Shown here in pieces: positions 1-64,000 of a DNA stretch of 64,000 nucleotides (within the stretch, counting starts at the first letter, position 1; every line of letters begins with the position of its first letter). The position numbers were made by a program, and so were the translations under genes. This stretch comes from Thermosynechococcus sp. HN-54 (lineage in GTDB: Bacteria > Cyanobacteriota > Cyanobacteriia > Thermosynechococcales > Thermosynechococcaceae), in NCBI RefSeq assembly GCF_023650955.1, contig NZ_CP098039.1, positions 124,001-188,000 on the forward strand, given 5' to 3'. The notes under the pieces are model-generated. The model saw only the letters and a program-made list of their open reading frames with translations. It was not told the origin of the DNA and made no database searches.

Positions 1-1746
1 CTAATTCCTTTCTTGGAGCACGATGACGCCAACCGTGCCCTGATGGGATCGAACATGCAGCGGCAGGCAGTCCCCCTGTTGCGATCGCACCGTCCCTTGG
101 TGGGTACCGGCCTAGAGGCTCAAGCAGCACGGGACTCTGGGATGGTGATTCTTAGCCAGACCAATGGCGTGGTCACCTATGTGGATGCCAATCAAATTCG
201 TGTCAAAACCGATAATGGCCCTGAGATGACCTACACGCTGCAAAAGTACCAGCGCTCCAACCAAGATACCTGCTTGAATCAGCGACCAATTGTCTTTGTC
301 GGCGATCGCGTCCAAGCGGGGCAAGTGATTGCCGATGGCTCCGCCACTGAGGGGGGTGAACTTGCCCTTGGCCAAAACATCCTTGTCGCCTATATGCCTT
401 GGGAGGGCTACAACTACGAAGACGCGATCCTGATCAGTGAACGGCTGGTGCAAGAGGATGTCTATACCTCCATCCACATTGAGAAGTACGAGATTGAGGC
501 GCGGCAAACTAAACTAGGTCCTGAGGAAATTACCCGCGAAGTGCCCAACGTCTCTGAAGATGCCCTGCGGCAGTTGGATGAAAACGGCATTATCCGCATC
601 GGTGCTTTTGTAGAGGCGGGGGATATTCTTGTCGGTAAAGTCACCCCCAAAGGGGAATCGGATCAGCCCCCCGAAGAAAAACTCCTGCGTGCCATCTTTG
701 GTGAAAAAGCGCGGGATGTGCGGGATAACTCCCTGCGGGTGCCCAATGGTGAAAAAGGTCGCGTTGTTGATGTGCGCGTCTTTACCCGTGAGCAAGGAGA
801 TGAGCTACCCCCCGGTGCCAATATGGTGGTGCGGGTCTATGTGGCCCAGAAGCGCAAAATCCAAGTGGGAGATAAAATGGCTGGCCGCCACGGCAACAAG
901 GGGATTATTTCCCGCATTCTCCCTGTAGAGGATATGCCCTTCCTGCCCGATGGTCGCCCCGTGGATATTGTCCTCAATCCCTTGGGGGTGCCCTCTCGGA
1001 TGAATGTGGGGCAAGTCTATGAGTGTTTGCTGGGCTGGGCTGGGGAGTGCCTTGGTCGTCGCTTCAAAATCACCCCCTTTGATGAAATGCACGGCAAAGA
1101 AAAATCCCGCGAAACCGTCCATGCCAAGCTCCAAGAGGCCAGGGAGGTCACGGGCAAGGATTGGGTCTTTAACCCCAATGATCCCGGCAAAATGGTGGTC
1201 TATGATGGCCGCACGGGTGAACCCTTTGACCGCCCCGTTACCGTAGGGATGGCCTATATGCTGAAGCTCGTGCACTTGGTGGACGATAAGATCCACGCCC
1301 GCTCCACGGGGCCCTACTCCTTGGTCACGCAACAGCCCCTCGGTGGTAAAGCCCAGCAAGGTGGTCAACGCTTTGGCGAAATGGAGGTGTGGGCACTGGA
1401 GGCCTATGGTGCCGCCTATATTCTCCAAGAGTTGCTGACGGTCAAGTCCGATGATATGCAAGGACGCAATGAAGCCCTCAATGCCATTGTCAAAGGGCAA
1501 TCGATTCCCCGACCGGGCACGCCAGAGTCCTTCAAGGTGCTGATGCGGGAGTTGCAATCCCTGTGCTTGGATATTTCTGTGCGCAAGGCCAGTATTCCCA
1601 GCTTTGATGAGGATGGCGAAATGAAACCTGACCCCGAGGTGGATTTGATGGTGGATGTCAGCCCTCGCCGTACACCGGCACGACCCACAATTGACTACAG
1701 TGCCCTCGACGACACGGACGACAAAGAAGGGGCAACGACATTCTAA
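1..1746 (+). CDS. rpoB: RNA polymerase beta subunit, C-terminal part (5' end outside window)
   Basis: Catalytic beta subunit of RNA polymerase. The reading frame is open from base 1, so the gene begins upstream; about 581 codons of the C-terminal half are present. Diagnostic beta motifs are in order: the active-centre segment [15 protein letters not shown], then [14 protein letters not shown], then the switch/clamp segment [20 protein letters not shown]. The acidic tail ends at a TAA. It is followed after 76 bases by rpoC1 and then rpoC2, the standard cyanobacterial rpoBC1C2 order, so the three are very probably co-transcribed. Nothing is broken in the visible part. Confidence 0.98.
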
Positions 1747-1748
1747 AC

Positions 1749-1788
1749 ACTCAGAACTGAGTCAGCTTGTTTGGGGGCGATCGCCCCC
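1749..1788 (+). other. Two back-to-back inverted repeats in the rpoB-rpoC1 spacer
   Basis: Bases 1749-1762 read ACTCAG-AA-CTGAGT, a 14-base near-perfect palindrome, and bases 1773-1788 are a perfect 16-base palindrome built on a HIP1 core with five G and five C flanks. They fill the only sizeable spacer between the polymerase genes. A role in mRNA processing or stability is possible, but a HIP1-derived palindrome can also be neutral. Confidence 0.4.
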
Positions 1789-1822
1789 TTGATCCATTCA
1801 CCGCCAAAGGATTTGTGAGTTT

Positions 1823-3691
1823 ATGCCCAGAATCGAGCAACGCTTTGATTATGTAAAAGTGTCTCTCGCATCACCGGAGCGCATCATCCAATGGGGACAG
1901 CGCACCCTCCCCAACGGTCAAGTGGTGGGCGAGGTCACCAAGCCAGAAACGATTAACTATCGCACGCTCAAGCCAGAGATGGATGGCCTCTTCTGTGAGC
2001 GGATTTTTGGTCCTGCTAAGGATTGGGAGTGCCACTGCGGTAAATACAAGCGAGTGCGCCATCGCGGCATTGTCTGCGAGCGCTGTGGCGTTGAAGTCAC
2101 CGAATCGCGGGTGCGCCGCCATCGCATGGGCTACATTAAATTGGCTGCTCCAGTGACCCATGTCTGGTACCTCAAGGGGATTCCCAGCTACATGGCGATC
2201 CTGCTCGATATGCCCCTGCGGGATGTAGAACAAATTGTCTATTTCAACTCCTACGTAGTGCTAGATCCGGGCAATCACCCCGCCCTCAGCTACAAGCAGC
2301 TCCTGAGCGAAGATCAGTGGCAGGAGATTGAAGAAGAGATCTACAGCGAAGACTCGGAGCTAGAGGGCATTGAGGTGGGCATTGGGGCTGAAGCCATTCA
2401 ACGCCTGCTTCAGGATTTAGATCTGCAAGCGGAGGCCGACCAACTGCGGCAGGAAATCCTCAACTCCAAGGGTCAAAAACGCGCCAAGCTGATCAAACGG
2501 CTGCGGGTCATTGATAACTTTATTGCCACTGGTTCCAAGCCGGAATGGATGGTCTTGACGGTGATTCCCGTGATTCCACCGGATCTGCGGCCAATGGTGC
2601 AGTTGGACGGGGGGCGCTTTGCTACCTCTGACCTCAATGACTTGTACCGCCGCGTCATTAACCGCAACAACCGCCTTGCCCGGCTGCAAGAGATCCTTGC
2701 GCCAGAAATTATTGTCCGCAATGAGAAGCGGATGCTCCAAGAGGCTGTGGATGCCCTGATTGACAATGGTCGTCGCGGTCGTACGGTGGTGGGCGCCAAT
2801 AACCGTCCCCTGAAGTCCCTTTCCGACATTATTGAGGGGAAACAGGGTCGCTTCCGCCAAAACCTGCTTGGGAAACGGGTGGACTACTCTGGTCGTTCGG
2901 TGATTGTGGTGGGGCCAAAACTGCAAATGCACCAGTGCGGCCTGCCTCGGGAAATGGCCATTGAACTCTTCCAGCCCTTTGTGATTCACCGCTTGATTCG
3001 CCAACAAATTGTCAACAACATTAAGGCAGCGAAGCGGATGATCCAGCGCAACGACCCCCAAATTTGGGATGTGCTGGAGGAGGTGATTGAGGGTCACCCG
3101 GTGCTGCTCAACCGTGCGCCGACACTCCACCGTTTGGGGATTCAGGCCTTTGAGCCAATTCTGGTAGAAGGGCGTGCCATTCAACTGCACCCCTTGGTGT
3201 GTCCTGCCTTCAACGCGGACTTTGACGGTGACCAAATGGCAGTGCACGTGCCCCTCTCGATTGAGGCCCAAGCGGAGGCGCGGATGCTGATGCTAGCCTC
3301 AAATAATATTCTGTCGCCGGCCACGGGCAAGCCGATTATTACCCCCAGCCAAGATATGGTTTTGGGCTGCTATTACTTGACAGCAGAAAATCCGAAGCTG
3401 CCGGATTATAGCGATCGCTACTATGCCAACTTTCAAGATGTGGTCATGGCCTACGAACAGGGACACTTGCCGCTCCATGCCTTTGTCTGGGTGCGCTACG
3501 ACGGTGAGGTGGACGATGGCGACACCAGTGAACCCCAAATTACGACCTATGAAGATGGTTCCCGTTTGCTGGAGTATCCCCTGCGGCGGGTCAAGGAGGA
3601 TGCCAACGGTCAACTGATTTCCCAATACATCCGCACCACTCCGGGTCGCATCATCTACAACCAAACGATTCAAGAAGCCCTAGCCAGTTAA
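1823..3691 (+). CDS. rpoC1: RNA polymerase gamma subunit (N-terminal part of beta')
   Basis: A 622-residue protein equal to the N-terminal part of bacterial beta', which cyanobacteria and plastids encode as a separate gamma subunit. The zinc-ribbon cysteines are at residues 70, 72, 85 and 88. The catalytic Mg-binding motif NADFDGD lies near residue 464, so the active site is intact. The clamp and bridge segment [19 protein letters not shown]-type sequence is recognisable in the middle. The start is ATG at 1823, with AAGGA about 12 bases upstream. rpoC2 follows 19 bases after the stop, consistent with one operon. Confidence 0.98.
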
Positions 3692-3710
3692 TTTGGGAGA
3701 CCCCAACACC

Positions 3711-6700
3711 ATGACTGAGAAAAAGCCTGTTTTCTTTAACCGCATCATTGACAAAAAAGGCTTGCGGAACCTGATTGCTTGGTCGTTTAGCAACTTTGGC
3801 ACCGCCCGCACAGCGGAAATGGCCGACAAAGTCAAAGACCTTGGCTTTCGCTATGCCACCCGCGCCGGCGTCTCCATTAGTGTGGATGACCTGCTCGTGC
3901 CCCCGAAAAAACAGGAACTCCTCGAAGCCGCCGAAAAGGAAATTAAAACCGCTCAGGAGCGCTACTCGCGGGGTGAAATTACGGAGGTGGAACGCTTCCA
4001 AAAGGTGATTGACACTTGGAACACCACCAACGAAGAACTGAAAAACGAGGTGGTACGCCACTTCCGCAGTACCGATGTCCTCAACTCCGTGTACATGATG
4101 GCCTTCTCAGGGGCACGGGGGAATCTCTCGCAGGTGCGTCAGTTGGTCGGAATGCGGGGGTTGATGGCCAATCCCCAAGGGGAAATCATTGACCTGCCGA
4201 TTAAAACCAATTTCCGCGAAGGGCTGACGGTAACGGAGTACATTATCTCCTCCTACGGTGCGCGTAAAGGACTGGTGGATACCGCCCTGCGGACAGCGGA
4301 CTCCGGTTACCTGACCCGTCGCTTGGTGGATGTCTCCCAAGATGTGATTATCCGCGAAGAGGATTGTGAAACGGAGCGGGGCATTACGCTGCGCAGTATG
4401 ATGGTGGGGGATAAGGTACTGGCGCTAGAAGACCGCCTTTTGGGTCGGGTGGTGCTCAATGATGTCTGCCATCCGGAAACAGGCGAAGTGCTGGTGGCCA
4501 AAAATCAAGCCATCTCTGCTGATCTGGCGAAGAAAATTGTTGATGCTGGTATCGAAGAAGTAGTGGTGCGATCGCCCCTCACTTGCGAGGCTACTGGCTC
4601 TGTATGTCGTCTCTGCTACGGTTGGAGCCTTGCCCATGCCCAACTAGTGGATATGGGGGAAGCCGTAGGGATTATTGCTGCTCAATCCATTGGTGAACCC
4701 GGCACGCAGTTGACTATGCGTACGTTCCACACCGGCGGGGTGTTTACGGGGGAAGTGGCTCGCCAAGAACGTGCTCCCTTTGCTGGCACGGTGGAGTACG
4801 GCAAGAAATTACGGGTACGTCCCTACCGCACTCGTCACGGTGATGATGCCTTTATTGTCGAAACCGCTGGCAAGCTTGTGATCAAAGGTGGTCAGCAAAG
4901 CCAAGAATTTGACCTCTCCCAAGGGTCAATTGTGCTAGTGGCGGATGGTGAAACCGTTGAAGCCGGTCAATTGTTGGCGGAAGTGGCGCAGGCCTCCCGC
5001 AGTGTCCGCAAGTCCACGGAGAAAGTAACCAAGGATGTGGCCTCGGATTTGGCGGGTCAAGTGAAGTTCGTCAACCTCGAGGCAGAGGAGAAGCGCGATC
5101 GCCAAGGCACCACAACGCGCATTGCCCCCAAAGGTGGGTTGATTTGGGTGCTGTCTGGGGAAGTCTATAACCTACCCCCCGGTGCTGAGCCGGTTGTGAA
5201 AAATGGCGATCGCATTGAAGCGGGAGCAGTGCTAGCAGAAACCACGGTGAAAACTGAGCATGGGGGCGTGGTTCGTCTCCCTGAACAACAGGACAGCAAA
5301 GGGGGTCGCGAGGTGGAAATTATTACCGCCTCGGTGATGCTCGATAAAGCCAAGGTGCTCAAAGAAACGCAGCAGGGACGCGAGCATTACATTATTGAAA
5401 CCGCTACCGGTCAGCGGTTCTCCCTGAAGGCTGCCCCCGGTACGAAAGTCGCCAATGGTCAAGTGGTGGCTGAACTCATTGACGATCGCTACCACACCAC
5501 GACCGGCGGTATTCTCAAATATGCCGACATCGAAGTGGCCAAAAAAGGCAAAGCCAAGCAGGGCTATGAAGTCCTCAAGGGGGGGACGCTCCTGTGGATC
5601 CCCGAAGAAACCCATGAGGTGAATAAGGATATTTCCCTACTGATGGTCGAGGACAACCAATACGTCGAAGCGGGGACTGAGGTTGTCAAGGACATCTTCT
5701 GTCAAAACAGCGGTGTCGTCGAAGTCATCCAGAAAAACGACATCCTGCGGGAAATTATTATCAAGCCCGGCGAACTACACCTTGTGGATGATCCGGAAGC
5801 CGCGCGGCTGAAGCATGGTGTGTTGGTGCGTCCCGGTGAAGAGGTACTCCCCGGCCTTGTGGTCGAAACCCTCTCGCAAGTGGACTATCTTGAGGACACC
5901 CCCGAAGGACCAGCGATTCTGCTGCGCCCCGTCCAAGAATTTAGCGTGCCTGATGAGCCATCGGTACCCAGCCAAGACTCCAGTGATAGCTCAGGGCAGT
6001 CCATTCGCCTGCGGGCCGTACAGCGGTTGCCCTACAAACACGATGAGCGAGTTAAATCCGTTGATGGCGTTGATCTGCTGCGGACGCAGTTAGTCCTTGA
6101 AATTGGCAGCGAAGCCCCACAACTGGCCGCTGACATTGAAATTGTGACGGATGAGGTGGATCCAGAAGCCCAGCGCCTCCAACTGGTGATTTTGGAATCC
6201 TTGGTGATTCGCCGTGACATTGCTGCGGATCAAACCCAAGGCAGTACGTTTACTTCCCTCTTGGTCAAAGATGGCGATCACATTGGCCCCGGTGCCGTGA
6301 TTGCCCGCACGGACATCAAAGCCAAGCAGGCGGGTGAGGTGCAGGGGATCTTGCGCAGTGGGGAATCTGTTCGCCGCATTCTGGTCGTTACTGAGAGCGA
6401 TCGCTTGCGGATCGAGACCAACGGGGCTAAACCCACGGTTAAAGTTGGCGATCTCGTGCGTCCCGGCGATGAACTTGCCACGGGGGTGAGTGCCCCAGAA
6501 ACAGCAGCGGTAATGGTGGTGGCCGATGGCCACGTGATCCTGCGCTTAGCCCGTCCCTACCTTGTCTCGCCGGGGGCAGTGCTGCAAATTGAGGACGGTG
6601 ACCTTGTGCAGCGGGGGGATAACCTCGCCCTGTTGGTGTTTGAGCGGGCGAAAACGGGCGACATCATTCAGGGGTTACCTCGGATTGAAGAACTCCTTGA

Positions 6701-7691
6701 AGCTCGCCATCCCAAAGAAAAATGCGTGCTGGCTGTGCGCCCCGGCACCTGTCAAGTCACCTACAATAGTGATGACAGCGTAGATATCAAAGTCATTGAA
6801 GAGGATGGCACAATTCAGGAATACCCTGTCCTGCCGGGTCAAAACCCCTTGGTGGTGGATGGTCAAAAGGTCAATCTCGCTGACCCCCTCACCGATGGCC
6901 CTGTGGATCCTCACGACATCCTCTCCATTTACTTTGAGTACTACAAACCCCAAGGGTTACTCAAAGCCGCCCAAATTAGCCTTGAGAAGGTGCAATCCTT
7001 CTTGGTCAATGAGGTGCAGTCGGTATATCTCACCCAAGGTATTGAGATTGCCGATAAACACATTGAGGTGGTCGTCCGCCAGATGACCTCCAAGGTGCGG
7101 ATTGATGATGCGGGCGATACAATCGTTCTCTCCGGGGAACTCATGAGTCTGCGTCAAGCGGAGCAAGCCAACGAACCCATGGCACTCACCGGTGGTGCAC
7201 CTGCCCAATATACCCCTGTCCTCTTGGGGATTACCAAGGCCTCCCTGAATACCGATAGCTTTATTTCAGCGGCCAGTTTCCAAGAAACGACACGGGTGCT
7301 CACGGAAGCGGCTATTGAAGGCAAGTCCGATTGGCTGCGGGGACTCAAGGAAAACGTGATCATTGGCCGTCTCATCCCAGCGGGCACGGGCTTCAATAGC
7401 TACGAGGAAAGCACTAACGGCGACGAAGAGTGGGAAGAGGGTGAAGATCGCTTGGGGCAAACCCATGTCATCAGCCCTGAACCTGAACCCCCTTCAATGA
7501 CGGTCAATGTGACCGCTGACCTCGGTGAGGATGTCCTCATTGACGATGAAACGGCGCCCCACGTGATTGAAAAAATCACTGGACGGACTCGCGATTTTGA
7601 ATTCGCCAGTAGTGATGCTGACGATGAGGAGGATGACTTCACAGACGAGGACGATGACTATGGGGATGAAGAGGAGGATGACGCCCTCTAA
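3711..7691 (+). CDS. rpoC2: RNA polymerase beta' subunit (C-terminal part of beta')
   Basis: A protein of about 1326 residues that supplies the C-terminal part of beta'. I chose ATG 3711 ([10 protein letters not shown]) because GGGAGA lies 10 bases upstream; an in-frame TTG at 3693 is less likely. The N-terminal part carries the bridge and trigger-loop region ([36 protein letters not shown]). A cysteine cluster for zinc sits in [11 protein letters not shown], and the [21 protein letters not shown] segment is conserved. The long middle of repeated beta-rich segments is the large insertion typical of cyanobacterial rpoC2. The last 30 residues are almost purely acidic. Confidence 0.97.
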
Positions 7692-7710
7692 CTCAAATTC
7701 CCTTGATTGC

Positions 7711-7791
7711 AGAAGGCTACGGTAGAGGTTAGCACCTAATCTAGGAGTGTCCTGAGGACAAGCTATAGGTGCACTTGCCGTAGCTTCTTTT
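7711..7791 (+). terminator. Long imperfect hairpin after rpoC2, terminator or structured RNA
   Basis: The stem pairs 7711-7722 with 7778-7788 (11 base pairs and one bulged G). Inside it, 7732-7738 (GCACCTA) pairs with 7766-7772 (TAGGTGC), and the tip is TGTCC-TGA-GGACA at 7748-7760. The 3' side runs into four T residues. It starts 20 bases after the rpoC2 stop, so termination of the rpo operon is the simplest role. The three-tier stem is larger than an ordinary intrinsic terminator, so a small RNA or an mRNA-end stabiliser is possible. Confidence 0.55.
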
Positions 7792-7906
7792 GGTCTCAGG
7801 TCGGAGATCATGCCGAGCACCGCCGAACGTTTTGGCAGGGATGCGAGAAACCTGTGCCATGCCCTAAAATTGGCAGTAGAGGGGTCAAAGTAAAAGTTAC
7901 TATTTC

Positions 7907-8737
7907 ATGCCTGTTTCAGCGTATTCCAGCCTCAGGGCTGATCAGTTTCGTCATCCCCGCGATCGCGAGGCCACGCAAGCGCTACAACAAGTGCCGGGCT
8001 TGGATATTCTGGTGCGAACGCTCTTAGGCTCGGTGGCGGAGCAGGCGTTTTATCTTGAAAACATTGGCAGTAGCCTTCGCCTGAGTGAGCAGCAACTGCC
8101 GGAGATTTATGCCCTGCATATGGAGGCTTGCCGTATTTTAGGCTTAGAGCCACCCCAACTGTATCTTAAACAACACCCAGTTCCCAATGCCTATACCTTT
8201 GCCATGCGGGGTAAGCAGCCCTTTGTGGTCTTGCACTCTTCGCTGGTGGAACTGCTGACGCCAAAGGAATTGCAGGCGGTGCTGGCGCATGAGTTGGGAC
8301 ACCTGAAGTGCGAACATGGGGTGTATCTGACGATCGCCAACCTACTGCTGTTTGCCACCAGTCAACTCTCCCCTTGGGGCTTGCTCTTGGCGCAAGGACT
8401 ACAAACCCAATTGATGCATTGGCTGCGCTGTGCTGAACTGACCTGCGATCGCGCTGCCTTGTTGGTGACCCAAGACCCGCGTACTGTGGCCTCGGTGCTA
8501 ATGAAACTCTGTGGTGGCTCCCCCCAGTGGAGCGATCGCCTGAATCTCGACGCCTTCATTGCCCAAGCCCGCGACTATGAGGCCGCTGATCGGGGTTGGT
8601 ATTACCTCTTCAAGGAATTGCAAGCCAGTCAACTCACCCACCCACTGCCAGTTCTGCGGGCACGGGAAATTCTGGATTGGGCGGAAACCCAGCAGTACGA
8701 TTACCTCGTCAAGCAATTACACTCCGCTCGTGAATAA
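7907..8737 (+). CDS. M48 family zinc metalloprotease
   Basis: A 276-residue protease of the M48 (HtpX/Ste24-like) family. The zinc motif HELGH is at residues 128-132, and the third ligand is probably E177 in ELTCDRA, which matches the family's ExxxD motif. A hydrophobic stretch right after HELGH (residues 140-165) suggests membrane association. It is shorter than HtpX and lacks that protein's N-terminal two-helix anchor. The substrate is unknown; family members degrade misfolded membrane or periplasmic proteins. The cytochrome gene follows two bases later, so the two are probably co-transcribed. Confidence 0.85.
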   Translation: MPVSAYSSLRADQFRHPRDREATQALQQVPGLDILVRTLLGSVAEQAFYLENIGSSLRLSEQQLPEIYALHMEACRILGLEPPQLYLKQHPVPNAYTFAMRGKQPFVVLHSSLVELLTPKELQAVLAHELGHLKCEHGVYLTIANLLLFATSQLSPWGLLLAQGLQTQLMHWLRCAELTCDRAALLVTQDPRTVASVLMKLCGGSPQWSDRLNLDAFIAQARDYEAADRGWYYLFKELQASQLTHPLPVLRAREILDWAETQQYDYLVKQLHSARE

Positions 8738-8739
8738 CG

Positions 8740-9405
8740 ATGGCCAAGTCCACTCCCTATCAACCCCTTCTGCTGCGCCTTGCCCATGGGGCGATCGCGA
8801 TTTTGGCACTCCTCGCTCTCATCTCAGGATTTTGGGTCTATAACACCTACGATGGCCGCTGGGGAGCACTGCCCCTACCAAAGATTCCCGATATTCAAGG
8901 CCTCCACGGGACGATTGCCCTCGTCCTTTTATTGCTGTTTCCCTTCTTTGCGCTCTACTGCTTTCATTGGGGCGATCGCCGGCTCTTGCACAAGAAATCC
9001 TTGGCGCAACTTTCCCAAGGGAATTGGCGCGCTTGGCAACGGTTGGCAAATACCCTAATGCTGGTGGCCGTCACGTTTGCCCTCATCACCGGGCGGATGA
9101 TGCAGGAGGAGTGGTTGCCCACAGGCGAGCTAAATCGAGGCTGGTACTTGGCTCATTTAGGGGCTTGGAGTGTGGTGCTCCTGAGTTTGCTATCTCACTT
9201 GATTCTGGGGGCAAAGGCAGGGGGGAGCCCACTTTTGGTCTCAATGGTAAGTTTTGCAATCCGCCCAGAGGATCGGCGGATCGGAAACTGGTGGCGTGGC
9301 GGTAGGCTCAGGCCTTCCAATCAACTGTTGTTGGGTCTAGAAATCATTATTTTTCTGGGGATTGTGATCGCTTTTGTTTTGCCCGCTATCATAACTGCTC
9401 GATAA
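8740..9405 (+). CDS. Cytochrome b/b6-domain membrane protein
   Basis: A 221-residue protein with four or five predicted membrane helices (about residues 12-32, 55-73, 103-118, 138-157 and 195-218). Candidate haem-ligand histidines are H16 (RLAHG), H56 (LHGT), H139 and H153; a pair on helix 1/2 and a pair on helix 4 fit a di-haem b-type cytochrome of the b561/formate-dehydrogenase gamma type. No partner oxidoreductase is nearby, so donor and acceptor are unknown. The last 17 bases overlap the 3' end of the HAS-barrel gene on the other strand. Confidence 0.7.
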   Translation: MAKSTPYQPLLLRLAHGAIAILALLALISGFWVYNTYDGRWGALPLPKIPDIQGLHGTIALVLLLLFPFFALYCFHWGDRRLLHKKSLAQLSQGNWRAWQRLANTLMLVAVTFALITGRMMQEEWLPTGELNRGWYLAHLGAWSVVLLSLLSHLILGAKAGGSPLLVSMVSFAIRPEDRRIGNWWRGGRLRPSNQLLLGLEIIIFLGIVIAFVLPAIITAR

Positions 9406-9991
9406 TGCCCCGCAGGCGATCGTAGTCATCCTTGAGGAGTCGGTTCAGGTATTGGGCTGCCTGCACCAGCCATTGGCGATCGCGCTGGCGGAGTTGATAC
9501 AAGGAACGCAACGTTGCCGCTACCAAGGCATCGCCGGGACCATAGCGCAGGGTCAACAGCGTTCGCAAAAAGGTCAATGTGCCACTCAAGGCAATCACTT
9601 CCTCAGCGGGACACCCATAGACCTGCTGGTGCATTTGGGGGGGGCGGGGGGGCAAATGGTGATAAAAGCGTTCCTGTTCCTGAAAGCCAATGAGGGCGAT
9701 CGTGATCTCAGTTTTCAACAGGGCAAAAATATGGGGCTGCTCTTGCCGTAGTTGCTCTAGGGATAGCCCCAAGGCGGTGGCACGGTGAATGGTGTCAATG
9801 GGAGCCGTCACCACATAGGCAACAATACCATAAATGACGCGATCGCCGTCAGGAATCCGCACCCAACTACCCAAGGCTGGCACCACGGGAAAATCGAGGC
9901 TAGCGGGTTCGTGGCACTGGGCAATGCAGTGATCCGTCGCTGTCTGGATAATTTCCGCAAAGGGCTGGGGGGGAGGCGATCGCCGCGCCAT
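9389..9991 (-). CDS. HAS-barrel domain protein
   Basis: A 200-residue protein whose first half (VPALGSWVRIPDGDRVIYGIVAYVV) resembles the beta-barrel shared by HerA and ATP-synthase subunits (HAS barrel), a form common in cyanobacteria as a stand-alone protein. The second half is helical. No catalytic motif is visible, so no reaction can be assigned. It lies three bases downstream of ndhS on the same strand and was probably transcribed with it. Its 3' end overlaps the convergent cytochrome gene by 17 bases. Confidence 0.6.
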   Translation of the reverse strand: MARRSPPPQPFAEIIQTATDHCIAQCHEPASLDFPVVPALGSWVRIPDGDRVIYGIVAYVVTAPIDTIHRATALGLSLEQLRQEQPHIFALLKTEITIALIGFQEQERFYHHLPPRPPQMHQQVYGCPAEEVIALSGTLTFLRTLLTLRYGPGDALVAATLRSLYQLRQRDRQWLVQAAQYLNRLLKDDYDRLRGIIEQL

Positions 9992-9994
9992 CGT

Positions 9995-10219
9995 TTACTT
10001 TTTGGCTTTCGCTTTTTCCTTGGGCGTGGTCACGACTGGCTCTAGCTCACTGGTCTGAAAAGTAACCAATTTATCCCAGTTTCCTCCCTCAAAGAGCACC
10101 GCCACTTTACCATCAGTGACCCGCTGTACAATCCCCTGAAATTGGTAGTAGGTATCGTTGGGATTGGTGACCTTCACGGTCATACCGGGGAGAATCGTCA
10201 TTGCTAAGTCGCTGGCCAT
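9995..10219 (-). CDS. ndhS: NAD(P)H dehydrogenase-like complex subunit S
   Basis: A 74-residue protein with the short SH3-like fold of NdhS, the subunit at the ferredoxin-docking site of the photosynthetic NDH-1 complex (cyclic electron flow, respiration). The core [20 protein letters not shown] is the strongly conserved family signature. The tail is a lysine/alanine extension (KEKAKAKK). The start is taken as the first ATG at 10219; an internal ATG six codons in (MTILPG) is a plausible alternative, because many family members begin near there. It is the first gene of a two-gene unit with the HAS-barrel protein. Confidence 0.85.
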
Positions 10220-10338
10220 CGTCTTATCCCAAAGATGTTTATGTGAATTTATTATCTCCTGCCCCTGCCCCGTTCGTGCTTTGCTGAGGGGTAGCCAAGG
10301 ATAAGTGTCAGCTATTGGTTTGATGATATTTTCTTTAA

Positions 10339-10430
10339 CGGAGAGGGAGGGATTCGAACCCTCGGATAGGAGTTACCTGCCTATCAACAGATTAGCAATC
10401 TGCCGCTTTCGACCACTCAGCCACCTCTCC
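10339..10430 (-). tRNA. trnS-GCU: tRNA-Ser (GCT)
   Basis: On the minus strand the gene begins GGAGAGGTGGCTGAGTGG and folds as a class II tRNA with a long variable arm. The acceptor stem GGAGAGG/CCTCTCC is fully paired, the discriminator is G, the anticodon loop centres on GCT, and the T arm is GAGGG-TTCGAAT-CCCTC. CCA is not encoded. Confidence 0.97.
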
Positions 10431-10446
10431 TTTTTGAGGGTTCCTT

Positions 10447-10476
10447 ATTCTAGATCAGTTTTCTCCCCCTTTTCAA
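10447..10476 (-). promoter_or_regulatory. Sigma-70-type promoter of tRNA-Ser
   Basis: Reading the minus strand, TTGAAA (10476-10471) is followed after 18 bases by TAGAAT (10452-10447), both five of six to the consensus. The -10 box ends 16 bases before the tRNA 5' end, the expected distance for a short tRNA leader. Confidence 0.6.
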
Positions 10477-10655
10477 TCCTCGTGGTCTGCGGCTGTTGCT
10501 CTAGGGGGCGATCGCAATCGAGAATCCATGCTAGAGTTTTGCAGAATGGGTGTGTTGTGGGAGTGAAGCAGATGGCTGGATGCTGGCAATCTTCAGCGGT
10601 GCTTGGGCGAATTCCTACAGGGGTTGAGTTGAGTAGGTTGTGCGTCTAAGTCCTC

Positions 10656-12413
10656 ATGATGAATGATCTGGCCTTGAATCCCAAGAAAATCCTGATGGCG
10701 GGACTCCTCGCGATCGCCCCCATGACGTTGCCTAGCCTTGTTCAAGCTACACCCACAACGACTCCAGTGGCACAGGCATCTTCCCAAACACCAACCTCGG
10801 ATGCCCTCACGCCTCTCAACCCCAATCCCGATAGACTGGCGCTTCCTGAGACGGTCAAGATTGATCTCAATCAACCCCTCACCCTCGAGCAAGCGATTGA
10901 GGTGGCCATTCGCAATAACGTTGGCCTACAAATTAGTGAGCTACAACTGCAACGGGCACGGGCACAACTGCGACAGGTGCAAGCACAGCTTTATCCCACC
11001 CTTGCGTTTCAAGCCAGCATTGGCCAAAATACCTCCCCCGGTGGCCAGCCTGCCTACCTTCCCCTCAACTTTCAGCAGCAGCTCTCCCTGCAACAGCAGC
11101 AACAGCAACAAGCCCAACAACAGCTTCTCGCTCAGCAACTGGCCGCCAGCAGTATTTTGAATACTCAGGTGCAACGGCTGCAACAGCGATTTCAAGGCCC
11201 CCAACTAACGGCGTTTACGGATCAGCAGAATCTTGAATTGCAACAGCAACTGCAACAACTACAAAACAGTGCCAGCCAAGCGGCTACGCCCACCAACTTC
11301 AGCCCAATTACCCTTGCACCAGTCAATCAGCTGAACTACAGAAATTTTTTCACTAACCTTTTTGGTGCCACCAGTGGCGCAACTGCTAACGCAGCCTTGG
11401 TGATGAACTATACGCTTTTTGCTGGGGGCGGGCGATCGGCGGCCGTTCAGGCGGCCCGTGACCAAGTGCGCTTCAGTGAACTGGAGGTGCAGCGTCAACT
11501 CCAACAACTGATCCTTGATGTAACCAATGACTATTACTTGGCGCAACAGGCCAAGGTTCAGGTGCAAATTGCTGAAGCAGCAGTGGCCAATGCCCAAGTG
11601 ACTCTGCGGGACGCGAGAGCCTTTGAGCAAGCAGGGATTGGTACGCTATTGGATGTGTTGACCGCGGAGGTGAGCCTTGCCAATGCTCAGCAAAACTTGA
11701 GCCAAGCTCGCAATTTGGAAATCACGACCCGGCGACAGTTGGCACAGCGATTGAATGTGAATCAGACGGTGGATGTGGCGATCGCTGAGCGTGTTGAACC
11801 CACAGGGGAGTGGAACCTTTCTCTAGAGGAAAGTATTATCCTTGCCTACGAAAACCGTGTTGAGTTAGAGCAGCGGTTACTCCAGCGCACGATTGCCCTG
11901 AAAAATCGTCAGGTGGCATTGGCGGCCAGCCGTCCTCAACTGAGTCTCTTTGCCAGTGGCAATCTGCTGGACAAGGTCACCGATGAGCTGGCACCTCGTT
12001 TTGGCTATGGGGTGGGGCTACAAATGCAATTAGCCCTCTTTGATGGTGGGGATGCCCGTGCCAGTGCAGCTCGTCAAGAAGCGCTTGCCGCCAGTGCTGA
12101 GGAACAATATGCCAACCAAAAGGATCGCATCCGTCTAGAGGTGGAAACAGCTTACACCAATCTCAGAGCCAATCAGAAAAACATTGCCACCGCCCGAACT
12201 GCCGTTACCCAGGCTACAGAAGGACTGCGTCTAGCGCGGTTGCGTTTTCAAGCGGGGGTAGGGACGCAACAGGAGGTGACCAATGCGGAAACCAATTTGA
12301 CCCAAGCCCAAGGGAATCTTCTCGCCGCCATTTTGAACTACAATCGCTCCCTAGCAGCACTAAAGCGTGCTGTCGGTTATCCAGAACAAACACGTTTAGG
12401 TGGAAGACAATAG
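10656..12413 (+). CDS. TolC family outer-membrane efflux protein
   Basis: A 585-residue exporter channel of the TolC/OEP family, trimeric in the outer membrane, serving type I secretion or RND/ABC efflux. An N-terminal signal sequence (helix about 12-30) is followed by two OEP repeats; LTLEQAIEVAIRNN at 75-88 starts the first and LSLEESIILAYENR the second, and both show the usual long heptad-like helices. A glutamine-rich insertion (about residues 140-205, encoded by CAG/CAA runs) makes it longer than the usual 430-500 residues. gmd begins three bases after the stop, which suggests a role in exporting a polysaccharide or related product. Confidence 0.9.
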   Translation: MMNDLALNPKKILMAGLLAIAPMTLPSLVQATPTTTPVAQASSQTPTSDALTPLNPNPDRLALPETVKIDLNQPLTLEQAIEVAIRNNVGLQISELQLQRARAQLRQVQAQLYPTLAFQASIGQNTSPGGQPAYLPLNFQQQLSLQQQQQQQAQQQLLAQQLAASSILNTQVQRLQQRFQGPQLTAFTDQQNLELQQQLQQLQNSASQAATPTNFSPITLAPVNQLNYRNFFTNLFGATSGATANAALVMNYTLFAGGGRSAAVQAARDQVRFSELEVQRQLQQLILDVTNDYYLAQQAKVQVQIAEAAVANAQVTLRDARAFEQAGIGTLLDVLTAEVSLANAQQNLSQARNLEITTRRQLAQRLNVNQTVDVAIAERVEPTGEWNLSLEESIILAYENRVELEQRLLQRTIALKNRQVALAASRPQLSLFASGNLLDKVTDELAPRFGYGVGLQMQLALFDGGDARASAARQEALAASAEEQYANQKDRIRLEVETAYTNLRANQKNIATARTAVTQATEGLRLARLRFQAGVGTQQEVTNAETNLTQAQGNLLAAILNYNRSLAALKRAVGYPEQTRLGGRQ

Positions 12414-12416
12414 CGG

Positions 12417-13496
12417 ATGGGCGATCGCAAGCGGGCATTAATCACAGGTATCACCGGTCAAGATGGCTCCTATTTGAGTGAGCTGCTCCTAGAGAAAGGC
12501 TACGAAGTTCATGGCATTATTCGCCGTACCTCGACCTTCAATACCGATCGCATTGATCACATTTACGTTGACCCCCACCAAGAGGGCGCGGCTCTACGCC
12601 TGCACTACGGTGATCTCACCGATGGCGGTACTCTACGGCGGATTTTAGAGCTGAGCCAGCCGGATGAAATTTACAACTTGGGGGCGCAATCCCATGTGCG
12701 GGTGAGCTTTGACGCTCCGCAATACACCGTAGAAACAGTGGCCATGGGCACGCTGCGACTCCTAGAGGCGATTCGGGAATACCAAGAGCGCACGGGCAAA
12801 CAGGTGAAATTTTACCAAGCGGGATCTTCCGAAATGTTTGGCTTGGTGCAGGAAGTGCCGCAGCGGGAAACAACCCCATTTTATCCCCGCAGTCCCTATG
12901 CCTGTGCCAAAGTGTATGCCCACTGGCAGACGGTGAACTATCGGGAAGCCTACAACCTTTTTGCTTGTAATGGGATTCTTTTCAACCACGAAAGCCCGCG
13001 GCGGGGTGAAACGTTTGTGACCCGCAAAATTACCCGTGCCGTTGCCCGCATTGTCGCTGGCCAGCAAAACAAGCTCTATTTGGGCAACCTAGATGCCAAG
13101 CGGGACTGGGGCTACGCCAAGGACTATGTGCGGGCGATGTGGCTAATGCTGCAACAGGAGCAACCGGATGACTATGTAGTGGCAACAGGAGAAACCCACT
13201 CCGTGCGGGAATTTCTAGAGCTGGCCTTTGGGTATGTGGGTCTCAACTGGCAGGACTATGTGGAATTTGACCCGCGTTATCTGCGTCCTACGGAGGTGGA
13301 CTTACTTTTGGGGGATCCGACCAAGGCAAAAACGGTGTTGGGCTGGCAGCCCTCGGTTACCTTTCCTGAACTGGTGGCGTTGATGGTGGAAGCGGATCTC
13401 CATGCTGTGGGCATCCAAGGAACAAGCCCCAAAACCACCTCCGACACTGTGCTGGATCTCATTGCCCAGCGGCAGTTTATCAGTAAGGCAGACTAG
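12417..13496 (+). CDS. gmd: GDP-mannose 4,6-dehydratase
   Basis: Converts GDP-D-mannose to GDP-4-keto-6-deoxy-D-mannose, the first step to GDP-L-fucose and related deoxysugars. This short-chain dehydrogenase has the NADP-binding loop GITGQDG at residues 11-17, the catalytic region AGSSEMFG near 135-142, and the YxxxK pair at Y161 and K165. At 359 residues it is full length. It sits three bases after the TolC-like gene and two bases before fcl, so the two fucose genes are clearly one transcription unit. The second and third codons form part of a HIP1 site. Confidence 0.96.
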
Positions 13497-13498
13497 CC

Positions 13499-14440
13499 AT
13501 GGATCTCAGTGAAAAAAGGATTCTCGTCACGGGTGGGGCGGGATTTTTGGGACGCCAAGTGGTGGCGCAATTGCAAAAAGCAGGAGCCGTGCCTGAGCAG
13601 ATTACCGTAGTGCGATCGCGCGACTACGACCTACGCCAACTATCTGCCTGTCAAGCGGTTGTTCAAAACCAAGATATTGTCATTCACCTTGCTGCCCATG
13701 TGGGAGGGATTGGCCTCAACCAAGCCAAGCCGGCTGAGCTGTTTTATGACAACTTGATGATGGGGGCACAACTCATTGACTGTGCTTATCGCGCTGGCGT
13801 CGAAAAATTTGTCTGTGTGGGCACAATTTGTGCTTATCCCAAATTCACCCCCGTTCCCTTCAAAGAAAGCGATCTTTGGAACGGCTACCCCGAAGAAACC
13901 AACGCCCCCTACGGGATTGCTAAAAAAGCCCTTCTCGTGCAGTTGCAAGCCTATCGGCAGCAGTATGGCTTTAATGGCATCTATCTCTTGCCGGTGAATC
14001 TCTATGGGCCGGGGGATAACTTTGACCCCTTGAGTTCCCATGTGATTCCTGCTTTAATTCGCAAAGTTTACATTGCTCAGCAACACGCGGAGAGGGTGAT
14101 TCCCGTGTGGGGGGATGGTAGTCCTAGCCGCGAATTTCTCTATGTTGAGGATGCTGCCCGCGGCATTGTCATGGCCACTCAAGCCTACGATCATCCCGAT
14201 CCGATTAACCTCGGTACAGGCGAGGAAATCACCATTAAGAAGTTAGTTGAACTCATCTGCAACCTAATGGACTTTCAAGGGCAGATTGAATGGCAAACGG
14301 ATAAGCCCAATGGCCAGCCCCGCCGCTGCCTTGACACCACTAAGGCAAAAGAGGCTTTTGGGTTTCGTGCCCAAGTTTCCCTCAAGGAAGGCCTAGAACG
14401 GACAATTGCTTGGTACCGTCAGCAGGCTGCATCGCTATGA
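13499..14440 (+). CDS. fcl: GDP-L-fucose synthase
   Basis: An epimerase/reductase that turns the Gmd product into GDP-L-fucose. The NADP-binding motif TGGAGFLG is at residues 11-18, and the YxxxK pair is Y138/K142 in PYGIAKK. The family motif HLAAHVGGI follows strand 4. The length of 313 residues is normal. It is translationally linked to gmd (two-base gap) and overlaps the next gene by four bases (ATGA). The fucose nucleotide is presumably used for surface polysaccharide, in keeping with the sugar transferase gene at 20171. Confidence 0.95.
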   Translation: MDLSEKRILVTGGAGFLGRQVVAQLQKAGAVPEQITVVRSRDYDLRQLSACQAVVQNQDIVIHLAAHVGGIGLNQAKPAELFYDNLMMGAQLIDCAYRAGVEKFVCVGTICAYPKFTPVPFKESDLWNGYPEETNAPYGIAKKALLVQLQAYRQQYGFNGIYLLPVNLYGPGDNFDPLSSHVIPALIRKVYIAQQHAERVIPVWGDGSPSREFLYVEDAARGIVMATQAYDHPDPINLGTGEEITIKKLVELICNLMDFQGQIEWQTDKPNGQPRRCLDTTKAKEAFGFRAQVSLKEGLERTIAWYRQQAASL

Positions 14441-14823
14441 GACACTGGCTCCAGCTCATTCAAGAGATTGCCGAAGACATCTTCCAAGAACTGGGAAGTG
14501 GTTTTAGCGAAGCCATCTACCAAAAGGCCTTTGAGGTTGCCCTGCGGGAGCGGCAAATTGAGTACGAAGAACAGCGCAAGGTACCGATTTTCTTCCACGG
14601 CTATTTTGTGGGTGAGGCCATTCCCGATCTGATTGTGCGTGACAATGGCCAAGCGGTTGTTGTGATTGAACTCAAGGCTGTTCAGAATATTGGCGATAAG
14701 GAAGTCAAGCAAGTCAAGAAGTACATGGAGACCCTAAAAATTCCGGTGGGGGTTGTGGTCAACTTTCCGACTTCTACAGCTGTAGATCACCCGCAAATGA
14801 TCGAGGTAAGCCTCAATTCTTAA
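14437..14823 (+). CDS. GxxExxY family protein (PD-(D/E)XK nuclease-like fold)
   Basis: A 128-residue protein with the family signature GSGFSEAIYQKAFEVAL (GxxExxY) near residues 20-36 and the core AIPDLIVRD...VIELKAV, which matches the D-(x)n-ELK arrangement of PD-(D/E)XK nuclease folds. The biochemical role of this family is not established. The start ATG 14437 overlaps the fcl stop as ATGA, so translational coupling is likely. Nothing suggests a role in fucose synthesis; genes of this family are found in varied contexts, often next to sugar-nucleotide genes. The 3' end overlaps the convergent gene by four bases. Confidence 0.75.
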   Translation: MRHWLQLIQEIAEDIFQELGSGFSEAIYQKAFEVALRERQIEYEEQRKVPIFFHGYFVGEAIPDLIVRDNGQAVVVIELKAVQNIGDKEVKQVKKYMETLKIPVGVVVNFPTSTAVDHPQMIEVSLNS

Positions 14824-15290
14824 TAACCATTCAGGCTTGGTATATCCCAGAGGCTCTGCCGATACTGAGCTAGTAGGGCAATGACCTGCATCAGCACCTC
14901 TCCGTTATGGGGCGAGGGGTCAACTAGAAAGTTGAGGAATGCAAGATCGCGTTCAGCTTGGATTCTAGCTCGGCGAGCCGCTCGTTCTGCTTCTGCAATT
15001 CGGCGTTGTTCCTCAATAATTCTTCGTTGCTCTTCTGCAATTCTTTGAGCTTCTGCTCGTGCCCAGCGATCTGTTTCTCGATTTCGACGGTTCCACTCAA
15101 CGCCGAGATTAACCACTGCCACTAGGAGGGCTGCCACGGTGAGTCGGTTGCTCCAGATGCGGGGGTGGGCAAGGTATCCGAGGAGGGTGAAGTCGGTTTG
15201 GTCATAAAATCTCAGAAAAGCAATGCTGATGACTAAAATCGTGAGGATGGTATTAGGGAGCAGGGCAAGCAGGTTAACCCAACGGCTCAT
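14820..15290 (-). CDS. Membrane protein with arginine-rich coiled coil, unknown function
   Basis: Not recognised. The 156 residues show two probable membrane helices (about 6-27 and 49-66), then a strongly charged helix (about 67-118) full of EEQRR and AEAQRI heptads, which looks like a coiled coil on the cytoplasmic side, and a short C-terminal helical domain. The repeated EEQRRI units are encoded by nearly identical codons, as after a small internal duplication. It overlaps the GxxExxY gene end by four bases and lies 29 bases downstream of the secreted-protein gene at 15320. Confidence 0.55.
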   Translation of the reverse strand: MSRWVNLLALLPNTILTILVISIAFLRFYDQTDFTLLGYLAHPRIWSNRLTVAALLVAVVNLGVEWNRRNRETDRWARAEAQRIAEEQRRIIEEQRRIAEAERAARRARIQAERDLAFLNFLVDPSPHNGEVLMQVIALLAQYRQSLWDIPSLNGY

Positions 15291-15319
15291 ACTCGGATCC
15301 TACTCCCTTGTATTCAGCA

Positions 15320-15682
15320 TTACCCCAGTTGATTGAGGGGAGGCTGGCCACGCAGTTGCCGTAGGGCATTTAGACACAGGGGACAATCACAGCCAAATAG
15401 CGCGATCGCGGCATTGCTCTCCTCCTCCGTAAACTCCAGCACAGGAGGTGGTAGTGAACCATTATCACGGCTAGCTTGCAGAGTTGTTTCCTGAGCACCT
15501 AGGCGGGTGCAGACCAATTGAAATTTTTGGTGAGGATTTGAAATACATTCGCCCGTTTCTGGGGGTAGCACGGGAATAGGCGTGCTGAGTTGGGCATGGG
15601 CAGGTGCAATCAATGCGACCAAGCTGAGGACGGATCCCAAAAAGGTAGGGCTGACTAAAAAAGCCAGACGCAAAGCTGACAT
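15320..15682 (-). CDS. Small secreted protein with CxC and CxxC cysteines, unknown function
   Basis: Not recognised. The 120 residues start with a clear signal peptide (hydrophobic 9-27, cleavage probably after AHA), so it is exported. Four of the mature cysteines form two groups: two separated singles in the first half, and FGCDCPLCLNAL near residue 97. That cluster could hold disulfides or bind a metal. Upstream at 15683-15863 is a 181-base spacer with no recognised gene. Together with the coiled-coil membrane gene downstream it may form a two-gene unit. Confidence 0.55.
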   Translation of the reverse strand: MSALRLAFLVSPTFLGSVLSLVALIAPAHAQLSTPIPVLPPETGECISNPHQKFQLVCTRLGAQETTLQASRDNGSLPPPVLEFTEEESNAAIALFGCDCPLCLNALRQLRGQPPLNQLG

Positions 15683-15863
15683 AGGTTTTCCTCACAACTT
15701 GTTACTTGATGATGAGCAATGTAAGTTACGACCCTTTTCGCAACGGTAGAGCGTGTTCAGCAGTACCGCATATTTTGGAAAAGGTCCGTACCGCTAGTCT
15801 AACGATGATTGCTTGATTTGGTGCACCCGCGCAATATTCTGAATGCCAAGACTCATCGTGCCC

Positions 15864-17321
15864 TTAGGATTGATGTTGTCGTTGCTGGCAATTTGTCGTA
15901 GGGCAGGGGATAGGAGCGCCCACAATCAGGGTACGCCACTGTTCTGGCTTTAAGCGGGTTTGTGCCACCCGTTGCAGATCCGCTGCTGTTGCTGCTTTGA
16001 CGGCTCGCTGATAGCGGAAGATAAAATCCTTGGGCAAATCATAGTATTCGTAGCGTAGGAGGCGATTCAAAATTTGTAGGCGATCGCGAAAATTAAAAAC
16101 AAAGGAATTGAGAATACTATCCTTGGCGTAGTTTAGTTCTGCGGCACTCACGGGTTCTTGTTGCAGTCGCTGGATTTCCTGCCGTAGGGCGTTGAGAAAC
16201 TTGGCTGTGGTCTGGGTTTGGGTTTGTCCCACCCCATAGAAGACTCCCGGATAGTCAAATTCAGGACTCCAAGCGGCATAGACACTGTAGGCCAAGCCTT
16301 GGCGCGATCGCACTTCATTGAAGAGACGCCCGCCAAAGCCATTGAGAACCCCATTGAGGACATAGAGGTTAAACACGTCCGCATCCTTGAGCGTCCCTCC
16401 CAACTGCCCCGTGTAGATATAGCTTTGGGAGAGATAGGGGCGATTGATCACCACCGTTGTGGGCGAGGTATCCACGGTTACAGTCGGTACAGGGGGCAAG
16501 GGCGGTAAGTCCGGCAAATCCTGCCATGAGCCAAAAATCGCTTCAAGGCGATCGCCCATTTGCGAGGCATCAAAATCGCCCACCAAGCCCAAAATACAGC
16601 GGGAGGGAGCGAGGTACCTGCGGTAAAACTGCTGCACATCCGCTGGTGTGATCTTGGCAAGGGTCTCTAACTCTTGGGTGCGGGCATAGGGACTCTCAGC
16701 ACCGTAGATCAGCTTGGAAAATTCCCGTTCTGCTTGGGCATTGGGTTGATCATCGCGGCGTTGAACCATCCCTTGCCGTCGGCGAATGGCCAGTTCAAAT
16801 CGCTCTGGTTCTACTGCTGGCGCTTGGAGCATCTCCGCCAGTTGGTTTAGAACCGCTTCACTGTGTTCCTTGAGGCTGTTGAAATTGATCCGTCCTAAGC
16901 TTTTGCCGACACCCGATTCAATGGCTGCTGCTCGATCCTCAAGCCACTGGTCAATTTCGGCAGCACGGTGAACTTGGGTGCCCCCTGTGCGAATCAGATC
17001 GCCACTCACTTCTGCCAAACCCACTTGATCGGGTGGATCCCAGCGACTACCTGCCCGAAAAACTAAGGTTCCGCGCACGAGGGGCCACTCGTGATCCTCA
17101 AGGAGATAGACCACCATGCCATTGGTCAACTGACGCCGCTCATAGGGCGGGAGCTGAATGTCTGGTAAGGGGGGAAATGTCAGCTCGGTGTAGTGCTTGG
17201 GGGTCATGGCTGTGGCCGCTGGCGGTGGGATCAAACATAGCAGTAAAGTAGAGAGAACAAAAAGGCAAAGCGATCGCCCCAAGGAGCGGTAGGGTTGGGC
17301 ACGGACAGCCATGGTGAGCAT
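15864..17321 (-). CDS. M16 family peptidase-like protein lacking the zinc motif
   Basis: A protein of about 485 residues with both M16 (pitrilysin/processing peptidase) domains and an N-terminal signal or anchor helix (about 17-38), so it is exported. Where active M16 proteins have HxxEH, it reads GLAEVSGD, which removes both zinc histidines and the catalytic Glu. The R/Y pair typical of the non-catalytic partner is present (RSRQGLAYSVY, near residues 338-346). This fits the inactive half of a two-protein M16B complex; no active partner lies in the window. The start is uncertain: ATG 17321 is used here, with ATG 17312 or TTG 17345 also possible. Confidence 0.85.
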   Translation of the reverse strand: MLTMAVRAQPYRSLGRSLCLFVLSTLLLCLIPPPAATAMTPKHYTELTFPPLPDIQLPPYERRQLTNGMVVYLLEDHEWPLVRGTLVFRAGSRWDPPDQVGLAEVSGDLIRTGGTQVHRAAEIDQWLEDRAAAIESGVGKSLGRINFNSLKEHSEAVLNQLAEMLQAPAVEPERFELAIRRRQGMVQRRDDQPNAQAEREFSKLIYGAESPYARTQELETLAKITPADVQQFYRRYLAPSRCILGLVGDFDASQMGDRLEAIFGSWQDLPDLPPLPPVPTVTVDTSPTTVVINRPYLSQSYIYTGQLGGTLKDADVFNLYVLNGVLNGFGGRLFNEVRSRQGLAYSVYAAWSPEFDYPGVFYGVGQTQTQTTAKFLNALRQEIQRLQQEPVSAAELNYAKDSILNSFVFNFRDRLQILNRLLRYEYYDLPKDFIFRYQRAVKAATAADLQRVAQTRLKPEQWRTLIVGAPIPCPTTNCQQRQHQS

Positions 17322-17689
17322 CGGCGAGGAATGAAAACAATACAATCGGGTGAAGTCAATTCAGTATCGATATGGTAAGCGAAGATGACTCTACTAGAGA
17401 ACGGCTAACTTACAGCCCTTTTCTGAAATAGGAGATCCATCAAGCGAATAAAATGCTTTCAGGCAATGGCTTTCACCGCTTCGAGTCTGTTCCATCCTTG
17501 TGAACAGGGCTGTCTTTATAGGAAGTGTAGTGTTAAGAAAACATTGCATTACAATCAAGAAAATTTCCTGCAAACAGGATAAAATCTCACGCCCTAGAAT
17601 AGTCAAGTGGGTCTCTTCTCAATGTTTTTTACTTGGGAAGTTTCTAGCCAAAACGGTTCCCTCAACTCCAACTTGCCGAGGCCATTGAT
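17322..17689. other. Divergent intergenic region, no gene seen
   Basis: This 368-base spacer separates the divergent M16 and FHA-GGDEF-EAL genes and is more AT-rich than its surroundings. No convincing coding frame is present. A -10-like TAAAAT at 17580-17585 follows a small inverted repeat TCCTG-CAAA-CAGGA (17566-17579), but no -35 box stands at the right distance. Confidence 0.5.
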
Positions 17690-20218
17690 GTGAAGTCTGA
17701 TCCCCCGAAGAAGTGGCGCCATCTCCTCGTTATTGAGGATCAGGAGGGTCGGCGTACCATTCCCCTAGAAGCCAGCACCTATACGATTGGGCGACATCCC
17801 AGCAACACGATTGTCCTCAAGTCGCCGATGGTTTCCCGTCAGCACGCTGTGTTGCTACGGGTGTTGGATCCCAGCAGTGGTAATTTTTTCTTTCGCCTGA
17901 TTGATGGCGATTTACAAGGGAAGCGCAGTGTCAATGGTCTGACAGTCAATGGCAAGCCCTGTCAATCCCACATTCTCCAGCATAAGGATTTGATCGTCTT
18001 TGGCGGTGATGTGCGTGCCCGCTACCACGCGATCGCGAATATTTCTGACTCCGGATTCAATCGCTACACCCGTGCCCTTGAAGCATCAAGCATCTCGGAT
18101 CAAGACGTGGCCTCTTTGGGGGGCGCCTTCATCAGCAGTGAAATGTCTGAGGTGACCGAAATCCAACTGCTACGGTTGTCCTCCTTTCCAGAGTTAAGCC
18201 CCTATCCCATCATTGAACTGGCTCCCAACGGCCAAATTACCTATCTCAACCCAGCCGCCATTCAGGAATTTCCCGATCTAGGGGAACCAGATGTGAAACA
18301 TCCGCTGCTATCGCGCCTCAAAAGCTGGTCGTTGCAGGAAAAGCGATTTTCTGTTGAAGAAATCAACGTTGGCGATCGCACCTACGAAGTGACCATTCAT
18401 ATCCTGCGGGAGAGTCAGTTAATTCGCTGCTATATCACCGACATTACCGAGCGTAAACGTTCAGAACTGGCTCTGCGCATTAGTGAGGAACGCTACGCCC
18501 TTGCGGCTGAAGCGGCAAATGATGGTCTTTGGGATTGGCAGATTAGCGATCGCTCAATGTACTATTCCCCCCGCTGGGAACTGCTGATTGGCGAAACCCC
18601 CGGTACCCTACAACCCACCATCGAGGAATGGTGGCGGCGTGTCCACCCCGATGACCTAGAGCGGTTGCGCCTGAACATAAAGGAACACCTCTTGGGCACC
18701 CGTCCCTACTTCGAGTGTGAATTTCGGATTAAACATCGCGATGGCAGTTACCGCTGGATGCGATCGCGGGGCAAAGCCCTGCGCGATGAGAAAGGCCAGC
18801 CCTACCGCATGGCTGGTTCAATGACCGATGTCACGGAGTACCACCTGATTCAGGAGCAAATTCTCCACGACGCGCTGCACGATGCGATGACGGGTCTGCC
18901 CAACCGCGTTCTCTTTATGGATCGGCTGACTCAAGCCATTACCCGCCGGGTGCGGCGTCCCAACTCCCTCTTTGCGGTGCTGTTTTTGGATGTGGATCGC
19001 TTTAAGGTGATCAACGATAGTTTGGGGCACTTGGCAGGGGATCAACTCCTGATTGGCATTGGCCAGCGACTCACGACCTGTACTCGCGCTGAGGATACGA
19101 TCGCCCGCCTTGGGGGGGATGAATTTGCCATTCTCTTGGAGGAGTTAACGAATCCCGCTCAAGCGATCGAAGTGGCAGAACGAGTGCTGGCGGCCTTGAG
19201 CCGTCCTTTTCTCCTTGAGGGGCATGAAGTTTTTACAAGTGCCAGTATTGGCATTGCCTTCCTTAGTGAGGAAAGTAAGACAGCTGAGGACTTACTGCGG
19301 GATGCAGATACGGCGATGTACCGCGCTAAATCCCTTGGCAAAGCTCGCTATGAGGTCTTCAGTATGACGATGCGTGCCCAGAGTGTTGCCCTGATGCAAA
19401 TGGAAACGGATCTACGACGGGCAGCAGAGCGGGATGAATTCTTGGTATACTATCAACCAATTGTCGATCTGTCAACCCTCAATATTGTTGGCTTTGAAAC
19501 GCTGCTGCGCTGGCAACATCCCGAACGAGGGATTGTCTCCCCCGGTGAATTCATGACTGTGGCCGAAGAAACGGGGCTGATCCTACCCATTAGTTGGTGG
19601 GTGATGGCAGAGGCCTGTCGCCAAATGCAACGCTGGGCAGCGGTCTTTCCCCGCAGTCGAAGTCTAAGTATTAGTGTCAACCTCAGTGGTCGTCATTTCC
19701 AACAGGCAGATCTGCTACTTAATTTAAGATCCATTTTGTCAGAAACTGGATTTCCAGCTGAGCGGCTGCGCCTTGAGGTGACGGAAGGGATTCTCATTGA
19801 TAACAAGGAAGTGGCGATCGCCACCCTTGAGGAAATTCGTGCCATGGGCATTGGCTTGTATATGGATGATTTTGGCACGGGCTATTCTTCCCTGAGCTAT
19901 TTGCACCGTTTTCCCATTGACACGCTAAAAATTGATCGCACGTTTATTGCAGCCCTCAATAATGAGGAATCTTCGGCAACAATTGTACACACTATTCTTA
20001 TGTTGGCTCACTCCTTGCGCCTGAAGGTGGTGGCGGAGGGGATTGAAACCCGTCAACAGTATCGCGTTCTCCAAGCCCTAGGGTGCAACTATGGTCAAGG
20101 CTATTTCTTTGCCCGCCCCCTTTCCGCCCAACAGGTGGAACAATTATTTGCGAGCCAATCTTTGCCGCACCTAGTACGCTCCGCTGCCAAAAAGCACAAT
20201 ACGCACGGTCTCCACTAG
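17690..20218 (+). CDS. FHA-PAS-PAS-GGDEF-EAL signalling protein (cyclic-di-GMP metabolism)
   Basis: An 842-residue soluble regulator. Domains in order: FHA (about 28-110, with GRHPSN and VSRQHA for phosphothreonine binding), a PAS-like domain (165-255), a PAS/PAC domain (262-385, WDWQI...RWMRSRG), GGDEF (395-560) with an intact GGDEF at 475-479 and an inhibitory I-site RAED five residues ahead, and EAL (575-830) with ETLLRW at 603-608 in place of EALLRW. Both synthase and phosphodiesterase activity are possible. The start is GTG 17690 with GAGG eight bases upstream. The FHA domain implies control by a Ser/Thr kinase. The 3' end overlaps the sugar transferase gene by 48 bases. Confidence 0.92.
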   Translation: MKSDPPKKWRHLLVIEDQEGRRTIPLEASTYTIGRHPSNTIVLKSPMVSRQHAVLLRVLDPSSGNFFFRLIDGDLQGKRSVNGLTVNGKPCQSHILQHKDLIVFGGDVRARYHAIANISDSGFNRYTRALEASSISDQDVASLGGAFISSEMSEVTEIQLLRLSSFPELSPYPIIELAPNGQITYLNPAAIQEFPDLGEPDVKHPLLSRLKSWSLQEKRFSVEEINVGDRTYEVTIHILRESQLIRCYITDITERKRSELALRISEERYALAAEAANDGLWDWQISDRSMYYSPRWELLIGETPGTLQPTIEEWWRRVHPDDLERLRLNIKEHLLGTRPYFECEFRIKHRDGSYRWMRSRGKALRDEKGQPYRMAGSMTDVTEYHLIQEQILHDALHDAMTGLPNRVLFMDRLTQAITRRVRRPNSLFAVLFLDVDRFKVINDSLGHLAGDQLLIGIGQRLTTCTRAEDTIARLGGDEFAILLEELTNPAQAIEVAERVLAALSRPFLLEGHEVFTSASIGIAFLSEESKTAEDLLRDADTAMYRAKSLGKARYEVFSMTMRAQSVALMQMETDLRRAAERDEFLVYYQPIVDLSTLNIVGFETLLRWQHPERGIVSPGEFMTVAEETGLILPISWWVMAEACRQMQRWAAVFPRSRSLSISVNLSGRHFQQADLLLNLRSILSETGFPAERLRLEVTEGILIDNKEVAIATLEEIRAMGIGLYMDDFGTGYSSLSYLHRFPIDTLKIDRTFIAALNNEESSATIVHTILMLAHSLRLKVVAEGIETRQQYRVLQALGCNYGQGYFFARPLSAQQVEQLFASQSLPHLVRSAAKKHNTHGLH

Positions 20219-21592
20219 AATTTCCAAATCCAGATTAAGAGACCAATTGTCAATGTAGTAGAGATCAAGGCACGCCGCTTCATCAAAGTTACCAATCTCA
20301 GAGCGGCCAGAAATTTGCCACAGCCCCGTAATTCCCGGCATGACCTGATGGCGAATATGATGCCAAGAATGAAAACGGGCAACATCCCGCAGGGGAAGCG
20401 GACGCGGCCCCACCAAACTCATGTCTCCCCAGAGGACATTAAACAGTTGCGGCAGTTCATCAATGCTGGTCTTGCGCAGGAAACTGCCGAGGCGGGTGCG
20501 GCGGGGGTCGTTTTTCACCTTAAAGAGAATGCCATCGGCGGATTCATTTTGTGCCTCCAACTGAGCTTGGAGTTGGGGTGCATCGGCACGCATGGTGCGA
20601 AATTTCCACATCTGAAAGACCTGTCCATGGAGTCCCACCCGCTCTTGGCGGAAGAAGATAGGGCCAGGGGAGGTGAGTTTGATGGCGATCGCCACCACGA
20701 TAAATAAAGGCGCGAGCACGACAATGCCAATGAGTGCCAAGATCACATCCAAATAGCGCTTCAGCCGATACTCCCAGCCATTGAGGTAGGTCATATCCAC
20801 CCGTAGGGTCGGCAAAGCGGCAACAATTTCTGGCGTACCACGGCGGTAGAGCATTTCCAAGCTGGAGGGGATTAAGCGTAGGGCAATGCCATGTTGTCGT
20901 AGTTGCCAATAGAGTGCTGAAGCAAGATGGGCTGGGGGGAGGCCTTCCACAATCACCTCTTGGGCTTGACAGTTGAGAATCTCGGTCAAGGTTTCTGGTT
21001 CATTGGCCATGGTGGCGATCGCGCTGCCGACAATTTTGTAATTGGAACGTTGCTCCAGCAGGCTACTGAGATACGCCTGCCGCTCTGGAGGCGCTACGAG
21101 AAAAGCCCGTATCGGTCGCCGTAGGGTCCAAATTTTGAAGGCTAAACTCACGCCTAAACGCAGGATCACGGGGAATAGAACACTGAGACTCCAAGCACTA
21201 AAAAACAGCGAGCGCGGCAAATCTACCTTGGGATCATAGAAGTAGGCGATCGCCAGCGCCAACAAATAGCCCAAGCTCAGCACCTTGGCCAGCCGCAGAT
21301 AATTTTTCCAATGGCCGCGCGGGTGATACAGCCCACTCACGGCAATCAAAAACAACAGACCCGCTGCAAAGAACCAAAAAACACTGGGCAATCCCAGCCA
21401 GTACCAAGCCGCCAGATCAGGAGGTAACGGCGCATAAAAGCGATTCAGTTGCAGCCCGAGTTTCCAAGCTAGCACCAACCCCACTAAATCACTTGCCAAT
21501 AGCAACAGGGCAAAGGCGGTTTCTGAGCGCAACCACATCCGACGGCAGCGAGGTGCCCGAATATCACGGGGAGAAGCTTGAGACCGCATCAT
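20171..21592 (-). CDS. Polyprenyl-phosphate sugar-1-phosphate transferase (WcaJ/CpsE type)
   Basis: Transfers a sugar phosphate to undecaprenyl phosphate to begin an exopolysaccharide repeat unit at the inner membrane. The N-terminal half has four membrane helices and a degenerate nucleotide-binding domain. A fifth helix ([20 protein letters not shown]) precedes the catalytic domain, which shows [31 protein letters not shown] and [10 protein letters not shown]. About 473 residues from ATG 21592; a second ATG is adjacent at 21589. It fits functionally with gmd/fcl and the TolC-like gene. Its 3' end overlaps the c-di-GMP protein gene, which is notable since that messenger often controls exopolysaccharide. 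Confidence 0.92.
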
Positions 21593-21736
21593 GGAGCAGC
21601 ACAACAACAATGGCTAGGGTTTAGTATTCCGCAGAACCGCAGGGGGCGATCGCGGTGCAATATCTCTTTGCAGACTCCAATAAATGCTTGAGAATGAGGG
21701 ATAGACAGCCTATGAACCAAAATCCCTCAAGCGCCC

Positions 21737-22249
21737 ATGTCCAGCGATTTCATTTACCCTTCCACCCTCTTGCTCACCAGCCTCCTGGCCGTCGGATTTG
21801 TGTTTTTTATTCGTGCCTCTACGAAAGAACGCATTGAAACCAAAGAATGGCTCATTGCCCAGCCCATTGCCGAGCTAGCTCCCCGTCTCAAGCAGTATTT
21901 TCAGCAGCGTGGCTACCGCCTGCACAGCGTCAGTGCCGATGGCAGTGAAGTGACCTTTCAGGGAAATGTTGCCGCCAGTCCCTTTGTGGCCGCATTGCTC
22001 CTTGCCTTGGCCGTTTCCAGTGCCACCGCCATTGCCCTTGTACTGACCGTTCTCTTTCCCGATCGCGGCATTCTTGCCTTTGGCCTGATTGGTCTGACCC
22101 CCATTGCCCCTTGGTTTTATTGGCGAGGTGCCCAGCGACTTGAAACGGTTAGGCTCTCGTTGCAACCCCAATCGGATATCACCCAAGTCACCCTAGAGGG
22201 ACATCGCGATGAACTAATCACCTTCGAGGATACATTGCTGCGGGCTTAG
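21737..22249 (+). CDS. Cofactor assembly of complex C subunit B (CCB2/CCB4-like)
   Basis: A 170-residue membrane protein resembling the cyanobacterial homologues of plastid CCB2/CCB4, needed to attach haem ci to cytochrome b6 of the b6f complex. One helix lies at residues 9-25 and a helical hairpin at about 75-125. The soluble segments KEWLIAQPIAELAPRLKQYF and the C-terminal VRLSLQ region match my memory of the family. No haem-ligand motif is expected. It starts at an ATG 144 bases from the divergent sugar transferase gene. The assignment rests on overall resemblance, so it is moderate. Confidence 0.6.
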   Translation: MSSDFIYPSTLLLTSLLAVGFVFFIRASTKERIETKEWLIAQPIAELAPRLKQYFQQRGYRLHSVSADGSEVTFQGNVAASPFVAALLLALAVSSATAIALVLTVLFPDRGILAFGLIGLTPIAPWFYWRGAQRLETVRLSLQPQSDITQVTLEGHRDELITFEDTLLRA

Positions 22250-22353
22250 GCCTAGGTGGGGGGTATTCTCAAGTCAGGTGCATAACCAAGGAAACAGCAC
22301 AGGATAATCTTTTGACCACCTGTGATAGAAGGACAATAACTTACTCCCCAACC

Positions 22354-22914
22354 ATGACTGACACCGACCAGCGCACCTTTGGTCAGCTCCTTCTTGACCT
22401 TGACATTCACCTTAGTCCAGAAGCGGTGGATCGTTTGGAGGGCAAATTTCGGGTTTATTTAGCCTGTAGGGGGTATCCCTTAACGACAGTGCCCTACTGT
22501 AGTGTCGAGCGCCACACTGACAGCAATGGTCGCTTGATTGCCGAAACGGTCAAGCCCAGTTCCCTTGAAATGAGCGCCTCCTTTGAGCGGGCTTGTCAAT
22601 GTGCTCAGATGTCCCTGAGTCACCTCAGTGCGATGACCGAACGCTTCCTAGCGGACTTGCACGAGTTGGCAACTGGCCATGGCTATCCGCGACGGTTGGG
22701 CACTGACTTAGCACGGGGCATTTTGGCCAATTATTGGCAGGACTGGAGCCAAGAGCGTTTTTACCAATGGGCAATGTGGCTCGTGGAAAATTACACCAAT
22801 GAATCGACGGAAGAAATTCGTGAATTGAGCGAACTCTATGAAACAGCCTTAGAAATTTATGATCAGTTGTTTCGGGATTATTGCGGCTTTTCACCACGTC
22901 TAGGGGCGAAATAA
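22354..22914 (+). CDS. Conserved hypothetical protein, function unknown
   Basis: Not recognised. The 186-residue protein is soluble and mostly helical, with many aromatic residues (YWQDWSQERFYQWAMW) and an acidic helix (ESTEEIRELSELYETALEIYDQ) near the C terminus. Cysteines are scattered without a metal-binding spacing. No signal peptide or membrane segment is visible. The start is ATG 22354 (MTDTDQ); an upstream in-frame TTG at 22312 is less likely. It lies 105 bases before dxs on the same strand. Confidence 0.6.
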   Translation: MTDTDQRTFGQLLLDLDIHLSPEAVDRLEGKFRVYLACRGYPLTTVPYCSVERHTDSNGRLIAETVKPSSLEMSASFERACQCAQMSLSHLSAMTERFLADLHELATGHGYPRRLGTDLARGILANYWQDWSQERFYQWAMWLVENYTNESTEEIRELSELYETALEIYDQLFRDYCGFSPRLGAK

Positions 22915-23018
22915 TGCCCAACTTCGGTGGGGGACTTTGCTAGAATCAGTCAACAGATAGTTTTTCTGTGGTCAGTGGTAAGCTATCCCCCCTAGGTATC
23001 TTGCGAGGTCGGGTTTCT

Positions 23019-24932
23019 ATGCACTTAAGTGAACTCACCCATCCCAACCAGTTGCATGGGTTGTCTATTGCCCAATTAACCCAAATTGCCGCCCAAATCC
23101 GTGACAAACATTTGGAAACGGTGGCAGCAACGGGGGGACACCTTGGACCGGGCTTGGGGGTTGTCGAACTCACCCTCGCACTCTACCAAACCCTTGACTT
23201 AGACAGAGATCGCGTGGTTTGGGATGTGGGACATCAAGCCTACCCCCACAAGATGCTAACGGGTCGCTACAACAATTTCCATACCCTGCGGCAAAAAGGG
23301 GGGATTGCTGGCTATCTCAATCTACGGGAAAGTCCCTTTGATCACTTTGGGGCAGGTCATGCCTCCACGAGTATTTCGGCAGCTTTGGGGATGGCGATCG
23401 CCCGCGATCTCAAAGGAGAGAAGTTCAAAGTCGTGGCCATTATTGGCGATGGTGCGCTGACGGGGGGAATGGCGCTAGAAGCGATTAACCATGCCGGCCA
23501 CTTGCCCCACACTAACCTGATGGTGGTGCTCAACGACAATGAGATGTCCATTTCCCCCAATGTGGGCGCGATTCCCCGCTATCTGAATAAAATCCGCCTC
23601 TCACCGCAGGTGCAATTTATTACTGATAACCTCGAAGAGCAGTTCAAACATATCCCCTTCTTTGGTGAAAATCTAACCCCGGAGATGCAGCGCATTAAGG
23701 AGGGCATGAAACGCCTTGCGGTTCCTAAGGTGGGTGCCGTCTTTGAGGAATTGGGCTTTACCTACGTTGGTCCGGTGGACGGCCACAATTTGGAAGAACT
23801 CATTACCACATTCCAACATGCCCATACGATTCCCGGTCCTGTGCTGGTTCACGTGGCAACGGTTAAGGGCAAAGGCTACGCGATCGCCGAAAAAGACAAG
23901 GTGGGCTACCATGCCCAAAATCCCTTTGACCTAGTGACGGGCAAAGCCAAGCCCTCCAGCAAACCCAAGCCCCCTAGCTATTCCAAGGTCTTTGGTGAAA
24001 CCCTGACCAAATTGGCGGAAAATGACCCGCGCATTATTGGGATTACGGCAGCCATGGCGACGGGAACGGGTTTAGATATTCTGCAAAAACGGGTACCGAA
24101 GCAGTACATTGATGTTGGGATTGCCGAGCAACACGCTGTCACGATGGCCGCAGGCATGGCCACCCAAGGAATGCGCCCTGTCGCTGCGATTTACTCCACT
24201 TTCTTGCAGCGCGCCTACGATCAAATTGTCCACGATGTCTGCATCCAAAAACTGCCAGTCTTTTTCTGTATGGATCGGGCGGGGATTGTCGGTGCCGATG
24301 GCCCAACCCACCAAGGGATGTACGACATTGCCTATTTGCGCTGCCTGCCCAATATGGTGCTGATGGCACCCAAGGACGAGGCGGAACTGCAACGGATGAT
24401 TGTGACCGGGATCAACTACATCGAGGGCCCGATCGCCCTGCGCTACCCACGCGGCAATGGCTATGGTGTCGCCCTCATGGAGGAAGGCTGGGAACCCCTC
24501 GAAATCGGCAAAGGGGAACTCCTACGCCCTGGTGAAGATATTCTCTTGGTGGCCTACGGCTCAATGGTCTATCCGGCGATGCAAGTGGCGGAAATCCTCA
24601 AGGAACACGGCATGAGTGCCGCAGTGATCAATGCCCGCTTTGCCAAACCGCTAGATACTGAGTTGATTCTGCCTTTGGCGAAACAAATTGGCCGCGTGGT
24701 CACTTTAGAAGAAGGCTGTCTGATGGGGGGCTTCGGCTCAGCGGTACTCGAGGCGCTCCAAGAGGCGGATATTCTGGTGCCGGTGTTGCGTTTGGGAGTA
24801 CCGGATATCTTGGTGGAACACGCTAGCCCCGATGAATCAAAAGCTGACTTAGGACTCACACCCCCACAAATGGCTAAAACGATCATGCAAAAGTTTGGGG
24901 TTGCTCAACCAACGGTTGTCACTGCCTCTTAG
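23019..24932 (+). CDS. dxs: 1-deoxy-D-xylulose-5-phosphate synthase
   Basis: A thiamine-diphosphate enzyme joining pyruvate and glyceraldehyde 3-phosphate, the first step of the MEP isoprenoid pathway that feeds carotenoids, chlorophyll phytol and quinones. At 637 residues it is full length. [10 protein letters not shown] carries the conserved histidine, [13 protein letters not shown]...NDN is the TPP/Mg motif, and the transketolase pyrimidine-domain segment with the conserved Glu ([11 protein letters not shown]) lies mid-protein. The start is ATG 23019 (MHLSELTHP). A -10-like TAGAAT is at 22941-22946, without a clear -35. The stop overlaps that of the convergent ketoacyl synthase by four bases. 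Confidence 0.97.
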
Positions 24933-26023
24933 GGATGGGCGAGGACAATCACGGCGTTTTGCCCGCCAAAGCCATAACTACAGCAGAGAATGTGCTCTAA
25001 ATGGGCAGAACGTGTCTGTTGGACAATGTCCAAGTTGAAGTCGGGGGTCTGACAGCCAACGCAGGGGGGAATTTGCTGCTCCCGTAAGGATAAGCATGAG
25101 AGGGCAATCGCGATCGCGCCCGCAGCACCGAGGGTGTGCCCAAGGGCACCTTTGTGACTGGTGACGGGAATGGCTTGGCCAAAGAGGGTCTGAATCCAAG
25201 CCGCTTCAGCAGCATCATTGCGCAGTGTGCCCGTACCGTGACTATGGATACAGTCAATGTCTGGCGGTGTCAGCTGAGCCTGAGCCAAGGCTTTTTGAAT
25301 GGCAAGGAGGGCACCTGTCTGGTTGACGCTGGGAGCGGCGATATTCTCGGCATCGGCACTTAGACCCACCCCAACAATTCGGGCATAGGGTTCAATGCCT
25401 CGCGATCGCGCCCGTGCCTCGGACTCTAAAACCACAATGGCACCGCCGGCCGCTAAGCCAAATCCCTGCCGCTGGCGATCGAAGGGAGCTGCCCGCTCCT
25501 GAGCCAATACCCCCAACTGGCGAAACCCGGCTAAGGTTAAGGGCGAGACCGCCGACTCGACCCCGCCCGCCAACACTAGATCACACCTGCCCTGTTCAAT
25601 GAGGAATGCCCCTTGGGCAATCGCCCATAATCCTGTGGCACAGGCGGCTGTGGGGTTGAGAACTATCCCTTGAATGCCGGCAATTTGTGCCACTTGCTGA
25701 GATACAGCGGCGGGTAAGGTTTGTAACCAAGTCTGTCGCGAAAGAGAAGGCTGCCGTAACCATCTTTCCCACTGAGCTTGAAAGCCCCGACTGGATCCGA
25801 CCACTACCCCAGCACCGCCCAGGGGAGCTGTTAATTTTGCATCGTTGAGCGCTTGAGTCGTCGTCGTTGCAATGATTTTCTCGACCGCCAAGGTTGTTGC
25901 TCCCACCAGCCCGTCAGGCGTGGCTATCAGTGCCGTTTTCCCCTGACAATAGCGCTGCCACGTGGCGATCGCACTCTCCCCCAGCGCTGTCCACAGCCCA
26001 ATGCCAGTAATAACAACATTCAC
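24929..26023 (-). CDS. Short beta-ketoacyl-ACP synthase (FabF-like)
   Basis: A 364-residue thiolase-fold condensing enzyme with the Cys-His-His triad in place: C128 in [11 protein letters not shown]262 in [12 protein letters not shown]296 in [15 protein letters not shown]. It is about 50 residues shorter than FabF, mostly in the N-terminal half, and quite divergent there. Acyl-chain substrate and pathway are unclear; it may be a second KAS beside housekeeping FabF, or serve a special lipid. No acyl carrier protein or other fatty-acid genes are nearby. It is divergent from cutA with a 31-base gap. Confidence 0.85.
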
Positions 26024-26054
26024 TGCACGATTTTATTGAAGATTTGTTCAGGAT

Positions 26055-26432
26055 ATGATCGACATCATCAAGGGTGACGCGAGGACAGTAGGCTTGGAAA
26101 CGGCAACAGAGTACTGTGTGGTGATTGTTACCACTGCTACGGAAACTGAAGCACTCTCTTTAGCCGATCAACTGGTGGCTGAGCACCTAGCCGCCTGTGT
26201 GCAGGTTCTACCTATTCGATCAATATACCGCTGGCAGGGGGCAGTGCATCGCGATTCCGAATGGCAACTGCTGATTAAAACCCGTACTGCCCTGTTTGAG
26301 CAGGTGCGCGATCGCCTCCTGACATTACACAGTTATGAAGTTCCAGAAATCATTGCCCTGCCAATTATTGCCGGTTCTCCTACCTACTTGAGTTGGATCA
26401 AAGACCAAACTCAAAAAATCTCTAGAGGTTAA
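26055..26432 (+). CDS. cutA: Divalent cation tolerance protein CutA
   Basis: A small trimeric ferredoxin-like-fold protein linked to copper tolerance. The family pattern is visible: VVIVTTATETEALSLADQLV at the N-terminal strand/helix, LAACVQVLPIRSIYRWQGAV, and SYEVPEIIALPI near the C terminus. The 125 residues include a 17-residue N-terminal extension before the usual core, so a later start is possible; ATG 26055 is used. The gene is followed after only two bases by the DarT-DarG fusion, so the two may be co-transcribed although no functional link is known. Confidence 0.9.
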   Translation: MIDIIKGDARTVGLETATEYCVVIVTTATETEALSLADQLVAEHLAACVQVLPIRSIYRWQGAVHRDSEWQLLIKTRTALFEQVRDRLLTLHSYEVPEIIALPIIAGSPTYLSWIKDQTQKISRG

Positions 26433-26434
26433 GA

Positions 26435-27601
26435 ATGCCTGAATTCAAGATCAAAAGCTTGTATTACATTACCCATGTGAACAACCTTCCCTCTATCTTC
26501 CAACATGGAATCCTTGCACATGAGCAAGTCGTAGAACGCGGTCTTTCCCCCACACCCATCTATAACGCAGAAATCGTTGCGCGTCGGCAACACCGTCTCA
26601 CGCCAAATGGTCAGAGTCTATGGCAGTATGCCAACCTCTATTTTCAACCCCGAAATCCCATGCTTTATAAAGTACTCAGTGAAATCAATAAAAGCAATGT
26701 TGTCATTTTAGGAATTAAACCCCGTGTCCTAGATACCAAAGGAACCTTGATTGCTTTAGGGAATGCAGCCCACTCAGTTACTGAAATCCGCGATGTTAAA
26801 ACTGGATTACAAATCATCTATCGCGATTATTGGAGCATTCTCTATAATGACTGGTGGAAAACTGAAGATGGCACAAAACGAAAAATTATGGCAGAATGCC
26901 TGATTCCAAAAGTGGTTCCCCCCACTGAGATTCATTCTGTCTATGTTGTAAATCAAGAGATGGCAGAGCGCCTTCGACAACAGTTCAGTTCTGTCGAAGT
27001 CGTAGTTGAACCACACATGTTTTTCCAGCCCCGACGACGTGCTGCAATTACGAGCCATCTATCTTGGGTGGATGGAGATATGTTCTTCTCCCAAATGCAA
27101 ACCTTAACAATTAGTGTCAATACTGTCGGTGTGATGGGTAAGGGATTAGCCTCACGGGCAAAATATCAATTTCCGGATATGTACGTCGTCTATCAAGATG
27201 TCTGCAAGAAAAAGCAACTTACAATGGGCAAACCATATTTGTATAAACGTGAAGCTTCCCTAGACAGCGATTTAGCGGATGAGCCTTTGAGCTTACCCAA
27301 CTTGAATGCTAATAAATGGTTTTTACTCTTTCCGACTAAAACTCACTGGAAACAATCGTCTGACATTACAGGAATTGAGCGAGGCTTGCAATGGTTAGTG
27401 GATAGCTATCAAGCAGAAGGCATTCAATCTCTTGCTGTTCCCGCCCTTGGCTGCGGCTTGGGGGGTCTAGACTGGAGAGAAATAGGACCACTGATGTGTC
27501 GTTATCTTTCACAAATGCAGATTCAAGTTGCTATTTACTTGCCCCAAGAACAAGAGGTGCCGGCAGAGTTTTTAACGAGGGATTTTCTACTAGCCGCCTA
27601 A
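26435..27601 (+). CDS. Single-chain DarT-DarG: DNA ADP-ribosyltransferase toxin fused to macrodomain antitoxin
   Basis: A 388-residue two-domain protein. Residues 5-205 match DarT (DUF4433): YYITHVNNLPSI with H14, YFQPRNPMLY with R73, and a catalytic-type glutamate E154 in KIMAECLIP. DarT modifies thymidine in single-stranded DNA. Residues 208-388 match the DarG macrodomain that removes the mark: GDMFF, VNTVGVMGKGLASRAK (229-243), FPTKTHWK with K302, and PALGCGLGGLDW (336-347). The pair is normally two adjacent genes; here it is one frame without stop or frameshift. AGAGG lies six bases before ATG 26435. The gene looks more AT-rich than its neighbours, suggesting transfer. Confidence 0.85.
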   Translation: MPEFKIKSLYYITHVNNLPSIFQHGILAHEQVVERGLSPTPIYNAEIVARRQHRLTPNGQSLWQYANLYFQPRNPMLYKVLSEINKSNVVILGIKPRVLDTKGTLIALGNAAHSVTEIRDVKTGLQIIYRDYWSILYNDWWKTEDGTKRKIMAECLIPKVVPPTEIHSVYVVNQEMAERLRQQFSSVEVVVEPHMFFQPRRRAAITSHLSWVDGDMFFSQMQTLTISVNTVGVMGKGLASRAKYQFPDMYVVYQDVCKKKQLTMGKPYLYKREASLDSDLADEPLSLPNLNANKWFLLFPTKTHWKQSSDITGIERGLQWLVDSYQAEGIQSLAVPALGCGLGGLDWREIGPLMCRYLSQMQIQVAIYLPQEQEVPAEFLTRDFLLAA

Positions 27602-27636
27602 GGTGGCCGTTATTGCCCCAACTGCCTAGCAGGGTC

Positions 27637-27665
27637 TAGACATGCCCCCACCGCAAACTTAAGAT
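27637..27665 (+). promoter_or_regulatory. Candidate promoter of the devC-like gene, possibly leaderless
   Basis: TAGACA (27637-27642), a 17-base spacer and TAAGAT (27660-27665) form a good sigma-70-type promoter. The -10 box ends six bases before ATG 27672, so transcription would begin at or next to the start codon. Confidence 0.45.
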
Positions 27666-27671
27666 AGAAAA

Positions 27672-28853
27672 ATGGTCTCCCTTGCCCGCAAAAATCTCTT
27701 AGAAGACTTTAGCCGCTTTCTTGTTGCCCAACTAGGTATTACGTTTGCCGTTAGCCTCGTCACGGTTCAAACTGGACTCCTTGAGGGATTTGGTCGCTCC
27801 GCCACTCTCTTGGTGAATAGAAGCCAAGCGGATTTCTGGATTGCCTCGAACGAGCTGCGTTATTTTGGCCTGACGTTACCCATTGAGTATCAAGTTGTCC
27901 TCGATGCCCAAGCAGTTGAAGGGGTTGCAGCCGCAGAACCGCTCCTGATCCAATCAGCTATGTGGCGGCGTTCAGAGACAGAGGCGATCGATCCGGTGCA
28001 AGTGGTTGGCCTTGAACCTAGGGGAACGTTGCTGCCTTTGACAACCGTTGCTGGTGCAGCCCTGACGGAGCTAGAGAAACCCTACAGTGTCATTGTGGAT
28101 CGCATTGACCTCAATGCCCTTTCCCTCACAGCTCTAGGGGAGCAAGGTCGCGTGAATAACTACCCAGCGACGGTCATTGGCTGGAGCCGTGGTGTGAAAT
28201 CAATTGTCTCTAGCCCCTATGTCTTTACTTCCCTAGAAACTGCCAATCTTTATCTAAATTTTCCTCGATTTGACACGAGTGAACCGATACCGGAATTTTT
28301 GCCCCTTGTCTCCCCTAGTACCCGTATCACCTATGTCATGGTGAAAGCTAAGCCGGGAGAAGATTTAGCAAAGGTACAGGAGCGATTGCGGGCAGCCTTT
28401 CCCAACTATCAAGTGCTCAGTCGTGCTGCCCTGACTGAAATGACGCGGCGCTATTGGTTGGCCAGTACCAGTGTGGGGTTCATTTTGGGACTAGGAGCAG
28501 GGGTGGGCATGGTTGTAGGGGTCGTGATTGTTAGTCAGATTCTCTATTCCTCGGTGAGCGATCGCCTCCAGGAATATGGCACGCTCAAAGCCATGGGTGC
28601 CTCTGACTGGTATTTGTATCGAATCATTATTGAACAAGCTCTCTGGATGGCTGTACTGGGGTACCTACCCGGCCTAGGCCTCTGCTGGGGACTCGGCATC
28701 TGGACCATGCACGCCCGTGCCATCCAAATTGTCATTACACCCCAACTTGCCTTAGCCGTTTTTAGTGCCACCGTGGCCATGTGTGTCAGTGCTTCGCTAT
28801 TGGCGATTCAAAAAGTGATGCGTCTTGATCCCGCCCAAGTTTTTCGAGCTTGA
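27672..28853 (+). CDS. DevC-like ABC transporter permease (FtsX/MacB type)
   Basis: A 393-residue permease with one N-terminal helix (about 18-38), a large periplasmic domain (40-260) and three C-terminal helices carrying the FtsX fold (about 265-295, 315-345, 360-382). The beginning MVSLARKNLLEDFSRFLVAQ and the end KVMRLDPAQVFRA are typical of cyanobacterial DevC, part of the DevBCA exporter that works with a TolC channel. Neither the DevA ATPase nor the DevB fusion protein is adjacent; GH57 follows three bases later. The ATPase must be encoded elsewhere. Confidence 0.85.
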   Translation: MVSLARKNLLEDFSRFLVAQLGITFAVSLVTVQTGLLEGFGRSATLLVNRSQADFWIASNELRYFGLTLPIEYQVVLDAQAVEGVAAAEPLLIQSAMWRRSETEAIDPVQVVGLEPRGTLLPLTTVAGAALTELEKPYSVIVDRIDLNALSLTALGEQGRVNNYPATVIGWSRGVKSIVSSPYVFTSLETANLYLNFPRFDTSEPIPEFLPLVSPSTRITYVMVKAKPGEDLAKVQERLRAAFPNYQVLSRAALTEMTRRYWLASTSVGFILGLGAGVGMVVGVVIVSQILYSSVSDRLQEYGTLKAMGASDWYLYRIIIEQALWMAVLGYLPGLGLCWGLGIWTMHARAIQIVITPQLALAVFSATVAMCVSASLLAIQKVMRLDPAQVFRA

Positions 28854-28856
28854 ATC

Positions 28857-30326
28857 ATGCCCCGCCCTACCCTCCCTTGGTCAACCTGTCCGCCTCAAGG
28901 GGAACCTGTTCTCAGTGGTTGGGAACAGCAGCTGAGCCAGCTCCCTCGCCAATCTCCTTTGCCGCCTCAAACGATCGCCCCCATTCGCGCCGCCTTTGCC
29001 TGTGCGCTCCACATGCACCAACCAACCATTCCGGCGGGGGAAGGAGAACGCCTGATCAGTCACTTGCAGTATATGCTGCTGCATCCCGAAGAGGGAGACA
29101 ATCACAACGCGACTCAATTTCTCTGGTGTTATCGGCGCATGGGGGACTGGATTCCCCAGTTAGTGGCTGAAGGTTGTCAACCCCGCATTATGCTGGATTA
29201 CTCTGGCAACCTTCTCTGGGGTCTAGAGCAAATGGGACAGGAGGATGTGCTCGACGCCCTGCGGCGGATTACCGTCGATGCTTATGCTCCCTACGTGGAA
29301 TGGCTGGGCACCTGCTGGGGACATGCGGTGATTCCCTCCACTCCAATCGCCGACATTGAGTTGCATATTCGCGCTTGGCAGCATCAATTTGTGGCACTCT
29401 TTGGCGTTAAGGCGCTGCAACGGGTACAGGGCTTTTCGCTGCCAGAAATGCACCTCCCGAACCATCCGGATATGCTCTTTACCTTGGTGACCTGCCTCAA
29501 ACGCTGTGGATACAGTTGGTTGCTGGTACAGGAGCACAGTGTCGAACAGTTGGACGGTTCACCCCTGCCCGATGCTGCTAAATATGTGCCCAATGTGTTG
29601 GTGGCTCGTAACTCCCAAGGGCAGGTGGCGGAAATCCCGGTGCTGATTAAAACCCAAGGCTCGGATACGAAACTTGTGGCGCAAATGCAGCCTTATCACG
29701 AAGCTAGGCAGCTGGCCACTCACTGGCAAGCCCCCCTGTCTCCCCCCTGTGTGAGTCAAATTGCCGATGGTGAAAATGGCGGTGTAATGATGAATGAATA
29801 TCCCCGCGATTTTATGCCGGTGTGGCATGAAATCAAGGCCAATCCACAGGCGGGTGTGGTGGGTCTCAATGGCAGTGAGTACCTTGCCCTCTTGGCGGCT
29901 CAGGGGGTGACTAGTGATCAATTTCCTCGCTGTCAAGCGGTACACCAACCTCTACTCTGGCAGACCTTAGGGGATAGCCCAATGACGCCAGAAAGGGTTG
30001 CGGCGGCGATCGCCCACCTCGAACAAACCAATCCCCACTTCTCCATGGAGGGTGTCTCTTGGACGAATCACCTCAGTTGGGTCAAGGGCTATGAGACAGT
30101 TCTGCAACCGATGGAACGCCTGAGTGCCGAGTTTCACCGCATCTATGATCCTTTAGTGGCGGCCAATCCCCAAATCACCCAAACCCCTGCCTATCGGGAG
30201 GCACTGCTCTATGTGCTCACGTCACAAACGAGTTGTTTTCGCTACTGGGGGAGTGGTCGCTGGACAGACTATGCAAAAACGATTTGCGATCGCGGGATGG
30301 CACTGCTGAAGGAAACTAGCTTTTGA
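28857..30326 (+). CDS. Glycoside hydrolase family 57 protein
   Basis: A 489-residue member of GH57, a family of alpha-glucan amylases, branching enzymes and related activities. The conserved HMHQP is at residues 52-56, the nucleophile is probably E197 in GFSLPEMHLP, and a second conserved motif DGENGG lies near residue 300, so the active site looks intact. No signal peptide is present, so it acts in the cytoplasm, perhaps on glycogen or maltodextrin; exact specificity cannot be read from sequence. It begins three bases after devC. Confidence 0.88.
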   Translation: MPRPTLPWSTCPPQGEPVLSGWEQQLSQLPRQSPLPPQTIAPIRAAFACALHMHQPTIPAGEGERLISHLQYMLLHPEEGDNHNATQFLWCYRRMGDWIPQLVAEGCQPRIMLDYSGNLLWGLEQMGQEDVLDALRRITVDAYAPYVEWLGTCWGHAVIPSTPIADIELHIRAWQHQFVALFGVKALQRVQGFSLPEMHLPNHPDMLFTLVTCLKRCGYSWLLVQEHSVEQLDGSPLPDAAKYVPNVLVARNSQGQVAEIPVLIKTQGSDTKLVAQMQPYHEARQLATHWQAPLSPPCVSQIADGENGGVMMNEYPRDFMPVWHEIKANPQAGVVGLNGSEYLALLAAQGVTSDQFPRCQAVHQPLLWQTLGDSPMTPERVAAAIAHLEQTNPHFSMEGVSWTNHLSWVKGYETVLQPMERLSAEFHRIYDPLVAANPQITQTPAYREALLYVLTSQTSCFRYWGSGRWTDYAKTICDRGMALLKETSF

Positions 30327-30354
30327 GGGGAGTTTGCTAAGGCGCTGTAGAACG

Positions 30355-31923
30355 ATGACATGGCAGCACTGGTACATACCGCCTTTGGGGGCGATTGTGG
30401 CGGGTTCGCTCGCCGTTACTCTAACCCGTGAACCACTGCCTGTGGTGGTGGTCAGTTCTGCGGGGGCCTTGGTGGGCACATGGGTGCAAGATCGTCAACG
30501 TCATTCCCTAACCCCCCAGATTGAAGACCTCCTCCAACGTTTAGAGGAAAGACTGGAACACCTTGAAACCCAAACTTCTGGGAATGGCTCGCGTTGTACC
30601 GCTATTTTCTACGACATTGAAAACCTGATCAAAGGCTACAACATCAAAGCCGCAGATGTGGCCAAAATCTCCCTCGCTGCCATCCAAGCCCATATTCGCC
30701 AAGCGTATCCCATTGAGCGGGTGCTGCTGCAACGTGCCTATGCCAACTGGAGTGATGCCCGCCTTGGGTCGCTGCGCCGGGAGATGCACCAATTGGGCAT
30801 TGAACCTGTACAGGTCTTTGGTTTTTCCTACGAAAATCGCAAAAATGCTGCTGATATTCAATTGGCCATTGATGTGGTGGATTTGATTTTTCAGGATGAC
30901 CGCTTTGATACGTTTGTGATTGTCTCCGGCGATGGTGGCTTTGGCTCCCTTGCCAAGAAGTTACGGCAGTACGGCAAAACAGTCATTGGCTGTGCCTACG
31001 AAGATGCGGCGGGCAAGAGTTTTCAGGCCATTTGTGATGCCTTTGTCCACATCCCTGATCCAACCCTAAAACCCCGCCCGCCTGTCCCTAGTCCCGCTTC
31101 CCCCATTGAAGCTCCGCCGCCGAGCATCCCACCCTCCGCCATTCCCTTAGATCCCGATAATCGTCGTTTGTGTGCGGATTTGAGTGTCAGCTTGGCTCGC
31201 CATGCCGAGGGGGCGATCGCCAAAACGCGGGAGATTCTCGATTGGTATCGCCGTGATCCAGAGTGCAGTAAACTCCTGCGGGAAGAAGGGCTACCCATTA
31301 GCAAAGTCCAAGGGGCGGTGCAAGCCCTACTGCCCAACTTTGACATTTTGCTGTTGGGGATGGTCAAGTTCTCGGAATACTTGCGCTACGTCTGCAAAAA
31401 CACGATCTTCTGCGTTTTTCATCGTCAGGGCAGTGCCAATCAACTGCGTCTTGGCCTACGGGAGCATTTACCCCCTGCTGCTGTGGTGATGGCCAATTTT
31501 GAAAAGCGTCCCCTCCATAGTCTGGCAACCTATCGCGCGCTCTTGAGTCACGCACGGGTGGCGATCGCCCCGCCGCACACCTTGGCCTATGTTTTGGCTT
31601 GCCTCCTTGACCATCGCGATCGCGCTGCTACTCTAGAAGAACTGGCCACCATGATTGAGAAAACCGCGCCAACGGAGCTTAGTCGCAGTCAAATTGAGAT
31701 TGCTTTGAATAACTGCCAAGCGGCGAATATTCTCGTGCCAGCTCCCCACACGGGCGATCGCTATTTTGTCGCTGCGAAAATCACAACACTCCCCGAAGGC
31801 TATGCAGCACTGGCGCAGTGGCTAGATCAGACCCTTCGGGTGTTTTTTGAACGGGTGGGGGGACAGCCGAAACCAGAACTCTTGCGGGCATTAATTGAGC
31901 CATCGGTTTCCGTTCCTAAGTAG
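30355..31923 (+). CDS. Membrane-anchored NYN-domain ribonuclease with LOTUS (OST-HTH) domain
   Basis: A 522-residue protein. Residues 8-42 are hydrophobic (one or two helices), followed by a short coiled coil (52-75). The NYN (PIN-like) nuclease domain spans about 82-235 with acidic residues D87 (FYDIEN), D168 (NAADIQ) and D193 (VSGDGGF). After a proline-rich linker (238-265), residues 270-355 resemble an OST-HTH/LOTUS RNA-binding domain, and a further helical region follows. RNA cleavage at the membrane is inferred. The start is ATG 30355 (MTWQHW). It precedes birA by seven bases. Confidence 0.8.
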   Translation: MTWQHWYIPPLGAIVAGSLAVTLTREPLPVVVVSSAGALVGTWVQDRQRHSLTPQIEDLLQRLEERLEHLETQTSGNGSRCTAIFYDIENLIKGYNIKAADVAKISLAAIQAHIRQAYPIERVLLQRAYANWSDARLGSLRREMHQLGIEPVQVFGFSYENRKNAADIQLAIDVVDLIFQDDRFDTFVIVSGDGGFGSLAKKLRQYGKTVIGCAYEDAAGKSFQAICDAFVHIPDPTLKPRPPVPSPASPIEAPPPSIPPSAIPLDPDNRRLCADLSVSLARHAEGAIAKTREILDWYRRDPECSKLLREEGLPISKVQGAVQALLPNFDILLLGMVKFSEYLRYVCKNTIFCVFHRQGSANQLRLGLREHLPPAAVVMANFEKRPLHSLATYRALLSHARVAIAPPHTLAYVLACLLDHRDRAATLEELATMIEKTAPTELSRSQIEIALNNCQAANILVPAPHTGDRYFVAAKITTLPEGYAALAQWLDQTLRVFFERVGGQPKPELLRALIEPSVSVPK

Positions 31924-31930
31924 GTGAGCC

Positions 31931-32635
31931 ATGACCTTTCCTTGGTTGGTGTGGCTAGAAACCTGTGAGAGCACGAATACGTGGGCATTGCAGCATGCCG
32001 ATCAACTCTATGGTGGTCAAGTCATCTATACTCAGGCTCAAACCCACGGCCGCGGTCAGTACAACCGCTCTTGGCAATCTCCGAAGGGGGTGTTAACAGC
32101 CTCATTTATCCTCCCCCAATCGCGGACGATCGCCGCCCCAAGTCTTCAAGCAGGAATAGCCGTGATGCGAGCGCTAAGTGCATTGCGACCGCAGGTGGAT
32201 CGGGAGTTACAACTGAAGTGGCCAAATGATGTGATAGCACGGGGCAAAAAACTCGCGGGGATTCTCTGTGAAAGTCGCTCCCCTTGGCTGGTGGTGGGAA
32301 TTGGTCTCAACCGCTGTGTTGATGTTGCAGCAATGGGTCTTCCTCAGGCCATTAGCCTCCACACGCTCCTCTATCCGTCTCAGGAGGTTCCTACGGATTT
32401 GGAACTCTTAGCAGCAATTCGCGCTGAACTCCTTTGGTGCTGGCAAGGGTTACAGTGGGCGGGGATCTCGGCGGAACGCGATTTTTTACGCGGGCGATCG
32501 CTCACCCTTGTCCAAGGAGAACAGGAATGGCAAGGAATCGGCGTGGGCATTAGCGATCGCGGGACATTACAGGTGCGCCTCAGCAATGGCGAAGTGCGGG
32601 AATTTAGCAGTGGCCATGTGATCTACAACCCCTAG
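31931..32635 (+). CDS. birA: Biotin--[acetyl-CoA carboxylase] ligase
   Basis: Attaches biotin to the AccB subunit of acetyl-CoA carboxylase. The biotinoyl-AMP site GRGQYNRSW is at residues 40-48, KWPNDV at 96-101, and GKKLAGILCE follows with the catalytic lysine. At 234 residues it lacks the N-terminal helix-turn-helix of the E. coli repressor, so it is a group I ligase with no DNA-binding role. It sits in the plus-strand run between the NYN gene and a secreted proline-rich protein. Confidence 0.94.
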   Translation: MTFPWLVWLETCESTNTWALQHADQLYGGQVIYTQAQTHGRGQYNRSWQSPKGVLTASFILPQSRTIAAPSLQAGIAVMRALSALRPQVDRELQLKWPNDVIARGKKLAGILCESRSPWLVVGIGLNRCVDVAAMGLPQAISLHTLLYPSQEVPTDLELLAAIRAELLWCWQGLQWAGISAERDFLRGRSLTLVQGEQEWQGIGVGISDRGTLQVRLSNGEVREFSSGHVIYNP

Positions 32636-32704
32636 AATTGATTGCTGAAGTGGGTAGTCCGTCTGCGAAAATTGTCCTTGGTACTACAACAGTCTGAGGT
32701 TGGC

Positions 32705-34048
32705 ATGAAGGGTTGGCAGGTCTGTTGGCAACGGGCGATCGCTTTCGTTCTCAGCATCGTTCTCCTGTGGTCAGTGGGAGGCATCGCCGCGGCAAAATCC
32801 AGTGGCTCGCTGGCAGAGGTGGCGGCTCCTGTGGCTATTGAGGATATGAAGGATTGGTTCGATCGCTACGAACCTCGGCTAAAAATTCTCACCCCCGCCG
32901 CTAACCAAACCCTCGAAAGCCGCGACGTCACCGTCAAGCTGAGTGTCCAAGGGCTACGCCTTTTTCGAGATGAACGCACCAGTCTAGGTCCCCATGTGGA
33001 GGTGGTACTCGATGATCTGCCCAGCCGCAGTGTCTATGACCTGAGCACCCCCATTGAATTTACTAATCTTGAGCCGGGAACGCACCTTCTCCGTGCTTTT
33101 GTCGTCTATCCGTGGGGTGAAAGCCTGAAAAATCCCCTTGCCTACGCCCAAACCGTCTTTCATCTTTACACCGCAGATGAGGACACTCGAATTGCCAAGC
33201 TGCCTCTCCTCACCTACAACCAACCCGCCGGCACCTACGGGGCTGAGCCGGTGCTCCTCGATTTTTATCTCAGTAACCTGCCTTTAGATCAGCAATTGAA
33301 CAATGAAAAAGTATGGCAGGTGCGGTGCACGATTAATGGTCAATCCTTCACCGTCGATCGCTGGCAGGCGTACTATCTCACCGGACTCAAGCCGGGAGAC
33401 AACTGGGTGCGCCTCGAACTCCTTGATGGCAATGGTCAGCGTATCCCCTCTCCCTACAATCCCATTACCCGCCTCGTGACCTATCAGCCCAATGGTAAGG
33501 ATGTCCTCTCACGCTTACTGCGGGGAGAACTGGCAGCCAAAAATCTCCAAAGTAGCCTCAGTCCGGATCTCCCCAGCAACCTACCCCCTGAACCGACCCC
33601 AGAGCCACCACCTGTCGTTGAGACATCTCCCCCTCCCTCCGAAGCGACCCCAGAGCCACCACCCATCGTTGAAGAATCTGCCGCTCAGACCCCCGTTGCT
33701 GAGGAATCTGCACCAACGTCAGCGGTAGAGGCACCGACACCCACTGTTGAACCTGTAGAGGAAACGCCCGTTGCACCAGAGCCAACGCCAGAACCCGCCG
33801 TCAAAGCAGCCGAGGAGACACCGCCCCCCACGCCGCAAAAACCCTTCTGGCAGCGCCTGAATCCCTTCAAGAAAGCAGAAAGCCCGACTCGTTCTGTTCT
33901 TGTCAGCCCGCGAGCTCTATCCAAGCAGTCCCCACCTTTGGAACAACCGACTCCAGCGACCACTGCGCCTGAGGTTACTGAACAGGAAACTGCTGCCACT
34001 GCAGCGGATTTGCCAAAATTAGAAGAGCCAACTACCCCTCAGGAGTAG
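32705..34048 (+). CDS. Exported protein with proline-rich C-terminal repeats, unknown function
   Basis: Not recognised as a named family. The start ATG 32705 has a GAGG eight bases upstream and opens a signal peptide (hydrophobic about 10-28). The central 230 residues look like a beta-rich domain with two similar halves (RLKILTPAANQTLESRDVTVKL; YGAEPVLLDFYLSNLP), probably Ig-like. The last 150 residues are a Pro/Glu/Thr-rich segment; within it a 17-codon unit (TPEPPP followed by V/I-V-E) occurs twice with a 51-base period. A wall-spanning or spacer role is plausible. The sequence ends in an unstructured region with no membrane anchor. Confidence 0.65.
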   Translation: MKGWQVCWQRAIAFVLSIVLLWSVGGIAAAKSSGSLAEVAAPVAIEDMKDWFDRYEPRLKILTPAANQTLESRDVTVKLSVQGLRLFRDERTSLGPHVEVVLDDLPSRSVYDLSTPIEFTNLEPGTHLLRAFVVYPWGESLKNPLAYAQTVFHLYTADEDTRIAKLPLLTYNQPAGTYGAEPVLLDFYLSNLPLDQQLNNEKVWQVRCTINGQSFTVDRWQAYYLTGLKPGDNWVRLELLDGNGQRIPSPYNPITRLVTYQPNGKDVLSRLLRGELAAKNLQSSLSPDLPSNLPPEPTPEPPPVVETSPPPSEATPEPPPIVEESAAQTPVAEESAPTSAVEAPTPTVEPVEETPVAPEPTPEPAVKAAEETPPPTPQKPFWQRLNPFKKAESPTRSVLVSPRALSKQSPPLEQPTPATTAPEVTEQETAATAADLPKLEEPTTPQE

Positions 34049-34057
34049 AGTAAAACC

Positions 34058-34462
34058 ATGCAAGGAACCTCCTTGGCCACTGTTCGTCTTCAACCCTCAT
34101 TTGCTGTCCCTATGGGGGTTCTGCTGTTGAGTTTGCCCCTGTGGTGGCTGCGCTGGTGGCTGGGCTTGCCCCTTGCCCTGTTTGCGCTATTCTTGGCTGT
34201 GCAGGCGGCGACGCTGCGCTTGGAGTTTACGGCAACCGCTCTCGATGTCTATCGCGGCAGCCAACAGATTCGCCACTTTCCCTATCAACAATGGCAGCAC
34301 TGGGAGGTCTTTTGGCCAGCCTTTCCCGTCCTCTTTTATTTTCGGGAGGTCAAGAATATCCACTTTCTGCCGATTCTGTTTGACGCCAAAACTTTAGTAC
34401 AATGCCTGCAAGAACGCTGCCCACGCACAGCCTTTATTTCCACGGTTCGCAATGACGGATGA
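34058..34462 (+). CDS. DUF3119 family membrane protein
   Basis: A 134-residue protein with two adjacent membrane helices (about 17-52) followed by a PH-like beta domain (LRLEFTATALDVYRG...HFPYQQWQHWEVFWP). This matches the cyanobacterial/plant DUF3119 pattern as I know it; the function is unknown. It starts nine bases after the proline-rich gene and its last 11 bases overlap the DUF3086 gene, so the two conserved proteins are probably made together. Confidence 0.65.
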   Translation: MQGTSLATVRLQPSFAVPMGVLLLSLPLWWLRWWLGLPLALFALFLAVQAATLRLEFTATALDVYRGSQQIRHFPYQQWQHWEVFWPAFPVLFYFREVKNIHFLPILFDAKTLVQCLQERCPRTAFISTVRNDG

Positions 34463-35420
34463 CCCTACGGTGACCGCTCCCTCTGAACCCACCCCAGAGG
34501 AACTAACTGCCCTCAAAGCTCAACGCGATGCCCTCAAAGCTGAAATTCAAGCCCTCGATGCTGAGTTTCATCGTCTCGTCCACGATCGCCTCAAGTCCCT
34601 TGAAGAGCGGCAACAAAGTCTGCAACTCACCATTGAGCAACTAGAACGGCGCAAGGAACGCATTGAACAGGAGCTACGCCGCAACTTTGTGGGTGCCTCC
34701 CAAGAACTCGCGATTCGAGTGCAGGGGTTCAAGGAATTTCTAGTCAAGAGCATGCAGGAGTTGGCGGCCACGGTTGAGGAAATGGAATTGCTGCCCCCGA
34801 CGCCGGCTATAGCGGAAACTGCCCCTGCTCCAGAAGAAACAGCGACAACGCCGCCCAAGTTAGTTCTTGATGAGGGATTTCAGGAGGAAGCGGATCGGAT
34901 TCGCCGTTTGCTAGAGCAATATCGCAGTAGCCCCAACTACTATGGCCCCCCTTGGCAGTTGCGACGCACGTTTGAGCAAGTTCACGCTGAGCGGGTAGAA
35001 AGTTGGTTCTTTGATCTCGGAGGACGGGGTGCTCTGCGATCGCTCCCCAGTCGTTTGCAGAACATCCTTGTTGCCTCGGCGATCATCTCAATCCTGCGGA
35101 ACTTCTATGGTGATATGCTGCGGGTCTTAGTCTTGGCAGACTCGCCAGAGCGTCTAGGAGACTGGCGACGGGGCTTGCAGGACTGCTTAGGAATTAACCG
35201 TCAAGATTTTGGCCCCGATCAGGGGGTGGCGCTCTTTGAATCTGCGGATGCTTTGGCCTTTCGGGCCGATCGCCTCGAGCAGGAGGATTACATTCCCCTA
35301 ATTCTCATTGATGATTCCCAACCCCAAGTCAGCCTTTCTCTGCTGCAATATCCCTTGCTCTTGGGCTTTGCCCCTGGACCCCAGTTACGTCCTAGCCGTA
35401 GTTCTGATTTCTTTGAGTAG
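34452..35420 (+). CDS. DUF3086 family protein with coiled coil
   Basis: A 322-residue protein of unknown function conserved in cyanobacteria. Residues 15-120 are a charged coiled coil (LKAQRDALKAEIQALD, QQSLQLTIEQLERRKERIEQ), then an acidic Pro/Ala linker, then a compact C-terminal domain (140-310) containing YYGPPWQLRRTFEQVH and RLQNILVASAIISILRNFYGD, the part I associate with DUF3086. No signal or membrane segment is present. It is overlapped by the preceding gene and followed by plsY after 24 bases. Confidence 0.7.
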   Translation: MTDDPTVTAPSEPTPEELTALKAQRDALKAEIQALDAEFHRLVHDRLKSLEERQQSLQLTIEQLERRKERIEQELRRNFVGASQELAIRVQGFKEFLVKSMQELAATVEEMELLPPTPAIAETAPAPEETATTPPKLVLDEGFQEEADRIRRLLEQYRSSPNYYGPPWQLRRTFEQVHAERVESWFFDLGGRGALRSLPSRLQNILVASAIISILRNFYGDMLRVLVLADSPERLGDWRRGLQDCLGINRQDFGPDQGVALFESADALAFRADRLEQEDYIPLILIDDSQPQVSLSLLQYPLLLGFAPGPQLRPSRSSDFFE

Positions 35421-35444
35421 TTTCAGTCACCCTTGGAGGCTCCC

Positions 35445-36080
35445 GTGACCACTGCATTGATCCTTGGACTACTGGCGCTCATTAGTTACCTGCTCGGCTC
35501 GATTCCCACAGGCTACCTCTTGGCGAAAGCACTGCGGGGAATTGATATTCGTGATCATGGCTCTGGCTCAACGGGGGCGACCAATGTGCTGCGGGTGGTG
35601 GGCAAAGGCCCCGGACTGGTGACGTTTTTAGTCGATGTGGGCAAAGGGCTAGGGGCAGTTCTTTTGGCGCGATGGGTCTTGGGGCAATCGTGGAATACAG
35701 TACCGGCCAGTGGGGTTGAATTTGTGCTGCTGGCGATCGCCTTCATTGCAGTTCTAGCCCACAGTAAGCCAATTTGGTTGGGCTGGCGCGGTGGTAAGTC
35801 CGTTGCCACTAGTTTAGGGGTGCTCCTTGCCCTCAATGCCCCCACGGCTTTGGCCACCTTTGGGGTGTTTCTAGTAGTCTTGGCGGCCAGCCGCATTGTC
35901 TCCCTAAGTTCAATCACTGCTGCTATCGCCTTGCCCTTCTGGTTTTGGTTCTTTACGCAGTCGTGGCCGTTTGTCGGCTTTAGCGTGATTGCAGGTGTCT
36001 TTGTGATTTGGCGACACCAGAGTAATATTCAGCGCCTCCTTGCAGGGACAGAACCACGGTTGGGTGCCTCGGAGGGATAG
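35445..36080 (+). CDS. plsY: Acyl-phosphate:glycerol-3-phosphate acyltransferase
   Basis: An integral membrane enzyme making lysophosphatidate, the first committed step of glycerolipid synthesis. The GTG at 35445 is chosen because TTGGAGG stands six bases before it. The protein has 211 residues, several membrane helices and the three PlsY motifs: GSIPTGYLLAK (18-28), GSGSTGATNVLR (39-50, phosphate binding) and a WRGGKSVATSLG segment near 120. It is the last gene of the run that starts upstream; a 135-base spacer separates it from argF. Confidence 0.95.
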   Translation: MTTALILGLLALISYLLGSIPTGYLLAKALRGIDIRDHGSGSTGATNVLRVVGKGPGLVTFLVDVGKGLGAVLLARWVLGQSWNTVPASGVEFVLLAIAFIAVLAHSKPIWLGWRGGKSVATSLGVLLALNAPTALATFGVFLVVLAASRIVSLSSITAAIALPFWFWFFTQSWPFVGFSVIAGVFVIWRHQSNIQRLLAGTEPRLGASEG

Positions 36081-36215
36081 ACCTCTGAGAAGGTCACTTT
36101 TGGACAGGTTCGGAGTTTGCCCCCCACATTTGAGAAAAGGGTTGTATTTGTACATTTGGAAGGCCTCTGAGGTTGCTACCATGAGTGGATACCAGTTGTG
36201 GTGGGGAGATTTGTG

Positions 36216-37130
36216 ATGGAAACACTGCGGGGGCGTGATTTGCTGAGCATTGCTGACCTTTCACGGGCAGAGGCGGAGTATCTGCTGGATTTAGCAGCAC
36301 AGATGAAAATCGGCAAGGTGGCTCCCCATTGTCCCAAGGTGCTGGGGCTATTGTTTCAAAAGGCTTCAACCCGCACGCGCGTCAGCTTTACGGTGGCAAT
36401 GTACCAACTGGGAGGGCAGGTGATTGATCTCAACCCCCAATCCACGCAAGTAGGGCGCGGTGAACCATTAGCCGATACGGCACGGGTACTGGATCGCTAT
36501 CTAGATGCGGTGGCGATCCGCACCTATGGTCAAGCAGAACTGCAACTCTTTGCCGACTATGCACGGATGCCTGTCATTAATGCCCTCACGGATCGCGAGC
36601 ATCCCTGTCAAATTTTGGCGGATCTGCTGACGCTGCGGGAATCCTTTGGCACACTGGCAGGACTGACCCTCTGCTACATTGGCGATGGCAACAATGTGGC
36701 GCATTCTTTACTACTGGGCTGTGCCCTGTTGGGGGTAAATATTCGTGTAGCTTCACCACCGCAGTTTGCACCCTTGCCTGATATTGTGGCGCAAGCCAAG
36801 GCATTGAGTGGCGGTAAGAGTGAAGTGACTGTTCTCACGGATCCCCAAGAGGCGGCGAGGGGTGCCCATGCGCTTTATACCGATGTGTGGGCAAGCATGG
36901 GACAGGAAGCAGAAGCGGGCGATCGCCAGCCCATTTTTCAGCCCTACCAAATTAATGATCAACTGCTAGCCCTTGCCGACCCTCGAGCGGTTGTTCTCCA
37001 CTGCCTGCCGGCTCACCGCGAGGAGGAAATTACCGCCAGTGTCCTTGAAGGGCCACAGTCTCGCGTTTGGGAGCAGGCGGAAAATCGTCTCCATGCCCAG
37101 AAGGCTTTGCTTGCCAGTCTCTTGGGATAG
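36216..37130 (+). CDS. argF: Ornithine carbamoyltransferase
   Basis: Makes citrulline from ornithine and carbamoyl phosphate in arginine synthesis. STRTR (carbamoyl-phosphate site) is at residues 51-55, HPCQ and the ornithine-binding segment DVWASMG are present, and HCLPAHR is near residue 264. The 304-residue length is normal. ATG 36216 has GGGGAG eight bases upstream and is preferred over GTG 36198. In the spacer, TTGAGA and TACATT form a weak promoter candidate with a 15-base gap. The next gene begins four bases after the stop. Confidence 0.95.
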   Translation: METLRGRDLLSIADLSRAEAEYLLDLAAQMKIGKVAPHCPKVLGLLFQKASTRTRVSFTVAMYQLGGQVIDLNPQSTQVGRGEPLADTARVLDRYLDAVAIRTYGQAELQLFADYARMPVINALTDREHPCQILADLLTLRESFGTLAGLTLCYIGDGNNVAHSLLLGCALLGVNIRVASPPQFAPLPDIVAQAKALSGGKSEVTVLTDPQEAARGAHALYTDVWASMGQEAEAGDRQPIFQPYQINDQLLALADPRAVVLHCLPAHREEEITASVLEGPQSRVWEQAENRLHAQKALLASLLG

Positions 37131-37134
37131 GGTG

Positions 37135-37986
37135 ATGCTCTACTACCGTTGGCAGAAATTCAGCCTCTCGGATCGGCTATTGCTGGTGGGAGCGGTTATT
37201 TGTGGAACTTTTGTGCTGCTGGCGGTTCTTGCTCCCCTTGGCCAAGCCCTCGGTTGGATTGCCAATCCCCAGGAATTTCTTGACTTTCCCATTCACGCGC
37301 CGCCTTCGCCACAGCATTGGTTTGGCACGAATCGCTTGGGCTATGATGTCTTTTCCCGCACGATCTTTGGTGCTCAAGCGGCTCTACAGGTGGTCTTTGT
37401 CGCAACCCTCCTCAGCTTAGGGATAGGCGTACCCCTAGGATTGCTCAGTGGCTACCGCGGGGGCTGGCTCGATCGCGGGCTGCTCTTTGTGATGGATACG
37501 ATCTATACGTTGCCGGGGCTACTGCTGGCAGTCACGGTTGCCTTTGTCGTGGGCAAGGGGATTCTCAATGCCGCGATCGCCCTCAGTGTCGCCTACATTC
37601 CCCAGTACTATCGTGTTGTCCGCAACCACACGGTGAGCCTGAAAAATGAGGTCTTTATTGAAGCTGCCCGCGCCCTTGGTGCTTCTACACCGCGAATTCT
37701 TCAACGGTATCTCTTTGTCAATGTCCTTCCCAGTATTCCTGTGCTCTTCACCCTCAATGCTGCAGATGCCATCCTGACATTAGCGGGACTAGGGTTCTTG
37801 GGCTTGGGGCTACCACCTGAGGTGGCGGAGTGGGGGCACGATTTGCGACAGGCCTTGGATGGGTTATCCGTGGGCATTTGGTGGACCACCCTCTTTCCTG
37901 GACTAGCCATGAGCTTACTGGTGGTGGGTCTCTCACTCCTTGGCGAGGGGCTAGGGGAGCGTCTCGATCCGCGACACTTGAATTAA
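37135..37986 (+). CDS. ABC transporter permease, OppC/DppC (peptide/nickel) type
   Basis: A 283-residue inner-membrane permease with five or six helices. The binding-protein-dependent transport motif EAARALGASTPRILQRYLFVN (the coupling helix) lies near residue 180, and the HWFGTNRLGYDVFSR segment is the typical OppC N-terminal domain. No OppB partner, ATPase or binding protein is adjacent, unlike a normal opp/dpp operon, so the partners must be elsewhere. The start is ATG 37135 (a GTG directly precedes it). It is closely linked to argF (four-base gap) and cobU (15 bases). Confidence 0.88.
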   Translation: MLYYRWQKFSLSDRLLLVGAVICGTFVLLAVLAPLGQALGWIANPQEFLDFPIHAPPSPQHWFGTNRLGYDVFSRTIFGAQAALQVVFVATLLSLGIGVPLGLLSGYRGGWLDRGLLFVMDTIYTLPGLLLAVTVAFVVGKGILNAAIALSVAYIPQYYRVVRNHTVSLKNEVFIEAARALGASTPRILQRYLFVNVLPSIPVLFTLNAADAILTLAGLGFLGLGLPPEVAEWGHDLRQALDGLSVGIWWTTLFPGLAMSLLVVGLSLLGEGLGERLDPRHLN

Positions 37987-38001
37987 CGTGAATTACCAAC
38001 A

Positions 38002-38568
38002 ATGCCTGATCATGTCTTGGTGACTGGACCCAGTCGCAGTGGCAAAAGTGAGTGGGCAGAATGCCTTGCTGCCCAAAGCCAACAACCAGTGATTTATATT
38101 GCGACGGCGATCGCCCCCCCAGAGGACACGGAATGGCTGCAGCGGATTGAACAGCACCGTGCTCGCCGCCCCCCTGAGTGGGAATTGCGGGAGTGTCCCC
38201 ATGGGCTTGCTCCTCTCCTGCGTGAGCTGCCGTCCAATGCCTGCGCCCTAGTGGACTCGCTGGGAACATGGGTGGCGAATTGTCTAGAGCAATCCCAAGA
38301 TCAATGGCAAGAAACCGTTACTGAATTGCTAGCGAGTGTCCAAGGGTGTGCAGCTCAACTCATTTTTGTCGCCGAAGAGGTGGGCTGGGGCGTTGTTCCT
38401 GCCTATGCCAGTGGTCGCTGTTTTCGCGATCGCCTTGGCGAACTCTGTCAGTCCCTGAGTCCCCTGATGGCGGCAGTTTATCTCGTCACTGCTGGGTTTG
38501 CGCTGCCGCTGCACAAATGGGCAATTCCCCTCAAACGTCTTGGGAGCAATCGCGACTTGTTGCCCTAA
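38002..38568 (+). CDS. cobU: Adenosylcobinamide kinase / adenosylcobinamide-phosphate guanylyltransferase
   Basis: A bifunctional enzyme of nucleotide-loop assembly in cobalamin synthesis. The P-loop GPSRSGKS is at residues 9-16, the conserved VDSLGTWVANCL near 91-102, and the C-terminal half shows FVAEEVGWGVVP, the catalytic segment of the family, including the expected Glu-Glu-Val-Gly. Length 188 residues, normal. No other cob gene is nearby. It converges on radA with an eight-base gap. Confidence 0.9.
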   Translation: MPDHVLVTGPSRSGKSEWAECLAAQSQQPVIYIATAIAPPEDTEWLQRIEQHRARRPPEWELRECPHGLAPLLRELPSNACALVDSLGTWVANCLEQSQDQWQETVTELLASVQGCAAQLIFVAEEVGWGVVPAYASGRCFRDRLGELCQSLSPLMAAVYLVTAGFALPLHKWAIPLKRLGSNRDLLP

Positions 38569-38576
38569 ATACCTTT

Positions 38577-39968
38577 TCACGAGGATTCATCAGAGGTGAG
38601 CGGTGCAAGGGCAGCAACAATGGCATCACTGACACGACGCACCGGATAAATATCTAAGCCAGCGATCGCACAGGCTTGGCTTTCGGGAATAATGGCACGG
38701 CGAAAGCCCAACTTCAGCGCCTCCCGCAGCCGTAACTCCAACTGGGAGACTGCCCGCACCTGACCCCCCAAGCCGACTTCACCAATAATCACCGTTTGGG
38801 GTTGTACCCAGCGATCGCGAAAACTAGCCACAACAGCCACCGCCACCCCCAGATCAGCAGCGGGTTCCGCCACATTCAGCCCCCCAGAGGACGCGACATA
38901 AGCATCCAGCTTTGAGAGGGGAACCCCTAAGCGCTTTTCCAAGACCGCTAAAATTTGCAAAAAGCGGTTGTACTCAATGCCCGTGGCCGTGCGGCGAGGA
39001 GAGGCATAACTGGTGGGACTGACCAAACTTTGCAATTCAACCACCAGAGGACGGGTGCCTTCACAGGCGACAATGGTGGCGGTACCAGGGGTAGGCTCGC
39101 GATCGCCCAAAAACAGTGCGGAAGGATTGGTTACTTCTACTAAGCCCTGCGCTCCCATTTCAAAAACACCAATTTCTTGACTGGCACCAAAGCGGTTTTT
39201 TACGGCGCGTACGAGGCGGTGACTGGCAAAGCGATCGCCCTCAAAGTAGAGGACAGTATCCACGAGATGTTCCAGCACCTTGGGGCCAGCGATCGCCCCC
39301 TCCTTTGTGACATGACCCACAATAAAGAGACTCATCTGCTCCCGCTTGGCCAAGCGCATCAAGGCTGCCGTTCCCTCGCGCACCTGAGATACTGATCCGG
39401 GAGCTGCCGTCAGCTGGGGCAGATAAACTGCTTGGATGCTATCAAGAATCGCCAGATGGGGTTGCAGATGGCTCAGTTCCTGCAAAATAACGTCTAAATC
39501 CGTTTCTGCCAAAAGGTAAAGGGAAGGGGGGGCAGCAATGCCCAAGCGTTGCGATCGCAATTTCACCTGTTGCGCCGATTCCTCAGCACAAACATAGAGC
39601 ACCCGCCACTCTTGCCCCAAAGAGGCTGCCATTTGCAACAACAGTGTGGACTTGCCAATCCCCGGTTCCCCTGCCACCAACACCAGTGAGCCAGCAACAA
39701 TTCCCCCTCCCAAGACGCGATCCAACTCGGCAAATCCAGAGGAAGAACGACTTTGTGCCTGTTCGCTAATCTCTCCTAGAGCTTTGGCACTGAGGGGTTG
39801 GGGAGTTGTCGATTTTCGGGGGGTTGTGCGTCGAGCAGCGGTCTCTACTGGGGTAACCACCTGCTCATCAAGGGTATTCCACTGACCACAATTGGGACAG
39901 CGACCAAAGTATTGCAGAGACTCGGCACCACACTCGCGGCAGATGTACAGTACTTTAGGCTTGGGCAT
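38577..39968 (-). CDS. radA: DNA repair protein RadA
   Basis: A RecA-like helicase acting on branched recombination intermediates. The N-terminal zinc finger uses C10, C13, C24 and C27, Walker A GEPGIGKST is at 100-108, the RadA-specific KNRFG is at 257-261, and a Lon-like C-terminal domain follows (GGLNVAEPAADLGVAVAV). At 463 residues it is intact. It starts eight bases downstream of the FKBP gene stop, so radA, the FKBP gene and the phasin-like gene appear to be one minus-strand unit with radA last. Confidence 0.96.
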   Translation of the reverse strand: MPKPKVLYICRECGAESLQYFGRCPNCGQWNTLDEQVVTPVETAARRTTPRKSTTPQPLSAKALGEISEQAQSRSSSGFAELDRVLGGGIVAGSLVLVAGEPGIGKSTLLLQMAASLGQEWRVLYVCAEESAQQVKLRSQRLGIAAPPSLYLLAETDLDVILQELSHLQPHLAILDSIQAVYLPQLTAAPGSVSQVREGTAALMRLAKREQMSLFIVGHVTKEGAIAGPKVLEHLVDTVLYFEGDRFASHRLVRAVKNRFGASQEIGVFEMGAQGLVEVTNPSALFLGDREPTPGTATIVACEGTRPLVVELQSLVSPTSYASPRRTATGIEYNRFLQILAVLEKRLGVPLSKLDAYVASSGGLNVAEPAADLGVAVAVVASFRDRWVQPQTVIIGEVGLGGQVRAVSQLELRLREALKLGFRRAIIPESQACAIAGLDIYPVRRVSDAIVAALAPLTSDESS

Positions 39969-39976
39969 TCCTTGCC

Positions 39977-40465
39977 CTATTGCACAGCCAACAGTTCAAC
40001 GTCAAAAATCAGTGTCGCATTGGGTGGAATCACCCCGCCGGCACCGCGTGCACCATAGCCTAAGTTTGGGGGAATAATCAGCCGCCGCTGCCCCCCCACC
40101 TGCATCGAGCCAACTCCTTCATCCCAGCCTTTGATGACTTGACCGACACCAATTTGGAACTGGAAGGGTTGACCGCGATCGCGGGAGCTATCAAAAATGC
40201 GGCCATCGGTGAGCATCCCTGTGTAGTGCACTGTCACCCGATCGCCCACTTGGGGCTGTACCCCTGAACCAACAACAATGTCCTCGTATTGCAAACCTGA
40301 GGGGGTAGTCACCACCTTTGAAGAACCCATCAGTCCCGCAGCCTCCGTTGACGCCTCTAGCGGTACACTGGCGATCGCGCTCGGAGCGGCCACCATCCAT
40401 ACCACCACTAGGACAATACCACAGAGAAGCCAGCCGTAGGCTCGATGCACCTGTTGTCTTACCAT
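39977..40465 (-). CDS. FKBP-type peptidyl-prolyl cis-trans isomerase, exported
   Basis: A 162-residue prolyl isomerase with an N-terminal helix (about 10-32) ending in AIASVP, consistent with a signal peptide and a periplasmic or thylakoid-lumen location. The FKBP fold is complete: VTVHYTGMLTDGRIFDSS, FQIGVGQVIKGWDEGVGSMQVGG, IPPNLGYG and PNATLIFDVELL, including the active-site aromatic and Asp residues. The first seven bases overlap the end of the phasin-like gene. Confidence 0.93.
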   Translation of the reverse strand: MVRQQVHRAYGWLLCGIVLVVVWMVAAPSAIASVPLEASTEAAGLMGSSKVVTTPSGLQYEDIVVGSGVQPQVGDRVTVHYTGMLTDGRIFDSSRDRGQPFQFQIGVGQVIKGWDEGVGSMQVGGQRRLIIPPNLGYGARGAGGVIPPNATLIFDVELLAVQ

Positions 40466-40779
40466 GAGCGATTTCTTAACTCCCTAACATCCCGTTCTAG
40501 GCGGTCAATACGTCCCCGCAGTTCGTCAATTTCCGACTGCTTTGGCACCCCCAAGCTTTCTAAAAATTGGCGCGTTTGCCGTTGTACGGCTTCATCGAGG
40601 GAGGCGGCATCTTCCCTGAGGTGAGCAAGGACATCCTCCACCATTGCCTTGGCTTGGTCGGCATTGAGGCGTCCCTCCTTTACCCATTGGTCGCTCACTT
40701 GACGCAACTTTTCGGCCACGAGGGAAGTGGTGCCAACACCAATTAAAAGCAATTGCTGAAGCAGATTGTGCTGGTTCAT
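40459..40779 (-). CDS. Phasin-like coiled-coil protein
   Basis: A 106-residue helical protein. A hydrophobic start (LLQQLLLIGVGTTSLVAEKL) leads into an amphipathic helix and a charged C-terminal coiled coil (EIDELRGRIDRLERDVREL). This arrangement is that of phasin-family and polyhydroxyalkanoate granule-associated proteins, but in cyanobacteria such proteins are also found without PHA genes, and none is seen here. It is first in a unit with the FKBP gene and radA, and divergent from secG. Confidence 0.6.
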   Translation of the reverse strand: MNQHNLLQQLLLIGVGTTSLVAEKLRQVSDQWVKEGRLNADQAKAMVEDVLAHLREDAASLDEAVQRQTRQFLESLGVPKQSEIDELRGRIDRLERDVRELRNRSW

Positions 40780-40888
40780 GGGGCACGTTCAAAACGCCTA
40801 TCTTGTATTGTGCCACCGCCTCCTAGGCTTGGGTTAAGATGAGAAGGATATCAAGTTGTACGGGTTGGCATTGCCAGCGAGGTTGAGG

Positions 40889-41122
40889 ATGGTTGAAAAA
40901 ATTGCCATGGGTCTGTGGGCGTTTTCAGCAGTCGGCCTGATTGTCTTGGTCTTGCTCCACAGTCCGAAGGGGGATGGCCTTGGTGGTATTGGTGGTCAGG
41001 CACAGCTCTTTACCAGCACCAGAAGTGCAGAAACCACATTAAACCGTGCCACTTGGACATTGACAGTGTTGTTCATGGCACTTACGGTTGCCCTGAGTGC
41101 CGGTTGGTTGCGCTCGATTTAG
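40889..41122 (+). CDS. secG: Protein translocase subunit SecG
   Basis: The small SecYEG subunit. Two membrane helices (about 5-22 and 53-72) flank the conserved loop HSPKGDGLGGIGGQAQLF. Length 77 residues from ATG 40889, with a GAGG directly ahead (close spacing); an in-frame upstream start is not needed. The GNAT gene follows ten bases later. The C terminus ends just after helix 2, as in other cyanobacteria. Confidence 0.92.
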   Translation: MVEKIAMGLWAFSAVGLIVLVLLHSPKGDGLGGIGGQAQLFTSTRSAETTLNRATWTLTVLFMALTVALSAGWLRSI

Positions 41123-41132
41123 CTGAAGTCGG

Positions 41133-41630
41133 GTGTCTCTCTCCTTTGCGATTCGCGCCGCTACACCAGCGGATGTGCCCACTATTTTCCAACTGATTCA
41201 GGCGCTTGCCGCCTATGAAAAGCTCAGCCATGCGCTAAGCGGTACAGAGGAGGCGCTGCGGCAGCACTTGTTTGGCGATCGCCCCTATGCCGAGGTACTC
41301 CTTGCCCACACCCCCTCAGATGTCATTGGCTACGCCCTCTTTTTCACCACCTACTCCACGTTCCTGACTCGCCCCGGTCTTTGGTTAGAGGATTTGTTTG
41401 TCCTACCCGCCTATCGTCGCCAAGGGGTGGGCACAGCATTACTCAAAGCCCTAGCACAACTAGCCAGCGATCGCGACTATGGCCGCATCGAGTGGAGTGT
41501 TTTAGACTGGAACACGACGGCAATTCAGTTCTATGAACGCATCGGTGCCACCGTTCTACCAGACTGGCGCATCTGTCGTCTCAATGGTGAACCACTCCAG
41601 CGTTTGGCAAGTTCTAAGAAGGCTGAATGA
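41133..41630 (+). CDS. GNAT family N-acetyltransferase (diamine acetyltransferase-like)
   Basis: A 165-residue acetyltransferase. The acetyl-CoA motif A is LEDLFVLPAYRRQGVGTALLKAL near residues 87-109, and the C-terminal VLDWNTTAIQFYERIGA is typical of the spermidine/thialysine acetyltransferase subgroup. The substrate is probably a polyamine or similar amine, but that cannot be fixed. The start is GTG 41133, ten bases after secG. The last 17 bases overlap the kinase gene on the minus strand. Confidence 0.85.
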   Translation: MSLSFAIRAATPADVPTIFQLIQALAAYEKLSHALSGTEEALRQHLFGDRPYAEVLLAHTPSDVIGYALFFTTYSTFLTRPGLWLEDLFVLPAYRRQGVGTALLKALAQLASDRDYGRIEWSVLDWNTTAIQFYERIGATVLPDWRICRLNGEPLQRLASSKKAE

Positions 41631-43029
41631 CCTGTCGCCCTACATACCGCCCAAGAGTATAGGCCAACCACTCTAAATCCCTTGGTGTTAAGTACACGGA
41701 GCTTTCTACCAGTTCAATGGCTTGGCTGCCGGCCCGAATCACCAGTTTACTAGGTACCTCCTCGCGATCGCCCTCCCTACTGCGGCGGATGTGCCGAGGC
41801 TGAAATTCAATGTGGTCAATCACATCAAGGGGTAAGACTTTTGGCGGATGCCAGCACAGGCCTAGGATGTGTTCTTGGAATCGCACCTCTTTTGCTGTCA
41901 CCGTCAGTACCTGCCATCCCAAGAGGGTGTAGAGAATCGTGCCAATCAGACTCAAGCCAACGGCAAGGTGGCCAATGGCAAAAACAGCCATCAACCAAAA
42001 GCCGGAGCTAATGGCCAAGCTGTACCAGACCACCAAAAAGGCATTCCATCCTAGGGCAAAGGGAATTAAAAAGAAAAGGCCAGGATGAAACCCCAAGGGT
42101 GGAATGCGGACAAGTAAGCGTTGCGGTGTTTCTTGAACCCGCAGGCGGCAACCATAAGGGGAATCTGTGGTGGTCAAGGATAGACTCGCAGGAGCATCCT
42201 CCAGTTGCTTGAGGGCTTGGCGTGCCGCTGTGGCTGAATCAAACCGTTCCTCAAGGGCAGGGGCGACCATTTTTTCTAACCAACGAACAAAAGGAGGACT
42301 GAGGGAAACCAAGGGTTGAAACTGAACCCGCAGTTCCTTTTGCGGCAACTCAGCGGGGGGCGTGCCCGTTGCCAAGTGAATCAGCGTCATCCCCAAGGCA
42401 TAGAGATCACTGGCGGGCAGGGTTTTGCCACCAAATTGTTCGGGGGGCATATAGCCGTAGGTACCGACCACGGTTCGGGTATTGCCGGCGATCGCGGTTT
42501 GTACCGCCCCAAAATCCACAAGATAGACTTGGCCAAGATCATGACCGGAGCGATCGCCCAAGAGAATATTCGTCGGCTTAATATCGCGGTGAATCACTGG
42601 TGGCTGGCGGCTATGGAGATAGATCAAAATGTCGAGCAGGCGATCGGCCAGTAGCCGCAAATCCTCTTCACTAAAAACGCGCCCTTCCACTTGCCAAGTC
42701 GCGAGGGATTTTGCCTCAATGTAGGTTTGGACGAGGGCAAAGCCCTTGAGATCAGGGGTATTGATTTCAAAATAGTCGAGATAACGGGGAATAGCTGGAT
42801 GATCTAATGTTTGCAGGACAGCGGCCTCTCGTTCAAAGAGCTTAAAGTCCTCCCACGTCATTCCACCCCCAAAGAGCAGGAGCTTCAGCACCACCGGTTC
42901 ATAGCGCCGCCGATCCAAAGCGAGATACGTCCGCCGCCCTGGATGAGACCCCAGTTCCCGCAGCAGTTCATAGCGATCGCCCAAAATTTCACCGACGAGC
43001 TGCCCCACAGCATTCTCCAAACTGGCCAC
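41614..43029 (-). CDS. Serine/threonine protein kinase with C-terminal membrane domain
   Basis: A protein of about 471 residues. The kinase domain (about 15-275) has the ATP-anchoring lysine in VVLKLLLF, HRDIKPTNILL, DFGAV and PPEQF, so it should be active. Two or three helices (about 320-385) and a PH-like cytoplasmic end follow. GTG 43029 is used as the start, eight bases after the upstream gene's stop; a longer frame to 43071 would overlap that gene. It lies in one unit with the nucleosidase and CPBP genes. It is one possible partner for the FHA protein at 17690, though not linked by position. Confidence 0.88.
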   Translation of the reverse strand: MASLENAVGQLVGEILGDRYELLRELGSHPGRRTYLALDRRRYEPVVLKLLLFGGGMTWEDFKLFEREAAVLQTLDHPAIPRYLDYFEINTPDLKGFALVQTYIEAKSLATWQVEGRVFSEEDLRLLADRLLDILIYLHSRQPPVIHRDIKPTNILLGDRSGHDLGQVYLVDFGAVQTAIAGNTRTVVGTYGYMPPEQFGGKTLPASDLYALGMTLIHLATGTPPAELPQKELRVQFQPLVSLSPPFVRWLEKMVAPALEERFDSATAARQALKQLEDAPASLSLTTTDSPYGCRLRVQETPQRLLVRIPPLGFHPGLFFLIPFALGWNAFLVVWYSLAISSGFWLMAVFAIGHLAVGLSLIGTILYTLLGWQVLTVTAKEVRFQEHILGLCWHPPKVLPLDVIDHIEFQPRHIRRSREGDREEVPSKLVIRAGSQAIELVESSVYLTPRDLEWLAYTLGRYVGRQVIQPS

Positions 43030-43036
43030 CCCTATC

Positions 43037-43687
43037 TTAGCTATTGAGTTGCTGCACAATCGCCGGCGCAATTCTTTCTAGCACCTTGAGGGCTTGAAGA
43101 CTCCCTTGAATTAACCGTGCCGCCGCAACGGGGTTGCGAACCATTGCCATAGTGAGTGCCCACGGGCGCAAATTGCCCTTTACATCAAAGGCTTGACTCA
43201 AATCCGGCAGGTCGCGATCGCCCCCATCACTAATGACACGCACCATGACCACTGGAATCCCCGCTAAAGCCTTGAGCAGCGGTACCCCCTCCATATCCAC
43301 CACCTCCACCCCCCAGCGGGCAGCAAGATCTTGCTTTTCCTGCACCCTAGAAAGGGTTTTCTCAGTTGTAATTGCCTTGACCCGTCGCCACGCCGGCTCT
43401 AACTTTGCCACCAACCTCTCGTCCAAGGGATAGGCCTGCCCAGCCTCATCCTGACAAGTTGTATAGACGACAATGTCACCAACTCGATCATCAGGATGCA
43501 AGCCCCCACAGACCCCCAAGACCAGCACCATTGGCGGCGGATTTTTGAGGGCAGCGATGAAGGCAGGTGTGGTCACGACAGCTGCTCCGGCTCGTAGGGG
43601 AATAATAGGGATGCTGTACGGCTGTAAGCCCCGCTGTACCGCTTGGGATTCTGCTCCTTGGGGCACAAGGACAAGGCATGGACTCAT
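43037..43687 (-). CDS. Phosphorylase/nucleosidase superfamily protein (PNP_UDP type)
   Basis: A 216-residue protein of the purine nucleoside phosphorylase / MTA-SAH nucleosidase fold. VLVLGVCGGLHPDDRVGDIVVY matches the core strand and phosphate-loop region, and GVEVVDMEGVPLLKAL holds the MEG-type purine-binding motif (ExxDMEG). RVISDGGD carries the catalytic Asp. It is shorter than MtnN and the exact substrate is uncertain. ATG 43687 overlaps the CPBP stop as ATGA, indicating translational coupling. Confidence 0.78.
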   Translation of the reverse strand: MSPCLVLVPQGAESQAVQRGLQPYSIPIIPLRAGAAVVTTPAFIAALKNPPPMVLVLGVCGGLHPDDRVGDIVVYTTCQDEAGQAYPLDERLVAKLEPAWRRVKAITTEKTLSRVQEKQDLAARWGVEVVDMEGVPLLKALAGIPVVMVRVISDGGDRDLPDLSQAFDVKGNLRPWALTMAMVRNPVAAARLIQGSLQALKVLERIAPAIVQQLNS

Positions 43688-44403
43688 TGTTTGGTCATAG
43701 GGAGCGCTACTGCTAGGACATGGGCAAGCGCGTGGGTCAACATCGCTGCTTCTAGACCATACTGCCAAAACAAGTACCCCGCCAAAAGGCCAAAGAGCGT
43801 ATTGCCGCTGAGCATTAAAGACACGCTTGTTAAGCTTGGGTGACTTCCTGAACTATCGAAGACTGGCAAATGGGATAGCCCAAAAATGACCGCACTCAGG
43901 AAAATAGCCGTACCCATCCAAACCACCGAGATTTGACCAACTCCCCCTTGACCCATCCGCCACCCTAGCCAAGCCAAAAATGTCATCACTCCCCAGCGCA
44001 TCAAGACTTCTTCGGTAATGCCGCCATAGAGCAAACCCACAATTAAGGGGAGCGATCGCGATGCTGGTAAAAGCTGCGAAAAGCCCCAGATAATTACACC
44101 CCCCATTACCCCGCCGACAAAAACAGGTAAGACTTGAGAGTGCAGAGGCATTAAAATGTCTTGGTCCTTCAGCAAGGCAAACAATAGGGGGCAGCGCAGT
44201 CCGACGTCATCCGCTAGCCTTGTGCCCACAACCGCAGCAGTCGCTGTCAGAAACGCACTTTGTGCCAGCGTTATGATTTGCAAACTCGTCAGCGAAAGGG
44301 GCAAACTGCGCCCATCCAAGAGTACAGGCAGAGCCAAGGTAGCGGTCACAATGCTCCCCGGCAGCGCCATGAGAAAGAGACTAAAAGCGAGTTGCCAATT
44401 CAT
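43684..44403 (-). CDS. CPBP family intramembrane metalloprotease
   Basis: A 239-residue integral membrane protein with six or more helices. The abortive-infection/CAAX-protease motifs are present: EEVLMR with E131, E132 and R136, FGLSHLP with H178, and HALAHV with H224 and H228. So the metal site of the glutamic-type protease looks complete. Possible roles are prenyl-protein or bacteriocin-type processing; none can be assigned. First gene of a three-gene minus-strand unit. The 487 bases upstream hold no recognised gene. Confidence 0.88.
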   Translation of the reverse strand: MNWQLAFSLFLMALPGSIVTATLALPVLLDGRSLPLSLTSLQIITLAQSAFLTATAAVVGTRLADDVGLRCPLLFALLKDQDILMPLHSQVLPVFVGGVMGGVIIWGFSQLLPASRSLPLIVGLLYGGITEEVLMRWGVMTFLAWLGWRMGQGGVGQISVVWMGTAIFLSAVIFGLSHLPVFDSSGSHPSLTSVSLMLSGNTLFGLLAGYLFWQYGLEAAMLTHALAHVLAVALPMTKQ

Positions 44404-44890
44404 AGATCACTCCATGTCGATGAACTTTGCTGTGCTGCCCTGCTAACAGAACCCGCTACGCTGGGAGTACACCTTTTCGAGCTGACCAACGTCTTAACTT
44501 TTGGATAGGCCGATCGCGGGCAATTTAGAAACTGACCAATAGAAAGAGTGTCACACTCAAGCGTCCGCTATGGTGGACGAAAGGCAGTTTCCGCCAAATC
44601 TGATACCGTTAATTGTTGAAGCTATGTTATTGTTCTGGCAACTCGTTACCTATCCCCTATGCGACTGGAGACAATCTGGGCAACTGTCACAGGCCACCTA
44701 GACAAACAAATATGAGTATGATAGCTATAGATTTTGCTCAATCCTTGTTTGTGGAAAGTGTGTCCTGTTGGGTTGCGATCGCGAGACCTCTTCAGAGAAT
44801 CGCGAGTGGAGTGTCTTAAAGCGTTGGCTTGAGTAAGGGTCGAGGATTGACTCAACTATCGATCAATTATGTGTAGGAGTGAACCCCCAT
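44404..44890. other. Non-coding spacer with two small hairpins
   Basis: The longest gene-free stretch in the window, between the CPBP and squalene synthase genes (divergent). Two hairpin-forming repeats follow each other: GAGTG-TCA-CACTC at 44546-44558 and CGTCC...GGACG at 44562-44579. A -10-like TATGAT is at 44717-44722 with no -35 at the right place. A frame of 68 codons at 44613-44819 looks non-coding. An unrecognised small RNA is possible but not shown. Confidence 0.4.
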
Positions 44891-45946
44891 ATGATTCAAA
44901 TGGTGCTGGAGAACCCAGTTTCCGTCAAGGATGCCGAGCGCTTTTGTCAAGAGATATTACCCCAAGTCTCGCGCACATTTGCCCTCAGTATTCGCTTTCT
45001 CCCCGGAAATCTGGGTCGGGCGGTTCTGGTTGCCTATCTGATTTGTCGCATTGCCGATACCGTTGAGGATGATCCCGTCGCCAGCGTCCCCGCGAAAACC
45101 GCCCTCTTGGATCACTTATTGGAGTGCTTTGACAGTCCCGATCTGGCCAATAGCTATGGTGAAACGGCACGGGGGGTTCAGGGGGAGCCAGCCCATGTAG
45201 AACTGGTGAAAAATACCGGCCTTGTCTTTGCCCTCTACCGGTCTTTACCGCTCACCTCTCAACAGCATGTCCAACGCTGGGTGAGCGAAATGGTGCATGG
45301 GATGAAAAAGTTTGTCAACCTCTATCCCAATGGCATCCGTATTCAAACCCTTGAGGAATATAAAGAGTACTGTTATTACGTTGCTGGAACCGTTGGCTAT
45401 CTGCTCACGGATTTGTGGTACGAGCATTCCCCCAGCATTGGCACCGAAGAATATCAGGTGCTGCTCAAGCGCTGTGGAGCCTTTGGCGAAGCTCTGCAAA
45501 CCGTGAATATTCTCAAGGATATTGCTTGGGATGCGGAGCACGAAAACTCGATTTATATCCCCAATGAATCTTTACTGCTTCAAGGCAGTAGCCACCAGTC
45601 CATCCTCAGTGCCGAGTACCTTCAACAAAATCATGCGGCCATTAAGGAATTGATTGCCCTCGCTTGGCACGATTTGGATGAAGCTCAAGCCTACTTACTA
45701 TCGGTACCCAAAGCCGCTATTCCCATTCGTCTCTTTTGCGTCTTACCACTATTGTTTGCCTATGCCACGTTGCGGGAGCTAACCCATTCGACCGCCATGC
45801 TCCAACCCGGCGGGGTCGTTAAAATCAGTCGCTCAGAGGTAAAATCGCTGATGGTCATGGGGCCTCTGTCCATTCTCAGCAACCACAGCCTCCGCTGGCT
45901 GATTGGCCAAGTGCGGCAAAAACCCTTCATCCTTGGCGGACTTTAG
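44891..45946 (+). CDS. Squalene synthase (phytoene/squalene synthase family)
   Basis: A 351-residue prenyltransferase joining two farnesyl diphosphates head to head. The first Asp-rich motif DTVED is at residues 56-60, YCYYVAGTVGYLLTDLW near 160-176 matches the squalene-synthase form rather than CrtB, and the second Asp region is DIAWD at 210-214 (usually DxxED, so diverged). C-terminal helices end without a long anchor. ATG 44891 is chosen because AGGAG lies 11 bases upstream. Product could be squalene for hopanoids; phytoene is less likely. Confidence 0.78.
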   Translation: MIQMVLENPVSVKDAERFCQEILPQVSRTFALSIRFLPGNLGRAVLVAYLICRIADTVEDDPVASVPAKTALLDHLLECFDSPDLANSYGETARGVQGEPAHVELVKNTGLVFALYRSLPLTSQQHVQRWVSEMVHGMKKFVNLYPNGIRIQTLEEYKEYCYYVAGTVGYLLTDLWYEHSPSIGTEEYQVLLKRCGAFGEALQTVNILKDIAWDAEHENSIYIPNESLLLQGSSHQSILSAEYLQQNHAAIKELIALAWHDLDEAQAYLLSVPKAAIPIRLFCVLPLLFAYATLRELTHSTAMLQPGGVVKISRSEVKSLMVMGPLSILSNHSLRWLIGQVRQKPFILGGL

Positions 45947-46039
45947 GGAAATGCGTTAAAAAAGCCAATGGTTGGAGGAACCAGAATCCGCTAGGATAGG
46001 GGAGGATGGCTGAATTGTTACAAATCTTCATAACCCGAC

Positions 46040-46912
46040 ATGGATTGCATTATTCACCGCCGCGCTGAGTTTGCCGCCAGTCATCGCTACTGGTTGCCGG
46101 AGTGGTCTGAAGTGGAGAATTTGGCTCGGTTTGGTGCCAATAGTCGCTTCCCCGGTCACGGCCACAACTATGAACTGTTTGTTTCCATGGGGGGCGCAGT
46201 GGATGAGTTGGGCATGGTGTTGAATCTATCGGATGTCAAGCACATCATTCGCCGTGAAGTCATTGAACCCCTGAATTTTTCCTACCTCAATGAAGTGTGG
46301 CCAGAGTTTCAAGCCACGTTACCAACCACGGAACACATTGCGCGGGTGATTTGGGATCGATTGACCCCCCATCTACCCCTTGTGCGCATTCGCCTGTTTG
46401 AACATCCCCGCCTTTGGGCGGACTACACGGGAGACCCTATGGAAGCCTATCTTTCTGTTGGTACTCACTTTAGTGCGGCGCATCGCCTTGCCCTTGAAGA
46501 TCTTAGCTACGAAGAAAACTGCCGCATCTATGGCAAATGTGCCCGCCCCCACGGCCATGGCCACAACTACCACGTGGAGATTACGGTTAAAGGGGCAATC
46601 CATCCGCGGACGGGCATGATTGTTGATTTGGTCAAGCTCGAGGAAGTTCTCAAGGAACAGGTGATCGAACCTCTAGATCACACATTTTTGAATAAAGATA
46701 TTCCCTACTTTGCGACGGTGGTGCCGACGGCAGAGAACATTGCCATTTACATTGCCCAGTTGTTGCAGGAGCCGATTCGCCAGTTGGGAGCGACACTCCA
46801 CAAGGTGAAGTTGATCGAAAGCCCCAATAACGCCTGTGAAATCCTCTGTGAGGAATTGCCCTCTAGGGAGGGGGTTCTCAGTGGTGCCCTACCAGTCTTG
46901 GAGCGAGTTTAG
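46040..46912 (+). CDS. Tandem 6-carboxytetrahydropterin synthase-like protein (duplicated domain)
   Basis: A 290-residue protein made of two PTPS/QueD domains. The C-terminal copy has the zinc histidines H148, H173 and H175, the catalytic cysteine C167 in GKCARPHGHGHNY, the D213-H214 pair in PLDHTF, and E261. The N-terminal copy keeps zinc-type histidines H15, H40 and H42 but has no cysteine and reads PLNFSY, so it has lost both catalytic groups. QueD makes 6-carboxytetrahydropterin for queuosine; the PTPS reaction for biopterin is an alternative. MAPEG gene follows three bases later. Confidence 0.88.
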   Translation: MDCIIHRRAEFAASHRYWLPEWSEVENLARFGANSRFPGHGHNYELFVSMGGAVDELGMVLNLSDVKHIIRREVIEPLNFSYLNEVWPEFQATLPTTEHIARVIWDRLTPHLPLVRIRLFEHPRLWADYTGDPMEAYLSVGTHFSAAHRLALEDLSYEENCRIYGKCARPHGHGHNYHVEITVKGAIHPRTGMIVDLVKLEEVLKEQVIEPLDHTFLNKDIPYFATVVPTAENIAIYIAQLLQEPIRQLGATLHKVKLIESPNNACEILCEELPSREGVLSGALPVLERV

Positions 46913-46915
46913 GTG

Positions 46916-47326
46916 ATGCTGAGCAATATCCCTTGGCTACTGGCAGTAAGTTTACTCACAGCAACGTTGTTGATCTATTTTCCCTACATTTTTGTTGTGG
47001 TCGGTCGCTTACAGGCGGGCTTTGATATGGCGGCTCCCCGTGCCCTTTTTGAGAAGTTGCCTCCCTTTGCCCAGCGGGCGGTGTGGGCACACGAAAATAG
47101 CTTTGAAACGTTTATGCCCTTTGCAGCGGCGGTGTTGCTGACTCTCTTTGCAGGGGTGAATAATTCAATGGTGGCGATCGCCAGCCTCAGTTTTGTTGTT
47201 GCCCGCTTTTTGTACAGTATCTGCTACATTGCCAATTTTCCCCTTGGTCGCTCGCTCATGTTTGGGGTGGGAACCGCGGCAACGCTGACGCTCTTTTGGC
47301 AAAGTCTCACCACCCTTGCCCGTTAA
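46916..47326 (+). CDS. MAPEG family membrane protein
   Basis: A 136-residue protein with four membrane helices (about 5-28, 64-82, 84-104 and 110-132). The segment FEKLPPFAQRAVWAHENSFETFMPFAAAV with its invariant Glu-Asn-x-x-Glu is the MAPEG (membrane-associated eicosanoid/glutathione metabolism) signature, and VVARFLYSICYIANFPLGRS contains the second motif. In bacteria the role is mostly unknown; glutathione-dependent detoxification is a reasonable guess. ATG 46916 follows the pterin synthase stop directly (GTG at 46913 also possible). Confidence 0.85.
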   Translation: MLSNIPWLLAVSLLTATLLIYFPYIFVVVGRLQAGFDMAAPRALFEKLPPFAQRAVWAHENSFETFMPFAAAVLLTLFAGVNNSMVAIASLSFVVARFLYSICYIANFPLGRSLMFGVGTAATLTLFWQSLTTLAR

Positions 47327-47376
47327 TATCGTTTATAAAACCCTTGAGGAAATGCACTGAGCATAGAGTATTCTAA

Positions 47377-47862
47377 ATGTCTCTTGATAATCTCCGCACC
47401 CTCTACCAGCAGGTCATTCTAGAGCACTACAAAAAACCCCGCCACCGTGGCCGCACGCAGCCGGTGGATCGCCAACAGCGGGGGCATAACCCCTCCTGTG
47501 GAGACACGATTGATTTAACCGTTGCCCTAGAGACCAATGAGCAGGGGGAAACGATCATTAAGGATATTCAGTTTGAGGGGGAAGGCTGCGCGATCGCCAT
47601 GGCCTCAGCAGATTTGATGGCCGATGCCCTGCGAGGACAACCCGTGAGTCGCGCCCTACAAATGGTGGAGCAGTTCCAAGCAATGATGAAGGGGCAATTT
47701 GAGTTTCCCCGCGAATTCCGCAAGCTGAACGTGATGCAGGGAGTGGCGCAGTTTCCCGTGCGCATTAAATGTGCCACATTGACATGGCATACCCTGCGCG
47801 CAGCATTGCAGCAAGATCAAGCCCCGGTGAATGGCTTTGTCAGTAATGAGGAGGAAGAGTAG
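47377..47862 (+). CDS. sufU: SufU-type Fe-S cluster assembly protein
   Basis: A 161-residue NifU/IscU N-domain protein of the SUF system. It has the three cysteines C41 (NPSCGD), C71 (GEGCAIAMASAD) and C132 (RIKCATL) and the Asp at 43 that together bind zinc or a nascent cluster. The loop is longer between the second and third cysteines than in IscU, which is the SufU hallmark. In Gram-positive bacteria SufU shuttles sulfur from SufS; in cyanobacteria its role is less certain. The stop codon shares a base with the Ycf51 start (TAGTG). Confidence 0.88.
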   Translation: MSLDNLRTLYQQVILEHYKKPRHRGRTQPVDRQQRGHNPSCGDTIDLTVALETNEQGETIIKDIQFEGEGCAIAMASADLMADALRGQPVSRALQMVEQFQAMMKGQFEFPREFRKLNVMQGVAQFPVRIKCATLTWHTLRAALQQDQAPVNGFVSNEEEE

Positions 47863-48350
47863 TGCTGACGCCCGCCGATTTTGCCACCTATAGCCGTTGG
47901 GCAGGAATTGCCACCCTTGTCATGGCGGCTTTGACTGTCCTCACCTTTGTTTTCCGCTGGGGCGTGCGCTTTCGCTTTGTTGGTATCACGGGTTTCTTAG
48001 GGGTAGTGACCGTAGGCTTGTTTGCCCTGAGTATTGTGCCCATTGTTCACTCCCCTGTACCCGGCGCCGGCAAATACACCCTCGTCTATGACAATGGGGC
48101 GACTCAAGTGGTCATTAAAGTGCCGGCTGACATTGACAGCCCTACCCTTGAGGCAACGCTGGTACAGGCCGCTAATGATTTATTTTCCTTGGGACGGCTA
48201 GGCCGAGGGGGCGATCGCCTGACCGTGATTGCCCGAACCATCGAACATCCTGAACCGGGGGTGACTGAACCCGTCATTTTAGGGGTGGCCACCCGTTCCT
48301 TGAGCGATCGCACCGATACAAATGTAACGGTTAGACTACTTAAAACCTAA
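47862..48350 (+). CDS. ycf51: Ycf51 family protein (DUF2518)
   Basis: A 162-residue protein with two membrane helices (about 13-34 and 39-62) and a C-terminal soluble domain containing GKYTLVYDNGATQVVIKVPADI. This arrangement matches Ycf51, which is conserved in cyanobacteria and red-algal plastids and has no known function. The start is GTG 47862, overlapping the sufU stop by one base. The last 11 bases coincide with the -35 region of the tRNA-Val promoter. Confidence 0.72.
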   Translation: MLTPADFATYSRWAGIATLVMAALTVLTFVFRWGVRFRFVGITGFLGVVTVGLFALSIVPIVHSPVPGAGKYTLVYDNGATQVVIKVPADIDSPTLEATLVQAANDLFSLGRLGRGGDRLTVIARTIEHPEPGVTEPVILGVATRSLSDRTDTNVTVRLLKT

Positions 48351-48368
48351 CCGCAGGTGTGGTATATT
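48340..48368 (+). promoter_or_regulatory. Promoter of tRNA-Val
   Basis: TTAAAA at 48340-48345, a 17-base spacer and TATATT at 48363-48368. The -10 box ends 11 bases before the tRNA 5' end. The -35 box lies within the last codons of ycf51. Confidence 0.5.
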
Positions 48369-48379
48369 AGTAAGTCCGA

Positions 48380-48453
48380 GGACGCATAGCTCAGTTGGTT
48401 AGAGCACCACGTTGACATCGTGGGGGTCACTGGTTCGAGTCCAGTTGTGTCCA
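48380..48453 (+). tRNA. trnV-GAC: tRNA-Val (GAC)
   Basis: Starts GGACGCATAGCTCAGTTGG. The acceptor GGACGCA pairs with TGTGTCC (one G-T), the anticodon arm is CCACG-TTGACAT-CGTGG with GAC, and the T arm is CTGG-TTCGAGT-CCAG, giving 74 bases with discriminator A. CCA is not encoded. Confidence 0.95.
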
Positions 48454-48558
48454 TCTTTACAAAATCTTCAAGCTCCCAAGAGGATTCAGGGAAGGCTTTT
48501 GCCAACGCTTTCTTGGCTGCTAACTGTAAACTTTGCCCTTAAGTGCTGATCTTTTGAA

Positions 48559-48640
48559 TGCGGACGGAGGGACTTGAACCCACACACCTTGCGGTACTAG
48601 AACCTAAATCTAGCGCGTCTGCCAATTCCGCCACGTCCGC
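48559..48640 (-). tRNA. trnL-UAG: tRNA-Leu (TAG)
   Basis: On the minus strand it starts GCGGACGTGGCGGAATTGG and folds as a class II tRNA. The acceptor GCGGACG/CGTCCGC is perfect, discriminator A, anticodon loop TTTAGGT with TAG, variable arm TACCGCAAGGTG, T-arm loop TTCAAGT. It points toward tRNA-Val; the 105 bases between them contain a weak inverted repeat CCAAGA/TCTTGG (48476-48481 and 48511-48516). Confidence 0.96.
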
Positions 48641-48696
48641 AGCAAACCTAGTTTAGCGCACTTTTGGTAGGGGACGATCGCCCTCATGGCCGAAGT

Positions 48697-50412
48697 TTAG
48701 TAATGATTCCCCACTTTGCGATGGTGAACAGCGGTCATGCCATCGGGCTTTGAGACACGGCCATTGTCCACAGTACTATAGACAATCCAGTGATCGTGGG
48801 CATCCAGACGGCTGACAACGGTACATTCCATATAGGCAAGGGCATCAGCCAAAATGGGACTGCCATTACTGGCCGGATAGGTCTTCACATGGGCAAAGCG
48901 ATCAGCTCCCGGTGGGAATCGCTTCAGGAAGTGGCGCATCAGGGGCTGGTAGTTCCCTTCTTCGAGAACGTTGAGCACAAAGGTATCCCCCACGTGCAGA
49001 AAGGACTCAATGGCCCGATCCTTGGCCACTGCAATGGAAACGCCAAGGGGTTCGGTACTGGCCTGCGCCACCCAAGAGGCCAACATGGCACTGTTGATAG
49101 CACCTTTTTGGGCGGTGATAATGTACAGCCCACCACTCAGCCGCCCAAGGGCTTTATCGAGGTCAGTGTCCAAGGCTTTCATCTGCTTGACCGTGCGATC
49201 GCGCAACAGCCATTGACCCATGTCGGTACCCGCTTCTTCCGCCTCTTGAAAGAGGGCATCGGTGGGAGTTGCTGTTACTCGAATCACAGGAAACGAGGGC
49301 GTCAAACCGGCATCCCGAAACTGGTTGAGTAGGGGATAGGCGGGTTCAGCATCAGCCACGCCACTTTCAAAAACACCAATCGCCTGTTTGGCATGGGCAG
49401 CGGCGCGAATCGTACTCAAAGCAGTTTTAGCCACAGCGGTGGTGGGGGGGGTGCCAATAATAATCCCAGCGGCAATCTCGGTGAGTTCGCGAATATCTTG
49501 GGGTTCAGCGGTGAGTAGATCCATTTTTTCAACCACCACACCGGTTTTGGCTGCCCCCCGTTCGATCGCTTCTGCTAGGGCATTGGCATAGCCATAGTTG
49601 GCCGCATAGAAAATGGCCACCGTGGTCGCAGCTTTGGCCTGCTCTTGACTCCAACTGCGGTAAGACTCTAGCCATTGCTCCAAATGATGGCGCAAAAGAG
49701 GGCCATGGCCTGTGGCGACCAGTTGTACTGGGGGAAGCGGTTCCAAGCGCTTGAAGGCGGAGAGCACGGAGCGGGCATTGGGCCCCATCAGACAGTCGTA
49801 GTAAAACTTGAAATCGGGTTCTAGCAGTTCTGGCTCGGTGTCAAAGGGATCATCATTGCAGAAGTGGGCACCAAAGACATCGCAGGTAAATAGAGTCTGG
49901 GTGCCGTGGTCATAGGTGAGGATGGTATCCGGCCAGTGGAGATTGGGCGCCATGATGAATTCGAGGGTATGCCCTTTGCCCAAGTCAAGGCGATCGCCAT
50001 TTTTCACTTGGCGCTGACTAAAGGGCTGGTGGATCAGATCCCCAAGAAACTGTAACGCCACCTTTGAGGCCACCACGGTCACATGGGGTGCTTTGGCCAA
50101 CACCTCCTTGACCAAGCCACTGTGGTCTGGCTCTGTATGGCTGACAATCAAATACTCAAGGTCATTGGGATCCACTAGTTGCCACAGTTGCTCTAGGTAG
50201 CGATCGCCAAACTTGGCATGGGAAGTATCCACAAGGGCAATGTGGTCACCCCTGATGAGAAACGAATTGTACGTGGTGCCATTTTCCAGGGCAAACTCAA
50301 TATCAAAACGATCGCGATCCCAATCCAGGCAACGAATTGCCGTCGTATCAGTGGCGATCTCCAACACCTGAAGGGTTAAGCGCAGTGGACGCTTAGGCGT
50401 ACTGACGGCCAT
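48697..50412 (-). CDS. flv3: Flavodiiron protein (A-type, Flv3-like)
   Basis: A 571-residue cyanobacterial flavodiiron protein that reduces O2 to water downstream of photosystem I, protecting it from over-reduction. Domains: beta-lactamase-like (1-255) with the iron ligands H92, E94, D96 and H97 in HTEPDHS and the later ligands in the TGHGP region; flavodoxin (265-405, FYAANYGYANALAEA); and a C-terminal flavin reductase (430-571). Because the canonical diiron ligands are retained it resembles Flv3 (or Flv2-type) rather than Flv1/Flv4. The symbol is by resemblance; the hetero-oligomer partner is not in the window. Confidence 0.88.
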   Translation of the reverse strand: MAVSTPKRPLRLTLQVLEIATDTTAIRCLDWDRDRFDIEFALENGTTYNSFLIRGDHIALVDTSHAKFGDRYLEQLWQLVDPNDLEYLIVSHTEPDHSGLVKEVLAKAPHVTVVASKVALQFLGDLIHQPFSQRQVKNGDRLDLGKGHTLEFIMAPNLHWPDTILTYDHGTQTLFTCDVFGAHFCNDDPFDTEPELLEPDFKFYYDCLMGPNARSVLSAFKRLEPLPPVQLVATGHGPLLRHHLEQWLESYRSWSQEQAKAATTVAIFYAANYGYANALAEAIERGAAKTGVVVEKMDLLTAEPQDIRELTEIAAGIIIGTPPTTAVAKTALSTIRAAAHAKQAIGVFESGVADAEPAYPLLNQFRDAGLTPSFPVIRVTATPTDALFQEAEEAGTDMGQWLLRDRTVKQMKALDTDLDKALGRLSGGLYIITAQKGAINSAMLASWVAQASTEPLGVSIAVAKDRAIESFLHVGDTFVLNVLEEGNYQPLMRHFLKRFPPGADRFAHVKTYPASNGSPILADALAYMECTVVSRLDAHDHWIVYSTVDNGRVSKPDGMTAVHHRKVGNHY

Positions 50413-50522
50413 CGGTAGTTCCTCAACGTTATGAAACTACCTTTTATCCTGACATATGAAGAAAGGTAACAGGATTCAAAGTTTTTAATGGCGGTGATAA
50501 TACTCGTTACAAACGGCAGTGC

Positions 50523-50807
50523 CTATTCGGGTTCGAGGGGCGCCATCGTCAGACCCGCCCGTAGGAGCTGCTCATGGTACAGTTCAGCCTGTTCTTGCGG
50601 CCCTATCCAAACAATGGCTTGGCCTTCATAGTGCACCTGATTGGTTAATTCCCAAGCGCGATCGCTCGTCATGTTGGGAATATATTTCATCAAACAGGCA
50701 GCCACGTGCTGAAACGTGTTGAAGTCGTCGTTCAGGACAATGACTTTATAGTTGGGGTAGTGCTTGCGAGTAACCTGTTGCCGCTCTTGGGGAACAACGC
50801 TAGGCAT
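50523..50807 (-). CDS. clpS: ATP-dependent Clp protease adaptor ClpS
   Basis: A 94-residue adaptor that delivers N-degron substrates to ClpAP/ClpCP. YKVIVLNDDFNTFQHVAACLMKYIP is the conserved N-degron pocket with the NDD motif, and the HYEGQAIVWIGPQEQAELYHEQLL segment forms the rest of the fold. Cyanobacteria often have two ClpS proteins; this is the ClpS1-like form, going by the classical pocket. A shared inverted repeat with the divergent DUF2237 gene lies 31-107 bases upstream. Confidence 0.92.
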   Translation of the reverse strand: MPSVVPQERQQVTRKHYPNYKVIVLNDDFNTFQHVAACLMKYIPNMTSDRAWELTNQVHYEGQAIVWIGPQEQAELYHEQLLRAGLTMAPLEPE

Positions 50808-50837
50808 AGGTCAAACAGGACGATAGCAGTACTGCCT

Positions 50838-50914
50838 CCTAGTTTAGCTCATAGGGCACAGATTGGCTGCGACTAGCACGTTGGGCGAATGGCTATGCTA
50901 TAGCTAAACTTAGG
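50838..50914. promoter_or_regulatory. Inverted repeat between divergent clpS and DUF2237 genes
   Basis: CCTAGTTTAGCT (50838-50849) is the reverse complement of AGCTAAACTTAGG (50902-50914), apart from one extra T. Each arm carries TAAACT pointing outward toward its gene, so the arms may be mirrored -10 boxes. The same GCTAAACTAGG string stands directly upstream of tRNA-Leu (about 48645-48655, minus strand). Confidence 0.4.
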
Positions 50915-50938
50915 GTTGAGGACTTGGGGGCATCTGTA

Positions 50939-51316
50939 ATGACGGCATTGAACGTGTTGGGAACACCCTTGGTGTGCTGCTGTCAAAATCCACTCACAGG
51001 ATTCTATCGCGATGGTTTTTGTCGAACAGGGGCAGGGGATGTGGGTGCCCATGTGGTTTGCGCCGAAATGACCGCCGAATTTCTCACCTTTACCCGCTCG
51101 CGGGGCAATGATCTTTCCACTCCGGTACCTGCCTACCAATTTCCCGGTCTGAAACCGGGCGATCGCTGGTGTCTGTGTGCCTCCCGTTGGCGTGAAGCCC
51201 TAGAGGCTGGCGTAGCACCACCCGTCATTCTAGAGGCGACCCATGTCAGTGCCCTTGAGTACGTCTCTCTAGAGGATTTGAAAGCCCACGCCCTTGGTGG
51301 TCGCCAGCAACCGTGA
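50939..51316 (+). CDS. DUF2237 family protein
   Basis: A 125-residue soluble protein with the conserved core NVLGTPLVCCCQNPLTGFYRDG, a VCAEMTAEFLTFTRSRGNDLSTP middle and GDRWCLCASRWREALEAG, which together define DUF2237. Function is unknown. Four or more cysteines are conserved in such proteins, perhaps for metal or disulfide, but no classical site can be named. The chosen start is ATG 50939 (MTALNVLG). An M48-like gene follows 18 bases later. Confidence 0.82.
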   Translation: MTALNVLGTPLVCCCQNPLTGFYRDGFCRTGAGDVGAHVVCAEMTAEFLTFTRSRGNDLSTPVPAYQFPGLKPGDRWCLCASRWREALEAGVAPPVILEATHVSALEYVSLEDLKAHALGGRQQP

Positions 51317-51334
51317 TCGGGGAAATACTGAGGT

Positions 51335-53404
51335 ATGCCCGACCCAGCAGCGGATTTTCGCCTAGATCCTCGCTATGTTGCCGGTTTAGCGGCCTTCAAC
51401 CGCGGCGATTATCAACTGGCGATCGCTGCCTTCAAAGCCGTGATTGCCACCCATGGTCAACGCCGTGAAGGTCTCAAGGCTCACCTACACCTGATTAAAG
51501 CCTATGCCCACACCCACCAGTGGCAAGAGGCCATTGATCTGTGTCAACTCCTAGCGCGATCGCCCCTCCCCCCCATTCAGGCTTGGGCACAAAAGCATCT
51601 ACCAGAGTTAGAACGCTGCTTGGATGAGGAACCCACCTCCCCCCATCTTGAGTTTGTCCCAACGCCTAGTTCAAGACCGCCTATTCAACTGCGGCGAGTG
51701 CCTCGCCTCTATCTATGGCTGAGTCAGGGGGCAACGCTGCTGCTAATCGCTTGGCTGCTCCAAAAACCGCTACAGGGACTGATCGCCAGTCTCCTTAGCT
51801 ACCCCAATGATCAACTAATGCTCCTGCGGGGTTGGGAAGGGGTAATAGCGTGGTTTCTGCTGGGCTGCTTGGGGGTGGGGCTACTCAGTGGTGGCAGTTG
51901 GTTCTGGTCGTGGCGATTGCGAACCTGCTATGGCCTGCGTCCCGTCAGTCTTGGAGAGTTAGAGGAGTACAGCCCCGAAACAGTAACATTGTTGGGACGC
52001 TTACAGTGGTCGTGGTGGCAACCCCGTCCTCAAGTAGGCTGTCTGGTGACGGCAGCACCAATCATTTTTAGCTATGGACGCTGGCAACCCCGAATTATTG
52101 TCAGTGAAGGCCTATTGCGATCGCTCTCTAGCGAGGAACTGTTGGCCTTAATGGCCAGTGAGATTGCCCAAGTGCGATTGGGGCTGAATACCCTAGTAAC
52201 CCCCTTGGTTCTGCTGTTGCAACTGCCCTATGACCTCTACTGTTGGTGTAGCCGTTGGGGCGATCGCCTTGCACCGCCTTACGGCAAGGATTGGGGCGCG
52301 TGGTTTGTCAAAGGTGTAGCCTATCTCCTCTGTGCCCTCGTTAGTCAAAGCAGCTACCTCCTCTTTCGCGGCCTAGAAATGCTCTGTTTCTCGAGCAATC
52401 AACTGCGCCAGTCCTATAGCGATCGCCACGGCGCTGCCCTGATCAGTAATCCCAATACCCTTGTGATGGCTTGGTTTCGCCTCATGGAAGCCACAGCAAC
52501 GACGGCGCGTGCCCAAGGGGAAATTGGTGCTCCCCTAGAGTCCTTGCGTCTCCTTCTCCCTCTCAACCCCACCCAAGCCGCCCTTTGGGGCGATCAACCC
52601 CTCGATTGGCCAACGCTGATCCGCTGGGATACCGCCCATCCACTGCGGTATTGGTTTCGCCTGACCTCCTCCCATCGTCCCCTTGGACTGCGCCTGCAAG
52701 CCCTCATGACCGATGCCCGTCAATGGGGACTGCGCCCCCTCCTCTCACTGCCTACCCTTTCCTCCCCTCGCTGTCAACGGGCTGGGCAACAACTGGCACC
52801 CTTCTGGGGAGCGATCGCGGGAGTCATCATGACGATTATCCTCACGAGCATTGGTCAATTTGCGCTGCGGGCGGGGACGATCGCATCTCCCCTTTGGTGG
52901 TTAGCAGATGGGTCAACCTTGGTGCGCAGCTTCATTTCCATTGGCATTGGTTTAGGTCTATTTCTGCGGTTCAATGCCTACTACCCACCCCGGCAACCCC
53001 AAACCTACACCCTTGGTCAACTCCTCTATCATCCTTTAGCTTTGCCCCTCGATAGTACCGTCGTTAAGCTAGAGGGGGTTTTGTGTGCCGCTAAAGGACT
53101 GCGCAATGGCTTAGGACAGCACCTCTGGCTCGATACAAAAGCGGGTCTGTTTCCGCTGCGCTGCTACAGAAGTTGGGGATCGATTTGGCCACTGCTTGAG
53201 CCAGCCTATCTCAAAAACTTAGGGGGGCGATCGCTGGTCATCCACGGTTGGTTTCGACGGGGTACGGTGCCCTTTGTTGAAGTGAAGGAGTGGCACACCC
53301 TCGACCAACAGCACCAACGATCCTGGGCAGCCCCCTATTGGGCGATCGCCATTGCCACGCTCTGGATCCTCTACGGCATCATGACACTATTGGGTTGGCT
53401 CTGA
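51335..53404 (+). CDS. TPR and M48-like membrane protein with degenerate zinc site
   Basis: A 689-residue protein. Residues 15-95 form two TPR-like helical repeats. Membrane helices follow at about 128-150 and 170-190, then an M48-type domain (200-470), two further helices (about 495-540) and a C-terminal soluble part, ending with a helix at 665-688. Where M48 has HExxH it reads SEIAQ (275-279), and the usual third-ligand E of SRxxEYxAD is absent (QLRQSYSDRHGA), so proteolysis is unlikely. It may be a scaffold or a pseudoprotease regulator. The Cas4-like nuclease gene starts three bases later. Confidence 0.75.
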   Translation: MPDPAADFRLDPRYVAGLAAFNRGDYQLAIAAFKAVIATHGQRREGLKAHLHLIKAYAHTHQWQEAIDLCQLLARSPLPPIQAWAQKHLPELERCLDEEPTSPHLEFVPTPSSRPPIQLRRVPRLYLWLSQGATLLLIAWLLQKPLQGLIASLLSYPNDQLMLLRGWEGVIAWFLLGCLGVGLLSGGSWFWSWRLRTCYGLRPVSLGELEEYSPETVTLLGRLQWSWWQPRPQVGCLVTAAPIIFSYGRWQPRIIVSEGLLRSLSSEELLALMASEIAQVRLGLNTLVTPLVLLLQLPYDLYCWCSRWGDRLAPPYGKDWGAWFVKGVAYLLCALVSQSSYLLFRGLEMLCFSSNQLRQSYSDRHGAALISNPNTLVMAWFRLMEATATTARAQGEIGAPLESLRLLLPLNPTQAALWGDQPLDWPTLIRWDTAHPLRYWFRLTSSHRPLGLRLQALMTDARQWGLRPLLSLPTLSSPRCQRAGQQLAPFWGAIAGVIMTIILTSIGQFALRAGTIASPLWWLADGSTLVRSFISIGIGLGLFLRFNAYYPPRQPQTYTLGQLLYHPLALPLDSTVVKLEGVLCAAKGLRNGLGQHLWLDTKAGLFPLRCYRSWGSIWPLLEPAYLKNLGGRSLVIHGWFRRGTVPFVEVKEWHTLDQQHQRSWAAPYWAIAIATLWILYGIMTLLGWL

Positions 53405-53407
53405 ACG

Positions 53408-54184
53408 ATGCAACTTTCCCAAGCCCACTTGCGCACCCTCCAAACCTGCCCACGGCAATATCAATACCGCTATCTCGATAGCTTAATCCTGCCAGACGCC
53501 ACGCAGTTGACAGAGACGACAGCCCAAAAGCGCGGTCGCGATTTCCACCGCTTAATGCAGCAGCACTTCCAAGGACTGGATATTTCCCCGATTCTTGAGG
53601 CGCAGCCCAAATTGCAACCGTGGTTCGAGGCCTTTCAAACCATGCCACCGCCGATGATTGAGGGCCAAGGGGAAGCAGAGCATGTCCGCAGTCTGGGTTG
53701 GCAGGAGTTCACCCTTGTCGGCGTTTACGACTACATCATTTTTGGCCAAGGGCAAGCCCAAATTCTTGACTGGAAAACCTATGCCCACCCCCCCGCCCCA
53801 GAAACATTCACCCGCCATTGGCAAACTCGCCTTTACTGTTATCTCCTAGCAGCCACCAGTCGCTACTCCCCCAGCCAGATTTCTATGACCTATTGGTTTG
53901 CCCAAGGAGAGAAGGGTGCCAATGCCTACACATTTACCTACAGTGAGGCTATCCACCAGCAAATCCACCAGACTTTAGAGCAGTCCCTCACCCAACTGCG
54001 CCAATGGCTGCAAGCCTATGCACAAGGGCAAAACCTCCCTCAAGTTCCCGAAGCCCAGAGGTCGAAATACTGCTATGAGTGCGCCTTTTGTGAACGGTGC
54101 CAACGGTGTGAGCCAAGTGCAAGTGCTGTCTCGACCCTTGATCCGTTTCTAGCCATGTTCAAAGACTTGGGTATAACCCGCTAA
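53408..54184 (+). CDS. PD-(D/E)XK nuclease family protein with C-terminal cysteine cluster (Cas4/RecB-like)
   Basis: A 258-residue nuclease-fold protein. An N-terminal CPRQYQYRYL segment with a cysteine near 17, then GRDFHRLMQQHFQG, then the motif EFTLVGVYDYIIF...QILDWKT (about 100-123), where the D and the DWK form the PD-(D/E)XK site. The C-terminal region has CYECAFCERCQRC. One early cysteine plus the late cluster is the iron-sulfur arrangement of Cas4 and AddB. No cas genes are nearby. The last 36 bases overlap the RNase D gene on the other strand. Confidence 0.82.
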   Translation: MQLSQAHLRTLQTCPRQYQYRYLDSLILPDATQLTETTAQKRGRDFHRLMQQHFQGLDISPILEAQPKLQPWFEAFQTMPPPMIEGQGEAEHVRSLGWQEFTLVGVYDYIIFGQGQAQILDWKTYAHPPAPETFTRHWQTRLYCYLLAATSRYSPSQISMTYWFAQGEKGANAYTFTYSEAIHQQIHQTLEQSLTQLRQWLQAYAQGQNLPQVPEAQRSKYCYECAFCERCQRCEPSASAVSTLDPFLAMFKDLGITR

Positions 54185-54784
54185 GTCCAGATCCACAATG
54201 GCGGGTAGGCAGCTCAGGGCTGTTTGGACTAACTCAAACCGTTCCTCCCGCTTCAGCATGGCTGTGAGGTGCTGGCGCAGGGGAATTAGATAGCGCACAT
54301 CATTAGCGGCATAGCGGATTTGATCTTCCCGCAGTGCCATCGCATTGCCCCAGTCCGAGCTTTGGGCAGATTTATCAATCTCTATGCCCAGCAAGTCCAA
54401 GACCAAATCCTTGAGGCCATGGCGGGGTGAATAGGTGCGGGCAATTTTACTGGCAATTTTCGTGCAGAAGACGGGGTGAACCCGAATGCCCAAGTGGTAG
54501 CGCAACGTGGCCATATCAAAGCGGGCATAGTGAAACACTTTGGTAATGCGGGGATGCTCTAGGAGTTGCTGAAGGTGGGGTGCCTCCCGCTGCCCACGGC
54601 CAATTTTGACGACCGCCACTTGCCCCTCTGGATCGCACAACTGTACCAAGCACAGGCGATCGCGGGGGATATTCAAGCCCATGGTTTCCGTATCCACGGC
54701 CAACTGATCCGCATTGAGAAAGTGAGCTAAGGCCGTAGCACTTAAATCGTAGTCAAAACACTCCAAAGGGAAATCCAGCTCCAT
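54149..54784 (-). CDS. rnd: Ribonuclease D-like 3'-5' exonuclease
   Basis: A 211-residue DEDDy exonuclease consisting of the catalytic domain only; E. coli RNase D is about 375 residues and has HRDC domains that are absent here. Motifs: DTETMG at 31-36 (D31, E33), FHYARFDMATL (Asp) near 83-93, and YAANDVRYLIPL (Y...D) near 158-169. Probable role in tRNA 3' processing or RNA turnover. Its 3' end overlaps the nuclease gene by 36 bases. Confidence 0.9.
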   Translation of the reverse strand: MELDFPLECFDYDLSATALAHFLNADQLAVDTETMGLNIPRDRLCLVQLCDPEGQVAVVKIGRGQREAPHLQQLLEHPRITKVFHYARFDMATLRYHLGIRVHPVFCTKIASKIARTYSPRHGLKDLVLDLLGIEIDKSAQSSDWGNAMALREDQIRYAANDVRYLIPLRQHLTAMLKREERFELVQTALSCLPAIVDLDLAGYTQVFEHG

Positions 54785-54798
54785 GACTCGCTCGCAAA

Positions 54799-55128
54799 CT
54801 ATGTGGGGGGCACTTCTGAGGACGGCTCTTTGGATACATCAATCCGTTCCAACTGCCAAAGAATTTGATTGCTTTCGCGGCGAACGCGGGAGATCTGCCA
54901 GTTGCGCCATGTCCATTCTTCACCGCGGCTTGTCACCGCACTAGCGTGTACATCCATTAACTCTGCCAATTCCCCACTGGTAATCAAATACTTACCAGCG
55001 GCCAGTTCATCGGCAATCCGCAGGGTCACAATTAGTTCTTCAAGGCGGGAACGGCGCTCAGACCACTGGGGTGATTTTCCCCCCAACCATTCACCGTCAC
55101 CATCAAGCCCCAAGGATGGTTGCACCAT
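54799..55128 (-). CDS. Small conserved protein with possible helix-turn-helix, function unknown
   Basis: Not recognised. The 109 residues contain LITSGELAELMDVHASAVTSRGEEWTW, which has the spacing of a helix-turn-helix, followed by a basic stretch (WQISRVRRESNQILWQLERI). It lies upstream of rnd on the same strand, 14 bases apart, so the two may be co-transcribed. DNA binding is only an inference. Confidence 0.55.
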   Translation of the reverse strand: MVQPSLGLDGDGEWLGGKSPQWSERRSRLEELIVTLRIADELAAGKYLITSGELAELMDVHASAVTSRGEEWTWRNWQISRVRRESNQILWQLERIDVSKEPSSEVPPT

Positions 55129-55203
55129 GGCTCTTTTCTCGCGATCAACCTTGCTCCAAAAATCTTAGCGAGAAATGGCGCGTTCACCAAGGTGACTCCC
55201 TGC

Positions 55204-55929
55204 TCAGGTCAGCATTTGCTCTAAAAATTGGCGGGCGCGATCGCTCTGGGGAGAACGGAAAAAAATTTCAGGAGGCGAATCTTCAGCCACAACGCCGCGA
55301 TCCAAAAAGAGAATTCGGCTGGCCACTTGCCGGGCAAAGCCCATTTCATGGGTCACAATGGCCATGGTCATTCCCTGTTCGGCGAGCGATCGCATCACCT
55401 CTAGCACTTCCTTCACCATTTCTGGATCCAAAGCAGACGTGGGTTCATCAAACAGTACCATCTCCGGTTCCATCGCCAAAGCGCGGGCGATCGCCACCCG
55501 TTGTTTTTGTCCGCCAGAGAGCATAGCGGGATAGACCATTGCCTTATCTGCCAGTCCCACTTGGCTCAAGAGCCTCATAGCCAGTTCTTCAGCAACAGCG
55601 GGTTTGAGTTTGCGCACCTTGATGGGTGCATAGGTGAGGTTTTGCAGCACCGTCATATGGGGAAACAAATTAAAATGCTGAAACACCATCCCCAACCGCT
55701 GACGAATCTGGCGAATATTTAGACCGGGTTCGAGAATGTTGACCCCATTAAAAAAAATTCGTCCTTGGGTGGGTTCCTCGAGCCGATTGAGACAGCGCAA
55801 AAACGTTGATTTGCCGGAGCCTGAAGGTCCCAAAATCGCCACCACTTCCCCTGCATGAATCTCCGTACTCAAGCCCCGCAATACCGGCAGCGGCCCATAG
55901 CATTTGTGCAAATTCTCAACCCGAAGCAC
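55204..55929 (-). CDS. bgtA: Polar amino acid ABC transporter ATP-binding protein (BgtA/GlnQ-like)
   Basis: A 241-residue ATPase. Walker [10 protein letters not shown] is at 34-42, the Q-loop follows, the signature [15 protein letters not shown] is near 133-147, and Walker B is [14 protein letters not shown]. This is the polar amino acid uptake subfamily. The gene start overlaps the end of the fused binding protein/permease by 14 bases, so the ATPase is translated right after it. The combination of a GlnQ-type ATPase and a fused partner is that of the cyanobacterial Bgt (basic amino acid and glutamine) system. Confidence 0.88.
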
Positions 55930-57364
55930 TACGATTCATCCTTTGTTCTAGACGGCTAGTGGCGAAGGTCAACAGCATCACCATTCCATAGTAGATAGCG
56001 CCCACCAGAATCAATGGCTCAAAGTACAGGTACGTTTCTGCCCCGACCACATTGGCACGGCGCAATAGATCCGCAGCTCCAATCGTTGACACGAGTGCCG
56101 AATCCTTGAGTAAGTTAATGAGTTCATTGGCAAGGGCAGGCAAGATATTTTTAAGTGCTTGGGGCATGATAATGTCCTGCATCATCAGCCAATAGTCCAC
56201 CCCAAGGGACTGAGCGGCCTCCCACTGCCCCCGATCCACGGCCAAAATGCCACCGCGTAGCGTTTCAGAGACGTAGGCGCCTGAATTGAGGGTAAAAGCA
56301 ATGACTCCCGCTTGGAAGGCTGGAATATTGTAGCCCGTCAGTTGGGGAGTGGCAAAATAAACAAGGGCAATTTGCAAGATCAAGGGTGTACCGCGAAAAA
56401 CCGAGGTATAGGCTGTGGCCAACCAGCGCAAAGGAGCGACTTTGCTAATTTTCGCTAGCACGAGCACGATCGCCCAAAGAAACCCACCAATGGCAGACAC
56501 TACGGTAAAGGAGAGCGTTACAGGGAGACCTCCTAAAATATATGGAATTGAGCTGGCAATCTGCTGCCAACCGCTTGGGCGTTGGGCGTCAGTATCCGTA
56601 AGCCATTTTTGGGTCAACCTTGTCAGTGTGCCATCCGCTTTCATTTTGGCAATGACCTGATTAAAGGGCGCCACAAGGGGTGACCCCTTGGGAAACGCAA
56701 TGGCATACCCCCCACTGCTCTGCGGTAACACGGTAAACATCAGATCTGGAAAGGCCTGAGTGTAGCCTAGGGCAACCGATTCCTCAATCAGGGCAGCATC
56801 AACACGACCGGCTTTCACCTCTTGAATTAAATCCGGGATACGATTGTAAACCCGCACTTGCGCTTGGGGAATGCGGCTAGCTAGCTCCTGTTGCGTACTG
56901 CCCAACTGTACCCCCACTGTTTTACCCTCAAGGCTAGCCAAGGTGGTGAGGGGGCGGTCTTTTGGCGTCACAATCGTGTCGTACACCTCGTAGTACAGCT
57001 CTGAAAAGTCCACATTTTGGCGCCGCTCCGGAGTAGGGGTCATTCCCGCAAGGACAAAATCCACCCGTTTGGCACTCAACGCAGGAATGAGGCCATTAAA
57101 GTCCATATCCTTAATTTGCAGGGCAAACCCCAACTCAGCCGCAATGTGTTTGGCGACATCAATATCAAAGCCAACGATTTGCTCGCTACCTGCCGTTGTT
57201 TCGTAAAAGGCAAAGGGTTTATAGTCTGCTGAGGTTCCCATCGTCAATTCCTTGGGAATGGCCGTTGCGCTGCTGATCCACAGTCCCCACCCCAGCAAAA
57301 GGCCAAAAAGAATCATCCTTTGGTGTTTTCTACTGAACCACTTCACGTTGGCCACCCCGCGCAT
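55916..57364 (-). CDS. bgtB: Amino acid ABC transporter, fused substrate-binding and permease protein (BgtB-like)
   Basis: About 482 residues. A signal or anchor helix (about 17-35) is followed by a SBP_bac_3 domain (38-270: [44 protein letters not shown]) and a HisM/GlnP-type permease domain (280-475, with [15 protein letters not shown] and [24 protein letters not shown] as coupling helix). The fusion is typical of BgtB, which takes up basic amino acids and glutamine. ATG 57364 follows AAGGGG (a little close); GTG 57391 is possible. Confidence 0.88.
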
Positions 57365-57549
57365 ACACCCCTTTTCTAAGATATTCGCCACACCCAGAGC
57401 TTTTTGCCAATTTTGAGGGTTTGCTGACCGTGCTCAATCCTTGTGAAACGGTTGATTGCTGGACTTGTGGCAGTGTTCACGATCGCCCCCAGTGCCAAGG
57501 ATAGGGCTAGAATAAGCTTAAGATTTGTTAATTAGTGGATCCAAGCGCC

Positions 57550-58890
57550 ATGACGGTAACTTTGACCCCTGCCTTAACCCTCCATGAGCGGGTCGCCATG
57601 ATCGCCCGCCGCCTTGGTATTGAAAAATTTGACCTTGGTGGCTCCCATGTGGATGAGATCAGTGTTCAAGTGCAGCAGGGGGAACCTAAACAGGTGAAGG
57701 CCTCCCAGCGTTCAGGAATTACCGTACGGGTGTGGAACGCAACGGGTCGCTTGGGCGTGGCCAGTACAACACAACTCGATGATCGCGGTCTGGAAACAGC
57801 CCTAGAAATGGCAAAAGAGGCCAGTGCCTTTGGCGTCACAGAGGACATCCCCAACTTTAGCCCCTTGGCCACAGCGCCCCTTGGTGACTCAACGGTCATG
57901 ATGGCGGATTTGCCCCTTGCCTCGGCAAAAACTCTCTTGGATCAACTGATTGCTGCGGAACGGGAGCTGTTGGGACGCCACCCAGCGATCGCCAGTGTTC
58001 CCTACAATGGTCTCAGCCAGCGGCGGTTAGAACGGTTTTATCTCAACAGTGAGGGGGCCAATCGTCAGCAAACCACCACCACGACCACGCTCTACCTCTA
58101 CAGCAAAACCGAGGAGGCCGGCCGCAAGCCCCGCAGTGCCGCTGCCATTCGCATCAGTGCCGACCTTGAACACTTAGATATTACGGGTTGTATTGATGAG
58201 GTGGCCGACAAAACCATTCGCCACTTGGCCTATGAACCGATTGCCTCTGGCCAGTACCCAGTGCTCTTTTCGCCTTCAGCGTTCCTCAGCTTGCTCAATG
58301 CCTTTAGTAATCTCTTCAATGCCCAAAACATTTTGGATCGCCAGAGCCTTTCAACGCCGGAGTCCCTCAATCAGGCGATCGCCAGCCCCCTTTTGAGCGT
58401 GTACGATGACGCCCGCCACCCCCAGAATGTGGGTCAGCCCCTCTTTGACGGCGAAGGTACGCCCACCCGCCGCACCCCCTTGATTGAGCAGGGGATTCTC
58501 ACAGGTCTCTACCACAGTGCCGGTACTGCCCGTCGCTTTCAAACCCAGCCCACGGGTCATGCCAACTTGGGGGCAAAAGTCACCGTCAGTGGTCACTTCT
58601 ACGATGTCCCAGCGGGTGGGGGGGGCGATCGCCCCGATGGCCTTGTTTGGATTGACGAACTCCATGCCCTCCACGCCGGTGTCAAAGCCTTGCAAGGGTC
58701 ATTTTCCCTACCCTTTGACGGCTGGCTATGGCGCAACGGTGAAGCCATTAGCATTGAAGCCGCCACAGTGGCTGGAGACATTCGCAGCCTGCTGAAAAAT
58801 ATTCTCCATCTGGGCACTGAGGTTGAAGTCACCCCCTACGGCTGCTGTCCCCCAGTATGGGTGAGTCCCCTTGCCATTACCGGTGAATAG
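57550..58890 (+). CDS. TldE/PmbA family metalloprotease-related protein
   Basis: A 446-residue member of the TldD/PmbA family. The TldE half is recognised by ISVQVQQGEPKQVKASQRSGITVRVW and the C-terminal GHFYDVP-like region, and it lacks the HExxxH motif of TldD. The TldD-TldE pair degrades small peptides and processes modified peptides such as microcin B17. No TldD is in the window. ATG 57550 is used; a -10-like TAGAAT is at 57508-57513. The stop abuts that of the convergent deoC with no gap. Confidence 0.85.
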   Translation: MTVTLTPALTLHERVAMIARRLGIEKFDLGGSHVDEISVQVQQGEPKQVKASQRSGITVRVWNATGRLGVASTTQLDDRGLETALEMAKEASAFGVTEDIPNFSPLATAPLGDSTVMMADLPLASAKTLLDQLIAAERELLGRHPAIASVPYNGLSQRRLERFYLNSEGANRQQTTTTTTLYLYSKTEEAGRKPRSAAAIRISADLEHLDITGCIDEVADKTIRHLAYEPIASGQYPVLFSPSAFLSLLNAFSNLFNAQNILDRQSLSTPESLNQAIASPLLSVYDDARHPQNVGQPLFDGEGTPTRRTPLIEQGILTGLYHSAGTARRFQTQPTGHANLGAKVTVSGHFYDVPAGGGGDRPDGLVWIDELHALHAGVKALQGSFSLPFDGWLWRNGEAISIEAATVAGDIRSLLKNILHLGTEVEVTPYGCCPPVWVSPLAITGE

Positions 58891-59544
58891 CTAGACCTGC
58901 ATCAAGTCAAGACTGCGGGACGTGCCCAAGCGAGTGGCACCCGCATTAATCAGTTCAAGGGCTTGTTCCCGGGTACGAATGCCACCAGAAGCCTTAATGC
59001 CCACGCGATCGCGACTCAAATGTTTGAGAAGACGCACATCGGCAGCCGTTGCGCCCCCGCGCCAGCCCGTACTGGTTTTCAAGAAAGCCACCCCCGCATC
59101 TAGGCAAATATCTACGGCCAGTTGTTTTTCCTCTTCCGTCAGCACCGTCGTTTCTAAAATCGCTTTAACCGTTACACCCGTTTCAGCACAAATTTGGGCA
59201 ATATCGCGATAGACGGCCTCCGTGTTTCCCTCCTTCAGCCAACCCAAGTTGATTACCACATCCAACTCAGTCGCACCACTGTCAACCGCCTCTTGAGCCT
59301 CATAAAGTTTGGTCGGACTGGTGTGGGCACCACTGGGAAAGCCAATCACAGTACAGACTTTCACGGGTGTGCGATGGAGCAACTGGACTGCCGTTTTCAC
59401 CCATACGGGCATGACACAGACGGCGGCAAATTTCCATTGTTCCGCTTCTGCACAGCAACGTTCAATGTCAGCGGTGGTTGCCAAGGGGTGAAGCTGGGTA
59501 TGATCAATGTAGGGTGCAAGGTCAAACAAATCATGTTCCGTCAT
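58891..59544 (-). CDS. deoC: Deoxyribose-phosphate aldolase
   Basis: A 217-residue TIM-barrel aldolase that splits 2-deoxyribose 5-phosphate into acetaldehyde and glyceraldehyde 3-phosphate. Motifs: [17 protein letters not shown] (conserved cysteine), [14 protein letters not shown], the lysine in [10 protein letters not shown], the Schiff-base lysine in AFLKTSTGW, and [10 protein letters not shown]. All catalytic lysines are present. It is divergent from DUF760, separated by a 185-base spacer rich in inverted repeats. Confidence 0.95.
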
Positions 59545-59617
59545 ACGGACTTACCAAGAACAACCCTATTTTTAGTACTTGAATAATAATAAAAATGGGG
59601 ACGGAAAATGAGACCTT

Positions 59618-59699
59618 GGGAGATCGGTTCTCCCACCCCCCACTGAAAATTTACCCTTGCTAGATTAAATCTAGGCTATCACAGGCAAAAACACCTGTG
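59618..59699 (+). promoter_or_regulatory. Inverted repeats upstream of the DUF760 gene
   Basis: Three in the divergent deoC/DUF760 spacer: GGGAGA-TCGGT-TCTCCC (59618-59634), the perfect 15-base palindrome CTAGATT-A-AATCTAG (59660-59674), and CACAGG...CCTGTG (59680-59699). The central palindrome looks like an operator for a dimeric regulator. No clear -35/-10 pair could be placed. Confidence 0.45.
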
Positions 59700-59729
59700 C
59701 GCCGAACTACCTTTTTGGGAGGACACTCT

Positions 59730-60056
59730 ATGGAGCCAACCATGAACCCTCGCAATCTTCAGGAAAGTGCTGATTCCCTCTGGAACTATCTGCAAAGTTT
59801 GGATGCAGAAGTGGTGGCTCGCCTGTCCCGTCCCGCGTCGCCAGAAATGGCTATTGTGATGGAACGTCACATTGGTAACCTGCTGGGCTACTTGCCACCG
59901 GAGGGGTTTGAGGTTTCCATTACGACCAATCGGGAGCACCTTGGGCGTCTTTTGGCTTCAGCGATGATGAGCGGTTACTTCTTGCGAGGTGCCGAACAAC
60001 GCCTTGAATTCGAGCGATCGCTCCAAGCGGCTGCCCAAGCAGAAGACGGCAAATAA
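59730..60056 (+). CDS. DUF760 family protein
   Basis: A 108-residue helical protein conserved in cyanobacteria and plastids. The conserved run is SLWNYLQSLDAEVVARLSRP, followed by HIGNLLGYLPPEGFEVSITTNREHLGRLLASAMMSGYFLR, matching DUF760; plant members have been tied to chloroplast protein turnover. ATG 59730 has GGGAGGA seven bases upstream. mutY begins three bases after the stop, so they are likely an operon controlled by the upstream repeats. Confidence 0.75.
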   Translation: MEPTMNPRNLQESADSLWNYLQSLDAEVVARLSRPASPEMAIVMERHIGNLLGYLPPEGFEVSITTNREHLGRLLASAMMSGYFLRGAEQRLEFERSLQAAAQAEDGK

Positions 60057-60059
60057 CCC

Positions 60060-61163
60060 ATGCCAACAATCCAAGACAGTGAGGGCGGGTATGCAGGACC
60101 TGCCCTTCGTTTTGCGCTTTTACAGTGGTACCAGCAGCAGGGACGGGATTTACCTTGGCGGCACACTCGCGATCCCTACGCCATCTGGGTCTCAGAAATC
60201 ATGCTCCAGCAAACCCAAGTGGCCACCGTGATTCCCTACTACCAGCGTTGGCTAGCCACCTTTCCCACAATTGCCGATTTAGCCGCTGCGGATCTAGAAA
60301 CTGTCCTGAAACTGTGGCAGGGATTGGGCTACTATGCGCGGGCACGTCATTTGCACCAAGCTGCCCAGCAAATCGTGACAAACCATGGGGGTGAATTTCC
60401 CCGTACCTACGAAGCAGTTGTGGCCTTGCCGGGGATTGGTCGCAGTACCGCAGGAGCCATCCTCAGTGCTGCCTTTAATCAGCCACAGCCGATTCTCGAT
60501 GGCAATGTCAAACGGGTGCTTGCCCGTCTCTATGGACTCACTATCCCTCCCAAGCAAGCAGAAGCCCAACTGTGGCAGTGGTCAGCACAACTGCTCTGTC
60601 CCCAGTCCCCTCGTGATTTTAATCAAGCGCTGATGGATCTAGGGGCAACCATCTGTACACCCCGTCAACCCCTGTGTCATGCTTGTCCTTGGCAACACCA
60701 TTGCGTGGCGCATCGCCACCAGTTAACCCATGAAATTCCCCGCAAAATGAGTCGTTCCCCCTTACCCCATAAAAAAATTGGTGTCGCTGTTATCTGGAAT
60801 ACTGCGGGTCAGATTCTTATTGATCGCCGGCCACCCACGGGTTTATTGGGAGGACTCTGGGAATTTCCGGGGGGCAAAATTGAACCCGGCGAGACCGTTC
60901 AAGAATGTATTCAACGGGAAATTCGTGAGGAATTGGGCATTGAGATTAGTGTGGGTGAGCATCTCATTGACATTGATCATGCCTACACCCATTTTCGGGT
61001 GACGCTCCATGTCTATTACTGCCAGTATCTTTCAGGAACTCCTCAGCCCTTGGGGTGCGATGCCATCCGTTGGGTCACCCCTGAGGAATTAGATCAGTTT
61101 CCCTTTCCGAAGGCCAATACTGCAATTATTCAGGCCATTCACGAGCGGGGCATCCCCAGCTAG
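60060..61163 (+). CDS. mutY: A/G-specific adenine glycosylase MutY with NUDIX-type domain
   Basis: Removes adenine mispaired with 8-oxoguanine. The glycosylase domain shows SEIMLQQTQV (with catalytic E46) and VVALPGIGRSTAGAI (HhH), and the iron-sulfur cysteines occur as C-x6-C-x2-C-x5-C in CTPRQPLCHACPWQHHC. The C-terminal domain has an almost complete NUDIX box (GGKIEPGETVQECIQREI...), which is more conserved than in many MutY proteins and may bind or hydrolyse 8-oxo-dGTP. 367 residues, normal length. Confidence 0.94.
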   Translation: MPTIQDSEGGYAGPALRFALLQWYQQQGRDLPWRHTRDPYAIWVSEIMLQQTQVATVIPYYQRWLATFPTIADLAAADLETVLKLWQGLGYYARARHLHQAAQQIVTNHGGEFPRTYEAVVALPGIGRSTAGAILSAAFNQPQPILDGNVKRVLARLYGLTIPPKQAEAQLWQWSAQLLCPQSPRDFNQALMDLGATICTPRQPLCHACPWQHHCVAHRHQLTHEIPRKMSRSPLPHKKIGVAVIWNTAGQILIDRRPPTGLLGGLWEFPGGKIEPGETVQECIQREIREELGIEISVGEHLIDIDHAYTHFRVTLHVYYCQYLSGTPQPLGCDAIRWVTPEELDQFPFPKANTAIIQAIHERGIPS

Positions 61164-61194
61164 TACTCGTTGGATCAAAAACGAGGAGTATAAT
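61164..61194 (+). promoter_or_regulatory. Inverted repeat overlapping the -10 box of the methyltransferase gene
   Basis: TACTCGTT (61164-61171) and AACGAG with one inserted G before AGTA (61180-61190) form an inverted repeat with an 8-base centre, directly upstream of and touching a perfect TATAAT (61189-61194). No good -35 lies 17 bases upstream. The layout suits a repressor or controller site, but it can also fold as a small hairpin just after mutY. Confidence 0.4.
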
Positions 61195-61217
61195 TGACGC
61201 ACTGAGGAGCATTTGCA

Positions 61218-62009
61218 TTGGAAACATCAAAAACATTTTATTCTAGTGAAAACATTATCATTATTAATGATGATATTCTGACGACGAGCGCTATTGAACC
61301 AAATAGCATCGATCTGATTGTCACTTCTCCACCTTACAACGTTGACATTCAATACAATTCCCATCGGGATGATATTTCATACCCTGAATATTTAGAATTT
61401 ACTCGCGCTTGGCTATCAAGGTGCCTGCAATTCTTAAAAGATGATGGCAGATTTTGCTTGAACGTTCCACTGGACAAAAATAAGGGAGGGCAACAAAGTG
61501 TAGGAGCCGACGTTACCACGCTTGCTAAGCAAATCGGCTTTCAATATCACTCCACCATCATATGGAACGAAGGCAATATCTCGCGGCGCACAGCGTGGGG
61601 TTCTTGGATGAGTGCGACTGCTCCATTTGTCATTGCCCCTGTCGAACTGATCATTGTTCTGTATAAGAAAAGCTGGCGCAAAGCCAATGGCACTAGAAAG
61701 TCAGATATCACCAGATCTGAGTTTATGAACTGGACGAATGGTCTTTGGACATTTAGCGGCGAAAGCAAGAAAAAGATAGGACATCCAGCGCCATTTCCCC
61801 TTGAATTGCCACGTCGTTGTATAAAGCTCTTCAGTTTTGTTGGCGACTCTGTACTAGACCCTTTTGCTGGTAGTGGCACTACTTTGATCGCTGCATCAAT
61901 GCTGAACAGAACTGGAATCGGTGTAGAAATTGATCCTCAGTATTGTGAATTAGCTAAAGAGCGTATTTTATCTGCACCGGAATTGATCCAGCCTAGTTTA
62001 CCTTTTTGA
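61218..62009 (+). CDS. DNA methyltransferase, N4-cytosine/N6-adenine type (beta-class order)
   Basis: A 263-residue modification enzyme. Motif IV TSPPYN is at 36-41, motif I DPFAGSGTT at 214-222; IV before I places it in the beta class. RRTAWGSWMSATAPFV (123-138) lies in the variable target region. TSPPY occurs in both N4-cytosine and N6-adenine enzymes, so the base and recognition sequence cannot be read. TTG 61218 has GAGGAG eight bases upstream. The gene is clearly more AT-rich than its neighbours, a sign of transfer. No intact restriction endonuclease is adjacent. Confidence 0.85.
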   Translation: METSKTFYSSENIIIINDDILTTSAIEPNSIDLIVTSPPYNVDIQYNSHRDDISYPEYLEFTRAWLSRCLQFLKDDGRFCLNVPLDKNKGGQQSVGADVTTLAKQIGFQYHSTIIWNEGNISRRTAWGSWMSATAPFVIAPVELIIVLYKKSWRKANGTRKSDITRSEFMNWTNGLWTFSGESKKKIGHPAPFPLELPRRCIKLFSFVGDSVLDPFAGSGTTLIAASMLNRTGIGVEIDPQYCELAKERILSAPELIQPSLPF

Positions 62010-62152
62010 AAGACTCATGGTCAATAAAACGATTAGTGAACTCGTTAATGTCTGTTCAACATCCCCTTTCGTCAAATGCAGCCCTTGTCACAATGTTTGG
62101 ACAGACTCAAACTAGTCAAACGAAAGGACATGGCTCATGATCACTTGACTAG
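62010..62152. other. Spacer with a 32-codon residual frame and an 8-bp hairpin
   Basis: Eight bases after the methyltransferase stop, an ATG at 62017 opens 32 codons ending at 62115 (MVNKTISELVNVCSTS...). It could be the start of a lost restriction gene, but it is too short to identify. CTAGTCAA (62112-62119) and TTGACTAG (62145-62152) form an 8-base-pair stem with a 25-base loop that touches the pgl stop codon and may act as a terminator between the convergent genes. Confidence 0.3.
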
Positions 62153-62874
62153 GTATGCTCAACCACACCCTCAGCTGCTGACTGATCTAAAAACCAAAGG
62201 GCATTCCCCGTAATTAGCCGCGCCGGATACTGCTGCGGATCACCCGTTCCAGAGAGAATATGACGCAGGGCGGTTTGTTTATTGGCACCCGTCACGAGAA
62301 AGAGAATTTGACGCCCATGGTTAATGAGGGGAACCGCGAAGGTGAGGCGGGGTTGGCCATCTTTGTTGCCCACAGTAATCAGGCGATCGCTCACCGTCAG
62401 CGCTGCGGTGTGGGGAAAAAGCGAGGCCGTATGCCCATCGGGTCCCATGCCTAGCAAAATCAGATCAAAACTGGGAAACTCCCCTTCACGGACACCAAAG
62501 GTGTGGCGCAGGATTTGCTCATAGCGATCGGCAGCGGTCTGTGGATCGGCATCCTCTGTGGGCATTGGGTGAATCTGAGTTTTGGGAATCGGTACATGAT
62601 TGAGCCATGCCTGAAAGGCCATCCCCGCATTGCTATCGGGATGATCAGGGGGAACATAGCGTTCATCGCCCCAAAAAATGTGCCACTGTGACCAAGGGGT
62701 ATCGGCAGAGACAAGGCTCTCATACAACGGTTTAGGCGTGTTGCCACCGGCCAAAGCAAGCATGAATTGTCCCCGTTGAGCGATCGCCCCAGTGGCCTGC
62801 TCAAGAACAAACTGCTTTGCCGCCGCCGTCAGAGCAGCCAAATCTGGAAAAACACGTACGTTGGCTGTAGGCAT
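62149..62874 (-). CDS. pgl: 6-phosphogluconolactonase
   Basis: Hydrolyses 6-phosphogluconolactone in the oxidative pentose phosphate pathway. A 241-residue DevB/SOL-type protein: FMLALAGGNTPKPLYESL (sugar-phosphate loop), WHIFWGDERYVPPDHPDSN, and LILLGMGPDGHTASLFP with the catalytic His. It starts 12 bases downstream of the DUF3769 gene on the same strand, so the two may be co-transcribed. Confidence 0.95.
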   Translation of the reverse strand: MPTANVRVFPDLAALTAAAKQFVLEQATGAIAQRGQFMLALAGGNTPKPLYESLVSADTPWSQWHIFWGDERYVPPDHPDSNAGMAFQAWLNHVPIPKTQIHPMPTEDADPQTAADRYEQILRHTFGVREGEFPSFDLILLGMGPDGHTASLFPHTAALTVSDRLITVGNKDGQPRLTFAVPLINHGRQILFLVTGANKQTALRHILSGTGDPQQYPARLITGNALWFLDQSAAEGVVEHT

Positions 62875-62886
62875 AGAAGAACAACC

Positions 62887-64000
62887 CTAATTGGAGCGAA
62901 TCACACCATCAGTCGCCCTGCCCAGTCCAGGACTGGAAAAGGGATCAGCATTGCCACGCCAGTTAAAACCATTAATGCGCAAAAGAATCGTCGCTAACTG
63001 GCGATCGAGGTTATAGCGAAACACCACCCCATAGGTGCGACGGCTATATTCCACAATAATGTCGGTATCGAAAACTGTGCCAGTATCCACATTAATCTGC
63101 ATTTGGGCACCCGCTCGCAGCGGACCGTAAATCTGCTGCAACAATCCCACATTGAGCACACTAAAGTCCGTAATCCGATCAAAAAGAAAAGGTGAGGATG
63201 GCTCACTCAATGTCTGTGTAAATCCCACATCAAAACTGGTGTAGTCAAACCAATTACGGGAAAAATGACCCACTTGACCACGAAAACCTGCCCCTGCAAC
63301 TAACGCGGGTTGGGTACTGCCATTGGTATAGTAGTTCGCTACACCGCCCAACTGACTATAAAACTGCAAGAAGGGTTGTACAGGACGGGGGCTATAGCGC
63401 AGGCCTTGGGTTCGCGTAGGCGGTAAGGGAGTGCCCCGCCAAATGGGCATGGCCCAGTTAAGACTTGCGGCAGCTTGAAGACGACCTAGGCTTGGCTTAG
63501 GAGGTAGGGATGGATCATCACTGGCCGCCGTGACGTATTGACCTCCCAGAAGATAACTGAGTGCTAGGCCTTGAGTTAAGGGAATGCCTGTACCGCTAAA
63601 CGTGCCCCCAAAGCTACTGGTAATTTCCTGCTCCCCAAGGGAACGATTAAAGACGCGCTGACGATAAATGGCAGAGACGGTCAGCAGATTGCGGGCATCA
63701 AGATTGTGGAATAAGTCTGCCCCTGCCCGTGACGTACTCGGCCAGTCGTTAGGGTTTAGTGTATTCAAGAAGCCGTAACCGCGTACACGAGTCTGCGGAG
63801 TGAACCGATGCCCTAGCTCGATCGCCCCTCCATAACTTTTGGCATCAAAGAGATCAAAGTCGTTGTTAATGATGCGCTCTAAGTAAATGGATGGCAGGAA
63901 GGTAACTTGGGTATTGGGGGTATTGATTGCTCTGTACCGATAGGCAAGAAACACCCCGCCCCGGTCTTGCTCATCATAGCCAAACTCAAAGGGCAACACT
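62887..64000 (-). CDS. DUF3769 family outer-membrane beta-barrel protein, C-terminal part
   Basis: The frame is open to the right edge, so the N-terminal part lies outside; about 370 residues are present. Alternating hydrophobic/polar strands (GYDEQDRGGVFLAYRYR, TQVTFLPSIYLER, GAIELGHRFT...) and the end with VEYSRRTYGVVFRYNLDRQLATILLRINGFNW suggest a beta-barrel. I associate this C-terminal signature with DUF3769, the cyanobacterial LptD-like family, which would place LPS in the outer leaflet. The protein continues beyond the window, so the N-terminal domains cannot be judged. Confidence 0.75.
   Translation of the reverse strand, partial: VLPFEFGYDEQDRGGVFLAYRYRAINTPNTQVTFLPSIYLERIINNDFDLFDAKSYGGAIELGHRFTPQTRVRGYGFLNTLNPNDWPSTSRAGADLFHNLDARNLLTVSAIYRQRVFNRSLGEQEITSSFGGTFSGTGIPLTQGLALSYLLGGQYVTAASDDPSLPPKPSLGRLQAAASLNWAMPIWRGTPLPPTRTQGLRYSPRPVQPFLQFYSQLGGVANYYTNGSTQPALVAGAGFRGQVGHFSRNWFDYTSFDVGFTQTLSEPSSPFLFDRITDFSVLNVGLLQQIYGPLRAGAQMQINVDTGTVFDTDIIVEYSRRTYGVVFRYNLDRQLATILLRINGFNWRGNADPFSSPGLGRATDGVIRSN

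Follow-up and report, generated by a model that had tools for sequence, protein, structure and literature searches.

A predicted membrane pseudoprotease of the M48 fold in cyanobacteria and its possible role as a scaffold

The window, the whole 64,000-nucleotide stretch of Thermosynechococcus sp. HN-54 DNA that was analyzed, encodes a protein with the build of an M48 zinc protease in which the residues expected to hold the zinc are replaced. A first-pass annotation had described a TPR-M48 fusion that lost both zinc histidines and the third-ligand glutamate, and had proposed a pseudoprotease scaffold. The protein belongs to a family that we call P1, and its gene has the following features (coordinates of the window, residues of the protein).

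51335..53404, + strand: coding sequence of the pseudo-M48 protein (P1 family), start codon ATG, product of 689 amino acids
51368..51625, + strand: N-terminal TPR domain, residues 12-97 (TPR_16 match below cut-off; AF2 helices; VIA-align rows)
51704..51931, + strand: long helix pair, 124-154 and 168-199, probably membrane-spanning (AF2 model; hydropathy peak at 169-187)
51929..52744, + strand: predicted pseudoprotease domain of M48 fold, residues ~199-470 (AF2 model; Peptidase_M48 matches of relatives; Foldseek)
52157..52171, + strand: SEIAQ (275-279) where HExxH is expected, Glu276 kept (alignment)
52187..52384, + strand: helices 285-311 and 320-350, probably a membrane hairpin (AF2 model)
52406..52426, + strand: RQSYSDR (358-364), with the Glu ligand changed to Q359, Asp363 kept and His changed to Arg364 (alignment)
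52673..52693, + strand: remnant of the HPX4R plug motif, H447...R453, Pro changed to Arg (alignment; motif according to PMC7950410)
52796..52981, + strand: helices 488-512 and 526-549, probably membrane-spanning (AF2 model; hydropathy)
53000..53320, + strand: C-terminal OB-fold domain, residues ~556-662, with a conserved GWFRRG motif (model and fold matches)
53336..53398, + strand: final helix, 668-688, probably membrane-spanning (AF2 model; hydropathy)

The AF2 model of the 689-residue protein, built with 61 aligned sequences, had a mean pLDDT of 86.8 and a pTM of 0.78. It contained five TPR-like helices at residues 12-97, an M48-like core that itself includes two long helices (285-311 and 320-350), and a strand-rich C-terminal domain at 575-662. 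The annotation had placed TPR repeats in front of the protease part, in agreement with these helices and with a TPR_16 match at residues 14-75 (7e-06), which lies under Pfam's cut-off. Comparison of the whole model by VIA-align returned TPR structures in all rows (Z of about 11 to 13.5); because these occupied every match shown, the lack of M48 structures among them is no evidence against an M48 fold. Four or more membrane helices had also been claimed, and we found four stretches above the Kyte-Doolittle cut and seven long helices of membrane-fitting length in the model.

The window's own protein gave no match to Peptidase_M48 (PF01435) at E<=1 and matched NCBIfam HtpX weakly (6.7e-07), far under the cut-off. 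It is the exception among the 61 members of alignment A6, 60 of which match PF01435, the best at 3e-19. Foldseek searches with the whole model placed the protease ZMPSTE24 first among solved structures (2ypt, E 5.3e-3, probability 1.00), with an HtpX domain (3cqb, E 0.15, probability 1.00) and a Zn-peptidase (3c37, probability 0.99) in lower rows; neither the whole model nor the C-terminal domain yielded a Foldseek match with E<=0.001. The relatives' PF01435 matches and the likeness to 2ypt and 3cqb together place the protein in M48 by fold and homology, and the annotation was right that the fold remains.

The annotation had mentioned neither the C-terminal domain nor the gene linkage described further below. 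Folded alone, this domain gave a middling model (pLDDT 71.2), for which the 50 Foldseek rows shown had probabilities of 0.99-1.00 and a best E of 2.5e-3. Most of these were tRNA synthetases, RPA, SSB and CST proteins, which we take to be OB-fold proteins. VIA-align ranked at the top RPA (8aas, Z 8.7 over 84 residues, rmsd 2.9) and asparaginyl-tRNA synthetase (3m4q, Z 8.5 over 91 residues, rmsd 3.3). A Z near 8 is modest, a common fold shows no function, and OB folds also bind other ligands.

At the place of the zinc site, SEIAQ stands at residues 275-279 where HExxH is expected, as annotated. The segment RQSYSDR at 358-364 aligns with REY(F/Y)ADH of active relatives, and the third ligand, glutamate in those proteins, is therefore Q359 here. 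The remaining histidines within residues 199-470 are H365, H435 and H447, of which alignment A2 (11 sequences) shows H447 alone to be invariant. Cysteines in the same region occur at 236, 303, 305, 333 and 351; within the window's clade (its genus plus two sister genera), 10/12 sequences retain C236 and C333, and 6 to 8 of the 12 retain C303, C305 and C351. This conservation argues that no invariant His/Cys site has replaced the lost one, although a lineage-specific site could exist. BepA of Escherichia coli has an HPX4R plug motif and four metal-binding residues, according to the portion of PMC7950410 consulted. H447 and R453 of this motif are kept in the window's protein, and its proline is arginine in 12/12 of the window's clade and retained in 85/102 other P1 sequences. 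Glu276, Asp363, Arg364, His447 and Arg453 are each present in all 12 members of the clade. We considered the kept glutamate of HExxH as a sign of remaining catalysis and rejected the idea, as H447 is the only metal-binding residue left beside it in this clade.

We then placed these changes in a tree of 172 domain sequences. The window's protein fell within clade P1 (114 sequences, support 1.0, branch 0.55), apart from an active group of 38 sequences (support 0.88). A sequence was assigned to P1 if profile A4 scored it higher than A3 did. The 44 sequences of the active set were chosen by their own motifs, which makes their site states circular; without recourse to motifs, the 38 leaves that score over 610 bits with A3 fall into a single group (0.88), and every frame of at least 602 bits has HExxH. 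The overlapping pieces L041 and L027, frames shorter than 350 aa or below 180 bits, and the pieces L191, L011, L080, L217, L209 and L208 were left out of the 172 leaves.

All three zinc ligands together occur in no P1 sequence (0/114). The Glu ligand is missing from 114/114 and the first His from 112/114, with no gaps at those columns; the orthologue alignment that the annotation had proposed thus shows the loss to be general. Asp363 and the plug Arg453 are kept in 114/114, Arg364 in 106/114, and the glutamate of HExxH in 92/114 (80/102 outside the window's clade and 12/12 inside). The annotated loss of both histidines holds for the window's genus and its two sister genera (12/12) but not for the rest of P1, where the Glu ligand is lost in 102/102 and the first His in 100/102 while the second His is kept in 75/102 and the plug His in 89/102. 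The Glu ligand and the first His were therefore lost early, and the second His in the lineage of the window and in some others.

A further set of named loci, the best 80 of 306 relatives, comes from Nostoc, Microcoleus, Trichodesmium, Okeania, Moorena and others; these loci were chosen as nearest to alignment A5, so that the set leans to the relatives of that alignment. Here the first His occurred in 0/79, the Glu of HExxH in 70/79, the second His in 77/79, the Glu ligand in 0/80, Asp363 in 80/80 and Arg364 in 79/80.

Orthologues with an intact HExxH had been named as evidence that would count against the pseudoprotease reading. They exist in form only: the motif occurs in 0/12 sequences of the window's clade and 2/114 of P1, as HE(I/V)GH, and both of the latter lack the Glu ligand. 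These two, L134 (L134b) and L143 from genomes G126 and G164, form a pair (support 1.0) nested inside P1, in which the motif was either kept or regained. Orthologues have thus lost the catalytic residues but retain the fold and the gene, which identifies a pseudoprotease insofar as activity can be predicted from sequence. On these residue patterns, the P1 protein is almost certainly not a zinc protease.

The relatives found across the class led us to reject the view of the window's protein as an isolated oddity. Class-wide searches with score cuts found P1 in at least 203 of 388 Cyanobacteriia genomes, about half of those sampled. By score, an active TPR-M48 sister was present in 91 of the 388, both proteins in 41, P1 without the active sister in 162, and the active sister alone in 50. 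The genome counts used cuts of E<=2.4e-180 for A3 and E<1e-125 for A4 and were transcribed by hand from match tables; they include 8 genomes added to P1 as their fetched frames score as P1, and a divergent active relative under the A3 cut would escape them. Among 146 genomes sampled from the phylum, only 3 outside the class gave matches, at no more than 79 bits and in frames of 302 to 336 aa.

The active sister (e.g., L014-L021) offers the closest comparison. Its TPR, membrane helices, M48 part and GWFRR C-terminal part align with P1 over the full length, and because it has the same architecture, TPR and OB parts do not set the dead form apart. It differs from P1 in its intact HELGH and REY(F/Y)ADH motifs, its separate 38-leaf group (0.88) and its other neighbors. 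This shared architecture suggests an alternative in which P1 would serve as decoy, partner or adaptor in the regulation of an active protease (the TPR-M48 sister, an HtpX-like M48 or FtsH). Such a role is consistent with the 41 genomes that hold both proteins by score, with genome G141, where P1 and the active sister share a strand and their matched parts are about 540 bp apart, with the intact HtpX-like M48 in the window's genome, and with the precedent of inactive plant FtsHi proteins (PMC8197885, as far as the part consulted goes). It is weakened by the 162/388 genomes that carry P1 without the active sister by those score cuts, by the single TPR-M48 match in the window's genome, and by G141 being the only adjacent pair noticed. 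We regard regulation of an active protease as credible but unlikely; P1 as a partner of the TPR-M48 sister only was rejected on the count of 162. The arrangement in G141 (L136, contig C372) is compatible with an old tandem duplication. The HtpX-like M48 of the window, at 7907-8737, was correctly annotated as intact at 7907: it has 276 aa, AHELGH and a PF01435 match of 4.7e-19, and is of a different kind from P1.

A gene that has lost its catalytic residues may also simply be decaying, and we examined its state in the window's genus. All 11 same-genus genomes, the window's included, have matches, and 9/11 copies are full-length and open. The other two carry frameshifts, one on a single contig (G019, L010/L027) and one in a fragmented assembly (G024, L011/L026). 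These broken copies, the loss of both histidines and the lack of prfC or Rbp3-type neighbors would fit a functionless gene. Against this stand the nine open copies, the retention of Glu276, Asp363, Arg364, His447 and Arg453 in 12/12, and a median dN/dS of 0.19 over 28 pairs of the 8 full-length same-genus copies (TPR part 0.10, linker 0.27, M48 part 0.18, C-terminal domain 0.23). At the level of codons, the P1 gene in the window's genus is under purifying selection, and decay is a quite improbable explanation. The loss of the site is old and the gene selected, and P1 very likely has a selected role that is not proteolytic.

It is barely credible that P1 is still a metalloenzyme, using another metal or binding it through other residues. 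The candidates would be the second His (kept in 75 of 102 sequences outside the window's clade), the Glu of HExxH (80 of 102), the plug His (89 of 102) and cysteines (C236 and C333, in 10/12 within the clade). But 12/12 of that clade have lost the second His, so that Glu276 and H447 are what remains; the Glu ligand is missing from 114/114, and Arg replaces the His after Asp363 in 106/114.

Pseudoproteases are a known kind of protein, and P1 resembles several characterized systems in part. HtpX and Ste24/ZMPSTE24 share with it the M48 fold and membrane helices (Foldseek 2ypt and 3cqb), but they keep their zinc ligands, and NCBIfam HtpX models match the P1 protein far under cut-off. To our knowledge, neither has TPR or OB parts. 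BepA, a periplasmic and active Zn-peptidase in the part of PMC8423444 consulted, combines M48 with TPR, and its HPX4R plug is partly kept in P1 (PMC7950410, same limit). BepA has the protease part first, then TPR; the window's protein has the TPR part (12-97) before the M48 part (~199-470), together with membrane helices and a lost zinc site, and does not follow the BepA order. The FtsHi pseudoproteases of Arabidopsis and bacterial pseudo-orthocaspases are likewise inactive protease relatives in photosynthetic lineages, going by the parts of PMC8197885 and PMC6426788 consulted, but belong to unrelated protease families. We found no description of a TPR/OB M48 pseudoprotease family of cyanobacteria in literature titles and abstract openings, with subscription papers outside the coverage. 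An M48 protein of Nostoc flagelliforme named htpX could not be assigned to the P1 family from the consulted part of PMC8973743. As P1 members match PF01435 though the zinc site is gone, a peptidase label on them would probably mislead. The family represents a protease fold apparently retained for something besides cutting, for which the active sister serves as a comparison.

The genes around P1 give a lead on what that may be, although not in the window itself, where the adjoining genes lie outside the conserved linkage described below.

50924..51316, + strand: DUF2237 gene directly upstream of P1 (PF09996, 1.1e-57)
53408..54184, + strand: PDDEXK_1 nuclease-family gene directly downstream of P1 (PF12705, 1.7e-31)

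The three genes from 50924 to 54184 lie close together on one strand and may form an operon. Across 80 P1 loci (the window's and 79 others that were fetched; the upstream flank suffices in 75, the downstream flank in 77), prfC, encoding RF3, is found upstream in the same orientation in 40, directly adjoining in 36, and an Rbp3-type RRM gene, also on that strand, follows some hundred bases downstream in 41. Both are present in 23 loci, either in 58 and neither in 22, and each linkage spans 12 families as counted from genome handles. In two loci checked for each, prfC scored 825 and 813 bits against an NCBIfam cut-off of 467 to 473, and the RRM gene matched RRM_1 above the Pfam cut-off. All 41 downstream RRM proteins contain PDPRWA, a motif characteristic of class II Rbps, Rbp3 among them, according to the part of PMC9333190 consulted. 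The named loci (best 80 of 306; flanks complete enough in 69 and 70), which overlap the fetched ones in genomes and are not independent, have the RRM gene downstream in 49, prfC upstream in 22 and both in 11, with PDPRWA in 48/49 of these RRM genes. Nostoc linckia and Nostoc foliaceum have both genes at the P1 locus.

Neither prfC nor an RRM gene was found within flanks of about 4 kb at 20 active-sister loci, whose commonest neighbor reaches 8/20 and lies on the opposite strand; P1 loci in 16 of these 20 control genomes, those fetched with flanks, had the RRM gene in 11 and prfC in 11. Neither gene was found within 1.5 kb of 70 active, degenerate or partial loci. The RRM genes do not need P1, since rbp3-like genes occurred in 24/24 genomes searched, most of these without P1, and prfC was not found within about 1.5 kb of 25 RRM-gene matches. 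The linkage is absent in the window's genus: in the window's genome P1 lies at 175 kb, far from the Rbp3-type gene at 749 kb and from prfC at 1,590 kb, and the P1 loci of genomes G016, G018 and G026 have neither neighbor. In the portion of PMC11500504 consulted, Rbp3-type proteins of Synechocystis and Anabaena are tied to photosynthetic mRNAs and thylakoid biogenesis, and an Anabaena rbpG mutant has less of photosynthetic mRNAs, disturbed thylakoids and slower photosystem II repair, with an unchanged mRNA distribution. For the question of how cyanobacteria make their membrane proteins, the RF3 and Rbp3-type linkage offers a concrete lead that can be tested.

We propose for the window's protein a scaffold or holding role, as an M48-fold pseudoprotease anchored in the membrane; to this reading as a whole we give a probability of roughly 0.5. 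Without catalysis, the M48 cleft would serve as a binding surface. Glu276, Asp363 and Arg364 may form a salt-bridge network at the former zinc place; the change of His to Arg beside a conserved Asp suggests that Arg364 stands in place of the metal. The TPR and OB domains would lie on the cleft side of the membrane, in the cytosol, and recruit partners, which would make P1 a scaffold for membrane proteins or membrane-bound complexes, or a factor that holds them. The scaffold named by the annotation thus stays an inference, and a scaffold or holdase is the role that we somewhat favor. Most speculatively, P1 in cyanobacteria at large may act where membrane proteins get translated, as suggested by the prfC/Rbp3-type linkage and the OB fold; a role near translation is tentative and on balance doubtful. 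A specific form of it seems improbable: here P1 would be a membrane receptor for translation, its OB and TPR parts binding factors associated with the ribosome or mRNA (RF3, Rbp3/RbpG) and its empty cleft holding nascent membrane proteins, and the synthesis and insertion of photosynthetic proteins would thereby be directed to the correct membrane. A fixed, essential role is made less likely by the two broken copies, by the 22/80 loci that have neither neighbor and by the lack of linkage in the window's genus.

Outside the motif-bearing active group, a further degenerate TPR-M48 set of 14 sequences (L089, L090, L092, L093, L095-L098, L100, L101 and L104-L107) carries AYQLGR, AQALGR, AHQLGQ and the like. 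It is found mainly in other families, and some members sit in genomes that also hold the active sister. Its placement depends on the root, which is uncertain: the set mostly joins P1 or marks separate losses. A root on active-like sequences (e.g., L102) gives degenerate groups of 124 (0.999), 3 and a singleton, and a midpoint root gives five groups. One of the 44 active-set sequences, L094 of genome G304, has HELAQ, with only the second His lost and the Glu ligand kept.
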